Below, one piece after another: positions 1-64,000 of a stretch of DNA of 64,000 bases. Each line of letters starts with the position of its first letter. The first letter of the stretch is position 1. The translations under genes were made by a program, and so were the position numbers. The DNA is taken from the NCBI GenBank assembly GCA_937944095.1, contig CALEAC010000081.1, positions 1-64,000 on the forward strand. Reading direction: 5' to 3'. The DNA is from an uncultured Saprospiraceae bacterium. GTDB taxonomy: Bacteria > Bacteroidota > Bacteroidia > Chitinophagales > Saprospiraceae. The notes beneath the pieces are model-generated. The model was given only the letters and a program-made list of their open reading frames with translations. It made no database searches and had not been told where the DNA came from.

Positions 1-268
1 TGTATCCAGTCTTTGTTCTTACCCGCTGGTCACCACCAGAACAGAATGCATAGACGCCATCTTTGGGTGATGGTCCTTCTCCACTAAGTAATACGACGCC
101 TATTGATCTGTCTTCTCTAGCATCATCGAAAGCGCGATACAATTCTAGAACTGTTTTGGGTCGAAATGCATTCCTGACTTCCGGTCTATTAAACGCTATA
201 CGGGCAACACCATTTGATTTTTTGTAAGTTATATCTTCGAACTCTATAGCTGTTTTCCAATCTATCAT
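1..268 (-). CDS. menB: 1,4-dihydroxy-2-naphthoyl-CoA synthase (MenB), N-terminal part, truncated by window edge
   Basis: My reverse-strand reading gives [89 protein letters not shown]; the [11 protein letters not shown] segment is typical of MenB in the crotonase family. Confidence 0.9.
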
Positions 269-273
269 TGTAT

Positions 274-1428
274 TTATTTAGCAAGCGAAAGTAGTGTTTC
301 CAGCTGTTGTTTTTGGATACCATAGAGGTCTTTTAACTCTTGTATTTTATCTTGTATCAACTTGGTATCTGTTTTCTTAGTTCTTCTGGTTGCAATAATT
401 AGAAGATTCTTTGGTGTATGCTCCGTCGATATGAATTCCATCATTTTCACCTTATAGCCATGCAGTTCCATAAGAAGAGAACGAAGTTGATCCGTTATTA
501 GCTCTGAGAGTCTTTCTCTCAATATGCCGTGTATCGGATCTAGAGCATCCTTTGGTTTGAGTTGTGATCGGATTTCCTTATGACAACAGGGAGAGCAAAT
601 TATTAGTCGAGCATTAGATCTAATGCCTTTGGCGATGGAATCATCTGTCGCAGTATCACAAGCGTGTAGACTCATTAGGATGTCCATCTTTTCGGTGTAA
701 TCAGCTATGTCGGTCGTCTTAAAAGCCAGATGCTTGTAGCCAAGAGCAGTCGCACTTCGATTACAGAAATCTACTAGATCTGGTCTTAATTCTATGCCTA
801 CAGTACGCGGTTGATGTCCTAATGAGTGTAATAAATAATCATGCAGCGCAAAGGTCAAATAACCCTTACCAGAACCCATGTCTACAAGCTTGTATTGACC
901 TTGCAAACCAGCAGCCTGGATCTCTGGTGCAAGGGCTTCTATAAAGCGATTTATCTGTTTGTATTTCGAAAGTTTTGATTTGGAGACCTTTTGATTGGAG
1001 GTGACGATTCCGAGTGAAGATAGAAATGGTCTATCCTGAGGTATAATGAATCGCTTAACTTTATCGTGTTCTAAACTTGATTCAATTTTTTTCTTGTTTT
1101 TAGACGTTAAGAATTTCTTTTTCTTAGGCTCATATTGTCCTGTGTCGTTTATCCTAATAACACTTATGTTCTTGAAATTGTGGGATAAGTGATCTCTAAC
1201 GACTGTGTGTAATTCCTGACTGCTATAGTTTTTGGTAATATCTTTTGTTTGGTAACTATATACAATCTGATACCTCAATTGTTGCTTAATCACTACAGGC
1301 CGACAAGCAATTCTTTTTAGGTCATTTGATTCTATAGGTCCTGAGATTGTGATTTTTTTGAGATCCGTATTGATGATACTCTGTTGTATGAATCCGAGAA
1401 TAAGGTCTATCTCTTTTGGGTCTATCAT
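274..1428 (-). CDS. SAM-dependent methyltransferase (METTL25/Methyltransf_32-like)
   Basis: Motifs [35 protein letters not shown] and CSPCCHKEI; 5 bp upstream of menB on the same strand. Confidence 0.8.
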
Positions 1429-1454
1429 ATTTTATGAATGATAATAAAGGTATA

Positions 1455-1922
1455 TCAGGAAGAAGTGTGGTCAGAAGTAATAAGCCATTTGCCATTAATC
1501 TGACGCCATACCAGATTAAAGTAGCCACTTGGCTTATCTGCTTCTCGGTGTAAGGTATACTTACCAATCATATAAGCAGATTTTTTACTAAGCAAAGTTA
1601 ATTCTATGACCTCAAATTCTAACCGACCCATTGCGGATTTGTCGGGGTAGGACTTTTGGTAATTAGCAAGTGTTTGATTCCATCCTCGTGTAATGCCTTT
1701 TGACCCAATAAATGATAAATTCTCGTCATGCCAATAGCCTTCCATAAATGCTGGAATATCGCCTCTATTCCATGCTTCTTGTTGCTGATATAGGACTCTT
1801 CTGATTTCTAATTCATTGGCCACGTCTTGCTGTCCAATTCGAGTACTAGAACAACCTAGAGTTAGTAGGCAGAAAAGCATCAGATAGGATAATCTTTCAC
1901 GTAAACTCAATATTATAGACAT
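1455..1922 (-). CDS. SnoaL/NTF2-like (DUF4440-type) putative lipoprotein
   Basis: Lipobox-like LTLGCSS; EAWNRGDIPAFMEGYWHDENLSFIGSKGITRGWNQTLANY pattern. Confidence 0.75.
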   Translation of the reverse strand: MSIILSLRERLSYLMLFCLLTLGCSSTRIGQQDVANELEIRRVLYQQQEAWNRGDIPAFMEGYWHDENLSFIGSKGITRGWNQTLANYQKSYPDKSAMGRLEFEVIELTLLSKKSAYMIGKYTLHREADKPSGYFNLVWRQINGKWLITSDHTSS

Positions 1923-2103
1923 GGTATATGGTTTTGTTAAGTAAAAGCTGCATTACCTCGTAAATATGACAACTAATTCAGCTACAAATGTCATCTAAGT
2001 CAATAAGAATGGTGTTTACTGGATTTTGCATCATTAAATATTATGTTTAAACACTTGATGATCTTAACTTACACAGCCAATCATTTAGGTGTTTTACTAT
2101 ACT

Positions 2104-4461
2104 ATGAGAATACATTGTAAGTATTTATTTTTCTATTTCTGCTTTATTGCTTTGTTTCTAAGCACTGAAGAACTGCACAGTAGGCATCTGATAGGGGGTG
2201 ACATAAGCTACGAATTTGTTAGATTTAATGGTGATACAACGAGAGTTACATATCTGGTAACCGTTAATATGTATCGTGACGAATTTAGTGGAGGGGCGTC
2301 ATTTGACGGCACTTCACGATTTGGTATCTACCGACAACTTCCTGATGGTTCATGGCGTTATGTTACAGATGAGAGATCATTTGTGTCGCCCTCTGTTAGA
2401 GTACCGTTTGTCGATGACCCTTGTCGTATAGAACCTGATAACGTCAGTGTCGAATCCGCTTTTTATCAGTTCGAAGTCACTTTAGATATTATAGATCAGA
2501 ATTACATGATCGCTTATCAGCGCTGCTGTCGCAATAGATCTGTATCCAACATAGACGTAGATAACGTTGGGGTTGTTCTAGATGCAATAATAACCCCATT
2601 GGCACAGCGTACAGGGAATAGTTCCGCAACTTTCAAAGAGTATCCTCCAATTTTTATTTGTACAGGCTTCCCATTACAGGTCGATTTGTCGGGTGTCGAT
2701 GTAGAAGAAGATAGCTTGGTCTACTCTTTCTGTATACCTCTAGCTGCTGGAGGGTCAGGTGGGCCAACTTGCGAAACTAGCACTGAACCAAATCCTCGAT
2801 TTTGTCTGCCACCTTATGATGAAGTAAGCTTTTTACCACCCTATTCCTTCCAAGCACCTATGGGTGGAAATCCCTTGGTTACAATCAACCCTGAGACAGG
2901 ATTTATAACTGGTACTCCTGAATTAACGGGGCAATACGTCATCGGTATTTGCATAGAAGAGTATCGTGATGGTGAATTATTAAGTGTTCTTAGGCGTGAT
3001 TTCCAATTCAATGCACTGCCTTGTTCTAAAGAAATACAAGCAATTATAGAGGCTGATGAAGTTTTTGTGGGTAACAGTAATCAAGAAATATCAATTATAA
3101 AAGCATGTGGTGATAGCATTGTCAATCTAGTGAGTTTAAGCAATGTTGATGATAATATTGATAACTACACATGGACCATATTTGACGCAAAGGACAGTTT
3201 AATTGTCGAAGAATCTGGCGTAGAGATCAGTGAATTTGAAACAAAACTTACAGAGTTAGGCACTTACAGCGGATGGATGATTATAAATGATGGTTTTGAC
3301 TGTCCTGATACTGCTTTCTATGATATACAAGTATTACCAGGGATGAAGACACAGTTTTCATATCTGGAGGACTCCTGTTATATGGATGAAATTCTGTTCA
3401 TAGATGAATCTACGACTAATGACGAGAATGGATCCATTGATAATTGGACATGGGATTTCGAAAACAATAATTTGAGTATGACCCAGAACACCACCTTCCG
3501 ATACCAGGATAGAGGTATCAAAAGGGTGACACTTATCTCTGAAGATACCAATGGTTGCCGAGATACGATGATTAGATTTATTGAGGTGGAGCCACCTCAT
3601 GATTCAATCGTATACAGGGACCAATATCTTAAGCTTTGCTATGGAGATACGTTGCCATTTGCAGAAGATTTCTTAGTGAAAGAGGGTGAATATTTAGGTG
3701 TTTTCAGCTCAGATGAATCAGGTTGTGATACCGCAGAAGTCACCCTCACTTTAGAATATTATCAGAAACCAGAAGAGACTTATCAGCAGTCTACTATTTG
3801 TGCAGGAGATACAATAGAATACTATGGCAAAGTTTATAATTCAGATGGGCGATTCCAATCCTCGACTCTAACCCAATTCGATGGTTGTGATAGTATAATT
3901 CATATACTTGACCTTACAATAGAGGACCCAGCCGAGATTCAGTTTGACTCTAATTATGTTTTTCTTCCGGCCTATCTAGACATAGACATGCCAGTACAGG
4001 TTAGTGGTGCTTATCAAACAGCAAATTGGGAGCCGATAACGGGTTTAGAATGTAATACCTGTCCACTGACAACTGTCAATGAGATTAATGATGCATTGTA
4101 TACCTTAGAACTGATAACTGAGGCTGGTTGTCGGTCTATAGACTCCGTGTTTCTTGATTTCAAGTTGGTTCCAGAGAAATACTTCTTGCCTAATATATTA
4201 AGCCGTACCTCAGCAGATGGTATCAATAATCGTTTCTTCTTACAATCCTTAGAAGAGGTTTCTGATGAGGTCACTTATGACTTATATATCTACAATCGTT
4301 GGGGTAATCTAATCTATTCTGTAGAGACAGCACCTCTTAATGACCCTGCATTAGGCTGGTCTAGTTTTCAGAGTGAGATGGGGATGTATGTCTATCGGAT
4401 TGATATTCAAGATTTTTTCGAATTAAAATCGATGACAGGCTCGATACAAGTCATTGATTAA
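2104..4461 (+). CDS. Secreted protein with PKD-like domains and gliding-motility-associated (CHU_C) C-terminal domain; T9SS cargo
   Basis: ORF called from GTG at 2089, but ATG at 2104 begins a better signal peptide (MRIHCKYLFFYFCFIALFL); PKD-like WTWDFENNN...; C-terminus YDLYIYNRWGNLIYS...GMYVYRIDIQD. Confidence 0.8.
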   Translation: MRIHCKYLFFYFCFIALFLSTEELHSRHLIGGDISYEFVRFNGDTTRVTYLVTVNMYRDEFSGGASFDGTSRFGIYRQLPDGSWRYVTDERSFVSPSVRVPFVDDPCRIEPDNVSVESAFYQFEVTLDIIDQNYMIAYQRCCRNRSVSNIDVDNVGVVLDAIITPLAQRTGNSSATFKEYPPIFICTGFPLQVDLSGVDVEEDSLVYSFCIPLAAGGSGGPTCETSTEPNPRFCLPPYDEVSFLPPYSFQAPMGGNPLVTINPETGFITGTPELTGQYVIGICIEEYRDGELLSVLRRDFQFNALPCSKEIQAIIEADEVFVGNSNQEISIIKACGDSIVNLVSLSNVDDNIDNYTWTIFDAKDSLIVEESGVEISEFETKLTELGTYSGWMIINDGFDCPDTAFYDIQVLPGMKTQFSYLEDSCYMDEILFIDESTTNDENGSIDNWTWDFENNNLSMTQNTTFRYQDRGIKRVTLISEDTNGCRDTMIRFIEVEPPHDSIVYRDQYLKLCYGDTLPFAEDFLVKEGEYLGVFSSDESGCDTAEVTLTLEYYQKPEETYQQSTICAGDTIEYYGKVYNSDGRFQSSTLTQFDGCDSIIHILDLTIEDPAEIQFDSNYVFLPAYLDIDMPVQVSGAYQTANWEPITGLECNTCPLTTVNEINDALYTLELITEAGCRSIDSVFLDFKLVPEKYFLPNILSRTSADGINNRFFLQSLEEVSDEVTYDLYIYNRWGNLIYSVETAPLNDPALGWSSFQSEMGMYVYRIDIQDFFELKSMTGSIQVID

Positions 4462-4501
4462 TTTGCAAAACTCTGCTTAGATTAGAGCAAAATCATACTT
4501 A

Positions 4502-5380
4502 TTGGATGATATAGCTCTTAACTTCAGTGAGACCAGTCTCAAGATGATAAATGCCACTTTGGCCTTTATTATGTTCGGTATAGCTCTAGATTTATCCTTT
4601 TCTAAGTTCCAGCAAGTCCTTCGTACGCCGATTAAGATTATTGCTGGCTTGACGGCTCAGCTGTTATTGTTACCTGCATTCACTTATCTATTGATTGTGA
4701 TTTTTCAACCACAGGCAAGTATTGCCCTCGGGATGATTTTAGTCGCTTCCTGTCCGGGAGGTAATATTTCCAATTTTATCAGTTCCTTAGCCAAAGCAAA
4801 TGTAGCCTTATCTATTACCTTGACCTCGATAACGAGTGTCGCCTCCATCATATTTACGCCACTCAATTTTAGTATTTATGGGAATCTGTATGGCCCCACG
4901 CAACTAATCCTGCAAGAGATTAGCCTGAATTGGTGGGAGGTTGTCCAGACTATTGCGACCATTATCATTATTCCAATTATCCTCGGCGTAATTGTGAAAT
5001 CAAAATTGCCTAAGATAGCTCATCGAGTTGCAAAACCACTAGAGAGACTATCTATGCTGTTATTTTTATTGATTGTGATAGGTGCATTAGTTAGTAATTT
5101 GAAAAATTTTCTAGAATGTATAACTGCTGTTTTTGTCCTCGTACTGCTGCATAATAGTGGCGCATTAGGCTTAGGGTATGGTATCGGAAAGTTGCTTGGA
5201 TTTAGTTCTGATGACAATAAGGCCTTGGCAATCGAAACGGGTATTCAGAATTCTGGCCTAGGTCTATTGATCATATTTGCATTTTTTGATGGTCTCGGAG
5301 GAATGGCTATTATTACAGCATGGTGGGGTATATGGCACATTGTTAGTGGTTTCAGTCTAGCTTATTTATGGAAAAAATAA
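4502..5380 (+). CDS. Bile acid:sodium symporter (BASS) family transporter
   Basis: Multi-TM protein with MILVASCPGGNISNFISSLAKANVALSITLTSITS and AIETGIQNSGLGL motifs; apparent TTG start. Confidence 0.85.
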   Translation: MDDIALNFSETSLKMINATLAFIMFGIALDLSFSKFQQVLRTPIKIIAGLTAQLLLLPAFTYLLIVIFQPQASIALGMILVASCPGGNISNFISSLAKANVALSITLTSITSVASIIFTPLNFSIYGNLYGPTQLILQEISLNWWEVVQTIATIIIIPIILGVIVKSKLPKIAHRVAKPLERLSMLLFLLIVIGALVSNLKNFLECITAVFVLVLLHNSGALGLGYGIGKLLGFSSDDNKALAIETGIQNSGLGLLIIFAFFDGLGGMAIITAWWGIWHIVSGFSLAYLWKK

Positions 5381-6417
5381 TCAAAGGAGTCATCCATTTT
5401 ATAACTAAGAATTCAGCGGTGCTGTCTTTGTTTGGTTTCTATCGTCGTATAGAAATCAACGGCGTAGATCGTGTACCTAGTGACAAACCTGTTATCTATG
5501 CCGTGAATCATCAGAATGCCTTTATGGATGCGATTATAGTAGGTGGTTTATCTCCTAAGACGACTTATTTTATGACCAGGTCAGATGTTTTCCGTCCACC
5601 ATTTGATTGGTTCTTAGATGCACTTAAGATGATGCCTATCTATAGAATAAGAGATGGCTATTCTAATTTGTCTCAGAACTCTAAAGTTTTTCAAAAGTGT
5701 ACTAAAATATTCAAAGGGAATAATGCAATACTCATATTTCCTGAGGGCAACCATGGCCTAGAGTACTATCTAAGGCCTCTAACCAAAGGATTAGCTAGGA
5801 TGGCTCTAGAAAGCGACGAAGAGGTCACTAAAGCCCTTGTAATTATACCTGTCGGGCTCAATTACTTTGATCATTTTAATTCTGGTCATAAGTTAATTTT
5901 CAATTATGGCGATCCAATACCGGTCGCAGACCATGTCTCAGCTTATCTAGCCCATAAGCATACTGGTCTGGTAGCGCTTACAGAGGCCGTTCGTCTTGGG
6001 ATGAAGAAGACTCTAGTTCTTTCTGAAGATAATCCAGCTTACATTAAGAATAAATCCATATTCAATAGAAATAATGAGGCGCTCACGTATACAGAGCTGG
6101 TGTCTAAGCTATCAGCGTCTGAATCATTTGATAGACCTAGGCGATACCCATACATGAGATATATCTCTTACCTATTTGCACTCCCCAATCTGCCCATACA
6201 TGCTTTATCAAACTTCGTACTGAGGACTAAGGTGAAGCAAAGAATCTTTTATAGTTCTATAAAAATTGCAATAGCTACTTTGATACTCCCTTTTTGGTTT
6301 TTGTTATGTATGATTATTGTAGGTGTATTATTTAGCTGGAAATGGGCTATTCTGATATTTATAGTACAGATATTGAGCTTCCTAATTAGAAGAGAGGCGA
6401 TGAGATTAACTCGGTAA
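5368..6417 (+). CDS. Glycerol-phosphate acyltransferase-like protein (PlsC domain)
   Basis: NHQNAFMDAI (HX4D-like) and FPEGNHGLEYYLRPLTKGLARMA; C-terminal TM segments; 13-bp overlap with upstream gene. Confidence 0.85.
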   Translation: MEKIIKGVIHFITKNSAVLSLFGFYRRIEINGVDRVPSDKPVIYAVNHQNAFMDAIIVGGLSPKTTYFMTRSDVFRPPFDWFLDALKMMPIYRIRDGYSNLSQNSKVFQKCTKIFKGNNAILIFPEGNHGLEYYLRPLTKGLARMALESDEEVTKALVIIPVGLNYFDHFNSGHKLIFNYGDPIPVADHVSAYLAHKHTGLVALTEAVRLGMKKTLVLSEDNPAYIKNKSIFNRNNEALTYTELVSKLSASESFDRPRRYPYMRYISYLFALPNLPIHALSNFVLRTKVKQRIFYSSIKIAIATLILPFWFLLCMIIVGVLFSWKWAILIFIVQILSFLIRREAMRLTR

Positions 6418-6500
6418 CCCAGCTTGTATGCTAATGATAGGCTTTGCCGATATTTTGTAATAATAAATGAGGTAGGATGTATGACCTATGCTATAGTCAT

Positions 6501-6538
6501 AAAAAAAAGCGTCCCCATGGTGACGAAACCATGAGGAC
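6501..6538 (-). terminator. Rho-independent terminator downstream of tRNA-Glu
   Basis: GTCC(C)CATGG-tgacgaaa-CCATG(A)GGAC hairpin followed, on the minus strand, by an 8-T tract. Confidence 0.75.
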
Positions 6539-6556
6539 AATGCCTTATTCAAAGAG

Positions 6557-6628
6557 TAGCCCGTACGAGATTCGAACTCGTGCTACCAGGATGAAAACCT
6601 GGCGTCCTAACCCCTAGACGAACGGGCC
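6557..6628 (-). tRNA. tRNA-Glu (anticodon TTC)
   Basis: Reverse complement GGCCCGTTCGTCTAGGGGTTAGGACGCCAGGTTTTCATCCTGGTAGCACGAGTTCGAATCTCGTACGGGCTA folds as a 72-nt cloverleaf; anticodon arm CCAGG-TTTTCAT-CCTGG; no encoded CCA. Confidence 0.95.
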
Positions 6629-6710
6629 TAATTGCGAATTTGAAAAACGCTTAACTTTCATAAGCGATGCAAATATATAGATTATATACAGTTCAAATTC
6701 TATACCTAAA

Positions 6711-9092
6711 TTATTTTTTTACCAGACTTTGAATAAAAATGTTGCCCTTGGTATCTCTTAATTGAATGATATATAGTCCTGACTCTAAAAAACCTAAGGA
6801 AAACTCTGGTCTTGCTAACTTTTGGGCATGGACTAATTGTCCTTTGAGATTAGAAATATATACTTGCTCTATCTGATATTCGTCAGATGAAATAGTGATT
6901 ATATCAGAAACAGGGTTGGGATATACGTCTATATTACTATCCGCAATAGGCGTATTGGTAGACAAATCATCTAATTCGCGTACAATAAAGGCATCTAGAG
7001 CTGCTTCTACTATATGACCAGGGGGCCTATCAGTTGCAGTATAGCTTATTGTCGTTGGCAGCGATTTGTCGATAAGATCATTTAATTGTAATCGCACAGC
7101 ACCTGTCCAGCCGTCTACCGAGCCATTATATATATCAATGGGCAGGTTAGTCGTGCCATTATGCAGATTAATCGTATACCCATCATTAGGTGTACTACCT
7201 CCACCATCATTGAAGAAATAGGTCTGATATTCTAACACGGGACTATCATACGTCGTGAGGTCCATCTCAGGTGTTGTTAACGTTGTCTCCCCATTATCTA
7301 CATCATCTAAGCCAACGTCTGCGATAGGTGTATTCCCTGTCACATAAGCCCAAGAACCTATATCACCAGGTACATCTGCTCCTATATTAGATTCTTGACC
7401 ACCTAGATTGGTTCTATATGGAATATCTCTCTCCCAGATTCCAACCGGCGCTTCACCAGATACTTGCCAACCCTGATCAAAGATGAAGTCATCTTGATAC
7501 CCAATCTCCAGCTCAAATCGGATTTCATCATCTCCAGGCGTGAGCGTTTCTAGCACCTGATGCAAATAACCCCATGATCCAGCGGCACCAGTATAGGTTT
7601 CTTCGACTATATCTATCGTGAATTTGCCGTCCATCTGAGCGGTAAAGGGTAATTCTCTTCTTTCATTAATAAATACAACTTGACCAAAAGGGATAGGGTC
7701 ACCTGATTGCTTATCGACAACAAGACCAGATACCGTTCTAATTTTGAGTTTAGACAGTTCGACATCCAGTATAGTCAATTCGCCATTGACTAAAGCAGCC
7801 TCAGTCTCAAGTATTTCATAATCAGGATGATCGAAAATCACCTTATAGGTGCCTGCATTATATAGACCAGTTTTGTATTCTCCGGCAGCATTACTTCTCG
7901 CATCATTCATTTCTTCAGCAACTATTTCTACACCTACACCATTAATAAGCGTGCCATCAGCTTCGTCTGTGATAGTGCCTTCTAGATAACAGGCTCTCTC
8001 ATAGGTTGGCCGAAGTATGAAAAATCCATGTCGTCGATCGTTAGCCAGTATGACACCAGAAGGCAAGTAGGGATAAGCGCCCCAGCATCCCTCTGTATCA
8101 CCATCAGCATCAGGCCAGGTATCGAACGAGCCTACTTTAATCATATTGCTGGGTCGACTGGCATCTGTAATAACGATACCATCTGTGTACCAAGATGTCA
8201 CTAGGTAGCCATTGTGGTAGTGTGTATTATGCGGTACGACACCTCTACCGGCAGTTTCTAGAGGTTGGAATTTGTCTAGTCGTCTAATATCTGAGAGATT
8301 AGACATATCGTAAGAATCGACGTAGGCGTTCCCTAACTCATCAGTTGTAAATGCATATTGTGCATCATCTGAGATCCACGTATTATGCGTAAAATCAAAC
8401 GAAGTAGGCGTCTCACCTAAAAACTCAATACTATCTTTATTTGTCACATCCCACACGACTAATCTGCCCTTATAGATTTCAGAGCTGTACATAATATTGT
8501 CTCGGACTATAAGATCATGAGCATATTCTGAATCATCATCGCTGGTATCAGGTCCACCATGAATACCGACTATAGGTGGCGTCCATTTATCTTGATTTAA
8601 ATCGAAAATGATAGCCTTATTAGCACCTGAGATGCCGCAACCTGCTAAGTACATGAAACCATTCTCATCGATATAGAGATTATGACAAGGTCCTAATGCA
8701 GCTGTATCTTGTGCTTCTATAAGAGGATTGAGATATTGGTAACTGATCGAGTCCTTTGCTTCACTCATATCTATAACGAGTAGTCCATCAGGCGCTCTGT
8801 CCGCAGTCACATAGACATGGTCTTCCCAGCTCTTCATATCTCTCCATACCGTGTTCGTTCCTGGGATAGCTAAGACCTCTACGGGTGCAGTTAGATCAGA
8901 CAAGTCATATATACGTGTATTTGTTGCTGTCCCCACAATCGCATACTCAGTCCCATCTGAGGCGACAAAGCCCCAGATATCATTACCAGGTTCTGGATAC
9001 TCAACTTGGGCAAGTAGTTCTAGATTGAAGTCTTCTTGCGCATTCACTTGGAATAAGAAAATGGTTAGAATAGATAATAGTAAAAATCTCAT
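6711..9092 (-). CDS. Choice-of-anchor B / LVIVD-repeat secreted protein with carboxypeptidase-regulatory-like domains and T9SS type A sorting domain
   Basis: Signal peptide; LVIDMSEAKDS..., AHNT/HNLY motifs; VVDKQSGDPIPFGQV; C-terminal VYPNPVSDIITIS...GLYIIQLRD. Confidence 0.8.
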   Translation of the reverse strand: MRFLLLSILTIFLFQVNAQEDFNLELLAQVEYPEPGNDIWGFVASDGTEYAIVGTATNTRIYDLSDLTAPVEVLAIPGTNTVWRDMKSWEDHVYVTADRAPDGLLVIDMSEAKDSISYQYLNPLIEAQDTAALGPCHNLYIDENGFMYLAGCGISGANKAIIFDLNQDKWTPPIVGIHGGPDTSDDDSEYAHDLIVRDNIMYSSEIYKGRLVVWDVTNKDSIEFLGETPTSFDFTHNTWISDDAQYAFTTDELGNAYVDSYDMSNLSDIRRLDKFQPLETAGRGVVPHNTHYHNGYLVTSWYTDGIVITDASRPSNMIKVGSFDTWPDADGDTEGCWGAYPYLPSGVILANDRRHGFFILRPTYERACYLEGTITDEADGTLINGVGVEIVAEEMNDARSNAAGEYKTGLYNAGTYKVIFDHPDYEILETEAALVNGELTILDVELSKLKIRTVSGLVVDKQSGDPIPFGQVVFINERRELPFTAQMDGKFTIDIVEETYTGAAGSWGYLHQVLETLTPGDDEIRFELEIGYQDDFIFDQGWQVSGEAPVGIWERDIPYRTNLGGQESNIGADVPGDIGSWAYVTGNTPIADVGLDDVDNGETTLTTPEMDLTTYDSPVLEYQTYFFNDGGGSTPNDGYTINLHNGTTNLPIDIYNGSVDGWTGAVRLQLNDLIDKSLPTTISYTATDRPPGHIVEAALDAFIVRELDDLSTNTPIADSNIDVYPNPVSDIITISSDEYQIEQVYISNLKGQLVHAQKLARPEFSLGFLESGLYIIQLRDTKGNIFIQSLVKK

Positions 9093-9170
9093 AATGCTTT
9101 TATATGTGCCGAAAATACAGGTGTTTTATGACATAATTTGTCTTGTGAATCGTCTAACTCAAATTCTCTG

Positions 9171-9596
9171 TTAGCCTATATCAAGAATCATTACAGTTAG
9201 TCTCGAAATACAGACTTTTTTTGTTTCCTCATCTAATATTGTGATTTCCCAGACATGCACCGATCGACCTACCTTGATGGGTTTTACGGTGCCGTACACA
9301 AAACCTTTCTTTGCTGATCGGAGATGGTTGGCATTTATTTCGAGCCCGACGACACTCTGCTTTGTAGGGTCGTCTATAACTAGGGTAGAAGCAACTGAAC
9401 CCATTGTTTCTGCTAGAGCAACAGATGCACCTCCATGTAAGAGTCCCATAGGTTGCTTAGTCCGATGATCAACAGGCATCTGCGCGACCAAGTAATCATC
9501 ACCAATCTCTGTAAATAGGATTCCTAAGTTCTCTACTAGAGTGCCGCTGCCAAAACTGTTCAAAACTTCTAGAACTGGTGTGTGCTTCCAAAGCAT
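9171..9596 (-). CDS. Hotdog-fold thioesterase (PaaI/YbaW-like)
   Basis: QPMGLLHGGASVALAETMGSVAS...GLEINANHLRSAKKGFVYGT. Confidence 0.9.
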   Translation of the reverse strand: MLWKHTPVLEVLNSFGSGTLVENLGILFTEIGDDYLVAQMPVDHRTKQPMGLLHGGASVALAETMGSVASTLVIDDPTKQSVVGLEINANHLRSAKKGFVYGTVKPIKVGRSVHVWEITILDEETKKVCISRLTVMILDIG

Positions 9597-9628
9597 AGGA
9601 CTATTATTGTGTTATAAAAGTAAATTCT

Positions 9629-9967
9629 ATGCAAATCTACCATAATCCCAGATGCCGTAAGAGTAGAGAGACTCTAGAATTGTTATTGACTAACGGTCAT
9701 GATCCAGATGTAGTCCTCTATCTCGATACACCGTTAAGTAAGGGATTGTTAAAGAAGATTCTTAAACAGTTAGGTATGCCAGCGAAGGATCTGATTCGAA
9801 AAAACGAAGCCGTCTATAAGGAAAACTTCAAAGGCAAAGAATTGAGTGAATCTCAATGGATCGATGCTATGATCAAATTCCCTAAGCTCATGGAAAGACC
9901 GATTGTAGTAAATAAAGACAAAGCGGCTCTCGGTCGTCCTCCTGAAAATGTGCTTGCTATCTTATGA
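9629..9967 (+). CDS. arsC: ArsC-family (arsenate reductase/YffB-like) protein
   Basis: MQIYHNPRCRKSRETLELL active-site segment; RPIVVNKDKAALGRPPENV C-terminus. Confidence 0.8.
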   Translation: MQIYHNPRCRKSRETLELLLTNGHDPDVVLYLDTPLSKGLLKKILKQLGMPAKDLIRKNEAVYKENFKGKELSESQWIDAMIKFPKLMERPIVVNKDKAALGRPPENVLAIL

Positions 9968-10904
9968 TATTGGACTTGATATGCTCTGCTATACGACTAT
10001 AGTCTAGAGGGTGAAATGATAGACCTTGGATTTGGTTCCGACACCAGGTCATTTGCCGTTTGGCATAACGACGTGTGTTTTTCTTGATTTCATTCCGACA
10101 GGATTCCATTGATATATCACCATCCAAATACCTGAATACTTCAGCGTAACCGACAGTTGCTAAGGCTTTGAGCTTACGATATTGGATTAATCGCTCTACC
10201 TCAGCTACTAAGCCATTCTCGAACATACGATCTACTCTGGTATTAATCCTAGTGTATAATTCCTCTCTAGGCAGTTCGAGTATGATATTTAGAATCTTAT
10301 GATCAGGGATTTTAGATTTTCGTTTGCCGAGTAAGTGACTCATCCTTTGTCCTGATGATCGATACACCTCTAGAGCTCTGATTAGTCTAACTGGGTTCTG
10401 GATATCTGCTGTATTATAATATTCAGGATCGGCTGCAAGTAGTTCAGCTTGTAAGTTTTCTAATCCCAATTCTGCTAACTCTTGAGTCAGTGAATTTCTG
10501 ATATGGTCGGGTATATGTGGTAGGTCATCTAGACCCTCACACAATGCTTTGACGTATAACCCAGTTCCTCCGCAAACCAATGGTATGGCAGTATCGAATT
10601 TTGGTGAATTTATAATGACTTGTGCGTCATTAGCAAAAGCGGCTGCATTATATGGGTTTGTAATGCTGCAATGGTTGACAAGTTGGATTCTACCTTCCAG
10701 AATCTCATTAGATGACGGCTTAGCTGTACCAATACTCATCTCTTTATACACCTGCCGACTATCAGCTGATATGATATAAGCTGGTAACTCACGAGTCAGA
10801 TGAAGCGCAAGATCTGTCTTACCTATACCGGTAGGCCCTATGATAACGACCAGTAATTTATCTAGATTCTGTTTCAATTCGTATCTTGATTCAAATACAT
10901 TCAA
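9957..10904 (-). CDS. miaA: tRNA dimethylallyltransferase
   Basis: GPTGIGKTDLALHL, ISADSRQVYKEMSIGTAKPS, QMTWCRNQ; called start is TTG and is uncertain. Confidence 0.95.
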   Translation of the reverse strand: MNVFESRYELKQNLDKLLVVIIGPTGIGKTDLALHLTRELPAYIISADSRQVYKEMSIGTAKPSSNEILEGRIQLVNHCSITNPYNAAAFANDAQVIINSPKFDTAIPLVCGGTGLYVKALCEGLDDLPHIPDHIRNSLTQELAELGLENLQAELLAADPEYYNTADIQNPVRLIRALEVYRSSGQRMSHLLGKRKSKIPDHKILNIILELPREELYTRINTRVDRMFENGLVAEVERLIQYRKLKALATVGYAEVFRYLDGDISMESCRNEIKKNTRRYAKRQMTWCRNQIQGLSFHPLDYSRIAEHIKSNIIR

Positions 10905-11924
10905 ATGATGAAGTTAACTATCTTAAGTATCTGCTTTCTTATTGTCTTAAGCTGTAAGGTCCAAGAACCTAACAAGGTCATAAAAAAAATGACAAAACAT
11001 AAGTATGCGCTGGTTCTACATGGCGGCGCTGGGACCATCAGCAAATCTAACTTAAGTGCAGAAGTAGAACAACAATACCTAACTAAGCTTAATGAAGCTA
11101 TTGATAAAGGTGAATCAATTCTCAAGTCTGGTGGTACGAGCTTAGATGCAGTCACCCAAGTTATCATGATACTTGAGGATTCACCACTTTTCAATGCTGG
11201 TAAAGGCGCTGTATTTACGCATGATGGCATTAATGAAATGGACGCTTCCATCATGCAAGGATCCGACTTGAATGCTGGAGCTGTCGGCGGTGTGACTAAT
11301 ATCAAAAATCCAATTCTAGCGGCTAGAGCAGTTATGGAGAAATCTGACCATGTCTTTATGGTTGGGTCAGGTGCAGAGGAATTTGCAAATATGAGTGGCG
11401 TGGAAACAATAAATCCAGGATATTTCAGAACTGAGCGCAGATGGAATAGCCTCCAACGAATTCTAGAAAAAGAAAAAGAAACTGGGCTGACAGAAATGGA
11501 ATTGCCCGATTCTAAGTTTGGAACAGTAGGAGCTGTGGCCTTAGATATACATGGTGAAATAGTGGCAGGCACTTCTACAGGAGGCATGACAAATAAGCGA
11601 TATAAGAGAATAGGAGATAGTCCCGTTATAGGAGCAGGAACCTATGCCGATAATACCTGTGGTGTATCATGTACTGGTCATGGAGAGTATTTTATAAGGT
11701 ATGCTGTAGCACATGATGTATCAGCTATGATGAATTACAAAAACTTGTCTCTTTCCGAAGCGGCAGACCAAGTGATTAATAAAAAGTTAGTAGAAGCTGG
11801 GGGCTCAGGTGGCCTTATTGCTCTCGATCGATATGGCAATATCACGATGCCATTCAATACTTCAGGGATGTATAGGGCTTATCTTACACCTGAAGAAAGA
11901 TTTGTTGGTATCTATAATGAATAA
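10905..11924 (+). CDS. Isoaspartyl peptidase / plant-type L-asparaginase (Ntn-hydrolase), putative lipoprotein
   Basis: LVLHGGAGTI, autoprocessing site FGTVGAVALD, GTSTGGMTNKRYKRIGDSPVIGAGTYADN; lipobox VLSCK. Confidence 0.93.
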   Translation: MMKLTILSICFLIVLSCKVQEPNKVIKKMTKHKYALVLHGGAGTISKSNLSAEVEQQYLTKLNEAIDKGESILKSGGTSLDAVTQVIMILEDSPLFNAGKGAVFTHDGINEMDASIMQGSDLNAGAVGGVTNIKNPILAARAVMEKSDHVFMVGSGAEEFANMSGVETINPGYFRTERRWNSLQRILEKEKETGLTEMELPDSKFGTVGAVALDIHGEIVAGTSTGGMTNKRYKRIGDSPVIGAGTYADNTCGVSCTGHGEYFIRYAVAHDVSAMMNYKNLSLSEAADQVINKKLVEAGGSGGLIALDRYGNITMPFNTSGMYRAYLTPEERFVGIYNE

Positions 11925-11986
11925 ATCATATTATAAGTTATTGTTATAAATAAGGTGCTTAATTATCAGAACCTTAAGAAAATAAA

Positions 11987-11994
11987 TAGTTTTG
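11987..11994 (+). promoter_or_regulatory. Candidate Bacteroidota -7 element (TAGTTTTG) upstream of yfhO-like gene
   Basis: Matches TAnnTTTG consensus 20 bp upstream of the ATG at 12014; no convincing -33 TTG seen. Confidence 0.35.
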
Positions 11995-12013
11995 CTAGTC
12001 TTATATCAAAGTT

Positions 12014-14449
12014 ATGTTTAAGGAACTCATTAAGAACAATTGGATACATCTAGTCGCACTACTAATCTTTTTTTGTAGTACGATGGTTCTCTTTTTTCCA
12101 TCCTTCCAGGGCAAGAAATTGCAACAAGGAGATATGATCCATTGGCAAGGGATGTCCAAGGAGATCAAAGATTATAAAGAGTCAACTGGTGAAGATACCT
12201 ATTGGACTAACAGTATGTTCGGTGGTATGCCCTCTTATTATATCCAATTCGGTAAGAACTATGGCCCCATAGATTATTTCCGCAGGGTGATAAGCCTAGG
12301 TATGAAAAGAGAAGTTGGACATAGTATTATGGGCCTGATTAGTTTCTATATCTTGCTGCTGGTCTTGCGTGTATCGCCTGTGCTTTCGATAATAGGGGCA
12401 CTCGCCTTTGTATACACAACTAATAATATTGTTCTGCTGGATGCAGGCCATTATACTAAGTTAGCGACGCTAATGACCAGTCCACTAGTGATTGCAGGTG
12501 TTATCCTTGCTTACAAGAAGAAATTAATTCCTGGCCTAATCTTGTTTGCTGTTGGTTTATCTCTTAATCTAAAAGCCCAACATCCCCAGATGACCTATTA
12601 TTTGGGATTGGTCTTATTGATATACGTCATTATAGAATTTATCGCAGCGATCAGATCGGGTGATTTACCCTCTTTTTTAAAGACTTCAGCCGGCTTATTA
12701 TTAGGTGCCTTACTGGCTATTGGGACAACTGCTAATAAGACGCTTCCCATCTATGAGTATAGTAAGGATACAATGAGAGGTGCGCCCATTCTAAAAGAAT
12801 CCAAGTCAAATGACAGCAGTAGTAAAGTTGATGGATTAGCTTGGGAATACGCGATGGCCTGGAGTAATGGTCCTGAAGATTTATTACAAAGTTTTATCTC
12901 TCATTCAGTTGGTGGAAGCTCGGGAGAACTGATTAGTCGTACTTCTAAATTCGCCAAAGAGCTAAAGAAAAGAGGGGTTTCCCCACGTAATATGCAAGCA
13001 CCACTATACTGGGGTAGTCTGCCGTTTACGAGCGGTCCTATTTACTTCGGAGCGATTATATGGTTTCTAATGTTCCTTGCTGCATTCAATGTCAAAGGCT
13101 CAGTCAAAGTATGGGTCATCACTGCCGTTATCTTCACATTCATGTTGTCTCTGGGAAAGAACCTAGAGTGGTTCAATAGATTGTTTTTCGACTATTTCCC
13201 GCTTTATAATAAATTCAGAACACCGAACTCATTACTATCTGTTACCGCCATCATTATTCCACTACTAGGCATTTTAGGATTAAAAAAAGTATTGGAGAAG
13301 GACGTTTGGACTAATACCAAAATCCTATATCCTGGGTTAGCTATGATTGTGATGACAATTCTTATAGGTCTCCTGGGTCCAGGCATATTTGATATGACAA
13401 GTACAGGTGACCTGAGATTACAGCAGGCAGGAATAGATCCAGGTATACTAATAGATGATCGAGCTAGTATGTTGAGGTCTAGCGCAATGAAAGCAGCCTT
13501 TTATATGGGAGTGACCTTGTTACTAATCTACTCAGTATCACGAGATTGGATCAAGCAATTTCTTGCAGTCATGGTAATAGGGGCCTTGATAATGATCGAT
13601 TTGTTTTCAGTTAATCTGAAATATGTTAGCCCAAGTGAGTATGTATCTTCACGAAAATATGATGCGCACTATACGCCTCGACAAGTAGATAAGCAAATAC
13701 TCACAGACAAGGATCCACATTATAGAGTCCTAGATAATAGTATCAATACTTTTAATTCCTCATTTGCATCCTACTTCCATAAGACTGTAGGTGGATATCA
13801 CGCCGCTAAGTTGCAACGCTATCAAGATATGATTGACTATCATATCTCTAAAGGTAATAATGAGGTCATGAACATGCTTAATACGAAGTATGTCATCACT
13901 GGACAGCAAGGACAAGAACAGTCACGTCTTAATACGGCTGCTCTCGGTAATGCTTGGTTTGTGAATAAAGTGAGATTTGTAGAAACCGCAGATAAAGAAA
14001 TAGAAGCCCTTAATAGCTTTGATCCACTTGGGGAAGCGATCGTACATTCAGAATACAAAGATCAGGTCGGTAAGATTGCCTATGATAAGACAGGTGCTAC
14101 GATTAAGTTGACTTCCTATGCGCCATCTAAATTGACGTATAAGACCCAAGCTGGGACTGACCAACTAGCCGTATTCTCTGAAGTGTGGTACGGTCCCAAT
14201 AAAGGATGGAAGGCGTCTATTGATGGGAAAGAAGTGCCCCACCTCAGAGCCAACTATATCCTGAGAGCGCTAACCATACCTGCTGGTAGTCATGAGGTGG
14301 TCTTTGAATTTGCCCCAGACAGCATCAAAACAGGCAATTTAATAGCCTTATTGTGCAATCTTTTGATACTGGCTCTTATTGCATTTTTCTTTTGGGGTAT
14401 ATATTCTAGTACTAAAACCCTGAAGAGCGACCATTCTCTTACAAAGTAA
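12014..14449 (+). CDS. YfhO family polytopic membrane protein
   Basis: Multi-TM; FFPSFQGKKLQQGDMIHWQGMSKEI, GGMPSYYI; C-terminal YGPNKGWKASIDGKEVPHLRANYILRALTIPAGSHEVVFEF. Confidence 0.85.
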   Translation: MFKELIKNNWIHLVALLIFFCSTMVLFFPSFQGKKLQQGDMIHWQGMSKEIKDYKESTGEDTYWTNSMFGGMPSYYIQFGKNYGPIDYFRRVISLGMKREVGHSIMGLISFYILLLVLRVSPVLSIIGALAFVYTTNNIVLLDAGHYTKLATLMTSPLVIAGVILAYKKKLIPGLILFAVGLSLNLKAQHPQMTYYLGLVLLIYVIIEFIAAIRSGDLPSFLKTSAGLLLGALLAIGTTANKTLPIYEYSKDTMRGAPILKESKSNDSSSKVDGLAWEYAMAWSNGPEDLLQSFISHSVGGSSGELISRTSKFAKELKKRGVSPRNMQAPLYWGSLPFTSGPIYFGAIIWFLMFLAAFNVKGSVKVWVITAVIFTFMLSLGKNLEWFNRLFFDYFPLYNKFRTPNSLLSVTAIIIPLLGILGLKKVLEKDVWTNTKILYPGLAMIVMTILIGLLGPGIFDMTSTGDLRLQQAGIDPGILIDDRASMLRSSAMKAAFYMGVTLLLIYSVSRDWIKQFLAVMVIGALIMIDLFSVNLKYVSPSEYVSSRKYDAHYTPRQVDKQILTDKDPHYRVLDNSINTFNSSFASYFHKTVGGYHAAKLQRYQDMIDYHISKGNNEVMNMLNTKYVITGQQGQEQSRLNTAALGNAWFVNKVRFVETADKEIEALNSFDPLGEAIVHSEYKDQVGKIAYDKTGATIKLTSYAPSKLTYKTQAGTDQLAVFSEVWYGPNKGWKASIDGKEVPHLRANYILRALTIPAGSHEVVFEFAPDSIKTGNLIALLCNLLILALIAFFFWGIYSSTKTLKSDHSLTK

Positions 14450-14462
14450 TATCTTTATACCC

Positions 14463-15017
14463 ATGCAGAGGGGTCGACAGATACTCAATTCAGAAGGTTT
14501 CAGAATAACACTTCATCGACTAGCGAGTCAGATAGAGGAGAATTACCCTATTACAGAAGCCTTACATCTTATTGGAATCCAGGAAAGAGGGGTCGTATTA
14601 GCTGAGAGGCTCATGGATGTTTTGCTAAAAGCAACACCCAAACGGGAGATTAATTTTGGAAAGTTGGATATCACCTTCTATAGAGACGATTTCCGGATGC
14701 GAGAAACACTCCTTAAACCCACGGCAACGGAAATTCCATTTGAGATAGAAGCTAAGAATATCTTACTGGTCGACGATGTCTTATATACCGGTCGGACGAT
14801 ACATGCTGCTATGTCTGCATTGCAAGACCTAGGTCGAGTAGAAAGAATAGAATTATTAACCATGGTAGACAGACGATTTAATAGGCATCTGCCTATTAAA
14901 TCTGATTATACAGGAATGCAGATAGATGCAGTAGATGACGCTTATGTCAAAGTACAGTGGTCTCATATAGATGGAGATGATAAAGTGATGATATTTTCAG
15001 CCAATCCTAATCAATGA
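14463..15017 (+). CDS. pyrR: Bifunctional pyrimidine operon regulator / uracil phosphoribosyltransferase PyrR
   Basis: PRPP-binding motif ILLVDDVLYTGRTIHAAMSAL; IGIQERGVVLAERL; ATGA overlap with pyrB. Confidence 0.92.
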   Translation: MQRGRQILNSEGFRITLHRLASQIEENYPITEALHLIGIQERGVVLAERLMDVLLKATPKREINFGKLDITFYRDDFRMRETLLKPTATEIPFEIEAKNILLVDDVLYTGRTIHAAMSALQDLGRVERIELLTMVDRRFNRHLPIKSDYTGMQIDAVDDAYVKVQWSHIDGDDKVMIFSANPNQ

Positions 15018-15961
15018 GCCAAGGAACACTAAGCACCAACCATCTACTCGGTATAAAGTATATCACTGACGATGACATCCAACTCATTTTCGAAACGGCT
15101 AACAAGTTCAAAGAGGTCATTAATCGACCAATAAAGAAGGTGCCTTCTCTCAGAGATGTGACAATAGCTAATCTGTTTTTCGAAAATTCTACACGAACGA
15201 AGCTTTCCTTTGAATTAGCAGAAAAGCGATTGTCAGCTGATGTAATCAATTTTTCTTCTAGTAGCAGTTCCGTATCCAAAGGGGAGACACTCTTAGATAC
15301 TGTCAATAATATCTTATCCATGAAGGTGGATATGATCGTCATGAGACACCCAGCTCCAGGAGCACATATGTTTCTAGCTAATCATATAGACGCTCAGATT
15401 ATCAATGCAGGTGACGGCACGCATGAGCATCCGACCCAAGCACTGCTGGATGCCTATTCGATGCGCGAAAGAGTAGGGCCTCTTATGGGAAAGCGAATCT
15501 GTATCTTCGGAGATATCATGCACTCCCGAGTTGCACTAAGTAACATATATTGTCTCACTAAATTGGGGGCTAAGGTTAGAGTTTGCGGACCTCCGACACT
15601 GATACCTAAGTACATTTCTTCCCTCGGAATAGAGGTTTCTTATAATACTAAAGAAAGCTTGGATTGGTGCCAGATAGCGAATGTACTGCGGATCCAGTTA
15701 GAACGCCAAGAGATAAAATATATACCATCGCTCAGAGAATACAGCTTATACTATGGTATCAATAAAAAATTGCTTGATAGCTTAGATGAGAAGAAAATCA
15801 TCATGCATCCAGGTCCCATAAACAGGGGAGTAGAATTGGATACTGATGTTGCGGATTCTGAGCATTCTATAATTTTAGACCAAGTGGAGAATGGTGTGGC
15901 TATAAGAATGGCGGTATTGTTTCTTCTTGCAAATAAGCGAGGTGATAAGCTTAGTCATTAA
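15014..15961 (+). CDS. pyrB: Aspartate carbamoyltransferase catalytic subunit
   Basis: FFENSTRTKLSFELAEKRL, VMRHPAPGA, HPTQALLDAYS, MHPGPINRGVELD. Confidence 0.96.
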   Translation: MSQGTLSTNHLLGIKYITDDDIQLIFETANKFKEVINRPIKKVPSLRDVTIANLFFENSTRTKLSFELAEKRLSADVINFSSSSSSVSKGETLLDTVNNILSMKVDMIVMRHPAPGAHMFLANHIDAQIINAGDGTHEHPTQALLDAYSMRERVGPLMGKRICIFGDIMHSRVALSNIYCLTKLGAKVRVCGPPTLIPKYISSLGIEVSYNTKESLDWCQIANVLRIQLERQEIKYIPSLREYSLYYGINKKLLDSLDEKKIIMHPGPINRGVELDTDVADSEHSIILDQVENGVAIRMAVLFLLANKRGDKLSH

Positions 15962-16021
15962 AATTCTTTTAAAATCATTTCTGTTTCAAATCTTTCACAA
16001 CTACTTCTTGTTATATCAGCT

Positions 16022-17464
16022 ATGAGATCTCTAATTATCCAACTCGTCATCACAGTGTTTTTTACAGGCTTTCTTACTGCGCTTTCTGGACAATATAACG
16101 TTGATATCGAAATAGAAAATTATGAAAACGACACGCTTATAGTCGGCTATTTCTATGGAGAAAAACAATTAGTCCGTGATACGCTTTATGCACAGAAGAA
16201 AGGCCATTTTGTGTTGTCAGGAGCTGATACGCTACATAATGGTGCTTATATATTGATGACCTTTCCAGATAAGCAGTTTATTCAGTTCCATGTTAATGAG
16301 GCTGAAAAGCATTTCTCTTTAATGTATGATTATAATGACAAAGCCAATATCTATTTCGAAGGTAGTCAGGATAATAAAGCTTTCCATGACTACATATCCT
16401 TAGTCACCCAACTGCGGCCAAAGGCAGAGATTCTAAGGGATACTATACGAGCTCTCAGAGAAAAAGAAAGGGACACAAAGCAATTCGAAAATGAACTGCG
16501 TGAGCTGGACCTAAGAATAAGTGCGAAACAAGAGAAAATATTAGTTGATATACCCGAAAGCATAACAGCCAAAATTATCAAGTCCAATATAGATATAGAA
16601 GTGCCAGAATTCATGGATGTTGAGAACCAAGAAATGGCTAAGTATCGTTATTATAAATCGCACTATTTCGACAATATAGATCTAGCAGATCCAGAATCTC
16701 TGTACTTAGGCGTTCTGAGTCCTAGAGTTGACGCCTACTTAGAACGTCTAACTGCAAAGCATCCTGACAGTATAGCTAGAAGTCTCGATACACTACTAGC
16801 TAAGATGGCACCTGCACCAGATACTTACCGATATTATCTGAGTACTTTTCTGAATAAGTATGGTCAGGCTAAGATTGTTGGATATGATGCGGTCTATGTC
16901 CATCTGGCAGATAATTACTATAAAAACGGTAAAGCACCGTGGATATCAGCTGAGAATCTAGCTAAGCTAACTGATAATGCTGATAAGATTAGACCTACGC
17001 TGATAGGAAATATTGGAGCTGATCTGGTCCTCTATGGTGAAGATGGGCAGACTAAAATCAAGATGAGTGAAATGGATTATGAGTATCTAATCCTCTTGTT
17101 TTGGGCGCCTGACTGCGGCCATTGCACTAAGTCGATGCCTAAGTTTGTAGACTTTAATGAGAGATGGAAAGAATCTGGTGTCAAAATCTTAGCGATCTGC
17201 ACCAAGCATCAGGATAAAACAGAGAACTGCTGGAAGGCTGTGAAAGAAAAGGATATGCTAGGTTTTGTTAATGCTGCCGACCAATACCATCGATCCAAGT
17301 TTAAGCTACACTATAATGTTTCTAAGACACCTAAACTCTTTATCTTAGATAAGACGCGTGAAATTATAATGAAGGACCTAGGTGCTGATCAATTAGATGA
17401 AGTCATGATAAGCATTCTTAAGGCTGATGGTAAAGAAGACCTGATTCCAATAGAAAGCAAATAG
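16022..17464 (+). CDS. Thioredoxin-domain (TlpA-like) secreted protein with DUF4369/DUF5106-like N-terminal region
   Basis: ILLFWAPDCGHCTKSMPKF active site; signal peptide; KTPKLFILDKTREII. Confidence 0.8.
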   Translation: MRSLIIQLVITVFFTGFLTALSGQYNVDIEIENYENDTLIVGYFYGEKQLVRDTLYAQKKGHFVLSGADTLHNGAYILMTFPDKQFIQFHVNEAEKHFSLMYDYNDKANIYFEGSQDNKAFHDYISLVTQLRPKAEILRDTIRALREKERDTKQFENELRELDLRISAKQEKILVDIPESITAKIIKSNIDIEVPEFMDVENQEMAKYRYYKSHYFDNIDLADPESLYLGVLSPRVDAYLERLTAKHPDSIARSLDTLLAKMAPAPDTYRYYLSTFLNKYGQAKIVGYDAVYVHLADNYYKNGKAPWISAENLAKLTDNADKIRPTLIGNIGADLVLYGEDGQTKIKMSEMDYEYLILLFWAPDCGHCTKSMPKFVDFNERWKESGVKILAICTKHQDKTENCWKAVKEKDMLGFVNAADQYHRSKFKLHYNVSKTPKLFILDKTREIIMKDLGADQLDEVMISILKADGKEDLIPIESK

Positions 17465-17468
17465 ACTA

Positions 17469-18668
17469 CTAAGAAAAGGTGGCTAAGGTCGTTTTAATCC
17501 GGCGCATTGCTTCTCTTAGAACATCGTCAGAGGTCGCATAAGATATTCTGAAGCAAGAAGGATCACCAAAGGCCGATCCAGCAACAACAGCCACATGTGC
17601 TTCCGTCAGAAGAACATCAGCGAAGTCTTCTGAACTGTTAATAGTCCGAGTCCCATTACTCTTACCAAAGAATTCTGAGATATCAGGAAAGAAGTAAAAA
17701 GCACCTTGTGGATCATTTGTTCTGATGCCTGGTATATCATCTAGTAAGGCCTTGACCATATTCTTTCGGGCAAGGAACTTATCAGCCATATATCGAACAA
17801 CTTGAGTGTCTTGATCTAGAGCATGTGCAGCGGCGAGTTGATTAAAAGAAGCTGCTCCAGAGGTAAATTGGCCCTGGATAGTTGAACATGCTTTTGCTAT
17901 AAAGGCTGGTGCGGCCATATACCCTAATCGCCATCCTGTCATCGCGTAGCCCTTCGACATGCCATTAATAGTAATGGTTCTGTCTTGCATGCCTTCCATA
18001 GTGGCGATACTCGGATTCTTATTAGAAAAGTTAATCAATTCATATATCTCGTCAGATAGCACAAATACCCCCTCTGTCTTACTAATCACTGCTGCCAGTT
18101 CACTTAGTTCTTGCTCAGTGTAGACACTGCCAGTCGGATTACTCGGTGACGAGAATATGATGAGCTTGGTCTTCGGCGTAATAGCGTCTCTGAGTTGATC
18201 TGGCGTTACTTTAAAGTCTTGGTCAATACCTGCATAGACAGTGACCGGCGTACCTCCTACAAACTGCACTATATCATAGTAGGACACCCAATATGGTGTA
18301 AAAATGATGACTTCATCTCCAGGATTAACTAATGACAAACAAGTGTTAGCAATACACTGTTTAGCGCCATTAGACACAACAATCTGGTCTGGTGTATAAA
18401 CCAACTTATTATCGCGCTTGAGTTTCTTGCATATAGCCTCTCGCAAGCTAAGATGACCTGGTACAGGAGTATATTTAGTCTCACCAGCATCCAATGCTTT
18501 CTTTGCGGCATCCTTAATGAAATCAGGCGTATCAAAATCTGGTTCTCCTAAACTAAGACTGATAACGTCAATCCCTTGGCTCTTAAGAGCTCTAGCATCC
18601 TGTGCCATTTTGATTGTGGCAGATTCAGTCATACTAGAAATCTTAATAGAAAGTAGGTGCTTACCCAT
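17469..18668 (-). CDS. Pyridoxal phosphate-dependent aminotransferase (aspartate aminotransferase family)
   Basis: SLGEPDFDTPDFI, FSSPSNPTGSVYTEQEL, SDEIYELI, INGMSKGYAMTGWRLGY. Confidence 0.93.
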   Translation of the reverse strand: MGKHLLSIKISSMTESATIKMAQDARALKSQGIDVISLSLGEPDFDTPDFIKDAAKKALDAGETKYTPVPGHLSLREAICKKLKRDNKLVYTPDQIVVSNGAKQCIANTCLSLVNPGDEVIIFTPYWVSYYDIVQFVGGTPVTVYAGIDQDFKVTPDQLRDAITPKTKLIIFSSPSNPTGSVYTEQELSELAAVISKTEGVFVLSDEIYELINFSNKNPSIATMEGMQDRTITINGMSKGYAMTGWRLGYMAAPAFIAKACSTIQGQFTSGAASFNQLAAAHALDQDTQVVRYMADKFLARKNMVKALLDDIPGIRTNDPQGAFYFFPDISEFFGKSNGTRTINSSEDFADVLLTEAHVAVVAGSAFGDPSCFRISYATSDDVLREAMRRIKTTLATFS

Positions 18669-18746
18669 AACAAGAATATTTTAGCCAAAAGTAAAATTAG
18701 TTTTGCATCACCGCTGTTTATTCACTGAGTTTAATAAGACTGACCT

Positions 18747-19250
18747 ATGATTAATAAAAAGACAATCCAGGTGTTGGTTACTGGAGGCACTTTCGATAAG
18801 GAGTATAACTACATCACAGGCGAGTTATATTTCAAGGAAACGCATCTTAATAAGATGTTTGATTTAGGCAGGTGTACCCTTGATCTCGATGTGAGGACTT
18901 TGATGATGAAGGATAGCTTAGATATGACAGAATCTGATAAGCATCTAATACATCATAATTGTAAGAATACAGACAGCAAGCGAATACTTATAACTCATGG
19001 TACTGACACTATCGTTAATACAGCCAAGTATCTAGCCGAATCTGATTTGGAAGACAAGACTATCGTGCTTACTGGTGCTATGATTCCGATTGCTTTTGGT
19101 ACTTCTTCGGATGGTTTTTTCAATTTAGGGAGTGCGTTAGCGTTTGTTCAGACGTTACCTATAGGTATCTACATTTGTATGAACGGTCGATATTATAATT
19201 GGGATAAGGTCAAAAAGAACCGAAAAACAGGATACTTTGAACCGATATAA
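18747..19250 (+). CDS. Stand-alone asparaginase N-terminal-domain protein
   Basis: VLVTGGTFDKEYN, ILITHGTDTIVNTAKYLA, IVLTGAMIP; 167 aa, no C-terminal asparaginase domain before the stop. Confidence 0.85.
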   Translation: MINKKTIQVLVTGGTFDKEYNYITGELYFKETHLNKMFDLGRCTLDLDVRTLMMKDSLDMTESDKHLIHHNCKNTDSKRILITHGTDTIVNTAKYLAESDLEDKTIVLTGAMIPIAFGTSSDGFFNLGSALAFVQTLPIGIYICMNGRYYNWDKVKKNRKTGYFEPI

Positions 19251-19379
19251 TGTCGAAGTTGATATAAATATTTGTACTTCAAGTTCCAATACATATGGAT
19301 TTATAATATATTATTCTTTTATATAACTTGTTTTTAGAGTTCTAAGCCTTAATTTTACTATTTGAAAGTAGTCACTGAT

Positions 19380-20849
19380 ATGAAACAACTGGTAATAGTC
19401 GTCTTTTTTATGATCTTTAGCTTCACGACGATAGAAGCACAGAACCCACAATATCCTTTTGGGCTGTCTTACAAGGCACTCATGCTAGATTATCAGAGTC
19501 AGAATGGTGGCTCTATCACTGATTTTGGCTCATACCATTATGGGTTCGAAATTGGTTTCCACAAGAATCTTAATCAAAATCTAAATCTGGTTATTCCTGT
19601 CAAAGCGGGTGTCGTCAGCAGTCATTCTGAAGAACGTGCTAATTGCTTCCATAAGAAAGTGTATGGTGCTGATGCGCAAGTACAATACATGTTCTATAGA
19701 CCAGATACCAAAGTCACACCCTATGTTATGGCTGGTGCAGGTGGTGTCATAGAAGATGCAGGCGAGTTCAATGTCCAAATCCCATTCGGTGCAGGTCTAT
19801 ATTTCCAAGTGAGAGATAATGCCTACATCAACTGGCAATCAGAATTCAGATACTCCTTATCAGAAGGCCGAAATAACTTACAGCATGGTATTGGGTTCGT
19901 TTATCTATTTGGGCCACCTAATGACCTGCCTATGCCGGCTAAAGATGATGAAATGGGAGCGCTTGATAGTGATGGTGATGGCTTAGAAGATGATGTCGAT
20001 TTATGTCCACAGATGGCAGGACCATTATCTCTCAAAGGTTGTCCTGACAAAGATGAAGATGGCATTCCTGATTACCGAGATGATTGTCCTAGCGTAGCTG
20101 GGATAGGCATCTTCAAGGGTTGCCCAGATACAGATGGTGATGGTATTTCTGATAATGATGACGAATGCCCGAATAAGCCAGGACCAAAAGAAACTAATGG
20201 ATGCCCATCTGCAGATTCTGACATGGATGGTGTTCCTGATCACCTAGACAAATGTCCTAATCTAAAAGGGGATGTCACTGCCGATGGTTGCCCAAAGGCG
20301 GCCGTACAGAGCCCAGATTCAGATGGAGACGGAATAGCTGACAATATCGATAAGTGCCCTAACCAGCCAGGAATAGCAGCCTTTAGTGGTTGCCCTGATT
20401 CAGATGGTGATGGTATCGATGATAGTAGAGACAAATGTCCTCGTACGCCAGGTACTGTTGCAGCTAATGGTTGTCCAGAAATAGAAAGGAATGATTTGTC
20501 CATCCTTGAGACAGCCATGAGAGCAGTATCTTTTGATACTGGCAAAGCGACACTTAGATCTGAATCCTTTTCTGTACTAAATCAGATTGCGACGATTCTA
20601 CAAAAATATCCTGATTACAATCTCATCATAGAAGGTCATACCGATAACGTAGGTAGTGCGGTTAATAACCAATTGTTATCTGAAAGAAGAGCGAGAGCTT
20701 GTTACGAATACCTATCTAATCAAGGTCGAATAAGTGCTAGTAGAATGTCTCATACTGGGTACGGAGAATCTAGACCTGTGTCTACTAATGATAATCTTGA
20801 TGGCAGAAAACTGAATCGACGCGTTGTATTCAATCTAGTTCCAAGATAA
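19380..20849 (+). CDS. OmpA family outer-membrane protein with thrombospondin type-3 repeats
   Basis: Signal peptide MKQLVIVVFFMIFSFTTIEAQ (ORF called from 19362); six DSDGDGxxDxxDxCP repeats; OmpA motif IIEGHTDNVGSAVNNQLLSERRARAC. Confidence 0.9.
   Translation: MKQLVIVVFFMIFSFTTIEAQNPQYPFGLSYKALMLDYQSQNGGSITDFGSYHYGFEIGFHKNLNQNLNLVIPVKAGVVSSHSEERANCFHKKVYGADAQVQYMFYRPDTKVTPYVMAGAGGVIEDAGEFNVQIPFGAGLYFQVRDNAYINWQSEFRYSLSEGRNNLQHGIGFVYLFGPPNDLPMPAKDDEMGALDSDGDGLEDDVDLCPQMAGPLSLKGCPDKDEDGIPDYRDDCPSVAGIGIFKGCPDTDGDGISDNDDECPNKPGPKETNGCPSADSDMDGVPDHLDKCPNLKGDVTADGCPKAAVQSPDSDGDGIADNIDKCPNQPGIAAFSGCPDSDGDGIDDSRDKCPRTPGTVAANGCPEIERNDLSILETAMRAVSFDTGKATLRSESFSVLNQIATILQKYPDYNLIIEGHTDNVGSAVNNQLLSERRARACYEYLSNQGRISASRMSHTGYGESRPVSTNDNLDGRKLNRRVVFNLVPR
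19962..20480 (+). repeat. Tandem thrombospondin type-3 (Ca2+-binding) repeats, six units within the OmpA-family CDS
   Basis: Repeated (D)SDGDG(I/L)xDxxDxCPxxxGxxxxxGCP in translation. Confidence 0.85.
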
Positions 20850-20871
20850 AAGAAACATTATCTATCTATAT

Positions 20872-20907
20872 AAAAGGGTTCTTGCATTATTGTGAGAGCC
20901 CTTTTTT
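20872..20907 (+). terminator. Intrinsic terminator of the OmpA-family gene, overlapping the 3' end of convergent purE
   Basis: GGGTTCT-tgcattattgtg-AGAGCCC stem (one G.U) followed by TTTTTT; flanking A-run makes it potentially bidirectional. Confidence 0.7.
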
Positions 20908-21393
20908 CATTTGCTGCGCCACATTTTCAGCCTTTGCTAACACAGAACTCTTCATTTCTTGGGTATATAAATTAAGTGCCTGACTTATTGATTCATCATG
21001 AGTACTTAGGATACGCGCCGCAAGAAGACCTGCGTTACGGGCACCATTAAGCGCCACAGTCGCAACTGGTATGCCGTTTGGCATCTGAAGTATAGATAAG
21101 ATAGAGTCCCAGCCATCTATTGAGTTAGATGACTTGATAGGCACACCTATAACAGGTAGGGTAGTTAGTGATGCTACCATACCAGGCAGATGTGCTGCAC
21201 CACCAGCACCAGCAATAATTACACGCATACCACGCTCTCGCGCATTCTTAGCATACTCATACATTCTATCTGGTGTTCTATGAGCCGATACGACAGTAAG
21301 CTCATGCTCTACACCGAGCTTAGTTAGAACGATACTCGCTTCTTTCATAATATTCAGATCTGAATCAGACCCCATGATTATACTGACTCGCAT
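20887..21393 (-). CDS. purE: 5-(carboxyamino)imidazole ribonucleotide mutase
   Basis: [46 protein letters not shown]. Confidence 0.97.
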
Positions 21394-22532
21394 GCTTTCA
21401 CTTTTAATGACTTTTTGACAAGATTTAATTTACGCATAAGTTCCTCTTGGCTATCACCCATTATGTTCACGTGACCCATCTTACGGAGAGGCTTACACAC
21501 TTGTTTTCCATATAAATGAATATAGACTTCAGATATGGCTAGGGTCTCTTTCATGCCTTCATAACTCACTGGACCGGCATGGTCACCTTCACCTAGAAGA
21601 TTATACATGACACTTGGCGTCGATTGTTTGATAACCGGTAATGGAAGACTCAGGATGCTTCTCATATGAATATGAAACTGAGAATAATTACAAGCATCTA
21701 TTGTGTGATGACCAGAGTTATGAGGTCTAGGAGCACATTCATTGACTAAAATCTTTCCATCTTTAGTTAAGAAGAATTCTACTGCCAAAATGCCGACCAT
21801 GTCCAAGTCCTTGATAAGCTTATCTGCAAGGGTCAGACATTCATTCTTAATGTTCTCGGACACCGCACTAGGACAAATAAGATGATCTAGCAGGTTTCCA
21901 GTTTCATTAAAAACCATTTCGGTTACATCGAAATGAGTGGTTTCGCCCTGAGGATTTCTTGCTATAATAATTGCAAGTTCTTTATCGATGTCGATCAGCT
22001 CTTCTATAATGGACGGTGCATCGATAATTTTATTATGGTCTGTTTGAGATCTAATAACAGCAACACCCTTGCCGTCATAACCGGCTTCTCGACTTTTCTG
22101 TACAAAGGGATAACTGATATGACCTGACTCTATTTCTGCAAGAATTTCTTCAGCAGAACCAATCTTTTTATAGGTGCTGGTCGGGATATCATGGTCTATA
22201 TAGAAGTCTTTTTGTTTGCCTTTATCTTTGATAATGCTAATCACAGCAGGCTGTGGGTAGACCTCTTTTCCCATAGATTCTAATTCGTTAAGGGCAGCTG
22301 TATTGACATTTTCTATTTCGATCGAAATAATATCTAATGTTTTACCGAAAGCCATAACATCATCGTAGGCTGTAAAATTCCCCAAGACAAATTGTGGAAA
22401 TATTCTAGGCACTGGGAAGTCAAAACCTTTGTCCATGAAGTATAGATCCAGATCTAGTCGAGTTGCCTCTTGGAGGAACATACGACCTAATTGGCCTCCT
22501 CCTAGTATTCCTATCTTTTTTGAATGAATCAT
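21378..22532 (-). CDS. purK: 5-(carboxyamino)imidazole ribonucleotide synthase
   Basis: [20 protein letters not shown]-grasp [19 protein letters not shown]; 16-bp overlap with purE. Confidence 0.96.
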
Positions 22533-22607
22533 TTGCTTAAATGAAGTACCAAAGGTATTTATATTATCTACCTTAGATTATTATTATGAGCCAAAAAATA
22601 TATTTCA

Positions 22608-23939
22608 ATGTCTGCCTTAATTTTCAAGAATGCTAAGTTAATTAACCGTGGTACCATAACCGAAACAGATGTTATGGTAGAGGGGGACCGAATAACTAAG
22701 ATTGATGGACAGATAGATAAATCAGGGACGGAGGTCGATCTTAATGGTAATTGGCTTATGCCAGGTATTATAGATGACCAAGTCCATTTCAGAGAACCAG
22801 GACTGACGCATAAGGCAGATATACAATCAGAATCTGCTGCGGCTGCGGCTGGTGGTGTGACCTCCTTTATGGAGATGCCAAACACGAAGCCGACAAGTAC
22901 GACTCAGGAATTGCTGGAAAAGAAATATCAAATTGCTCAAAATACCTCTACAGTCAACTACTCATTCTACATGGGTGCTACTAATGACAACCTAGATGAA
23001 GTACTGAGAACGGACAAAAGTCAAGTCTGTGGCGTCAAAGTATTCATGGGTTCGAGTACAGGAAATATGCTCGTGGATAACACTCAGACACTAGAGAAAA
23101 TATTTTCGCAAGTTGATCTGCTGATAGCGACACATTGTGAAGATGAGCAGACTATTAGAACCAACTTACAAGCTTATAAAGACAAGTTTGGTGATCATTT
23201 AGATGCACGACAACATCCACTTATTAGGAATACTGAGGGTTGCTATCTTTCCTCTTCGTTAGCCGTCGAGCTTGCTAAGAAGCATGGGAGTAGACTACAT
23301 GTACTACACATTAGTACTGCCAAAGAAATTGAACTATTTGATAATGTCACGCCATTAGTTGATAAGAAGATCACTTCGGAAGTCTGTGTCCATCACTTGT
23401 ATTTCGATGAAGCCTACTATGCAGTCTTGGGAAACAAGGTTAAGTGTAATCCAGCTATTAAGTCGATTAATGACAAGGAAGCATTACTCGAGGGATTGAA
23501 AGCAGGATACTTCGATGTGATTGCAACCGATCATGCGCCGCATACTAAAGAAGAAAAATCGAAACATTATCTAGAAGCGCCATCAGGATTACCATTAATC
23601 CAGCATTCGCTAGCTATTATGTTAGATTTCTATCATCGAGGTGAATTATCAATAGAATTTATAGTCGATAAGATGTGTCATAGTCCAGCAGAGTTATTTA
23701 GAATAGCTGATCGCGGATATGCTGAGGAAGGTCAGTTTGCTGATCTGGTAGTTGTCGACCCGGAACTGCGATGGTCTGTCCTAGAATCTGAAGTGAATTA
23801 CAAATGTGGCTGGTCTCCGCTTATGGGCTTTGATATGAGAGGAAAAGTCACAGCGACGCTATGTAATGGACAGTGGGTCTATAAGAACCAAAGACTGACT
23901 GGTACAAAGGCAGGACAGCGATTGAGTTTCAGTTACTAG
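22608..23939 (+). CDS. pyrC: Dihydroorotase (amidohydrolase)
   Basis: PGIIDDQVHFREPGLTHKADI, EMPNTKPTSTT, VIATDHAPHTKEEK. Confidence 0.92.
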   Translation: MSALIFKNAKLINRGTITETDVMVEGDRITKIDGQIDKSGTEVDLNGNWLMPGIIDDQVHFREPGLTHKADIQSESAAAAAGGVTSFMEMPNTKPTSTTQELLEKKYQIAQNTSTVNYSFYMGATNDNLDEVLRTDKSQVCGVKVFMGSSTGNMLVDNTQTLEKIFSQVDLLIATHCEDEQTIRTNLQAYKDKFGDHLDARQHPLIRNTEGCYLSSSLAVELAKKHGSRLHVLHISTAKEIELFDNVTPLVDKKITSEVCVHHLYFDEAYYAVLGNKVKCNPAIKSINDKEALLEGLKAGYFDVIATDHAPHTKEEKSKHYLEAPSGLPLIQHSLAIMLDFYHRGELSIEFIVDKMCHSPAELFRIADRGYAEEGQFADLVVVDPELRWSVLESEVNYKCGWSPLMGFDMRGKVTATLCNGQWVYKNQRLTGTKAGQRLSFSY

Positions 23940-24451
23940 AATCCAATTGTCGAACCAGGTTTATCTAGGTCTTTCTGAAGTTGCAGCATCTTTAGTGCTG
24001 TTATTGCAGCCTCTATGCCTTTGTTACCATACTTCCCACCCGCTCGATCCAGTGCTTGTTGGTGTGTATTGACTGTTAGGACACCGAATACAACAGGTTT
24101 TCCAGAGGTGATTGCTAATTGGTTCAGTGTGATGGCAACAGATTCGTTGATGTATCTATCGTGGTCTGTGTCACCCTTTATGACACACCCCAGACAAATT
24201 ACCGCTTGTGCATTTTTACTTTTAAGAAGCATCCTAGCGCCTAGAGGCAATTCAAAAGTTCCAGGTACACTAATACACTCTATTTGATCTGAGGTCAGAC
24301 CTTGCTCAGTAAGTGTACCTAAGGCACCTTTCTGTAATGATTCGGTGATCTCTTCGTTCCAATCTGAGACCACTAAACCAATCTTAGTGATATCGTCTGG
24401 ATCAAATTTTTCCAGCTTATTAGAGGATAAGTTTTTGTTCTTCCTGCTCAA
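23936..24451 (-). CDS. ribH: 6,7-dimethyl-8-ribityllumazine synthase
   Basis: GLVVSDWNEEIT, SVPGTFELPLGA, CLGCVIKGDTDHDRYINESV, FGVLTVNTHQQALDRAGG. Confidence 0.95.
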   Translation of the reverse strand: MSRKNKNLSSNKLEKFDPDDITKIGLVVSDWNEEITESLQKGALGTLTEQGLTSDQIECISVPGTFELPLGARMLLKSKNAQAVICLGCVIKGDTDHDRYINESVAITLNQLAITSGKPVVFGVLTVNTHQQALDRAGGKYGNKGIEAAITALKMLQLQKDLDKPGSTIGF

Positions 24452-24459
24452 GGGGATTA

Positions 24460-25161
24460 TTAGGAATTAGACATACTTCCTATGATAACATCTATATGTG
24501 TCCCTTCGTTCGATGCAGCGTAATCTGTCTTAATTTTCTGAAATGCAGTCAGTGCACGATTATTATCGCCTTGCTTCTTAGCAAGTAAACCTAACTTATA
24601 GAGGTAGTATGGCGTCAATAAAGCGTCATCACCTGCTGAGGCAGCCTTATTATAGTAGGTCATGGCATTATTAAAATCTCCTTTTTCCGAATAAGCATCT
24701 CCGAGATTTCCATTTTTCAGGATAGGCGAGTAATTACCAGTAGCAGTATGACTCTCTAGATATGAGATTGCATCATCGAATCTTCCTAGATTTAAATAGG
24801 AGATTCCTGCATATAACTTTGCAAGATTAGAGGTAGATGTACCGCTATAACTATCTATTATGTCAAGAAAGCCATCAAAGCCACCACCTGGATTTTCCAA
24901 AGCAAGTGCAAAAGAGTCTCTTGCAAACTGCTGCTCAGCCTTATAGATAGCGGCCTTTGCTTCTTTCTCCTTCGGTTCTTTGACCATGTACTTAAATATA
25001 AGGAAAGCAGCTATAAGTAATATTATGCCAGCAATAAGGCCTAAGATGAGTTTGCTGTTCTTTTCGAACCAATCTTGAGTCGATTCTGCAGCTTGTTTAC
25101 CTTGCTCTACAATTACCTCATCTAAATCCTCTTCTCTCCTGTTTCGTTTCTGTTTAGCCAT
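24460..25161 (-). CDS. Membrane-anchored tetratricopeptide repeat protein
   Basis: N-terminal TM LILGLIAGIILLIAAFLIF; TPR-like LGDAYSEKGDFNNAMTYYNKAASAGD. Confidence 0.85.
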   Translation of the reverse strand: MAKQKRNRREEDLDEVIVEQGKQAAESTQDWFEKNSKLILGLIAGIILLIAAFLIFKYMVKEPKEKEAKAAIYKAEQQFARDSFALALENPGGGFDGFLDIIDSYSGTSTSNLAKLYAGISYLNLGRFDDAISYLESHTATGNYSPILKNGNLGDAYSEKGDFNNAMTYYNKAASAGDDALLTPYYLYKLGLLAKKQGDNNRALTAFQKIKTDYAASNEGTHIDVIIGSMSNS

Positions 25162-25210
25162 TCTGTGTCAATAAATTTGCGCAAAAATAAGTAAAGTATG
25201 GTAGTAATGG

Positions 25211-26251
25211 TTAATCCATGATGAAAGGATAGTCCTTCTGCACGTAGTTATCATCATACAGCTCAGAACCAAGTGGAAAATCAGACTTTTCTGCAAACTC
25301 TACTGCAGCGGCAATCTCTTTAGAGATTTTGTCCTTGATAGCATCTATTTCCTTAGCTGTAGCGATATTTTCATTAATAATTTTCTCCTCGGTCTCAGAG
25401 ATTGGATCTCTTTCTTTGAATGAATTTAGTTCTTCTTTCGAACGATATTTACCTGGATCAGAAACAGAATGACCTCTATATCTGTAGGTCTTAATCTCAA
25501 GGTAGTAAGGCCCTTTGCCACTTCTGATATGTGCGGCGGCCCTAGATAGTGCTTCATGGACCGCTTCTGGAGACATACCATCTACTGGTTCACTAGGCAT
25601 ATCATAACCAAGGCCAAGTTTATAGAGGTCTTGTACATTAGATGTTCTTTCTACTGAAGTACCCATCGCATACTGATTGTTCTCGCAGATATATAGTACT
25701 GGTAATTTCCAGGTCATAGCCATATTGAACGCTTCGTGCAGTGCGCCTTGTCGTGCAGCACCATCGCCGAACATTGTTACACATAGGTTATCTGTCCCCT
25801 TATATTGCTCAGCAAGTGCGACACCAGTACCGATTGGAATCTGTGCACCTACGATGCCATTTCCACCTATATAGTTATGCGCCTTAGAAGAAAAGTGCAT
25901 AGAGCCACCTTTTCCTTTGACGATTCCAGTGACTTTACCGAAGAGTTCCGCCATACAAGCATCAGAACTGATACCTCTACTGAGCGCGATACCATGCTGT
26001 CTATAAGCAGTGGCTATTTTATCTTCTGGTCTCAGCGCTGATACAATACCTGCCGCAATGGCTTCTTGGCCTATATAGACGTGTAGAAAACCACGAATTT
26101 TCTGTTGGCTATACGCTTTGAGTGCTGCTTCTTCGAATCTTCTGATTCTTAACATCACCTCATACCAATTTAAATAGGTTGCTTTATCCAGTTTGGTATC
26201 CTGTATGGAACCATTAGATTGAGATATTACTTTTTCCTTTACTTCAGCCAT
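25211..26251 (-). CDS. pdhA: Pyruvate dehydrogenase E1 component, alpha subunit
   Basis: HVYIGQEAIAAG, TAYRQHGIALSRG, MFGDGAARQGALHEAFNMA, YRYRGHSVSDPGKYR; ORF track extends to 26350 but MAEVKEK at 26251 is the likely start. Confidence 0.93.
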   Translation of the reverse strand: MAEVKEKVISQSNGSIQDTKLDKATYLNWYEVMLRIRRFEEAALKAYSQQKIRGFLHVYIGQEAIAAGIVSALRPEDKIATAYRQHGIALSRGISSDACMAELFGKVTGIVKGKGGSMHFSSKAHNYIGGNGIVGAQIPIGTGVALAEQYKGTDNLCVTMFGDGAARQGALHEAFNMAMTWKLPVLYICENNQYAMGTSVERTSNVQDLYKLGLGYDMPSEPVDGMSPEAVHEALSRAAAHIRSGKGPYYLEIKTYRYRGHSVSDPGKYRSKEELNSFKERDPISETEEKIINENIATAKEIDAIKDKISKEIAAAVEFAEKSDFPLGSELYDDNYVQKDYPFIMD

Positions 26252-26261
26252 AGTATCGATT

Positions 26262-27416
26262 GTGAACTTATCTAGTGAACTAAGTGTAATTTTAGAGACT
26301 AACAAAACAAACATTAAAGATACGCATTTGACCAATATAAGGATAGTCAAAATAGAACTCGCTAATTATAGGAATTACGAGGCGCATTCTCTTGATTTTC
26401 ATCCAAGGTGTAATCTAATTACTGGTCTAAATGGGGTTGGGAAGACCACAATCCTAGATGCTGTCTATTATTTATGCAATGGCAAAAGCTACTTTACACG
26501 GCAAGACAAACACATTTATAGATATGAACAGTCATTTTTTAGAGTTCAGGGAGAGGCGATTTCTGATGATCAGACTTCAGGTATAAGGATTATTTCTAAG
26601 GCGGGTACTAAGAAAGCCTATGAATTGGACGAAAAGACACTTAAGTCAAAGATTGAGATTCTAGGTCGATTTCCGGCTTTCATGATTGCACCCAAAGATG
26701 CAATGACCTTCTTTCTAAGTAGCTCTGAGCGTCGAAAGTTGATAGATAGAACCATATCCTTGGCTGATAAGGACTACTTAGCTCAACTATTGACTTACAA
26801 TCGATTATTGAAGCAAAGGAACGCCTACTTGTTACAAATCGGCCGATCTGGGCGCTTAGACGAAAATGTGATGCTTGCGTTCGATGAGAAAATGTCAGCA
26901 TCAGCAAAAAACATCCACGACAAACGAGCCCGTTATATCAGTGACCTTGCCATCCTACTTAGGGAAAGTCACCAACTTATCAGTGCTGGTCAGGAAGAGA
27001 TTAGTGCGGCTTATGATTCAGAATTATTCGCTGAAAATCTACTAAGCCTAATGCAGAAAAATAGACAAAAGGACCAGATGCTAGGACGAACTAATTCAGG
27101 CATACATAAGGATGACTTAGAATTATTAATCGACGGTAACCCAATCAAGCGGTTTGCCTCCCAAGGTCAGTTGAAATCAGGTATCATTGCTCTTAAGCTT
27201 GCTCAGATGGAGTGGGTCAAGAAAGTAACTCAGAAAAAACCCATTTTGCTATTAGATGATATCTTTGATAAGTTAGATAATCAAAGAGTGACTCAATTGT
27301 TAGAATTAGTGCTTGACAATATGGCTAGCCAAGTATTTATAACTGATACAGATACAACTAGGGTAGCGCAAGCATTGGATTCGATCCAAGTCGATTTCAG
27401 CCAACATCAGCTATAA
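26262..27416 (+). CDS. recF: DNA replication and repair protein RecF
   Basis: NLITGLNGVGKTTILDAVYYL, RRKLIDRTISLADKDYL, PILLLDDIFDKLDNQRV; GTG start uncertain (conserved part begins near IRIVKIELANYRNY). Confidence 0.95.
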   Translation: MNLSSELSVILETNKTNIKDTHLTNIRIVKIELANYRNYEAHSLDFHPRCNLITGLNGVGKTTILDAVYYLCNGKSYFTRQDKHIYRYEQSFFRVQGEAISDDQTSGIRIISKAGTKKAYELDEKTLKSKIEILGRFPAFMIAPKDAMTFFLSSSERRKLIDRTISLADKDYLAQLLTYNRLLKQRNAYLLQIGRSGRLDENVMLAFDEKMSASAKNIHDKRARYISDLAILLRESHQLISAGQEEISAAYDSELFAENLLSLMQKNRQKDQMLGRTNSGIHKDDLELLIDGNPIKRFASQGQLKSGIIALKLAQMEWVKKVTQKKPILLLDDIFDKLDNQRVTQLLELVLDNMASQVFITDTDTTRVAQALDSIQVDFSQHQL

Positions 27417-27426
27417 CTCAGACCAC

Positions 27427-27711
27427 ATGAATAACCAAAGTCTAAAGCATATCCTAGATGAGCTCTTATCTAAAAAGAGTAAGCTCAATAGTAACTTTAG
27501 TAATTATACGGTAGAACAAGTTTGGCGGAAGACTTTCGGAGACGTCATATCTTCTTATACTTCCAATGTTAGAATCAGGAATGGAATCTTAATTGTCTAT
27601 CTCACTTCCTCCGCTCTTAAGCAAGAGATACTAGCTACAAAGCCCAAAGTCATAGAGCGTATGAATGGTCAGCTTAAGTATAATCAAGTCACTGATATCC
27701 AACTAAGGTAG
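27427..27711 (+). CDS. DUF721 domain-containing protein
   Basis: VEQVWRKTFGDVISSYTSNVRIRNGILIVYLTSSALKQEI; immediately downstream of recF. Confidence 0.8.
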   Translation: MNNQSLKHILDELLSKKSKLNSNFSNYTVEQVWRKTFGDVISSYTSNVRIRNGILIVYLTSSALKQEILATKPKVIERMNGQLKYNQVTDIQLR

Positions 27712-27713
27712 CA

Positions 27714-28307
27714 TCATATCAATTGATTCAATAAGAAGAAAAGCACTAGATAAATCCATAAAGCATCCAAAAAGTGCCAATAGATGGTTAGTAGTTTTAG
27801 GTTTCTTTTTTTGTCTGGATCAGTGAAGTATATCAAAACACTCACTGGCTCTACCATGGTCTTAAGCGCCTTCCAATAGAAGATGGCTAAGAAAGGAATC
27901 CCAATTATGACATGCGCAAAATGTACACCTGAAATAATATATAGGTAGGAAGCCATATTACTGTGGTCCACAAAAACCCCCTTATTATAGAGCTGTTTCC
28001 ATGCGACAATCTGACTTAGTAAGAATAAGATGGTAATCAAGAGGGTTAGTCCAAGATTTCTTTTGTATGCCTCTGTCAGGTCGTTCTTGTAGTATTGCAT
28101 GCCTTTGACTAGTAAGTAGCTAGATAAGAGCAGCAGGAAAGTGTTCAGTATAAAAAGTACTGGTAAGTTCATAGGTTCTAGGCCACCTGTAATTCTAGCA
28201 TACAGATATGCGCCTGTAAATCCTAGGAAGAGAGATGTAACACCCAATAGTAGTAGGCAAAGGGCTAGCGTCTTCGGATGGATAAGATAGTTCCGGTTAT
28301 CAACCAT
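27714..28307 (-). CDS. Heme-copper (cytochrome c) oxidase subunit III family protein
   Basis: Multi-TM; YIISGVHFAHVIIGIPFLAIFYWKAL and YWHFLDALWIYLVLFF. Confidence 0.88.
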   Translation of the reverse strand: MVDNRNYLIHPKTLALCLLLLGVTSLFLGFTGAYLYARITGGLEPMNLPVLFILNTFLLLLSSYLLVKGMQYYKNDLTEAYKRNLGLTLLITILFLLSQIVAWKQLYNKGVFVDHSNMASYLYIISGVHFAHVIIGIPFLAIFYWKALKTMVEPVSVLIYFTDPDKKRNLKLLTIYWHFLDALWIYLVLFFLLNQLI

Positions 28308-28359
28308 TATAGGTATAACTCATCATGAGATGAAAAGTTGAAATATCTTTTATCAAAAA

Positions 28360-28396
28360 ATGAAAAGCCACCTTACTCAAATAGTAAAGTGGCTTT
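28360..28396 (-). terminator. Terminator-like hairpin downstream of sucC
   Basis: AGCCACCTTACT-caaat-AGTAAAGTGGCT with T-rich run on the minus strand. Confidence 0.6.
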
Positions 28397-28418
28397 GTTC
28401 TTCTCTAAATATGGTTAT

Positions 28419-29618
28419 TTAGATGACTTCTTTCACAAGATCAGCTGCTTCCTTGAGCAGGATAGCTGATTTGACGGAAAGGCCACTTTTGTCTATTATT
28501 TCTTTAGCTATATCAGCATTAGTCCCTTGTAGTCTCACGATAATCGGTACAGTAATGTCACCCATATTCTTGTAAGCATCTACAACACCCTGTGCGACTC
28601 GGTCACATCTAACAATGCCTCCGAAGATATTGATCAAAATTGCTTTGACATTTGGATCTCTTAGGATAATTCTGAAAGCTTGCTCTACTCTTGCTGCATC
28701 TGCAGTTCCACCAACATCAAGGAAATTAGCTGGCGAACCACCAGATAGTTTAATGATATCCATAGTGGCCATTGCCAGACCAGCACCATTGACCATACAG
28801 CCAACATTACCATCTAGTTTGACATAATTAAGACCGACTTCTTTAGCTTCGACTTCAGTAGGATCTTCTTCTGAGGTATCTCTGAGTGCTTCTAAGTCTT
28901 TATGTCTGTAGAGCGCATTATCGTCTATGCTCATTTTGGTATCGACAGCTATAATTCGATCGTCACCCGTCTTAAGGGTTGGGTTTATCTCGATTAGTGA
29001 TGCGTCCGAACCTACGAACGAATTGTACAGCTTAGCGACGAACATGGACATGTTCTTTAGTGCGGCACCAGAAAGACCTAGATTGAAGGCGATTTTTCTT
29101 GTCTGAAATGCCTGTAAGCCTAGCTGAGGATCGACCCATTCTTTATGCACTAGGTGAGGCGTATGCTCAGCAACTTCTTCGATATCCATCCCGCCTTCGG
29201 TAGAGTAGATGATAACATTCTTTTGTAAGTCTCTGTCCATCAAGATGGACATATAGAACTCACTGCAGGCATCGAAATCAGGTGCATAAGCATCTTCTGC
29301 TACTAGTATCTTACTGACTAGTTTTCCGGCACCTTCCATTCCACCCGGGGTCTGAGGCGTCTTGAGCATCATGCCTAAGATATTACCAGAATGTTGTTTC
29401 AACTCGTCCAAGTTTTTGACCAGTTGGACACCGCCACCTTTGCCTCTTCCACCTGCGTGAATTTGCGCCTTGACTATTGCGACCTCGGATCCTGAGTCAA
29501 CTTTGATTTTTTCATAAGCTGCGACAGCTTCATCTAATGATTCAGCCATAATCCCTTTCTGTATCGGAACTCCGAAAGAGGCAATTAATTCTTTAGCTTG
29601 ATACTCGTGTAGATTCAT
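28419..29618 (-). CDS. sucC: Succinyl-CoA synthetase (ADP-forming) subunit beta
   Basis: [59 protein letters not shown]. Confidence 0.97.
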
Positions 29619-29619
29619 A

Positions 29620-31128
29620 TTAGTCCACTAATATTTTTTCAGTTATTAATCCATCTGGTGTTTCTATCTTCAAGATATGAATACCAGATTCCATACTTCC
29701 TGCAGGTACTGTAATTACATTTGGTCCTGTTGTAATACGGACTTCTTCAGTATATATCTTTTTGCCTGCAACATCAAAGACTGCAACATTTGCACCAGTT
29801 GTTCTACTAGCATCAAATTTGATAGAAAGCGCTTGGTCTTGAACCAGTGGGTTGGGGTAGATAGCTAGTTCAGAAACAAAATCTAGTTCTGATATGGCAG
29901 CTGATGCGTCACCTGTCCTAAAGACAATTTCTGTTGTTTCATCTATACAACCAGCCCCAAACTTAGTGAAGGCTCTGACACTCCAACTAACAATACTATT
30001 AGGCATCTGATCAAATGCTCTATATTCAGAATCTTCTACCTCGATGACATCGCCATTGATTCTTAGTTTATAGAATTCTGCGTTCTGTACATCTTCCCAG
30101 TCAAATAAAATATCGTCAAAAATCTCAACCGTTTCTAGAGATCCTGGTGCACCAGGACTTATCTGCGTGACCGCATCCCTTATAGGCTTGTATTCAGTTA
30201 CATCTGTATTTCTCAGGTACGTTCTAGCACTTGCATCATATGAAGTCTGTAAAGCGACAATCTGGTCAGGTGAGAAGACATACTCATTACAATTGGTTGC
30301 ATATGACATGATATTAGTTAATGGGGGCGTTAATATCGTATCTCCTTTTCTATCTATTACTGTCCAAAGCATGTTACAGCAGCCGCAGGTAAATCCAAAA
30401 CCATAATTAGGGTCGGTATCACATATCTCATCTCCTGCTATCTGACAGTTGGAACGATCGACGAGCTCTACTCTTACAGGATTGGTCACTTGAGTAGAAT
30501 TAATCTCTGTAAATGTAATCTGCTCTGGGTAATCCGAAGGACGATATGGTTGATCTTCCCATCCTCTATGTGTATGAGCTAAAGTGAAAAAGTGCCCTAT
30601 TTCATGTTCGAAAGTATATGTTGCATCCCCTAGATTGCCTTTTTGGATCACAATCAGGTCCATGCCAGGAGAATAGTATCCTAAGGTATTTCCTGTACCA
30701 GCACCTCCAGTAATCTGGGAAACGACAAAAACGTTCATCGATCTCTCATCAAAGTTAGATATCAGTGCGTTTCGGTTATCCCGTGGGTTTGTAAATAAAC
30801 CTGTGTTATTGATTTCATTAATACCATCTAGGTAGAAAAACATCTCACTTCCTGCAGCTTGGTATCTATCATTAAGCTTGCATAATGCGGCATAGACACC
30901 ATCGACAGGCATTCTATCCGTACCATCATTCTTAGCGACTAAGTGGAAGGTCACAGGAACAAATCTATCGACTAAGCCTTTTTGGATGGTTTTATCCCAA
31001 TTTGCTTTGTTTTTTCTAAAGGCACTCATGAATGCCTCATCTTGTACTGTGCCGCAGGTGCCGTGTTGTTGAGCACTTAAGTTATAGCACATCCCTAGCA
31101 TAATTATCAAAATACAATTAACTCTCAT
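29620..31128 (-). CDS. M43-like zinc metalloprotease with T9SS type A sorting domain
   Basis: Metzincin motif HEIGHFFTLAHTHRGWE; IMSYATNC Met-turn; C-terminal IYPNPLVQDQALSIKF...GIHILKIETPDG. Confidence 0.85.
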   Translation of the reverse strand: MRVNCILIIMLGMCYNLSAQQHGTCGTVQDEAFMSAFRKNKANWDKTIQKGLVDRFVPVTFHLVAKNDGTDRMPVDGVYAALCKLNDRYQAAGSEMFFYLDGINEINNTGLFTNPRDNRNALISNFDERSMNVFVVSQITGGAGTGNTLGYYSPGMDLIVIQKGNLGDATYTFEHEIGHFFTLAHTHRGWEDQPYRPSDYPEQITFTEINSTQVTNPVRVELVDRSNCQIAGDEICDTDPNYGFGFTCGCCNMLWTVIDRKGDTILTPPLTNIMSYATNCNEYVFSPDQIVALQTSYDASARTYLRNTDVTEYKPIRDAVTQISPGAPGSLETVEIFDDILFDWEDVQNAEFYKLRINGDVIEVEDSEYRAFDQMPNSIVSWSVRAFTKFGAGCIDETTEIVFRTGDASAAISELDFVSELAIYPNPLVQDQALSIKFDASRTTGANVAVFDVAGKKIYTEEVRITTGPNVITVPAGSMESGIHILKIETPDGLITEKILVD

Positions 31129-31278
31129 TGAAATATTTTTTTTGTAAAGTTAATAACAACTCTAGTCAGTCTATAGAATCCGAAGTCTTATAATCGACAA
31201 ATTGTGAGAATACACGATCCTTGCTGAAGACAAAATTAGTATTGAAACCCTAAGATTTACTCCAAAGGAAATATTATA

Positions 31279-31286
31279 TACTTTTG
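31279..31286 (+). promoter_or_regulatory. Candidate Bacteroidota -7 element (TACTTTTG, followed by C) upstream of mdh
   Basis: Matches TAnnTTTG, 36 bp upstream of the mdh ATG; -33 TTG not evident at standard spacing. Confidence 0.5.
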
Positions 31287-31321
31287 CAGCGCAATATTAT
31301 ACAAATTAAATTAAATCAGAT

Positions 31322-32257
31322 ATGAGTAAAGTTACAGTTGTAGGCGCCGGAAATGTCGGTGCTACCGTAGCCAATGTACTAGCGCACAAAGACATTGTTA
31401 ATGAAGTTGTCTTACTTGACATCAAAGATTCATTTGCAAAAGGCAAGGCTCTGGATACTTGGCAGCAAGCACCAGTTGACTATTACAGTACTAAGGTAAC
31501 TGGGACTGGAGATTATAAAGCGACTAAGGGTTCTGACATTGTCGTCATTACAGCTGGTATACCGAGAAAGCCAGGAATGAGTCGTGATGACCTGATTTCC
31601 ACTAATGCAAAGATTGTTGTATCCGTAACGAAGTCTATCCTTAAGTATAGCAAGAAAGCTATCTTTATAATCGTATCTAACCCTCTTGATGTTATGTCAT
31701 ATGCTGCTCTTAAGGCAGCTGGGGTAGAGCCACACAGAGTAATCGGCATGGCAGGCATCCTAGACACGGCAAGATATAGAGCGTTTCTTGCTACCGAATT
31801 AAGTGTTTCGCCAAAAGATATTCAGGCCGTACTAATGGGTGGTCATGGAGATACAATGGTGCCTTTGCCTAGATTCACGACTGTCGCTGGTATACCTGTT
31901 ACAGACTTAATCAGCAAAGTCGCTTTGAATAAGATTGTTGCCAGAACTAAGAAAGGTGGCGGAGAGCTTGTTAAACTAATGGGTACATCAGCATGGTATG
32001 CACCAGGAGCTGCTGCTGCTCAGATGGTAGAGTCTATTATCAAAGACGACGGCAGAATTTTTCCATGTAGTGTTTGGTTACAAGGTGAATATGGACTCAA
32101 GAATATGTTTTTAGGTGTACCAGTTCAGTTAGGAAAGGAAGGTGTCAAGAAAATCATAGTTCTCAAGTTGAATAGAGAAGAGAAGAAATTACTTAAGAAT
32201 TCTGCACAGCATGTGACTGAAGTTATCAAGTCCTTCAAAAAGATGAAATTAGTATAA
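31322..32257 (+). CDS. mdh: Malate dehydrogenase (LDH-like type)
   Basis: VTVVGAGNVGATVANVLA, AGIPRKPGMSRDDLISTNA, IVSNPLDVMSYAA, MGGHGDTMVPLPR. Confidence 0.96.
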   Translation: MSKVTVVGAGNVGATVANVLAHKDIVNEVVLLDIKDSFAKGKALDTWQQAPVDYYSTKVTGTGDYKATKGSDIVVITAGIPRKPGMSRDDLISTNAKIVVSVTKSILKYSKKAIFIIVSNPLDVMSYAALKAAGVEPHRVIGMAGILDTARYRAFLATELSVSPKDIQAVLMGGHGDTMVPLPRFTTVAGIPVTDLISKVALNKIVARTKKGGGELVKLMGTSAWYAPGAAAAQMVESIIKDDGRIFPCSVWLQGEYGLKNMFLGVPVQLGKEGVKKIIVLKLNREEKKLLKNSAQHVTEVIKSFKKMKLV

Positions 32258-32773
32258 GTGGAAATAGACCTAGAAAAATATATAACCAATGAGGGTAACA
32301 CGCTTAATGAGTTAGGCAGAAACCGCCCTCTGTTGGTTGTTTTTCTACGTCATTTTGGTTGTCTTTTTTGCAGAGAGGCATTGCATGACATCTCGTCCAA
32401 TCCAGATATTATCGCTAATGATAAAATCAAGATTATTCTTGTTCATATGGCCTCTATTAAGGAAGCAGAAGATTTTTTCTCGCAATCAAACTTAAAAGGC
32501 ATAGAACACATTTCAGACCCTGAACTTAAGATTTACAATGACTTTGGTCTAACCAAAGGGACTTTTAGGCAATTATTTGGATTAAGTACATGGATAAGAG
32601 GCTATGATGTATATCAGAAAGGTATCTCGTTTTCTGCTAGGCAAATAGGTGATAGTTTCCAGATGCCCGGTATATTTCTTTTAAAAGAAAATCAAATAGT
32701 GGCAAGCTATATTCATAAAAGGGCTTCAGATAGACCTGACTATAATCAACTAATATCCTCCTGTATCTCCTGA
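32258..32773 (+). CDS. AhpC/TSA-like (PRXL2/FAM213-type) redox protein
   Basis: LLVVFLRHFGCLFCREALHDIS CxxC motif; GTG start abuts mdh stop codon. Confidence 0.75.
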   Translation: MEIDLEKYITNEGNTLNELGRNRPLLVVFLRHFGCLFCREALHDISSNPDIIANDKIKIILVHMASIKEAEDFFSQSNLKGIEHISDPELKIYNDFGLTKGTFRQLFGLSTWIRGYDVYQKGISFSARQIGDSFQMPGIFLLKENQIVASYIHKRASDRPDYNQLISSCIS

Positions 32774-32828
32774 CGTTGTATACCTCTCTACTTACTTATT
32801 ACGTTATACCCATACAATTTCGTCTGCT

Positions 32829-33704
32829 ATGAGATACATGTTTAGTACTATTATCCTTTTGGTGGTCATAACGACTGATAATTATTCACAGAAAGGTGAC
32901 TATGGAATAGTTGATGACCTCCAGTTCTATTCTGACATCATGGCCAATGCCTATGAACCTGCAACAAGACAAAGGGCAGCTGTCCATTTTAATGAATTGT
33001 TTATTGAATTTGTAAGCTTACCTTCTGCTTTCCAAGAACTTGATCAGGACTTCAAGTTCCTTTCTATATTGTCACCTGAGTCTAATGATTTTAAGCTAAT
33101 TAGTTGGCTTACTAAAGGTGATAATGAGATATACGACTTCTTTGGTTATATCATATTTTCAGATGGCACTTTCCAGCAGCTAAAGCGCTCGGAACCTTTG
33201 TCTAATGAACACGCCTACTTAAGTAATTCCGCAGATGATTGGTACGGCTGCTTGTATTATAAGCTTATGGAATTAGAGGAGAATCAATATCTATTGTTTG
33301 GTTTAGACCCAAGTACTAAGTATGATAATCTGAAGCTATTAGATGTCATGACGATTAATAATAAAGAGGTGAGCTTCGGATCTGCTATTTTCGAAGATAA
33401 AGAAGAGAGAGGTACTTTTCTTAATCGACTCATTCTTAATTTCTCTTCGGATGCTGCAGTGACGCTGAATTACAACGAAAAAAGTAAAATGATCATACAT
33501 GATCATCTAGAATCTAGAATGGGCTTACAAGCAGGCCAAGGTGTTACGAGTCTTCCAGATGGTACTTACGAAGGTTATTTCTATAGCAAAGGTAAGTGGA
33601 TGTATAAGGAAAAACTATTCGACCATATCTACGAAGAAGCCCCTAGGCCTAAACCAGTTTTTTCTGATAAGCCCAAGACGGATGAGAAGGTTAAATTAAA
33701 GTGA
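32829..33704 (+). CDS. Conserved hypothetical secreted protein
   Basis: Intact 291-aa ORF with N-terminal hydrophobic signal; no recognised motif. Confidence 0.65.
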   Translation: MRYMFSTIILLVVITTDNYSQKGDYGIVDDLQFYSDIMANAYEPATRQRAAVHFNELFIEFVSLPSAFQELDQDFKFLSILSPESNDFKLISWLTKGDNEIYDFFGYIIFSDGTFQQLKRSEPLSNEHAYLSNSADDWYGCLYYKLMELEENQYLLFGLDPSTKYDNLKLLDVMTINNKEVSFGSAIFEDKEERGTFLNRLILNFSSDAAVTLNYNEKSKMIIHDHLESRMGLQAGQGVTSLPDGTYEGYFYSKGKWMYKEKLFDHIYEEAPRPKPVFSDKPKTDEKVKLK

Positions 33705-34986
33705 CGAGTACAAAAGGTCCAATCGTCTCTTTAGAAACCTTGTATCTCTCGTCACTGCGGTAACCGGCAAGCCATACTATCTCTGACCCATTTAGGAAGA
33801 TGGGAATGGTATTTTTCTTAGCTCTATCGACCTTTTGATTGATGAAGTATTTTTTTAGCGATTGTGATTGTCCTTTCATCCCCAAAGGGCAGAACTGGTC
33901 ACCACTTTGCCATGTTCGGATAGTCAAATTATTAGCTATCTTTTCCCTGGGAATGTATATTTTACTTGAATCTAATTCCAATACTTCAGCTGTCAGTTCA
34001 ATCAAGAACTTATAAGATCCGAAACAAATTTCTTGTGGTAAGTTTTCTAGAGTCACTATTCTAGCTTCATGTGCTGGCTCTCGGGGATAAATAATAATAT
34101 TAGATCTATCGATTAATATTATATGATCTGCAGTAAAGAACTGCCTACCAACCCTTTCAAGACAAGATAGAATATCATGAGCTTGGCTAAAATTTATTCC
34201 ATATTTTGACAAGGCATGATATATAAAATCTGCAGATGCTAAGTCAATAAATATCTGTTTATCTAAACAGGTCCTTACGCCATCGGTTGTATCGACTGTT
34301 ATCGTCGCTGCTATGAGTTTTTCTACAAGAGCCTGTAATAGGCTTTCATTCCTTTGGTTCCTTATGCTAAGGTTTAATAGTTTTTCGTCGACATCATTAG
34401 TTACAGAATTAATCGATGGAAGTAACTCATTTCTAATGAGGTTGCGTAAGTACTTATTCTTACTGTTCGACTCATCAGTGACAAAGCCGACAGTATTTGC
34501 CTTAGCATAGCTGATAATTTCTTTCTTACTAAATTGTAATAAGGGTCTTAGCACATGTGAATTGACGACAGGAATCGTTCTGAGCGATCTACCATTCAGG
34601 AAATTGACAAAAATAGTCTCGACGGCATCATCCTTGTGATGAGCGGTCAATATATAGGTATAATCCAGTTTACTAAAAAATGAATAGCGTGCATTGCGTG
34701 CATAATCGTGGAAGTTACCATGAATACCTTGTTTGTAATCGAGGTTATGAAGGTGGCAGGTTATCGATCTTGCTCTACAATATTCTAGTACAAATGCTTG
34801 ATCTGTATCAGAGGCGCCAGATCTAGTATTATGGTTGACATGCGCAACGGCATAGGACTTAGGAGTACTTTCTAACAAATGGCATAAGACCATAGAATCA
34901 ATACCGCCACTAACTGCAACTAAAATCTTGACCTTATTGGCTAAGAGCTCATTTTCGACGAGGAAGTCTTTAAACCTATTAATCAA
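33691..34986 (-). CDS. tilS: tRNA(Ile)-lysidine synthetase
   Basis: ILVAVSGGIDSMVLCHLLE PP-loop; TAHHKDDAVETIFVNFLNGRS; C-terminal PLGMKGQSQSLKKYFINQKV. Confidence 0.95.
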   Translation of the reverse strand: MINRFKDFLVENELLANKVKILVAVSGGIDSMVLCHLLESTPKSYAVAHVNHNTRSGASDTDQAFVLEYCRARSITCHLHNLDYKQGIHGNFHDYARNARYSFFSKLDYTYILTAHHKDDAVETIFVNFLNGRSLRTIPVVNSHVLRPLLQFSKKEIISYAKANTVGFVTDESNSKNKYLRNLIRNELLPSINSVTNDVDEKLLNLSIRNQRNESLLQALVEKLIAATITVDTTDGVRTCLDKQIFIDLASADFIYHALSKYGINFSQAHDILSCLERVGRQFFTADHIILIDRSNIIIYPREPAHEARIVTLENLPQEICFGSYKFLIELTAEVLELDSSKIYIPREKIANNLTIRTWQSGDQFCPLGMKGQSQSLKKYFINQKVDRAKKNTIPIFLNGSEIVWLAGYRSDERYKVSKETIGPFVLVTLI

Positions 34987-35021
34987 AATCCATATATTAG
35001 TCTCCGAATAAAGGTGTTAAC

Positions 35022-35642
35022 TTGAAGATGATCGATTTCCATAAGATATTATTGTGTTTTTGTGTACTACTAACTAGTTGCAAAAATGATGTGCCTCAGA
35101 GGCCTGAATCATTATTGAAAACACCTGAAACACAAAACAGTGATAGAATAAAAACCAAATTAAACAATCCTATCTTACAACAAGCTCAAGATAAACACAA
35201 TGAGCTAGAAAAAGCTAGGACTGCGGACCCCAAGCTAGTAGCTGCTCAGCGCGCTCAAGCCTTATCGATAATCAACCATAGACTTAAGCAAAATAGTGAG
35301 TCCTATGCGATTGTAGAGGCAGATACCTGGGAGTATCAGTTCTTACACGATGGCGAAATGTCTAAACCCGGCGAATATGATGGGGTATGGATTGACTACA
35401 AAGCGGATCACACTTATACTTATGGACACTATAGTGAGATAAAAGGGAGTGGAAAGTATAACTATCACAGTGAGCGAAGTGAGATTCTGATGGTTGATGA
35501 CGATACATCTAAGAAACCAGAAGAATGGACAACAAAGCACGCAGGTGATATTATGATTCGAGTAGGCACTGCAACCTATAAGGACAATCATATACAAATG
35601 AAACTCGTCAGAGTGCCAGACGACATCCAGAAACAATCTTAA
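35022..35642 (+). CDS. Hypothetical lipoprotein
   Basis: Lipobox LLTSCKN; 206-aa intact ORF. Confidence 0.65.
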   Translation: MKMIDFHKILLCFCVLLTSCKNDVPQRPESLLKTPETQNSDRIKTKLNNPILQQAQDKHNELEKARTADPKLVAAQRAQALSIINHRLKQNSESYAIVEADTWEYQFLHDGEMSKPGEYDGVWIDYKADHTYTYGHYSEIKGSGKYNYHSERSEILMVDDDTSKKPEEWTTKHAGDIMIRVGTATYKDNHIQMKLVRVPDDIQKQS

Positions 35643-36665
35643 TTATCGATAAATCTTGCTTTTATTAAGGAAGCGCCTATAATTATCAGCATTCCTATTA
35701 TGTTCTATCAGGTTTCTTGCAAAAGCGTGTCGACCTGAGTTATCTGGTTTGGCACAGAAGTATAGATATTTATGCTTTTCGTAATTCAGCACGGCATCAA
35801 GTGAAGAGATATCAGGCATGCAGATTGGCCCAGGAGGCAGACCAGAATATTTGTAGGTATTATAAGGCGAATCTATTGCTAAGTGCTTGTTAAGAACCCG
35901 CCTTATCTCGAAATCTCCGTTAGCAAAAACGACAGTAGGGTCAGCTTGTAACAATTGTCCTCGGCGTAATCTATTAAGATACACACCAGCAACTCTAGGC
36001 TTCTCATCGTTCACCAGTGTCTCTTTTTGTACTATTGATGCTAGTGTATATAATTCAGACTTAGTCAAACCGAGGACTGAGAGTTTCTGCATTCTTTCTT
36101 CGTTGAAAAACTTTCGTCTTTCTTTAGTGAAACGCTTAAGTAAGTCTTCGCCGCTGGTAGTCCAATAGATCTGATAAGTATTCGGTATGAACAAACTCAT
36201 GATGTTTTCCTGAGTGTATTCTTCTTCAGTTGCTATAAAATTAGATATGTCGGCCGATAAGTCTGTTTTATTCAGTTCTAGTGTATGAGCAAAGTAATCA
36301 ACTAACTCATTGATTGTCCTAAGATTATTAAAAGTTAGATTTAAGGGTGATTGTCTCCCAGACCTCAACAGCGATATCAATTGCTTGTTGCTCCAACCAT
36401 CCTTGACAAGATATCGTCCTGACTTTGGTTTCTTATATTTCATAAGCTGAGCAACTCGTCGGATCGAACGCTTATCTCTGATTAAATTTCTGCTACTGAG
36501 TGTGTCTATGACTATGTCGATATCCTGTGCATCGCTAGGAATATGTATAATCTGGTCTTGCGTATCTGGACAGCTCACATTAGGGCCAAATATCATCCTA
36601 TAACCGTAGAAAGCGATAGCTATACATATAAGTGTAGCAACGAATATTATAAACCGAAGCTTCAT
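35643..36665 (-). CDS. mltG: Endolytic transglycosylase MltG (YceG family)
   Basis: LASIVQKETLVNDEKPRVAGVYLNRLRRGQLLQADPTVVFA, YNTYKYSGLPPGPICMP. Confidence 0.95.
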   Translation of the reverse strand: MKLRFIIFVATLICIAIAFYGYRMIFGPNVSCPDTQDQIIHIPSDAQDIDIVIDTLSSRNLIRDKRSIRRVAQLMKYKKPKSGRYLVKDGWSNKQLISLLRSGRQSPLNLTFNNLRTINELVDYFAHTLELNKTDLSADISNFIATEEEYTQENIMSLFIPNTYQIYWTTSGEDLLKRFTKERRKFFNEERMQKLSVLGLTKSELYTLASIVQKETLVNDEKPRVAGVYLNRLRRGQLLQADPTVVFANGDFEIRRVLNKHLAIDSPYNTYKYSGLPPGPICMPDISSLDAVLNYEKHKYLYFCAKPDNSGRHAFARNLIEHNRNADNYRRFLNKSKIYR

Positions 36666-37484
36666 CTAATATTGCTCAGATTCGTTGGGGAAATCACTGG
36701 ATTTGACATCAGAGATGTATGATTCCACTGCGCCTTTCATTCCATTATAGAGATCCATATATCGTCTGAGGAATCTTGGGTTAAACTCCTTAGTAATACC
36801 GAATAGGTCATGGCTTACTAGGACTTGTCCATCTGTTTGATTACCGGCACCAATACCAATTGTAGGAATCCTTAGATTCTCAGTCACTGTTTTTGCTAAG
36901 TCAGCAGGTATTTTCTCCATAACCAGACCGAATACACCAACTCGCTCTAGTAATTTGGCATCACTGAGTAATTGCTGCGCCTCCTCGTCTTCTTTTGCTC
37001 TTACTGTATAGGTCCCAAACTTATATATCGATTGGGGGGTTAAGCCCAGATGCCCCATGACAGGTACACCAGCTGTTAATATTCGACTTACAGAATCGAC
37101 AATCTCTTCTCCGCCTTCTAATTTGACAGCATGAGCACCAGATTCCTTCATAATCCTAATTGCTGAGCTCAGAGCCTTAGTCGAATTGCCTTGGTAAGTG
37201 CCGAATGGCAGGTCCACAACGACTAGCGCTTTTTTGACCGCGCGGATGACAGAGGACGCATGATATATCATCTGATCCAGCGTAATCGGTAAGGTTGTTT
37301 CATGACCAGCCATGACATTTGAAGCAGAATCACCTACTAAGATTACATCTATTCCAGCATCATCTATGACCTTGGCCATGCTATAATCATAGGCGGTTAA
37401 CATTGTGATTTTCTCACCCTCCTCCTTCATACGTTGGAGTGTGAGCGTGGTCATTCTTTTGGCATCCTTACTTACTGCTGACAT
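36666..37484 (-). CDS. panB: 3-methyl-2-oxobutanoate hydroxymethyltransferase
   Basis: [61 protein letters not shown]. Confidence 0.96.
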
Positions 37485-37564
37485 TTGGTAGATGATTATG
37501 TCGACAAGATATAAAATTAGCCCTCTTAAACTGCCTTATTTATTATTTCCGTTAGCTTTGTTGT

Positions 37565-38545
37565 ATGAAATACTTACTTCTATTACTTGCATTGACCCTA
37601 GTTGTTTCTTGTGATAATACACTTAATGTTATAGAAGATGCACGAGATATACCCATCGTCTATGGATTCTTGTCATCTACAGATTCGACTCAGTATATCC
37701 GTGTAGAACGGGCTTTTGTGGATATGGAAATCTCTGCCTTAGAACTGGCTAAGAATCCAGACTCACTGTATTATCCTGCTTCAGTTACTGTCAGTATTAA
37801 AGACTTAAATACTCAAATAAGTTATCAGGCAGAACGTGTCAATGGTAATGACGAAGGTTTTCAGAGAGAAGATGGTGTTTTTGTGACAGAACCAAATATC
37901 TTATATAAGATCGGTAAGGATGTAAGTATAGAAGAAGATCGTGATTACGAATTGATACTTAATCGTGGTGATGAACTAAATCTCGTAACGGCAACGACTA
38001 ATATAGTAGGGACGACATCTATGATAAGACCTAATCCAGTGGTCAATGATCCTAAAGTAGATTTCGCCTCTGCTAATCCGACTCAATTCAAATGGAGGAG
38101 CGCTAATAATGCCGTTATATATGATTTAATCATGACTATTAATTATAGAGAAAGAACAGAGGACACTCAATATCAACCAAAATCCATCGTATGGGAACTG
38201 GCAAAGGGACTAACGATAGAAGAGCATGCGCAAAGAGGTAATGAGTTCTTTTCTGTCTTGGCGGCAAATGTCGAAAAGGACCCAGAAATAATTAGACGTT
38301 TTGAGGATATCACTATTGATGTCGTGTCAGGTAATCAACAATTATTAGAATATATCAGGATTATAGAAGCTAACCTAGGTATTACTTCAACCCAGGATAT
38401 ACCGACATATACTAATCTCTCAGAAGGTCGAGGCATTTTTGCATCTAGAAACACCTATACCTTCCCTGGAATAGGCCTCAGTAATGGGACTATTGATTCA
38501 TTGATTAATGGCTCTGTCACAAAAGACCTCAACTTCATTAGATAA
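37565..38545 (+). CDS. DUF4249-like lipoprotein
   Basis: Lipobox LVVSCDN; DIPIVYGFLSSTDSTQYIRVERAF resembles DUF4249 N-terminus. Confidence 0.6.
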   Translation: MKYLLLLLALTLVVSCDNTLNVIEDARDIPIVYGFLSSTDSTQYIRVERAFVDMEISALELAKNPDSLYYPASVTVSIKDLNTQISYQAERVNGNDEGFQREDGVFVTEPNILYKIGKDVSIEEDRDYELILNRGDELNLVTATTNIVGTTSMIRPNPVVNDPKVDFASANPTQFKWRSANNAVIYDLIMTINYRERTEDTQYQPKSIVWELAKGLTIEEHAQRGNEFFSVLAANVEKDPEIIRRFEDITIDVVSGNQQLLEYIRIIEANLGITSTQDIPTYTNLSEGRGIFASRNTYTFPGIGLSNGTIDSLINGSVTKDLNFIR

Positions 38546-38700
38546 TATGACTTTTTGTCATATATCTATTGCTGCAAACTGCTTCTTGTCAGTCTAATTG
38601 GTCTTATTCATGTATTTCTGTCATAAATTACACCAAGGCACAGGCTTTGATGTGCTTATATTGATATTTATAAAAACACGTAAAGTTTAATTACAGACTT

Positions 38701-40611
38701 ATGGGCAAAATAATAGGCATTGATCTCGGTACCACTAACTCAGTTGTAGCAGTTATGGAAGGTAACGAGCCAGTTGTTATACCAAATGATGAAGGTCGTC
38801 GGACGACACCTTCTGTTGTTGCTTTCTTAGATAATGGAGAAAGAAAAGTTGGCGATCCAGCCAAACGTCAAGCAATCACCAATCCCACGAAAACGATATC
38901 CTCTGTCAAAAGGTATATGGGACAGCGATTCGAGGAAGTCGCTACGGAGATAAAAAGGGCGTCTTATAAAGTTGTCAAAGGAGACAACAGTACAGTCAAG
39001 ATCAAGATTGACGATAGAGAATATACACCTCAGGAAATCTCTGCGATGATTCTTCAGAAAATGAAGAAGACAGCTGAAGATTTCTTAGGCACAGAAGTAA
39101 CAGGCGCTGTAGTCACTGTCCCGGCGTACTTCAATGATTCACAAAGACAAGCTACGAAAGAAGCAGGCGAAATCGCAGGACTGAAAGTAGAAAGAATCAT
39201 AAATGAGCCGACAGCAGCTGCGCTTGCATATGGCTTAGATAAAAAAAACCAAGATGTCACCATCGTCGTATACGATTTAGGTGGTGGTACTTTTGATGTT
39301 TCGATTCTTGAGCTAGGCGATGGTGTATTCGAAGTGAAATCCACTAATGGTGATACGCACTTAGGAGGTGACGATTTTGATCAAGTGATCATAGATCATT
39401 TGGCAGAAGAATTCATTAGGCAAGAGAACATAGACTTAAGAAAAGATCCTATGGCGCTGCAAAGACTTAAAGAAGCAGCAGAAAAAGCTAAAATAGAATT
39501 ATCTTCTTCGACGGAGACAGATATCAACTTACCTTATGTCACAGCTGTAGATGGTGTACCTAAGCACTTAGTTCTTAAATTGTCTAGAGCCAAGTTCGAA
39601 CAACTATCTGATGATCTGGTAGAGCGTACCCTTAAGCCATGCCAGGAAGCACTTAAGGATGCTGGTATATCTAAGTCTGACTTAGATGAAGTGATTCTAG
39701 TAGGTGGTTCGACGAGAATTCCTAAGATACAAGAAGCAGTCGAAAAGTTTTTTGGCAAGAAGCCAAATAGAAGTGTCAATCCAGATGAAGTTGTAGCAGT
39801 TGGTGCATCTATCCAAGGTGGTGTACTTAGTGGTGATGTTCAGGATGTATTATTGCTAGATGTTACACCTCTTTCTATGGGAATAGAAACAATGGGCGGT
39901 GTCTATGATGTTGTTATAGAGTCTAATTCTACTATACCAACCAAGAAATCCAAAGTCTATTCTACTGCTGCAGATAATCAGCCTAGTGTTGAGATTCACA
40001 TCTTACAAGGTGAGAGACCGATGGCCAGTGCTAATAGAACAGTTGGTCGTTTTATCTTAGATGGTATTCCGCCAGCTCCAAGAGGCGTGCCTCAAGTAGA
40101 AGTGAGCTTTGACATGGATGCAAATGGTATACTTAATGTCTCCGCGAAAGACAAGGGTACAGGAAAAGAGCAAAACATCAGAATAGAAGCATCTACGGGC
40201 TTATCTAAAGAGGAGATAGAAAAAATGAAAGCCGAAGCAGCAGCCAACGCCGATTCTGATAAGATGGCAAGGGAAAATGCTGATAAGATTAATACGGCAG
40301 ACACACTTATCTTCCAGACTGAAAAGCAGATGAAAGATTATGGTGATAAGATCCCAGAAGATAAGAAAGTACCTATAGAAGCAGCATTAGTTGAACTAAA
40401 AGAAGCCCACAAGATGCAAGACATCGGGCAAATAGACGCGGCCATGGAAAAGATGAATACAGCATGGCAGGCTGCTAGTCAGGACATCTATGCTGCTAGC
40501 CAAGAAGCAGAAGGTGCTGCTGGTGCTGGCGAGACAACAGAATCAAGTCCTGAAGGGAAGGATGGCGAAGAAGTGACCGATGTGGAATTCGAAGAGGTTT
40601 CTGACAAGTAG
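38701..40611 (+). CDS. dnaK: Molecular chaperone DnaK
   Basis: [69 protein letters not shown]. Confidence 0.98.
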
Positions 40612-40631
40612 TTAGGCAGATAATTCAAAGT

Positions 40632-40670
40632 AAAAAGCGACTGTCTCAAATTGGAGACAGTCGCTTTTTT
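40632..40670 (+). terminator. Strong (potentially bidirectional) intrinsic terminator of dnaK
   Basis: AAAAAGCGACTGTCTC-aaattg-GAGACAGTCGCTTTTTT perfect stem with flanking A/T runs, between convergent genes. Confidence 0.9.
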
Positions 40671-40694
40671 ATTGGAGTGATTGGATTGTTCTCA

Positions 40695-42773
40695 TTAGGG
40701 TAGAAGCTCCTTGACAATTCTATCAGCCTTATATATGTACTTTAAGGCTGCATAGATACCTCCCGCATGTACAGATACAGATCTATTGTACTGCTCATCA
40801 AAGATAAAGTTACCTGGTAGAGACTCAATATTGCCGTCAAAGATTAGACCTACTGCCTCACCCTTTTGGTTGATAATCGCACTGCCAGAATTTCCACCAA
40901 TTATATCATTGGTAGAAATAAAGTTAAGTGGTGACTTCATTAATTCCATAGATGGATCCTTCCATCTATCGGGTAATCCCCACGGGAAGGCCTGATTGTT
41001 AGAATAGTGGCGATCATATAAGCCAAAGTATGTTGTTATGACCGGTGCCTTGGTGCCATTGTAGTCATAACTTTTGACAAGACCATCACTGATTCTTAGT
41101 GTAAAAGTGGCATCAGGTGGAAGAGAAGTACCTAGAACATTAAATGCTTGGTTCGCAATCTTGCCTTCAAGGGATTTGCGGTAAGGACTCGAGCTTGAAA
41201 AAGCTGAACTGGCCTCCTTATACCTGTTAACTAAAATATTAGCAGCCTTTAATAGAGGGTCTTTGGGTTTACTGAAATTCTTTTTCTTGTCCAAAAATTT
41301 ATTCAAGGACTTACTGCCTTTCAAAATATCAGAGTTATCAAATAGATCAGAGATGAAACCTGATGCTGTCTTTCCATCATACATCCTAGTTAGAGTGTTA
41401 TCACCTGGATACAAATTGTCCTTCAGCTCACCTAGAAGCATACTCAGCATTTTTTCTTCTTTTGAGCGTTCTAGCTTCGAAGTCAATTCAGTGATATTGT
41501 CCTTAGCAACTTTTACTTCTTCTGAATCCCCATCATCAGTCATCAATGAAGAGTACTTAGAAATCTCATGCATCAGGAGCAATGCATTACCTCTTAATGG
41601 GGTAGGCCCCAGCAAATTAATCGCCCAAGCATGTGGTCTTAGTTTTTCATATTCATTCTTTAGGTCTGACCAGTGGTCTGAGCCTTGTGACGCCTTCATG
41701 ATCTTCTCTTCCATGTCACTCTTGCGCTTCATGAAGGCCTTATTCTTCAGTCCACCCATAATCCCTTCATAGGCCTTGATAGAGTTAGATAGGTTATTAA
41801 TTGAGCTTAGGAGTTCCTGTGCCTCGCGCACTTTTGCTGTCTGGCCACTCATCATGTTGTATTCTTCTAACATCATGTCCCTTCTATTAGTAAGCCATTG
41901 AAGCAAATGCTTGAATCGATAATCTCTATCGTATTCTAATTGGGCAACCGTTCTATATCGTTCTGTTCTACCAGGATTACCAATAACAAAAACTGGTGTC
42001 CCTTCTTCGACACCGTCGATATTGAATTCATAGTAATGATCAGAAGTATCTAGAGGTTTGCCAGCTGTATCATAGGCCCTCCAGAAGGTGCAGTCGAGAT
42101 TATACCTAGGGTAGGTGAAGTTATCAGGATCACCACCGAAGAAACCTAAATCATTTTCGGGTATAAGAACCAATCTGATATCATCATATTTTTTATAACC
42201 ATAGATAGAGTATTTGCCACCAGAATAAAAGGATACAGTCTGTAGTCTGAGCCCTTCCCAACCAGCTTTCTTTGCATACTCAAGCTCTATCTCTTTGAGA
42301 GCGTCTTTCTCTCTTTCTAAGGCAGCCGCATCACTTTTCGCACTTTTCTTGGCTTTCAGTACCGTTTCTGATATATCATCTACCATGATTAGTTGCTCGA
42401 CGAATAACTCAGGTACACGTCTTTCTTCTCCTAAGGTCGTAGCGTAGAAGCCGTCATTATCAAAATTCTCATCTCCAGATTGCACTGTAATAGCTACGTC
42501 TCGAGAGCAATGATGATTAGTCATAATCAAGCCATCTGGTGAAACAAAAGATGCAGAACACCAAGAAGCAAACTTTAGAGATGACTTTCGGACATCATCA
42601 AACCAAGCCTGATCTACCTCCATTCCATAAGCTTCTTTGAACCAATCAACAGGTGGCGCTTCGAAAGTCCACATTCTGCCATAGTCAAAAGGACTCGCTT
42701 CTTTTTCTTGTGACCATCCAATAGAGCAAAGTAGCAATAGAGGTAGACACACTAAAACACGTAAGTAATTCAT
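40695..42773 (-). CDS. S46 family serine peptidase (DPP7/DPP11-like)
   Basis: GLIMTNHHCSRDVA, NDIIGGNSGSAIINQKGEAVGLIFDGNIES; ORF extends to 42797 but MNYLRVLVCLPLLLLCSIGWS is the likely start. Confidence 0.9.
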   Translation of the reverse strand: MNYLRVLVCLPLLLLCSIGWSQEKEASPFDYGRMWTFEAPPVDWFKEAYGMEVDQAWFDDVRKSSLKFASWCSASFVSPDGLIMTNHHCSRDVAITVQSGDENFDNDGFYATTLGEERRVPELFVEQLIMVDDISETVLKAKKSAKSDAAALEREKDALKEIELEYAKKAGWEGLRLQTVSFYSGGKYSIYGYKKYDDIRLVLIPENDLGFFGGDPDNFTYPRYNLDCTFWRAYDTAGKPLDTSDHYYEFNIDGVEEGTPVFVIGNPGRTERYRTVAQLEYDRDYRFKHLLQWLTNRRDMMLEEYNMMSGQTAKVREAQELLSSINNLSNSIKAYEGIMGGLKNKAFMKRKSDMEEKIMKASQGSDHWSDLKNEYEKLRPHAWAINLLGPTPLRGNALLLMHEISKYSSLMTDDGDSEEVKVAKDNITELTSKLERSKEEKMLSMLLGELKDNLYPGDNTLTRMYDGKTASGFISDLFDNSDILKGSKSLNKFLDKKKNFSKPKDPLLKAANILVNRYKEASSAFSSSSPYRKSLEGKIANQAFNVLGTSLPPDATFTLRISDGLVKSYDYNGTKAPVITTYFGLYDRHYSNNQAFPWGLPDRWKDPSMELMKSPLNFISTNDIIGGNSGSAIINQKGEAVGLIFDGNIESLPGNFIFDEQYNRSVSVHAGGIYAALKYIYKADRIVKELLP

Positions 42774-43165
42774 ATCGTTAAGTTCTAATTGAATCATGAA
42801 AATAGATTTCCTAAATCATATTATTGTTACAATTATCAGTTTAACCGACAAGACCTAATCTTTGACTTAGTATCTACCCAAATTTATATAGATAACATAT
42901 AACAGATATGGATAATGCATATGTAATTGCTATCGAGAGTGTTATTTAATTAAAAGTCAAAGAAAATTATTGGTTGCACTATTAACATAAACTACTAATT
43001 CTAAGTGCTATTTTTACGTTATGACAATTTGTATGCTATTGTAAAATTTAGTTATATTATTATTTTGTATATATATAAATAACTGAAAAACAATATTATT
43101 TTTGTGATTTCTAGGGTTAGTCAAATCTGATCCTTTGTATTTAGTTTTTAATAACCGAAACTCAT

Positions 43166-46100
43166 ATGCGAATATTAAATTTCATCCTATCTAGTGTTGC
43201 ACTAATGACAGCCGTCTTTTGTAATGCTGAAACCCCTACTCCAATCAATGGTTCATTCTCGTCTTCTAGCATGCATTTCGATATGGATGCCTGTTCTGCT
43301 TATAATGCTTTGACGACAAATTTTGATTATTCAGAATTTACTCCTGTTGTAACTAACTCAAGTAGCTGTCTTCAGATGTCTATAATGGGTGGTAACTTAT
43401 ATAGAGATGAGCCACTTAGGAATCCGCATTCGTGTACAGAAGGTGTTGATGGCAGTACTGCTATGTGTGTAAGTTCAGTTATGGACTGTGCCTATCCTGC
43501 AGGTCATATGCGATCTGTCAAAATAGATGTAATTGTAGAGCCAGGAACAGACGGGACTGGTACTTTAAGTAGTTTATCTTTCTACGAACAGGCACCAGAG
43601 AACTACTCTTGGATTGATGGTGGCTCTGGACCTAATAATTATCCAACGCTATATGGCATGCGCGTACTTAAAGATGGAGTAGAAGTATATCGATCAGAAA
43701 GAAATTCTACCTCAACTGATTGGACTTTAGAATCGTTTAGCTTTTTAGATGAACCAGCATTTGTTGTTGATACTAGAGCCGTGTTCACATTCGAATTCAT
43801 AGGTTACTGTCTAATTAATAATGGATCGACTGTTTCAGCATGGGACTTAGATGAAATTACCATAGAGTCTTCTTGTGGAACGATAATAGACGGAGGTAGC
43901 CTATCACTTAATAGCGGAAGTACCGCAACTAATGTTTGTGTCGGCTTAGGTCAAGACGCCTCAGTCAATGTACAAGTTTCTGGTAATCAAGGACCTAATT
44001 CTAGCTATGTTATCACTGATGAGTCAGGTATTATCCTTGACGTTCCTGCTTCTGGACCTCCTTTTGACTTTGAGGGTGCTGGGACTGGGGTTTGCCTTAT
44101 CTGGCACGTTAGCTCTGATGGAAACTTAGGTGGATTAACTGTTGGTAGCGATGCAGCTAATTTGACAGGTTGTTTTAATTTATCGAATCCAGTTACAGTA
44201 ACGAGAACTACTGCGGATGGTGGGACGATATCAGGAGGCCCTAATGGCACGACTGTATGTGCGCACGGAAGTAATCTTGTAGAAGTGGACCTCACGGGTA
44301 ATTCAGGTAATAGTCGTTGGGTCGTGACAGATATGAATGGTATGATTATCGGTCTACCATCGGGATCTCCGTTTGATCTTTCTACGATACCTGCTGACGA
44401 ATGTATACTCTGGCACCTAAGTTACACTGGCAATATCGGTGGGCTATCTATTGGTGGTAATGCTAATAACATATCTGGAGACTGTTTTGACCTTTCTAAT
44501 CCATTGACGCTAATCAAGCAAGGTGTAGATGGCGGTGTCTTATCAAGTGACGGTGTTACTTACATCAATATCTGTGAAGGCGATGGTAACAGCAACATTG
44601 TTGATGTTGTCGTGAATAATAACGACGGTGCCAACTCTCAACTTGTTATAACAGATGCTCAAGGAAACATTATAGATGCAAATCCTAGTTTCCCTTATGA
44701 CTTTTCGGGTAGTACAACTGCAACTTATTCTATCTACAATGTTAGCTGGAACGAGCAACTAACTGGGCTATCAGTTGGCTCTAATATCAATAATCTATCT
44801 GGCTTCTGTTTTGCAATATCTAACTCAGTTACGATTGATAAGGAAGGTGCAGAAGGTGGATCAATATCATCTACTTTAGGAAATAACATATCAGTTTGTG
44901 TCAAAGGCGTTGTTTCTGATCAAATTCCTATCACCTTAACAGGTGCAGACGGTGAGTTTGGTAGATGGATAATTACTGATAATGATGGAAACATTATTGG
45001 TTTGCCTGGTGCGCCACCAATCAGATTAGATCCTGAGTTAGGAGATAACTGTATGATTTGGCATCTAAGTTTCGAATCTTCTTTCCAAGGGTTATTTCTA
45101 GGACAGAATGTAGCTGATTTTTCTGGATGCTACGATCTTTCTAATCCGATTTCTGTATCTAAAAGTGCAGTAGGTGGAGGTGTAATTAGCGAGAACGGCC
45201 AGACCTTTATCAACTATTGTGGTACACAAAATCAAATTCTTAATGTAGGTATTAGAGACAACTTTGGAGATAATTCTGTTTACGCTCTGACTGATGATAG
45301 AGGAATAATCATAGAGTTAATTACTTCTACACCAATTGATTTCAGCAATTATGGAAATGGCTCTTATAGACTTACACATGTTGCATATAACGGTTCCCTT
45401 TCTGTACTTTCGGTAGGTTCAGATATTGCTACTTTAAGTGGCGAATGCTTCGATGTATCTAACACAATGACTATAGATAAATTCAGCCCATCTCCGGGTA
45501 CAATATCTACTGCAAGTGGTACTATTGAAGTTTGTGCAGACGGATTTGAAGACAATGTAGAGGTCACTTTAACAGGAAATGTTGGTGCATTTAACAGGTG
45601 GCTCTTAACTGATCTTAATGGAAACATAATTGGTCTACCTAACGGTTCACCATTTAATTTCGAAGGCTATCCGAATGGTAGTTGTTTGCTATGGAACGTG
45701 TCGTATGAAAATGGAATTAGTGGGTTGGTCTTAGGAGAGAATGCAGCGGATTTAGTTGGGTGCTTTGCCTTATCTAATTCAATACAGGTCAATAAAATAG
45801 CTGCGATTCCAGGAAATATCTCTGCAGACGGAAGAACGACAGTGAGTATCTGCTTAGAAGATTCTGAGTCAGATGTAATCGATGTTACTTTATCCGGGAA
45901 TGATTCAGATGATGGCGCATGGGTTATTACTGACGACCAAGGAAGCATTCTGGAAGTTGTAGATGGACCTCCGTTTGATTTTTCTAATGCAGGAACTGGC
46001 GTGTGCAGAATCTACTTTGTCGCATATAATGAAATATCAGGATTGACTCCTGGAGCAAGTATTAATGACTTTACGGGCTGCTATGGAATATCTAATTCTA

Positions 46101-48058
46101 TAACTGTCAATAGAAATGGGTCTGAAGCTGGAAGGTTAAGCACTGATGGTGGCTTTGAGGAAGTCAGCGTCTGTGTGGGAGACGGTAATGCTGACCTTGT
46201 CAATGTTTTTGTAAACGGGTCAGATCCTGGAGGTACTGATAGGTTTGTTATTACAGATGAGGATGGTACGATACTAGGACTCCCTGGCGGCTCGCCGATT
46301 GACTTTGAAGGTGCTGGTGTAGGTATATGTTATATCTGGAATCTTAATTCTAATGGCACGATTACCGGCCTTGTAGTCGGTGGCAATGTGAATGACATAG
46401 AAGGTTGTCATGGCTTCTCTAATCCAGTTGTTGTCAATAGGTCAAGTGCTGACGGTGGTGCCGCGACTAGATCAGTATTGCTATACAATATGGAAAGTTG
46501 TGATGCGACTAACATAACAGAAGGAGAGCAGGATTATTCTGAATTCACTCCTTTGATAAATAATAGTAGCGCGTGTACTCAGCTTTCTGGTTCTAACGTA
46601 TACAGAAACAATCCAACAGTCAATACACACTCATGTACACCAGGGTTTAATGGTATGACTGCAACTTGTATTTCTTCATTAAATAGTTGCACTTACGAAG
46701 CTAATAGTGATTTAGCACTAAGGTTTGATGTTACAGTAACACCGGGCCCTAATGGTCAGGGTTCTATCAGCACGTTAAGCTTTTACGAAGCAGCACCTCA
46801 GAATTTTACATGGATTAATGGGACATCTGGTATCAATAACTTTCCAACTCAGTATGGCATAAGAGTTCTTAAGAACGGTACCGAGGTATATAGATTAACA
46901 GAGCAAGAAACATCTAATTTTTATTCAATAGAGACGTTTGATTTCTCTAGTAATCCTGACTTTACAGTAACAACAACGACAGTATTCTCATTCGAATTAT
47001 TAGGCTACTGCTTAGTGGGTGCTAACTCTACAGTTTCAGCTTGGGATATAGACGATATTAGAGTTGAGTCTACTTGCCAAGGTGGCCTTAATGGTGGTAC
47101 TCTAAGCATCCAAGACGGTGCTGGAGGATCTACTGATGTGATAGACGTATGTGCTGATGATGGAGAGGACGAGAATATCATGGTAAGCTTACTGGACGCT
47201 GCTGGTCCTAACATGTCGTATGTTATAACAGATATCAATGGAGATATACTAGCACTTCCATCTAACCAACCTTTCAACTTTGAAGGTGCTGGAGAAGGTG
47301 TTTGCTTAATATGGAACCTCGCATTTATCAATGGTCTTAGAGGTGCCTTTGTCGGTGCGAACGCAGCAGATTTACAAGGTTGTTATTCTCTATCTAATCC
47401 TATAACTGTCAACAGATTTGTAAGCCCTGACTGCCCAGAAAATATTATTGCTGGCGGTAACCTTACACTGTCTTCTCAGTTAACTGATTCTAAGCTTTGT
47501 GTAGATGATGGATTGGAGAGTAGCATTATGGTTGATGTATACGGCAACTCAGGTTCTGGATCAATTTTCCTTCTAACGAATGAATTTGATGTTATCACTA
47601 AAGTTGTAAATGCATTCCCAATGGATCTAGAAGGATATGATGTAGGCACAATGAGAATCTATCATGTCAGTTATGAAGGCATCCTCGAGAACATGAGTCC
47701 TGGATTCAGTCTATTGCAATTAGAAGGCGAATTTGCAATTTCTAATAGGATAGAACTAGAATTGACGAGTTGTATGGAGGAGGAAGTAGATGAGGTTTTG
47801 GTTATAGAAGAATTTGCTACGGCGTTTGACTTATATCCTAATCCGTCTTCAAATCAAATTACGATTAGAACCAATGTTCTAGCTAAGAATATTTCTGAGT
47901 ATATTATCTATGATAGCTATGGAAGAATTCTCTCTAACCATACTTTGTCAGAAGGACAAGAGCTAAAAGTTAATGTAACCGATTTAGCTGAAGGAGTCTA
48001 TTATATCAAAATGATATCTGGACTAAGTGAAACTATGAAGAGGTTTACTAAGATGTAG
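43166..48058 (+). CDS. Giant (1630 aa) secreted repeat protein with T9SS type A C-terminal domain
   Basis: Signal peptide MRILNFILSSVALMTAVFCNA; two ~213-240-aa domains (A, A'), ten ~105-aa repeats, CTD FDLYPNPSSNQITIRT...GVYYIKMISG. Confidence 0.85.
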   Translation: MRILNFILSSVALMTAVFCNAETPTPINGSFSSSSMHFDMDACSAYNALTTNFDYSEFTPVVTNSSSCLQMSIMGGNLYRDEPLRNPHSCTEGVDGSTAMCVSSVMDCAYPAGHMRSVKIDVIVEPGTDGTGTLSSLSFYEQAPENYSWIDGGSGPNNYPTLYGMRVLKDGVEVYRSERNSTSTDWTLESFSFLDEPAFVVDTRAVFTFEFIGYCLINNGSTVSAWDLDEITIESSCGTIIDGGSLSLNSGSTATNVCVGLGQDASVNVQVSGNQGPNSSYVITDESGIILDVPASGPPFDFEGAGTGVCLIWHVSSDGNLGGLTVGSDAANLTGCFNLSNPVTVTRTTADGGTISGGPNGTTVCAHGSNLVEVDLTGNSGNSRWVVTDMNGMIIGLPSGSPFDLSTIPADECILWHLSYTGNIGGLSIGGNANNISGDCFDLSNPLTLIKQGVDGGVLSSDGVTYINICEGDGNSNIVDVVVNNNDGANSQLVITDAQGNIIDANPSFPYDFSGSTTATYSIYNVSWNEQLTGLSVGSNINNLSGFCFAISNSVTIDKEGAEGGSISSTLGNNISVCVKGVVSDQIPITLTGADGEFGRWIITDNDGNIIGLPGAPPIRLDPELGDNCMIWHLSFESSFQGLFLGQNVADFSGCYDLSNPISVSKSAVGGGVISENGQTFINYCGTQNQILNVGIRDNFGDNSVYALTDDRGIIIELITSTPIDFSNYGNGSYRLTHVAYNGSLSVLSVGSDIATLSGECFDVSNTMTIDKFSPSPGTISTASGTIEVCADGFEDNVEVTLTGNVGAFNRWLLTDLNGNIIGLPNGSPFNFEGYPNGSCLLWNVSYENGISGLVLGENAADLVGCFALSNSIQVNKIAAIPGNISADGRTTVSICLEDSESDVIDVTLSGNDSDDGAWVITDDQGSILEVVDGPPFDFSNAGTGVCRIYFVAYNEISGLTPGASINDFTGCYGISNSITVNRNGSEAGRLSTDGGFEEVSVCVGDGNADLVNVFVNGSDPGGTDRFVITDEDGTILGLPGGSPIDFEGAGVGICYIWNLNSNGTITGLVVGGNVNDIEGCHGFSNPVVVNRSSADGGAATRSVLLYNMESCDATNITEGEQDYSEFTPLINNSSACTQLSGSNVYRNNPTVNTHSCTPGFNGMTATCISSLNSCTYEANSDLALRFDVTVTPGPNGQGSISTLSFYEAAPQNFTWINGTSGINNFPTQYGIRVLKNGTEVYRLTEQETSNFYSIETFDFSSNPDFTVTTTTVFSFELLGYCLVGANSTVSAWDIDDIRVESTCQGGLNGGTLSIQDGAGGSTDVIDVCADDGEDENIMVSLLDAAGPNMSYVITDINGDILALPSNQPFNFEGAGEGVCLIWNLAFINGLRGAFVGANAADLQGCYSLSNPITVNRFVSPDCPENIIAGGNLTLSSQLTDSKLCVDDGLESSIMVDVYGNSGSGSIFLLTNEFDVITKVVNAFPMDLEGYDVGTMRIYHVSYEGILENMSPGFSLLQLEGEFAISNRIELELTSCMEEEVDEVLVIEEFATAFDLYPNPSSNQITIRTNVLAKNISEYIIYDSYGRILSNHTLSEGQELKVNVTDLAEGVYYIKMISGLSETMKRFTKM
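43898..46459 (+). repeat. First block of eight tandem ~105-aa repeats within the giant CDS
   Basis: Units at 43898-44224, 44225-44536, 44537-44860, 44861-45181, 45182-45499, 45500-45814, 45815-46132, 46133-46459, each with a ...VITDxxGxIIxLP...PFDF...G...IWHVSY...GLxVGxNxxxLxGCFxLSNPxTV core. Confidence 0.85.
47099..47797 (+). repeat. Second block of two repeats of the same family after a second A-type domain
   Basis: Units 47099-47458 and 47459-47797; preceded by A' domain at 46460-47098 homologous to the protein N-terminus. Confidence 0.8.
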
Positions 48059-48081
48059 AATTAGTAGGTAATAAAGAATAG

Positions 48082-48120
48082 AAAAAAAGCGGCTTTGATA
48101 AATCAAGGCCGCTTTTTTTT
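48082..48120. terminator. Bidirectional intrinsic terminator between convergent giant-protein gene and dynamin gene
   Basis: AAAAAAAGCGGC-TTTGAT-aa-ATCAA-GGCCGCTTTTTTTT. Confidence 0.85.
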
Positions 48121-48121
48121 A

Positions 48122-49852
48122 TTATAGCATAGCTTGCACTTTCTGCTTGATAGATTTGATTTCGATTTCTATGCGTTGGAATTCGCTTTCTAAGAATTCT
48201 ATCTGTGTCTTCTCTTCTTCTAGCAATTTATCAAAGCGTGTAAAGTTGTCATCTATTTTAGCCTTGATTCTGCTTGTGTAATTATTAAGCTTCTCAGTTA
48301 CTTCTTCTTCTATACGTTGGCGTCCACGAGCGACTTCTTCTTCATAACCTCTAATAATCTTAGATCTATTAAGACCGACAGTAACACCAGCAAAGACAAA
48401 CCCGATTGCTGTTAGAATACCGCCTGTTACATCAAATACCATCGTATTTGTCAGTGCTGTCAGTATCATTCCTACAACTGCAATACCGCCCCCTCTAGCA
48501 ACATTAGGCGCTATATCATCTGCGCCTTGCATAAGGTCCTTTTCATAGAAGTTCTCAGAGCTACCTAGAAAGCCCGAAAAGGTTTGTTGTAACTCCTTGA
48601 GCACATTAGCTCTTCTCTCAGCTATATCCGAAAAGATTTCGTGGTTGTCCTTAAGTATCGTTTCACTATTCTTAATCTTAGCGTCGATGAGCTTACCCAT
48701 GTCTTGTATACTATCCGCTATATCTACGACGCCGTCTTGAAGCTTGGATTTGAATTCTGTATTCAGGTTATGATCTAGACTCTTAGTGAGTCCTTCTAAC
48801 CATACTTTTGGCGATTCTTCATTCGAGAATTTAGAGAAGATGGATCTCTTCAGCATACTGAAGACGTTTGATCCTGATCTCAACTTCTCCTTATGACTAT
48901 TTGTGATACGGTCATAACTGGCTAGGAGATTCTCTACGAGCACCGTGACTTGTCGTTTGGTCTTTTCTTCCTGAGTGTTAAGACATTCTATAATGTCAGC
49001 TCTAAATCTAGAATCTGACTCATATTGTTCTTTTCTAATTAGAACACCTTTGTAGATCTTATCGTTAATCGTCAGAGCTGTATCAGCATTATTCCTAATC
49101 TTGAGATAAGGCGCTTTGCCACCAGTAATGTTTTCATTAATGTAAGACCTAACAGCTGCAAAACCACTTATGTCTTGTTGCTCTTCCAGTTCTAGAAGTG
49201 CAGAGACTGGAAAAACTTTGGGCTCCATAATGCCCTTAGCCTTTGCATGTTCGATGACGCCATTGATATTAACAACGAGATCATCAGGCTTCATCAAATC
49301 TTTTTGCTGTAAAATGAATATGATCTTCTTCCGCCATTCCTCTTTGATGAAATCAAAGAACTCCCATGCCGATTGTCTATAGGGATTCTTAGATTCAAAA
49401 ACGAAGACGATCAAATCACTTGCAGGTATGAACCGTTCTGTGATTTCCTGATGATGGTCGATTATTGTATTGGTGCCTGGCGTATCGACTATGGCAACCT
49501 CTCTGAGTATCTCTACCGGTTGTGTAATCCGCTTAAGATAAGGTGTCACATCTACTATCGATTCTTTTTCACCATAGACTATTTGTTGTATCGTATCAGT
49601 CATAGGAGAGGCTGCAACCTTGCATATCTCTTTTTTAGCCTCTAGAAGTGCATTTATAAAGCTGCTTTTACCTGCTTTGACTTCACCGACTATAACGAAC
49701 ATAAAGGGATCGTCTATTCTTTCCCATATATCCTTTACAGTAGCTTCTAGCTCTTCGTGACCGATACTCTTGGTGATGTCATATAGAGTGCCTACCGCCT
49801 TCTCTAGGTCCTTCCTGAGACCTTCTGTATTAGTATCTATCAGTTTACTCAT
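48122..49852 (-). CDS. Bacterial dynamin-like GTPase
   Basis: P-loop VGEVKAGKSSFINALL; G3 VDTPGTNTI; C-terminal hydrophobic pair GGIAVVGMILTALTNTMVFDVTGGILTAIGFVFAGVTVGL flanked by coiled-coil-like helices. Confidence 0.85.
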   Translation of the reverse strand: MSKLIDTNTEGLRKDLEKAVGTLYDITKSIGHEELEATVKDIWERIDDPFMFVIVGEVKAGKSSFINALLEAKKEICKVAASPMTDTIQQIVYGEKESIVDVTPYLKRITQPVEILREVAIVDTPGTNTIIDHHQEITERFIPASDLIVFVFESKNPYRQSAWEFFDFIKEEWRKKIIFILQQKDLMKPDDLVVNINGVIEHAKAKGIMEPKVFPVSALLELEEQQDISGFAAVRSYINENITGGKAPYLKIRNNADTALTINDKIYKGVLIRKEQYESDSRFRADIIECLNTQEEKTKRQVTVLVENLLASYDRITNSHKEKLRSGSNVFSMLKRSIFSKFSNEESPKVWLEGLTKSLDHNLNTEFKSKLQDGVVDIADSIQDMGKLIDAKIKNSETILKDNHEIFSDIAERRANVLKELQQTFSGFLGSSENFYEKDLMQGADDIAPNVARGGGIAVVGMILTALTNTMVFDVTGGILTAIGFVFAGVTVGLNRSKIIRGYEEEVARGRQRIEEEVTEKLNNYTSRIKAKIDDNFTRFDKLLEEEKTQIEFLESEFQRIEIEIKSIKQKVQAML

Positions 49853-49869
49853 ATAGCGAAATACGATAT

Positions 49870-50493
49870 TTAGACTCTAAATTGCTTGTGGGAGACAGCA
49901 TTTCTTAGAAATATTTCTGTTTCAGGGCCTACATTGAAGATCAGATCAAGAATACTTAGACCTGCTACATAGCCAAATTTGGCTTTGAATACTTGATCAT
50001 ATGATTCTAGTCCTATAGGGTATAAAGCTGGCTTGTAGCGTAAATCAAGACTATTCTCAGGACAAGATTGGTGGAACTCCTTAGTGTAACTGACCTCAGC
50101 CAAATGGAAAGTATGCCTAATCCAGTCTAGAATAGTACTATTTAGAACGAATAATGTAGCTGGACTGGTTCTTAGGATTTCTTCTATGCTAGGAAGATAA
50201 TAATCTATATAGGGTGACGAGTTATAAGCTGCTGCGATGGATTTGAGATGTTCATCGACCCATGGAAATTCATAAGCGATATTAGTACTCATAATATGAG
50301 AGCGTGTTTTGCCTTTGGCAAGTGGTACAGATAGAATGGCAGGCCCGTTAGCTGTAAGTATCTGACACCTATTTCGAATCGAACGTTTCTGATAAGTCTC
50401 ATGCACTTCTATGTAAGCTGTGCCAGAATTAATCAACTTGTAATAAGTAGAAGGTCCAAAATAACTTGTGGGTAGAAAGACCTTTTGATTCAT
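49870..50493 (-). CDS. WbqC family protein
   Basis: LPTSYFGPSTYYKLI..., ANGPAILSVPLAKGKTRSHI, YNSSPYIDYYLPSIEEIL. Confidence 0.8.
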   Translation of the reverse strand: MNQKVFLPTSYFGPSTYYKLINSGTAYIEVHETYQKRSIRNRCQILTANGPAILSVPLAKGKTRSHIMSTNIAYEFPWVDEHLKSIAAAYNSSPYIDYYLPSIEEILRTSPATLFVLNSTILDWIRHTFHLAEVSYTKEFHQSCPENSLDLRYKPALYPIGLESYDQVFKAKFGYVAGLSILDLIFNVGPETEIFLRNAVSHKQFRV

Positions 50494-50526
50494 AAGTTTA
50501 GAACTTTACAACTCTAAGATACGAGA

Positions 50527-51828
50527 GTGAATAAATCAACACAGCATTATCTGACTCAGAGAATACAGGATGATCTCTTGTCTTTTCTACCAAACGAGAA
50601 TAAAATACCCACCATTATTGTTGTAATACCTGCGTATAATGAACTATCAACTACTATCGCAGCGACACTAGATTCATTGCGAAGTAATAAAGATACTCAG
50701 CAACTAGAGACATACTTACTTCTCAATTACAAAGAGACTGATAGCCTGAATATAAAGCAAGAAACGCATATCACCTACAATTGGTTATCAAGCCTTCCTC
50801 ACTATCATGACCTAGGCCTAACAGTTATGATCAAAGCGTTATCTGGAAAAACAGCAGGTGTAGGCCAAGCGAGAAAACTCCTGATGGATGCCGCATTCTT
50901 GAGGTATCATCATAAGCGTGCAGCAGGTATCATTGTTAATCTTGATGCAGACACTATTGTTGATGAAAACTATATAGCTGCCATCAAAAATTTTTTTGAA
51001 ACTAACCCAAGGCGCGATGCTGCTAGTATTGCTTTTAGCCATTTACTTAATGAATCAGATGTCGAGTATGAGGCCATCCTACAATATGAATTACATCTTA
51101 GATACTTTATCAACTATCAAAGATGGCTTAAGCTCCCTTTCGCTTATCAGACTATAGGTAGTGGGATGGCTGTTAGATCGGCAGCTTATGCAAGAGAGGG
51201 TGGTATGAATAAGAAACTTGCCGGCGAGGATTTTTACTTTTTACACAAGTACTCTAGTAGGTTAGTGCTCGGCGAAACTAATGAAACTATAATCAGACCC
51301 TCATCCAGAAGGTCATCTCGCGTTCCTTTCGGTACAGGGAAATATGTATCAGACCATATAAAGCAGTCGACAGTTGAAAGAACAACTTATCACCCCGAAT
51401 CATTTATTGCACTACAGAAATGGCTAGGTCTAATAGATCATTACTTATTCAGCGATGATTTTACGAACTATGACCACATAGCTGATGACACCATACTTCA
51501 GTCCTTCTTAGAAGCAATCAATGGGGTAGAGGCAATCAATAAGGTTCTAAGTGAAACCAAAGCAGGAAACAGCAGGTATAAGCGTTTCTTTCAGTGGTTT
51601 GATGCCTTTTTACTGATGAAGTATCTACACTTTGCAAGAGAAAATGGACGACCAGACCAGCGATTGTCTAGCTGTGTGAATATGCTTTTTAGTGAATTGG
51701 ACTTAAAGTATATTGGAAACATGAAAGAGGATCTAATAACGATAAGGTCTTATGACTATCAATCTAACTATGACTATCAATGGAGAGCTGACCTGATCTC
51801 TAGACTATCAAGGATGGCTGCTTCCTGA
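50527..51828 (+). CDS. Glycosyltransferase family 2
   Basis: TIIVVIPAYNELSTTIAATLDSL, IIVNLDADTIVDENYI, YQTIGSGMAVRSAAYAREGGMNKKLAGEDF; GTG start. Confidence 0.82.
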   Translation: MNKSTQHYLTQRIQDDLLSFLPNENKIPTIIVVIPAYNELSTTIAATLDSLRSNKDTQQLETYLLLNYKETDSLNIKQETHITYNWLSSLPHYHDLGLTVMIKALSGKTAGVGQARKLLMDAAFLRYHHKRAAGIIVNLDADTIVDENYIAAIKNFFETNPRRDAASIAFSHLLNESDVEYEAILQYELHLRYFINYQRWLKLPFAYQTIGSGMAVRSAAYAREGGMNKKLAGEDFYFLHKYSSRLVLGETNETIIRPSSRRSSRVPFGTGKYVSDHIKQSTVERTTYHPESFIALQKWLGLIDHYLFSDDFTNYDHIADDTILQSFLEAINGVEAINKVLSETKAGNSRYKRFFQWFDAFLLMKYLHFARENGRPDQRLSSCVNMLFSELDLKYIGNMKEDLITIRSYDYQSNYDYQWRADLISRLSRMAAS

Positions 51829-52361
51829 TCCACCCACCAGCTCAGCCTATCGTATACTGGGGCTTTTTCGAAGTAATTGAGCGCCATTTTAACGTATATG
51901 TGTCCATGCTTGGCTTCTGAGATCCAAAGCATCTTATAGAATTGCTTTAATTCGGGATCTTCGATATTCTCTGCTACCAACTTAAATCTCTCGGCGCCTC
52001 TGGTTTCTACTACAGATGCGATAAGCAACCTATCCATAAACCTCTCGTCTCTACCGGAATGGCATAATTTGATAAGTTGCTTGAGATAAGGATCTTCGCC
52101 TATAGAATGCTGCAAAGGGATACCACGTGAAGCCATCAGCATATATACTTGCTGAAAATGTTCTAATTCTTCTATGCCAGTCTCTATTAGCTCGGGAATA
52201 ATCTCTTTACGATCGGGATACTTAGCCACAAAACTCATTGCCATAGCTGAGGCTTTTCGTTCGCAATCGGCATGATCTTGCAGAAAGTCATCAAAATTAG
52301 CTATTACTGCAGCTACCCATTCGGGCTTACTGTCAGAAGCAAGATCTAAGCTCAGCTTCAT
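51777..52361 (-). CDS. miaE: tRNA-(ms2io6A)-hydroxylase (MiaE)
   Basis: DHADCERKASAMAMSFVAKYPDR, ETGIEELEHFQQVYMLM, ASVVETRGAERFKLVAENI, ISEAKHGHIYVKMA: carboxylate di-iron ligands as in MiaE. Confidence 0.9.
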   Translation of the reverse strand: MKLSLDLASDSKPEWVAAVIANFDDFLQDHADCERKASAMAMSFVAKYPDRKEIIPELIETGIEELEHFQQVYMLMASRGIPLQHSIGEDPYLKQLIKLCHSGRDERFMDRLLIASVVETRGAERFKLVAENIEDPELKQFYKMLWISEAKHGHIYVKMALNYFEKAPVYDRLSWWVDQEAAILDSLEIRSALH

Positions 52362-52381
52362 ATAATCCCAATTTTATTAAT

Positions 52382-52525
52382 CTAATTATTAAGCATAAAA
52401 ACAATGTACAGTATCACTAGGAGAATCACTGCTACCCCTATAGATATTGTCCAGAACTTCTTTTCTTGCTTTCGATTCTTGAGTTCTTCCTTTTGCAGTT
52501 TTGCAGATTTTCGTGATTTAGCCAT
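52382..52525 (-). CDS. Small single-TM membrane protein, 47 aa (absent from ORF track)
   Basis: Manual translation MAKSRKSAKLQKEELKNRKQEKKFWTISIGVAVILLVILYIVFMLNN*; basic N-terminus then one TM helix. Confidence 0.6.
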   Translation of the reverse strand: MAKSRKSAKLQKEELKNRKQEKKFWTISIGVAVILLVILYIVFMLNN

Positions 52526-52592
52526 GCTTGTTGATTATAAATAATTAGTAATCCATCACTAAGGTAGTAAATATTGAAATTAAGGTAAAATG

Positions 52593-53903
52593 CTATCTAC
52601 GTATCATGGTATCGTAATACTCGATAACTTGGTTATCTACTAGGATATCCTTCGGTGTCATTTTCTTCTTAAGGATAATCCCCTCAAAGGTTCTACACCG
52701 ACTAAGTGCGACATAAGTCTGTCCATGATCGAACGCACCACGACCCAGGTCTATTATGACCTTATCAAAGGTTTTGCCTTGGGACTTATGGATAGTCATG
52801 GCCCAAGCTAACTTAAGCGGATATTGTTTATAAGTGCCTATGACAACCGATTTAAACTTGTTTTCCTTAGCTTCATCTATCTCATATCGGGTCATTTCCC
52901 ATTCGACTTTTTCTACTTCTAGGATCTTTTCTTCTTGATCTTGCTTAGTTATAGCTACAGATATGTTTTCTGTATCGACATGCACAACGCGCCCTAGCGT
53001 ACCATTTACAAAACGGCCCTCAGGGTCATTTTTCACAAACATGACTTGCGCATCTCTCTTTATGGTTAAGAAAGTCGGTGCAGGACTTATAGAATCTTTG
53101 AATTGCCCAGACATAGTACCAGCAAAGGTATAGGCGTCAGTTTGTAATTCTTTGAGCTTAGAGGCGTTGATTTGATTGACGATTGCATTAGTAGTACATA
53201 GGGTAATTGTTGGCACCAATAAGCTTTCCGACTCATCTGCATCAAGCAGGTGCCTCTGGTTAATCTCCTCCATATCTTCATAGTCTAGCTGTCTCGTTCT
53301 TATTCTGTCCAGCAAGCTAATGAACCCCCGATCTTGTTGTCTATAGACTGTACGTAATTCGATCATCGTCAGTTCGACTTCTTGGAAGACATCAGCCCCA
53401 AAGAAGTAGGCTGTACCATACTTATCTTGCAGTAATTTCCTTTCGAATTGTGAAGCGACGACAGGAGGAAGCTGGAATAGATCACCGAAAACGACTATTT
53501 GTACGCCTCCAAAAGGACGGGGATCATCCCTATTAACTCTCAGAAAAATGTCGATACAGTCCATTAGATCGGCTCTAACCATAGAGATTTCATCAATAAT
53601 TAGCAGCTGGAGCTTCTTATATAGGTAATGATTCTTTCGCTTAGTTAGCTCATGGGGGTCTATCAGCTTCGGTGGTAGTTTGAAAAAAGAATGAATAGTT
53701 TGTCCACTGACATTAAGCGCAGCTATGCCAGTTGGAGCTAGCACGACAGCATTTTTTTTTGTTGTTTTTTTTAGAATACTGAGTAAAGTTGACTTACCAG
53801 TCCCGGCGCGACCTGTAATGAACGCATTAAGGCCATGAGATTCTATTTGATCTAATATCTCATGAAATCGCTTATCGACTAAGAAGGGTTGTTTGTCCTT
53901 CAA
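52593..53903 (-). CDS. PIF1-like / AAA ATP-dependent DNA helicase
   Basis: AFITGRAGTGKSTLLSIL, VLAPTGIAALNVSGQTIHSFF, LLIIDEISMVRADLMDCID, WAMTIHKSQGKTFDKVIIDLG, YVALSRCRTFEGI. Confidence 0.92.
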   Translation of the reverse strand: MKDKQPFLVDKRFHEILDQIESHGLNAFITGRAGTGKSTLLSILKKTTKKNAVVLAPTGIAALNVSGQTIHSFFKLPPKLIDPHELTKRKNHYLYKKLQLLIIDEISMVRADLMDCIDIFLRVNRDDPRPFGGVQIVVFGDLFQLPPVVASQFERKLLQDKYGTAYFFGADVFQEVELTMIELRTVYRQQDRGFISLLDRIRTRQLDYEDMEEINQRHLLDADESESLLVPTITLCTTNAIVNQINASKLKELQTDAYTFAGTMSGQFKDSISPAPTFLTIKRDAQVMFVKNDPEGRFVNGTLGRVVHVDTENISVAITKQDQEEKILEVEKVEWEMTRYEIDEAKENKFKSVVIGTYKQYPLKLAWAMTIHKSQGKTFDKVIIDLGRGAFDHGQTYVALSRCRTFEGIILKKKMTPKDILVDNQVIEYYDTMIRR

Positions 53904-53906
53904 AAT

Positions 53907-54959
53907 TTAATCTGTTACTGATTTGGCTATAACCATGTAGACAGGTAGATGGTCACTGAAGCCACTTTGGTAAGCATCAAAATCAAAGGTGCGTTTAGGA
54001 TAGCCTTTGTACTTGCCTTTACGTTCGATTAAGAAATTCTTATTGAAGATACGTGCCTCAATAAATTGCAAACCCGATTGTGTATTTGTAACAAAAGGCG
54101 CGCTCACAACAATCTGATCGAACAAACTCCATCTATCTCTATTTGCATTAGACCCTAGTCCTTTATTATATAGGTTAGACATGGGGTTATACATTTCTGA
54201 GCCACTTATTTTATTTAACTTTCTCGCAGCTCGAAGATGTTTCACTAGACTCGCATTATCAGGATCATCATTCAGGTCACCCATAACGACAAATCTGACT
54301 TCGGGATCGATTGTATACAATGAATCTAGTATCCGACGGTTAACTGTAGCGGCTATATTTCTATTGACCGCACTACGTTTTTCTCCACCACTTCTAGAAG
54401 GCCAGTGATTAACAGTAATATGCAAGGGTAGACCATCTAGGCGACCAGACACCAATAATACATCTCTAGTCCTTCTGACCTTAGAAGTATCAGAAAACTG
54501 CATGTGGACAGGATAGGGTACAACCTGATCCACCTGAAAGACTGTTGTGTCGTATACTAATGCGACATCGATGCCTCTTCTATCTGGAGAAGAATGGTGA
54601 ACAAAGCCATAGTTTCTAGAATTCAATTGTGGATGGGAAATCAAATCCATGATGACAGTGTCATTTTCTATTTCAGAAAGACCTAGTAAGCTCAGTCCAT
54701 CAATTTCTTGATTTCGGCCAATCAGCGATATAACAGAAGCTATGTTAGCTACTTTTTCATTGTACTTGTCCTTCGTCCATGCTTTGCTGCCACTGGGTGT
54801 AAATTCTTCATCCCAGATCATTGGGTTATCAATGGTATCAAAAAGGTTTTCTACATTATAGAAGCCTATTGCATAGTATTCCTGTACTGATGCTTGAGAC
54901 CAAATATTAAAATTTGATACCATCAGTAACACTAAGAGCAATAATCTATGTTGAAGCAT
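53907..54959 (-). CDS. Secreted endonuclease/exonuclease/phosphatase (EEP) family protein
   Basis: Signal peptide; AIGFYNVENLFDTIDN, LLGLSEIEND, VNHWPSRSGGEKR, VVMGDLNDDPDN, FSDHLPVYM. Confidence 0.9.
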   Translation of the reverse strand: MLQHRLLLLVLLMVSNFNIWSQASVQEYYAIGFYNVENLFDTIDNPMIWDEEFTPSGSKAWTKDKYNEKVANIASVISLIGRNQEIDGLSLLGLSEIENDTVIMDLISHPQLNSRNYGFVHHSSPDRRGIDVALVYDTTVFQVDQVVPYPVHMQFSDTSKVRRTRDVLLVSGRLDGLPLHITVNHWPSRSGGEKRSAVNRNIAATVNRRILDSLYTIDPEVRFVVMGDLNDDPDNASLVKHLRAARKLNKISGSEMYNPMSNLYNKGLGSNANRDRWSLFDQIVVSAPFVTNTQSGLQFIEARIFNKNFLIERKGKYKGYPKRTFDFDAYQSGFSDHLPVYMVIAKSVTD

Positions 54960-55004
54960 ATTAAGCTGTAAAATACGGTTAGCTAAGGTGGAATCGCACT
55001 AAAT

Positions 55005-55023
55005 TTAAGCTAACTTAGCTTAA
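55005..55023. promoter_or_regulatory. Candidate operator: perfect 19-bp palindrome TTAAGCTAA-C-TTAGCTTAA
   Basis: 9-bp perfect inverted arms with 1-nt centre in the divergent intergenic region of the EEP nuclease and TonB receptor; a second palindromic TTAGCTAA lies at 54979-54986. Confidence 0.45.
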
Positions 55024-55039
55024 TATATGTGATATCAAT

Positions 55040-57844
55040 ATGAAGCTTTCTACAAATTTGTTCTTTATCGTTATTCTGCTGTTGTCTGCCTTTTCTATCT
55101 CTAGTCAGTCAATAAAAGGACGGATATTAGATGGAGAAAGTTCCGATCCTGTTAATAATATAATCTTGTCTATAGAGGGCACTCATTTTGAGGTCGACCA
55201 ATCTGGTAGTTTTAGTATACCGAACCAATTTACAAAAGAGACACTTGCACTTCAGATTTCCTCATCTAGCCATGAGTCGTATTTAATGTCGATAACGAAT
55301 AGCAAAGATGCAGACATAGAATTAGGTATACTCTTCCTAACCTTAAATAATACGAATAGACCTGATGCTCTTAAAGGGAAATCCAGTCTAATAGATAACG
55401 GCGACAATGATAGTTTCGATAATGAAGATAATGGTGTTTCCAGTTTGCTCTCTGCAAGTTGGGATCCATTTGGTTCCTTGGCAGACTTTAATTTTAGAAT
55501 CACGAGATTCAGGCCCAGAGGGCTGGGCCAGGAGCAATCAGAAGTCTATCTCAATGGATTACAATTTAATAATCTAAGGGATGGTCGATACTCATGGAGC
55601 CTATGGGGTGGCCTGAACGATATGTTCAGATCCAGATACTCAGAAATAGGGATGAACTCAACTGACTATGCAGTGGGTGCTTTAGCGGGGATGCAAAACT
55701 TCGACTTGAGATCTAAATCAAGGTCTAAGCGGTCACAGCTCACCATGGATCATTCTAATCGTTCATATCAGTATAGAACGATGCTGAGTCATAATAGTGG
55801 TGTCCAAGCGAATGGTTGGTCATATTCTCTAATGCTGTCTAAGCGCTGGGGTCAGCAAGGCTATATCGAAGGGACATATTATGATGCTTATGCCTACTTT
55901 GCTTCCGTAGATAAGGCTCTTAATGAAAAGCATAGTATTAGCCTTGCAGCATTTGCATCTCCTAGCGTACGAGGTCGATCTGGTAATACAACTCAAGTCA
56001 TGTATGACCTTGTAGAGGACAACTTCTATAATCCTAATTGGGGATATCAAAATGGTAAGATTAGAAATTCTAGGGAGTATCGCTCACATCAACCAGTGGT
56101 TATGCTGCGACATGATTATGAAGCGAACACGAGCACTTCTTTCTCTACCTCAGTCGGTGTTCAATTTGGCTACTTTGGGTCGACCAGATTAGGTTGGTTA
56201 GAAGCGCCAGATCCTCGACCTGATTATTATGGGAACCTACCTTATGATAATGCAGCTAATTTATCAGAATCAGATCTCAATACACTGACTCAAGCTTACA
56301 AGGAGGATGAGAGTATAAGACAGATAGATTGGGACAAAATGTATGATATAAACCGAAGTAGAAAGTATGGCTATAGAGATGAAGATGGACAACTAAATGA
56401 GGAGAATATATCCGCATACATCCTAGAGGAGCAACGCTTTGATAATAGAAAAATCATAGTTCAGTCACATCTTAGTCACACACTCAATACTAATTCTGAG
56501 CTCAATGCGGGTGCTAGTTTTAGGTATGATCGCAATCATAATTACAAGCTAGTTGATGATCTGTTAGGGGGTTCTCATTTCCTAGACATAGATGGCTTTG
56601 CACTGAGGGAATCTAGAGACTTCACTTTTCTTCAGAATGACATAGATCGCCCGAATAGATTACTGAGCCAAGGTGACCGTTTCGGCACTGATTACTACAT
56701 TCACAATACCAATGTGCGTTTGTGGGGTCAGTATCATCACCGTGGGAAGAGACTCGATTTTAACCTGAGGACTAGTGCTGAAAATACCAATTACTATAGA
56801 GAGGGTCTTATTGCTAATGGTAAGTTCCCAAACAATTCTAAAGGTAAGTCCGAAGTAGTCAACTTTAACCACGGTACTGTAAAGGCGGGTTTGACATACA
56901 AAATTAATGGGAGAAATTATATCTATTCTAACCTCAGCTATATGACGAGAGCGCCATTTAGTAGTTATACCTTCGAATCTGCTGATACCCGTAACAGTTT
57001 AGTAAGAGGCTTAAGTTTAGAAAAATTTCAAGCTGGAGAACTAGGCTACATACTTCGGCACCCTAAACTGAATGCAAGAGCCACTTTCTTCTATATCAAT
57101 TCTAAGGATGGGATAGAAGGCATTTCTGGCTTTCTAGAAGGCATAGGTCAGCAAGCGACTGGAGCATTTGCAAATATTATAACCTCAGGTATCGATAAGC
57201 TTAATTATGGTTTAGAGTTTGGATTGGATTATAAACTGTCATCCGTACTCAATGTGAGGTATGCCGCGGCACTAGGAGAATACATATTTACTTCGAGGCC
57301 AGAAATCACTTTGACAATAGACAATAGTGGACAGGTTGTAACATATGACCAGCAGCTAGTTGCCTATCTGGAAAACTTTAATCAGGATGCTGTACCTCAG
57401 GTCGCTCACACGCTCGACTTCGAATATAGATCACCAGCCTTCTGGTCGTTGAGTGTGAATTTTAATTATTTTGATGATATCTATATAGACCAGAATCCAC
57501 TAAGAAGGACTATTCTAACAAGTAGAGCTGTTAAGGACTTTACTGAGACCAAACGCTATGATGACCTATCATATGAAGAATTATTGGACAATCTAGTCAG
57601 TCAAGAAAAATACAAAGAGATTTTCTCCATAGATCTATTTGCTAAGAAATCTTTTAGGTGGAAGCAATATGATTTAGACATCCAATTAAGTGTTAATAAT
57701 CTATTGGACAAACAGGATATTATTTACTCTGGTTTCGAACAACTACGTTTTGATTTTATAGGCTTAGACCAGAATAGATTTGCAGCTAGATATAACTATG
57801 CTTACGGAAGAAATTATTCTGTAGGACTTAAACTTAAATTGTAA
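55040..57844 (+). CDS. TonB-dependent outer-membrane receptor with N-terminal carboxypeptidase-regulatory-like domain
   Basis: Signal peptide; SIKGRILDGESSDPVNNIILSIEGT; beta-barrel-like C-terminus RFAARYNYAYGRNYSVGLKLKL; plug-type RFRPRGLGQEQSEVYLNGLQFNNL. Confidence 0.85.
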   Translation: MKLSTNLFFIVILLLSAFSISSQSIKGRILDGESSDPVNNIILSIEGTHFEVDQSGSFSIPNQFTKETLALQISSSSHESYLMSITNSKDADIELGILFLTLNNTNRPDALKGKSSLIDNGDNDSFDNEDNGVSSLLSASWDPFGSLADFNFRITRFRPRGLGQEQSEVYLNGLQFNNLRDGRYSWSLWGGLNDMFRSRYSEIGMNSTDYAVGALAGMQNFDLRSKSRSKRSQLTMDHSNRSYQYRTMLSHNSGVQANGWSYSLMLSKRWGQQGYIEGTYYDAYAYFASVDKALNEKHSISLAAFASPSVRGRSGNTTQVMYDLVEDNFYNPNWGYQNGKIRNSREYRSHQPVVMLRHDYEANTSTSFSTSVGVQFGYFGSTRLGWLEAPDPRPDYYGNLPYDNAANLSESDLNTLTQAYKEDESIRQIDWDKMYDINRSRKYGYRDEDGQLNEENISAYILEEQRFDNRKIIVQSHLSHTLNTNSELNAGASFRYDRNHNYKLVDDLLGGSHFLDIDGFALRESRDFTFLQNDIDRPNRLLSQGDRFGTDYYIHNTNVRLWGQYHHRGKRLDFNLRTSAENTNYYREGLIANGKFPNNSKGKSEVVNFNHGTVKAGLTYKINGRNYIYSNLSYMTRAPFSSYTFESADTRNSLVRGLSLEKFQAGELGYILRHPKLNARATFFYINSKDGIEGISGFLEGIGQQATGAFANIITSGIDKLNYGLEFGLDYKLSSVLNVRYAAALGEYIFTSRPEITLTIDNSGQVVTYDQQLVAYLENFNQDAVPQVAHTLDFEYRSPAFWSLSVNFNYFDDIYIDQNPLRRTILTSRAVKDFTETKRYDDLSYEELLDNLVSQEKYKEIFSIDLFAKKSFRWKQYDLDIQLSVNNLLDKQDIIYSGFEQLRFDFIGLDQNRFAARYNYAYGRNYSVGLKLKL

Positions 57845-57864
57845 GAATAATAAATACTACATAC

Positions 57865-59376
57865 ATGAAGTTCAGAATTGTATCACTTTTCATCGTAAGC
57901 ATTAGCTTTATTTTCACTAGTTGTGTGGATAGAGATTTCGATGCACCTCCTATCTTGGAGAATGCAGATCCAAATATCCCGGAAGGTCAAATCATCTCTA
58001 TTTCGGACGTCCTTTCTCTTAGAGAAGCCGGAGAAAACTTCCATGATGTAGATATGGATATGTATATCAGAGCGATAGTTACAGCTGATGACCAATCAGG
58101 TAACTTCTATAAGAGCATAGTTATAGAAGATGAGACTGCGGGCATTACTATATTGTTAGATGATGTAGAATTATGGAACAAATATTTCGTTGGCAGGAGA
58201 GTATTCGTTCACTTAAAAAATATCTGGGTTGGTGAATTCAACGGTCTACCTCAACTAGGGTTTGAGCCCTTCGATAATGGACGAGGTCTGACTATGGCAA
58301 GAATCCCTGCGGACATGATTCCATCAACAGTAATAACTGGTCTCATATTAGATGAACCTCTCGCTAGAACCATGCAAGTTGCTGATATAACTGCTAGTGA
58401 TTATAACACGCTTATCACTATAGAGAATATGCAATTCAATGAAGAAAGCGTCAATACAACTTTTGCTGATGCAGAAAATGCAGAAGCCATTGATCACACG
58501 ATAGAGGATTGTGATGGGAACGCCTTGACACTAAGAACTTCAGGTTTTGCAGAATTTGCAGATCAGATGACGCCGACTGGCAAAGGTTCTGTAACAGGTA
58601 TTATTTCAGTCTATAATAGTACGAGACAGTTTCTTATCAGAGACTTGATTGATATAGATATGACTGGTGATAGATGTAGTGCTGCATTAGAGTCTAGTCT
58701 TGTAAGTATCGAAACGATATTAGCAAGGAGAATTGCTGGCGAGGACGTAGAATTTAATAGTGGCGAGGTTATCAAGGGTCAGATTATCTCTAGCGATGAG
58801 ACAGGCAACTTCTTTAAGTCGATTACTATTGCTGATGAGACTGGTGGTATAGCAGTGCTAGTGGACGCTACTAACACCTATAACGATTACCCATTAGGTT
58901 CTATATTCTACTTAAAACTAAATGGACTATATATTTCTGACTTTAATGCACTACCGCAATTAGGCTATACCCAAAGCAATGCTAATGTGAGTCGGATTCC
59001 TGAAAGTCTGTTATCCAACTACTTTGTGCCGACTATAGAAACACAAGCGCTAACGCCAAAGTTGGTCGCTCTTACAGAATTAAACGAGGGAATGCTTAAT
59101 ACTTATGTGCAATTAGATGACATCCAGTTCACAACTGGATCACTTAACGACAGTTATGCGGATGCCAACAATCAGGTAGCAGTTAATCACCAATTAGAAG
59201 ATTGCAACGGTAATAAAATCATAATCAGGACATCAGGTTATTCAGAATTTGCAGGGCAAACAGTACCATCAGATAATGGCTCAATAACTGGTGTCCTTCA
59301 GATTTATCAAGAAGATTATCAGATTTATCTCAACTTCTCTGAGAATGTCAATTTTGACAAAGATAGATGTCCCTAA
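57865..59376 (+). CDS. DUF5689-type lipoprotein with two homologous halves
   Basis: Lipobox IFTSCVDRDFD; both halves contain SGNFYKSIVIEDETAGITILLD / TGNFFKSITIADETGGIAVLVD and EFNGLPQLGF / DFNALPQLGY. Confidence 0.8.
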   Translation: MKFRIVSLFIVSISFIFTSCVDRDFDAPPILENADPNIPEGQIISISDVLSLREAGENFHDVDMDMYIRAIVTADDQSGNFYKSIVIEDETAGITILLDDVELWNKYFVGRRVFVHLKNIWVGEFNGLPQLGFEPFDNGRGLTMARIPADMIPSTVITGLILDEPLARTMQVADITASDYNTLITIENMQFNEESVNTTFADAENAEAIDHTIEDCDGNALTLRTSGFAEFADQMTPTGKGSVTGIISVYNSTRQFLIRDLIDIDMTGDRCSAALESSLVSIETILARRIAGEDVEFNSGEVIKGQIISSDETGNFFKSITIADETGGIAVLVDATNTYNDYPLGSIFYLKLNGLYISDFNALPQLGYTQSNANVSRIPESLLSNYFVPTIETQALTPKLVALTELNEGMLNTYVQLDDIQFTTGSLNDSYADANNQVAVNHQLEDCNGNKIIIRTSGYSEFAGQTVPSDNGSITGVLQIYQEDYQIYLNFSENVNFDKDRCP

Positions 59377-59378
59377 GG

Positions 59379-60962
59379 TTATAATGGCACGACAAACTTG
59401 TGATTAGCGATACTGTTATTACTACTTAGATTTAGAATATAGGTTCCAGCAGTCAGATTAGCTAAGGGAATTTCGTATGAAACAACCTGTGGGGTCAGTG
59501 AGGCTGCAGCTATGTCTGACTGATAGATTAGTCGACCATCAGCACTATATATTCGGACTAGATGACTGCCAAGTATTTCTGAATCAAAATTCAAAAACAC
59601 CGTTTCGTCCTTATAGCTGATATAGTTAATAATCAGTTCATCGCTGCTTTCATTGTCGCAATAGTCTATCAAATAGTCATAGGCTTTAGATAAATTAATT
59701 CGACCACCTGTTTTTGTATTTTGTAGAGAGCTTATCCTATCCGTGGATGCCATAATACATCGTCGCATAAGCAATGCTGCCTCTGAGGGGGAATCCACTA
59801 TTAGTTTCTGTAACCTAGAGCAATCTACACTATATAGTAAAGCAATTACGCCAGCTATATGAGGTGAACTAGCTGAGGTACCTATCATTAAGCTATACTC
59901 ATTTCCTGTATCAGTCGTCAGTACATTTTCGCCTGGAGCTCCTATATCGACGTTTAGCGGGCCATAAGCTGCAAACTGCACTTTGTTATCACTATCATCA
60001 GTATTCGTCACTGACAATAAATAATCACTAGGACATAAAGAAGGCAGGTCGCCTAACTCATCTATATTGTAGTCATCGTTAGGTACAGCACAGACTGATA
60101 ATATACCAACCGCACCTGCTCGCTCATAGAGATTACACCAATCATCAGCGCCTTCTGGAAACCCGAAATCGACTCCTGAGGACAAATTGGTAACCATTAC
60201 ATTAGCACCTTCAGCTCCATCCGTATCTAAGTATCGTTGCTTCATACTGATGACATACTCCATTGCTTGAATGATTTCACCCACTTGAGTTACACCGCTG
60301 ATAGGCATAATCTTCGAATTCCAATTGACACCTGCAACACCTCTACCGTTATTTCCTTTTGCAGCGATTATGCCATAGACGTTTGTACCATGCGTTAGGA
60401 TATCGTGTTCTTCAGATTTATCATCGATATTATAACCATGATAATCATCTATAATCCCATTATTATCATTATCCAAGCCATCATTACTTATCTCTGCCTT
60501 ATTAGTCCACAGATTGTCGACGAGATCTATATGCTCTATATCGAATCCATCATCTAGAATAGCCACAACTATTTCTTCGCCTGTCGTCAGTGCACCACCT
60601 GTGGTATGTTCCCATATCGCTGGTGCATTAATGATGTCCATATTCCATTGCTTAGAATACTCTAGATCATCAGGTATTCTATCTCTTTGTTGCAATTGCT
60701 TATTAGGATAAGCACTTAGGACTCTGTATTTATCGAGATATGACCGAATTTTCGCTTGAGACACAACTTGTGATGTCCGGAATCTATAAAGGTTAAGCTC
60801 AGAGCTTATCATTGATATCTCAGTTATTGTGGGCGATTTTTGGTCTTGGAGGTTACTTATGCTTTGTGTAGATGGCAATTTAATAAGCCAATCATCCGTC
60901 TGGGCATCTAAAGTCATGATGCAAATAGTCATCAAGAAGAATAAATAAATGGCTGTTTTCAT
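59379..60962 (-). CDS. S8 family subtilisin-like peptidase with T9SS-type C-terminal domain
   Basis: VAILDDGFDIEH, HGTNVYGIIAAKGNNGRGVAG, GTSASSPHIAGVIALL; C-terminal LVRIYSADGRLIYQSD...GTYILNLSSN. Confidence 0.92.
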   Translation of the reverse strand: MKTAIYLFFLMTICIMTLDAQTDDWLIKLPSTQSISNLQDQKSPTITEISMISSELNLYRFRTSQVVSQAKIRSYLDKYRVLSAYPNKQLQQRDRIPDDLEYSKQWNMDIINAPAIWEHTTGGALTTGEEIVVAILDDGFDIEHIDLVDNLWTNKAEISNDGLDNDNNGIIDDYHGYNIDDKSEEHDILTHGTNVYGIIAAKGNNGRGVAGVNWNSKIMPISGVTQVGEIIQAMEYVISMKQRYLDTDGAEGANVMVTNLSSGVDFGFPEGADDWCNLYERAGAVGILSVCAVPNDDYNIDELGDLPSLCPSDYLLSVTNTDDSDNKVQFAAYGPLNVDIGAPGENVLTTDTGNEYSLMIGTSASSPHIAGVIALLYSVDCSRLQKLIVDSPSEAALLMRRCIMASTDRISSLQNTKTGGRINLSKAYDYLIDYCDNESSDELIINYISYKDETVFLNFDSEILGSHLVRIYSADGRLIYQSDIAAASLTPQVVSYEIPLANLTAGTYILNLSSNNSIANHKFVVPL

Positions 60963-61042
60963 AGCTTGGCTTAGTTACATGATAAAATTATCGAATTTAA
61001 TATCACCATGCATCTATATACTACAACTATGTCGTGACAGAC

Positions 61043-61921
61043 TTAGTTAGATGCATCCACAATAACAAGGCTATTCTTCATAGAAGCCAATCGTTTGATA
61101 TTTGAGATTCCTTGATCTCTCAGGTCGGTAATTTCTTCCCATCCTTCTGAGTTACCCTCTTTGTAGAAGTACAGTTTAGACCCATTACCCATGATTATCG
61201 TGTCATCATTCAATAACTCAAAGTCCTCAGATTCTGGCAAGGTATTGACGATGATTCGGCTTTGATTGGTGAGTGTATTATATTCCTTGATGACCCATTC
61301 CTGATCATTAAGCTTATGTACAAAAACCGGATTCTTCGCTTTATTAACTTTTATACACCGACCTACTTTGTCTAGTATAATCTTTCGTCTTTCACTTTTG
61401 GCATGAGCTATTGCTAAGTTATGATGAGGCTCCTCTACAAGAAAAAGAGCTATATTTTCTTCATCTAACCAATTATGATAACCAATGTTATTGCTGTTAT
61501 TCATATACCTTTTAGCAATTCCAATACCATCCATAGGATAGTACGAGAGTGTCTGTACCTCACCTCCTTTTTCTACTCTAACGACTGAGAATTCATCTCT
61601 GCCTGGAATCTTAGTAGGGGAGTACTCTTTTTCATCAGTATAGGTTACCCGAGTAAGCGTCTTTTCGAAAAGATCAAAAGCGGCAATCTCAGTTTGCTCA
61701 GTATCGTAATAGTTAGTGGTAAAGTAGATTAATTTATCATTAAAATAAGCCGGCTGATTATTATACCCATTTTGGTTAAAAGCTGTAAGGAATTGAGGTG
61801 CCTTTAATCTATATTTCTGACCTACTTTAGTAAGTGTAAAGTGATACATATTACTAGTGCCTTGTCCTAAAATAAAACTGGGCAATAACACAACGAGTAT
61901 GGCAATAACTCTAATCAACAT
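61043..61921 (-). CDS. Secreted PD40/TolB-like beta-propeller-type protein
   Basis: Signal peptide; FNQNGYNNQPAYFNDKLIYFTTNYYDTEQTEIAAFDLFEKTLTRVTYTDEKEYSPT. Confidence 0.6.
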   Translation of the reverse strand: MLIRVIAILVVLLPSFILGQGTSNMYHFTLTKVGQKYRLKAPQFLTAFNQNGYNNQPAYFNDKLIYFTTNYYDTEQTEIAAFDLFEKTLTRVTYTDEKEYSPTKIPGRDEFSVVRVEKGGEVQTLSYYPMDGIGIAKRYMNNSNNIGYHNWLDEENIALFLVEEPHHNLAIAHAKSERRKIILDKVGRCIKVNKAKNPVFVHKLNDQEWVIKEYNTLTNQSRIIVNTLPESEDFELLNDDTIIMGNGSKLYFYKEGNSEGWEEITDLRDQGISNIKRLASMKNSLVIVDASN

Positions 61922-63521
61922 TAGCAGACTTAAACATTCGATTGAATCTTAAATTTTTGAAAGAGAACCTAGAGTTCTTCAATGAGAACCATATAAATAG
62001 AGGTTTTCCGACTATATGGTCATGAGGAACAAAGCCCCACATTCTAGAATCTTCACTATTGTGTCTGTTGTCTCCCATCGCCCAAAAGTAGTCTTGCTTG
62101 AAAGTATAGGAGTCTGCAGGTGAGCCATTGATTAGAATCTGTCCATTCTTAAGTTCTAATTCATTTTGCTCATATACAGAAATCACTCTTCTATACAAGG
62201 CCAGATTGTCCAGCGTAAGATTTACAGTAACGCCAGCCTTGGGAATCCATATGGGGCCGTAATTATCGACAGACCATCCTTTAGTTATATTGGGATCATG
62301 AGGAAATAACTTAATTGGCTCGGATGACTGAGGATGATAATCTAGCTTAATGTTTTCATCCATAGCTAGCATCTTTTCGCGTTGTTGCTCGGTCAGATGG
62401 AAACCGTAAAGCTGACCCGAAGACCCTACGATATCACTGTCTGTATCACCAATACCCCAATCTTTGAGCTTATTCATATTGACGCTATTAGGTGGTATGG
62501 TTACTCTATTCAGGAATTGCATTTCCTTAGGATTGATTCCTTTTTCACCATTTATATAGATTTGTCGATTCACTATTCTAAGCGTATCACCGGGAACAGC
62601 TACACAGCGTTTGATATAATGATCCTTCTTGTCTATTGGTCTAACCACAAACTCTTTGTTTTGGACTTTACTTCTTAATTCTCGATCGATGGATAGAAAT
62701 TCTCTATTTCGTCTAGCTTGACCGACGGTGTATGACCTAGAGCTTGTGACATAGACAGAATCACCTACTGGCCAATTAAACACAATAGGCTTATTTCTAG
62801 CAACACTTTCTAACTCTGGTAATCGGTGATACTTAAGGCTTGGTTTTTTTAGGTAAGATTCTTTTCCTATACCGGGTATCCGATTGTGCAGTAAGGGTAT
62901 CATAGCAATAGTCATCGGTGTACGGATGCCATAGCTCGCTTTGGATACAAATAGAAAGTCACCAACCATTAAGGACCCTTCCATAGACGGTGTGGGAATG
63001 ACAAAAGCTTCTATTAAGAACATTCTTATGAATGCTGCTGCAAAGACAGCGAATACAATAGATTCGATCCATTCTCTGAAAATAGATTTACTATAAGGGC
63101 TTTTGGACAGAAGACGCTCTAACTGTGGTTTGTCTCCATTCTTCCGAGCGACTTTCAGATCATTTAGGTAAGCCGTTTCTTTAGGATAATTGGCGCCAGT
63201 ATACTTCGCATTATCGTTAGTCGCTAACCAAGCAAAGGCGGCAGGTGCGTAGATAACAGCAGCAGCACTATGACCTAATTTGTACTTCGAAAAGGACCTA
63301 ACTAGGTTAACTGCCATTCCGGCGAATATAAAAATATTCACAATGGGGACTAGAAGTAGCAACGGCCACCAAGCAGGTCTACCAATGATTTTTGCCCATT
63401 CTATAAAATTCTTCCCAGGAATTAGGCCATTGATTGCTGGGATATCAGCTTTAGGAAATAGCAGATATAAGCTTATACTAAGCAGTACATACGAAATAAG
63501 AAAAAACAGCAGTATCGACAC
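61911..63521 (-). CDS. lepB: Signal peptidase I (extended Bacteroidota form)
   Basis: IPTPSMEGSLMVGDFLFVSKASYG, YIKRCVAVPGDTLRI, YFWAMGDNRHNSEDSRMWGFVPHDHIVGKP; N-terminal DUF5684-like TM region. Confidence 0.93.
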   Translation of the reverse strand: MSILLFFLISYVLLSISLYLLFPKADIPAINGLIPGKNFIEWAKIIGRPAWWPLLLLVPIVNIFIFAGMAVNLVRSFSKYKLGHSAAAVIYAPAAFAWLATNDNAKYTGANYPKETAYLNDLKVARKNGDKPQLERLLSKSPYSKSIFREWIESIVFAVFAAAFIRMFLIEAFVIPTPSMEGSLMVGDFLFVSKASYGIRTPMTIAMIPLLHNRIPGIGKESYLKKPSLKYHRLPELESVARNKPIVFNWPVGDSVYVTSSRSYTVGQARRNREFLSIDRELRSKVQNKEFVVRPIDKKDHYIKRCVAVPGDTLRIVNRQIYINGEKGINPKEMQFLNRVTIPPNSVNMNKLKDWGIGDTDSDIVGSSGQLYGFHLTEQQREKMLAMDENIKLDYHPQSSEPIKLFPHDPNITKGWSVDNYGPIWIPKAGVTVNLTLDNLALYRRVISVYEQNELELKNGQILINGSPADSYTFKQDYFWAMGDNRHNSEDSRMWGFVPHDHIVGKPLFIWFSLKNSRFSFKNLRFNRMFKSANVD

Positions 63522-63639
63522 GTCTCAATTAATTTCCATAAAGATACGAAAGACCTGATGTTAAGGACCTTTTAAATAGGACTAGTCTTAGCTTATTCTA
63601 GATAAGAATCCTTAATGTTTATACCAAACAAGAATTAGC

Positions 63640-64000
63640 TCAATCCAAATCCAAGGTATATGAGGCAAAAAACTCAAAACTAGCTCCTGCACTCATGATT
63701 GCTCCTGAATTAATACTGGCTACAGCACCTAATTTCAGCTTAGTATATCGGCCACCTACATCATCTAGAATAACACCTCCATTGACGGAAAGGTCATTTA
63801 TACTAGAATAGGACAATCCTGCCCAGAAGGTCTCTTCTAATTCAAACTTTGCGCCTAATACATAATCTATCAGCTCTGGATTAACATAGTTGACCTGAAG
63901 AGATGGCTCCACATAATGATTGTAACCGAAAATTTTAGTACCCATATTCACGAAGAAATGTCTTTCTCTCTTTGCATTACCTTCTTCTAAGAAAACATTC
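63640..64000 (-). CDS. PorP/SprF family type IX secretion-associated outer-membrane protein, C-terminal part, truncated by window edge
   Basis: My reading extends the ORF to the window end: NVFLEEGNAKRERHFFVNMGTKIFGYNHYVEPSLQVNYV...GASFEFFASYTLDLD. Confidence 0.8.
   Translation of the reverse strand, partial: NVFLEEGNAKRERHFFVNMGTKIFGYNHYVEPSLQVNYVNPELIDYVLGAKFELEETFWAGLSYSSINDLSVNGGVILDDVGGRYTKLKLGAVASINSGAIMSAGASFEFFASYTLDLD

Follow-up and report, generated by a model that had tools for sequence, protein, structure and literature searches.

The closest described system is the natural transformation machinery of Riemerella anatipestifer, which has been surveyed in a transposon screen of 3,000 insertions (PMC8459023). 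RA0C_RS04920 encodes a protein with DUF5689 and DUF5017 parts, and the adjacent RA0C_RS04915 encodes an outer-membrane protein with a carboxypeptidase-regulatory domain; the markerless deletion of either gene brought transformation below detection, as was the case for comEC, dprA, and recA (PMC8459023). Several unrelated envelope genes likewise lower transformation (PMC8459023). RA0C_RS04910, which encodes an EEP-family hydrolase, appears in that study only as an upstream gene with measured transcription and was not among the genes hit in the 3,000-mutant screen (PMC8459023). The authors found no relatives of known outer-membrane DNA-uptake machinery and left the nuclease that converts dsDNA to ssDNA unnamed (PMC8459023). 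In the same organism, transformation drops when either tonBA or tonBB is lost, the tonBA mutant being free of an iron defect, and the removal of phosphate lowered transformation with no induction (PMC8383284). Flavobacterium johnsoniae has all the homologs, yet attempts to transform it failed under the conditions used (PMC8459023, PMC7965970). Within the open-licence literature, DUF5689 is named by the Riemerella screen alone (PMC8459023), and nothing on a DNA receptor in Bacteroidota was found beyond the Riemerella papers, to which newer work may have been added.

SusC/SusD glycan uptake resembles the locus described here in its TonB-dependent barrel with a CarboxypepD_reg extension, the surface-type lipoprotein encoded next to it, and a hydrolase gene nearby. 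In Gram-positive competence, the EndA-type uptake nuclease degrades one strand of the incoming DNA.

The locus lies in a 64,000-nucleotide stretch of DNA from an uncultured Saprospiraceae bacterium (the window), whose open reading frame list contains three ORFs of note, encoding an EEP hydrolase, a TonB-dependent-transporter-like barrel (TBDR), and a DUF5689 lipoprotein. The features are as follows:

53907-54959, minus strand: exported EEP-family (Exo_endo_phos_3) hydrolase, 350 aa (PF19580, E=5.8e-111, Pfam)
54960-55039, no strand: divergent intergenic region of 80 bp between the EEP and TBDR genes
55005-55023, in the divergent intergenic region: 19-bp perfect palindrome TTAAGCTAA-C-TTAGCTTAA, a possible operator
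55040-57844, plus strand: TBDR, a TonB-dependent-transporter-like outer-membrane barrel (predicted fold) with a CarboxypepD_reg N-terminal extension, 934 aa
57865-59376, plus strand: lipoprotein with two DUF5689 units, 503 aa (PF18942, E=1.1e-116, Pfam)

The original prediction of an exported EEP hydrolase divergent from a TonB receptor agrees with the ORF positions and the PF19580 match. The predicted lipoprotein with two DUF5689 copies is likewise borne out by PF18942 matches in two stretches, and its gene follows the TBDR gene on the plus strand after a gap of 20 bp. When the window is divided into 800 tiles of 80 bp, such a palindrome is found in one of them (P ~0.005 in shuffles) and showed no conservation among the relatives checked; an operator function is possible. 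The outer neighbors of the locus are a PIF1-like helicase gene (52593-53903, minus strand), which shares the strand of the EEP gene and lies 3 bp away from it, and an S8 protease gene. A PIF1-like helicase gene neighbors the locus in about 14 loci, mostly from the family of the window.

Because of its predicted fold, the window TBDR is identified as a TonB-dependent transporter, in which a plug sits inside an outer-membrane β-barrel. The AlphaFold2 model (pLDDT 87.6) gave 248 PDB matches with E<=0.001 in Foldseek, led by PqqU/YncD (E=4.4e-27) and followed by Fiu, FhuA, and OprC. In Pfam, the protein shows a weak CarbopepD_reg_2 match alone (E=0.0017) and no Plug match; the Plug profile is matched by 13 of 47 aligned TBDR homologs. 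Ahead of the plug, where a Ton box would lie, a short conserved run of hydrophobic residues precedes acidic ones, as read by eye only. When the Riemerella TBDR is searched against the window's genome, the window TBDR is the one strong match (343 bits, 30% identity, residues 12-934) and the next match scores 21 bits, which identifies it at the sequence level as a homolog of RA0C_RS04915. Scores of the TBDR family are bimodal across 297 Bacteroidota genomes, with full-length matches at ~900 bits or more and the next at 290. One TBDR match is split (G222:C19:401291-404102) and has stop codons in its first part, reflecting either a broken gene or an assembly error.

The lipoprotein carries a lipobox (...FTSC-VDRDFD) and is a homolog of RA0C_RS04920. 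Arg224 is an invariant residue of the lipoprotein, and aromatic residues are conserved as well. Its AlphaFold2 model, built from 32 aligned sequences, is almost all β (pLDDT 92.2). Neither DUF5689 nor the EEP hydrolase has useful sequence relatives in the PDB. At E<=0.001, Foldseek gave the lipoprotein model 29 PDB matches; p204 HINab bound to dsDNA leads (8e-10), ahead of Teb1, an NER complex, CST, RPA, IFI16, and telomere end-binding proteins. The matches at this threshold are DNA-binding OB proteins or complexes, with low TM-scores of 0.14-0.47, meaning that local OB units match and their arrangement does not. HIN-200 domains consist of two OB folds each, so several OB folds in a row probably make up the DUF5689 lipoprotein. 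This modeled fold bears out the OB-like appearance noted in the original prediction, and the structural check proposed there points to a relation with nucleic-acid-binding folds. HIN-200 and RPA/Teb1 proteins share the tandem OB folds with the model and differ in being eukaryotic and intracellular, in their ~10% identity, and in their low TM-scores; no sequence-level relation was found in the PDB sequence search. A SusD-like lipoprotein was considered and rejected, given that no SusD profile matched and that the model is almost all β rather than an α-helical TPR type. In NCBIfam, the protein gives a sub-threshold match only (“M949_1556 family lipoprotein”), and literature with the M949_1556 tag held nothing on function. 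The number of DUF5689 units varies from one to three among family members; the DUF5017 part that may follow is therefore better regarded as variable than as defining. In the window lipoprotein, Pfam detects DUF5689 twice and finds no DUF5017/choice-of-anchor J part.

The model makes the window lipoprotein a proposed surface DNA receptor. It is strongly acidic (pI 4.1, net charge -46), more so than the Riemerella lipoprotein (pI 5.2, net -6), so it would require divalent cations or the help of a basic partner to bind DNA. The acidity also suits a different reading, in which the TonB-dependent barrel transports a glycolipid or a phosphoester other than a nucleotide, the EEP enzyme is a phosphodiesterase or sphingomyelinase-like, and the Riemerella defect is an indirect envelope effect. 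It would be in keeping with the sphingomyelinases and inositol phosphatases of the EEP superfamily and with the several unrelated envelope genes that lower Riemerella transformation (PMC8459023). We regard it as very improbable: deleting either Riemerella gene abolishes transformation (below detection), just as with comEC, dprA, and recA, the lipoprotein fold matches are DNA-binding OB proteins, and the nucleases to which DUF5689 is fused belong to two unrelated folds. Eleven larger proteins match DUF5689 more weakly; of these, five carry an EEP domain (L221, L225, L230, L219, L222) and four a PLD-like domain (L224, L233, L229, L234), with a T9SS sorting tail, and these fusions are probable secreted nucleases. 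Another protein of the window's genome combines a weak match to DUF5689 with a T9SS tail (L101 6539-8077, G000:C39).

The EEP hydrolase is placed in the EEP (DNase I-like) superfamily by both its PF19580 profile match and its catalytic residues. As predicted, the catalytic motifs are intact: N35, E37, E96/E98, H185, D228, N230, D281, and S335-D336-H337 are present and invariant in 16 homologs. The predicted export signal was recognized as well, in the form of a Sec-type signal peptide (by eye), and no T9SS C-terminal sorting domain was found. Being exported yet devoid of a T9SS signal, the enzyme is more likely to be periplasmic than released outside. The superfamily also includes non-nucleases, such as sphingomyelinases and inositol phosphatases. 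The conserved neighborhood and the intact catalytic residues lead us to propose that the EEP hydrolase is a periplasmic nuclease acting on incoming DNA. This role would equal the strand degradation by EndA, and a PF01223 endonuclease is present in the same operon in one related family; the EEP fold is unrelated to that of EndA, and the role of EEP is inferred.

The EEP, TBDR, and DUF5689 genes co-occur and adjoin across Bacteroidota, as the neighborhood analysis suggested in the original prediction reveals. In an even set of 297 Bacteroidota genomes, with the TBDR counted at high score and DUF5689 at strong match, the TBDR was found in 47 genomes and a strong DUF5689 match in exactly these 47 (Fisher P = 7e-56, which is to be read only as “no exceptions seen” because related genomes are non-independent). 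The two genes are adjacent and co-directional in 46 of the 47, and they lie on different contigs in the remaining genome (G017). Nearly all 249 genomes of one family have a TBDR match. A divergent EEP gene stands beside the TBDR in 30 of the 36 broad-sample loci with enough upstream sequence to be testable, nearly always at a few hundred bp or less and once at 2 kb. In a set of named Weeksellaceae and Flavobacterium genomes, the count is 58 of 59, after exclusion of loci truncated at a contig end or affected by an ORF-start artefact. The outer neighbors differ between families, and the three genes remain together. The arrangement is not due to chance, given its conservation across the phylum.

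This conservation also bears on the possibility that the EEP gene is a mere conserved neighbor with a shared divergent promoter region and that TBDR and lipoprotein take up DNA alone. The gene lies on the other strand and is sometimes located elsewhere in the genome (6 of 36 broad-sample loci), and it was not hit in the Riemerella screen. In all eight genomes checked that lack an EEP gene beside the TBDR, an EEP relative is encoded elsewhere; in two of them the matched region contains an internal stop. Against a passive neighbor speak the adjacency kept across families despite changing outer neighbors, the fusion of DUF5689 and EEP domains elsewhere, and the co-directional position of the EEP gene inside an operon in one family. 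In this family (two genomes, L235 1528-10290 and L236 1405-9287), the run comprises a larger protein, a DNA/RNA non-specific endonuclease, EEP, TBDR, and DUF5689; the larger first protein has DUF5689 in one of the two genomes, and the PF01223 endonuclease is Pfam-confirmed in L235. We therefore consider the neighbor-only role unlikely, if still a serious contender, and it competes solely with the EEP-processing step of the uptake mechanism set out below.

The Riemerella locus was matched by published gene order, as the main text of PMC8459023 is without sequences. One genome (G404) shows the order RecA-DinB-SdhB-SdhA-SdhC-ComEC-145 aa-carboxylase-EEP-TBDR-DUF5689, in which RecA, ComEC, EEP, and TBDR are Pfam-confirmed and the other genes were read by eye. 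It fits the tags RS04870 (RecA), RS04895 (ComEC), RS04915, and RS04920 step for step; therefore, the divergent EEP gene corresponds to RA0C_RS04910, of which the window EEP is a homolog. The G404 TBDR is 93% identical to that of R. anatipestifer CCUG25054 (L146), and the G404 lipoprotein has DUF5689 and DUF5017, in agreement with PMC8459023. The window thus shares with Riemerella the homologous TBDR and DUF5689 lipoprotein, their order and strand, and the divergent EEP gene. It differs in that its TBDR is only 30% identical, its lipoprotein has two DUF5689 units and lacks a DUF5017 part, and its outer neighbors are the PIF1-like helicase and the S8 protease, with comEC not nearby in the window.

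The window's genome is 83% complete and, like Riemerella, encodes ComEC, DprA, NamZ/DUF1343, and an HHH protein. The latter is a 310-aa protein with three HHH motifs encoded directly after comEC; these four match gene types found essential in the Riemerella screen. Being nearly universal, ComEC and DprA say little for membership in the Riemerella-type pair. The three-HHH gene (L216 1294-2223, G000:C181) overlaps the comEC end, and its product has an N-terminal membrane-anchor-like stretch, resembles the essential Riemerella HHH protein, and is ComEA-like. Two other genomes carry dprA (L129 4366-5478, L131 2960-4072) at a distance of a few kb upstream of their TBDR gene.

The best explanation, to which we assign a probability of about 0.7, is that the locus carries out the step of Bacteroidota natural transformation that takes place at the outer membrane. 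On the cell surface, the DUF5689 lipoprotein would bind double-stranded DNA via its OB-fold chain and pass it to the TBDR barrel, through which TonB energy would bring the DNA into the periplasm. There, the EEP enzyme would nick or degrade the incoming DNA so that a single strand passes through ComEC. For the lipoprotein and barrel steps, Riemerella genetics, homology, and the predicted fold are the basis, from which DNA binding and passage through the barrel are inferred. Support for the uptake reading as a whole comes from homology, gene order, co-occurrence, the predicted fold, the catalytic residues, and the competence genes present, and dprA in the locus neighborhood of two genomes counts in its favor. 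The DUF5689 fusions to putative EEP- and PLD-type nucleases and the predicted endonuclease added to the operon in one family (two genomes) are consistent with it, as is the lowered transformation of the R. anatipestifer tonBA mutant without an iron defect (PMC8383284). Counting against it are the acidic lipoprotein, the low TM-scores, the failure to transform F. johnsoniae under the conditions tried, the EEP gene that was missed by the Riemerella screen and lies elsewhere in 6 of 36 loci, the missing Plug match, and the non-nucleases among EEP enzymes.

The original prediction had inferred a SusC/SusD-like scavenging system for nucleic acid or another phosphodiester. Its nucleic acid ligand probably stands; SusC/SusD-like scavenging does not stand as the best explanation. 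The lipoprotein is predicted to be an all-β OB-fold chain and not of the SusD fold, the hydrolase is EEP nuclease-like with no glycan domains and no T9SS tail, and the Riemerella pair is essential for transformation (PMC8459023). The same three proteins could nonetheless capture, digest, and import nucleic acid for phosphorus, nitrogen, or carbon, with transformation as a by-product. The nuclease-like gene as constant partner, the DUF5689 fusions to secreted nucleases elsewhere, the second nuclease in the operon of one family, and the SusC-like N-terminal extension of the TBDR would all fit this use. We judge it quite unlikely. Riemerella cannot be transformed without its pair, which means that incoming DNA must be in long pieces (PMC8459023), and the partner EEP enzyme is without the T9SS tail carried by the fused secreted nucleases. 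Moreover, phosphate removal lowered R. anatipestifer transformation rather than inducing it (PMC8383284), and the TBDR/DUF5689 pair is conserved, with a TBDR match in nearly all 249 genomes of one family, unlike typical scavenging loci. DNA import as genetic material is thus better supported than phosphate scavenging because the homologous TBDR-DUF5689 pair is essential for R. anatipestifer transformation (PMC8459023); the two functions are compatible.

The TBDR-DUF5689 pair linked to transformation is of an already known kind, described in R. anatipestifer (PMC8459023). Judged by the searchable literature, three points are new: a third component that is conserved, namely the EEP gene; the prediction that DUF5689 adopts an OB/HIN-like fold; and the close coupling of the two essential genes in families far removed from the one studied. 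That a TonB-dependent transporter, a surface OB-fold chain, and a dedicated periplasmic EEP nuclease together form a pilus-independent, TonB-powered DNA importer in several families is put forward tentatively, at slightly less than even odds.

The locus bears on the route by which Bacteroidota bring transforming DNA across the outer membrane. With it, the two essential Riemerella genes are traced into a further order of the phylum; the predicted OB fold of the lipoprotein would account for DNA binding, and the EEP enzyme is a candidate for the missing dsDNA-to-ssDNA nuclease. If this is true, the capacity for natural transformation, and hence the spread of genes, would be predictable from sequence across a major phylum.
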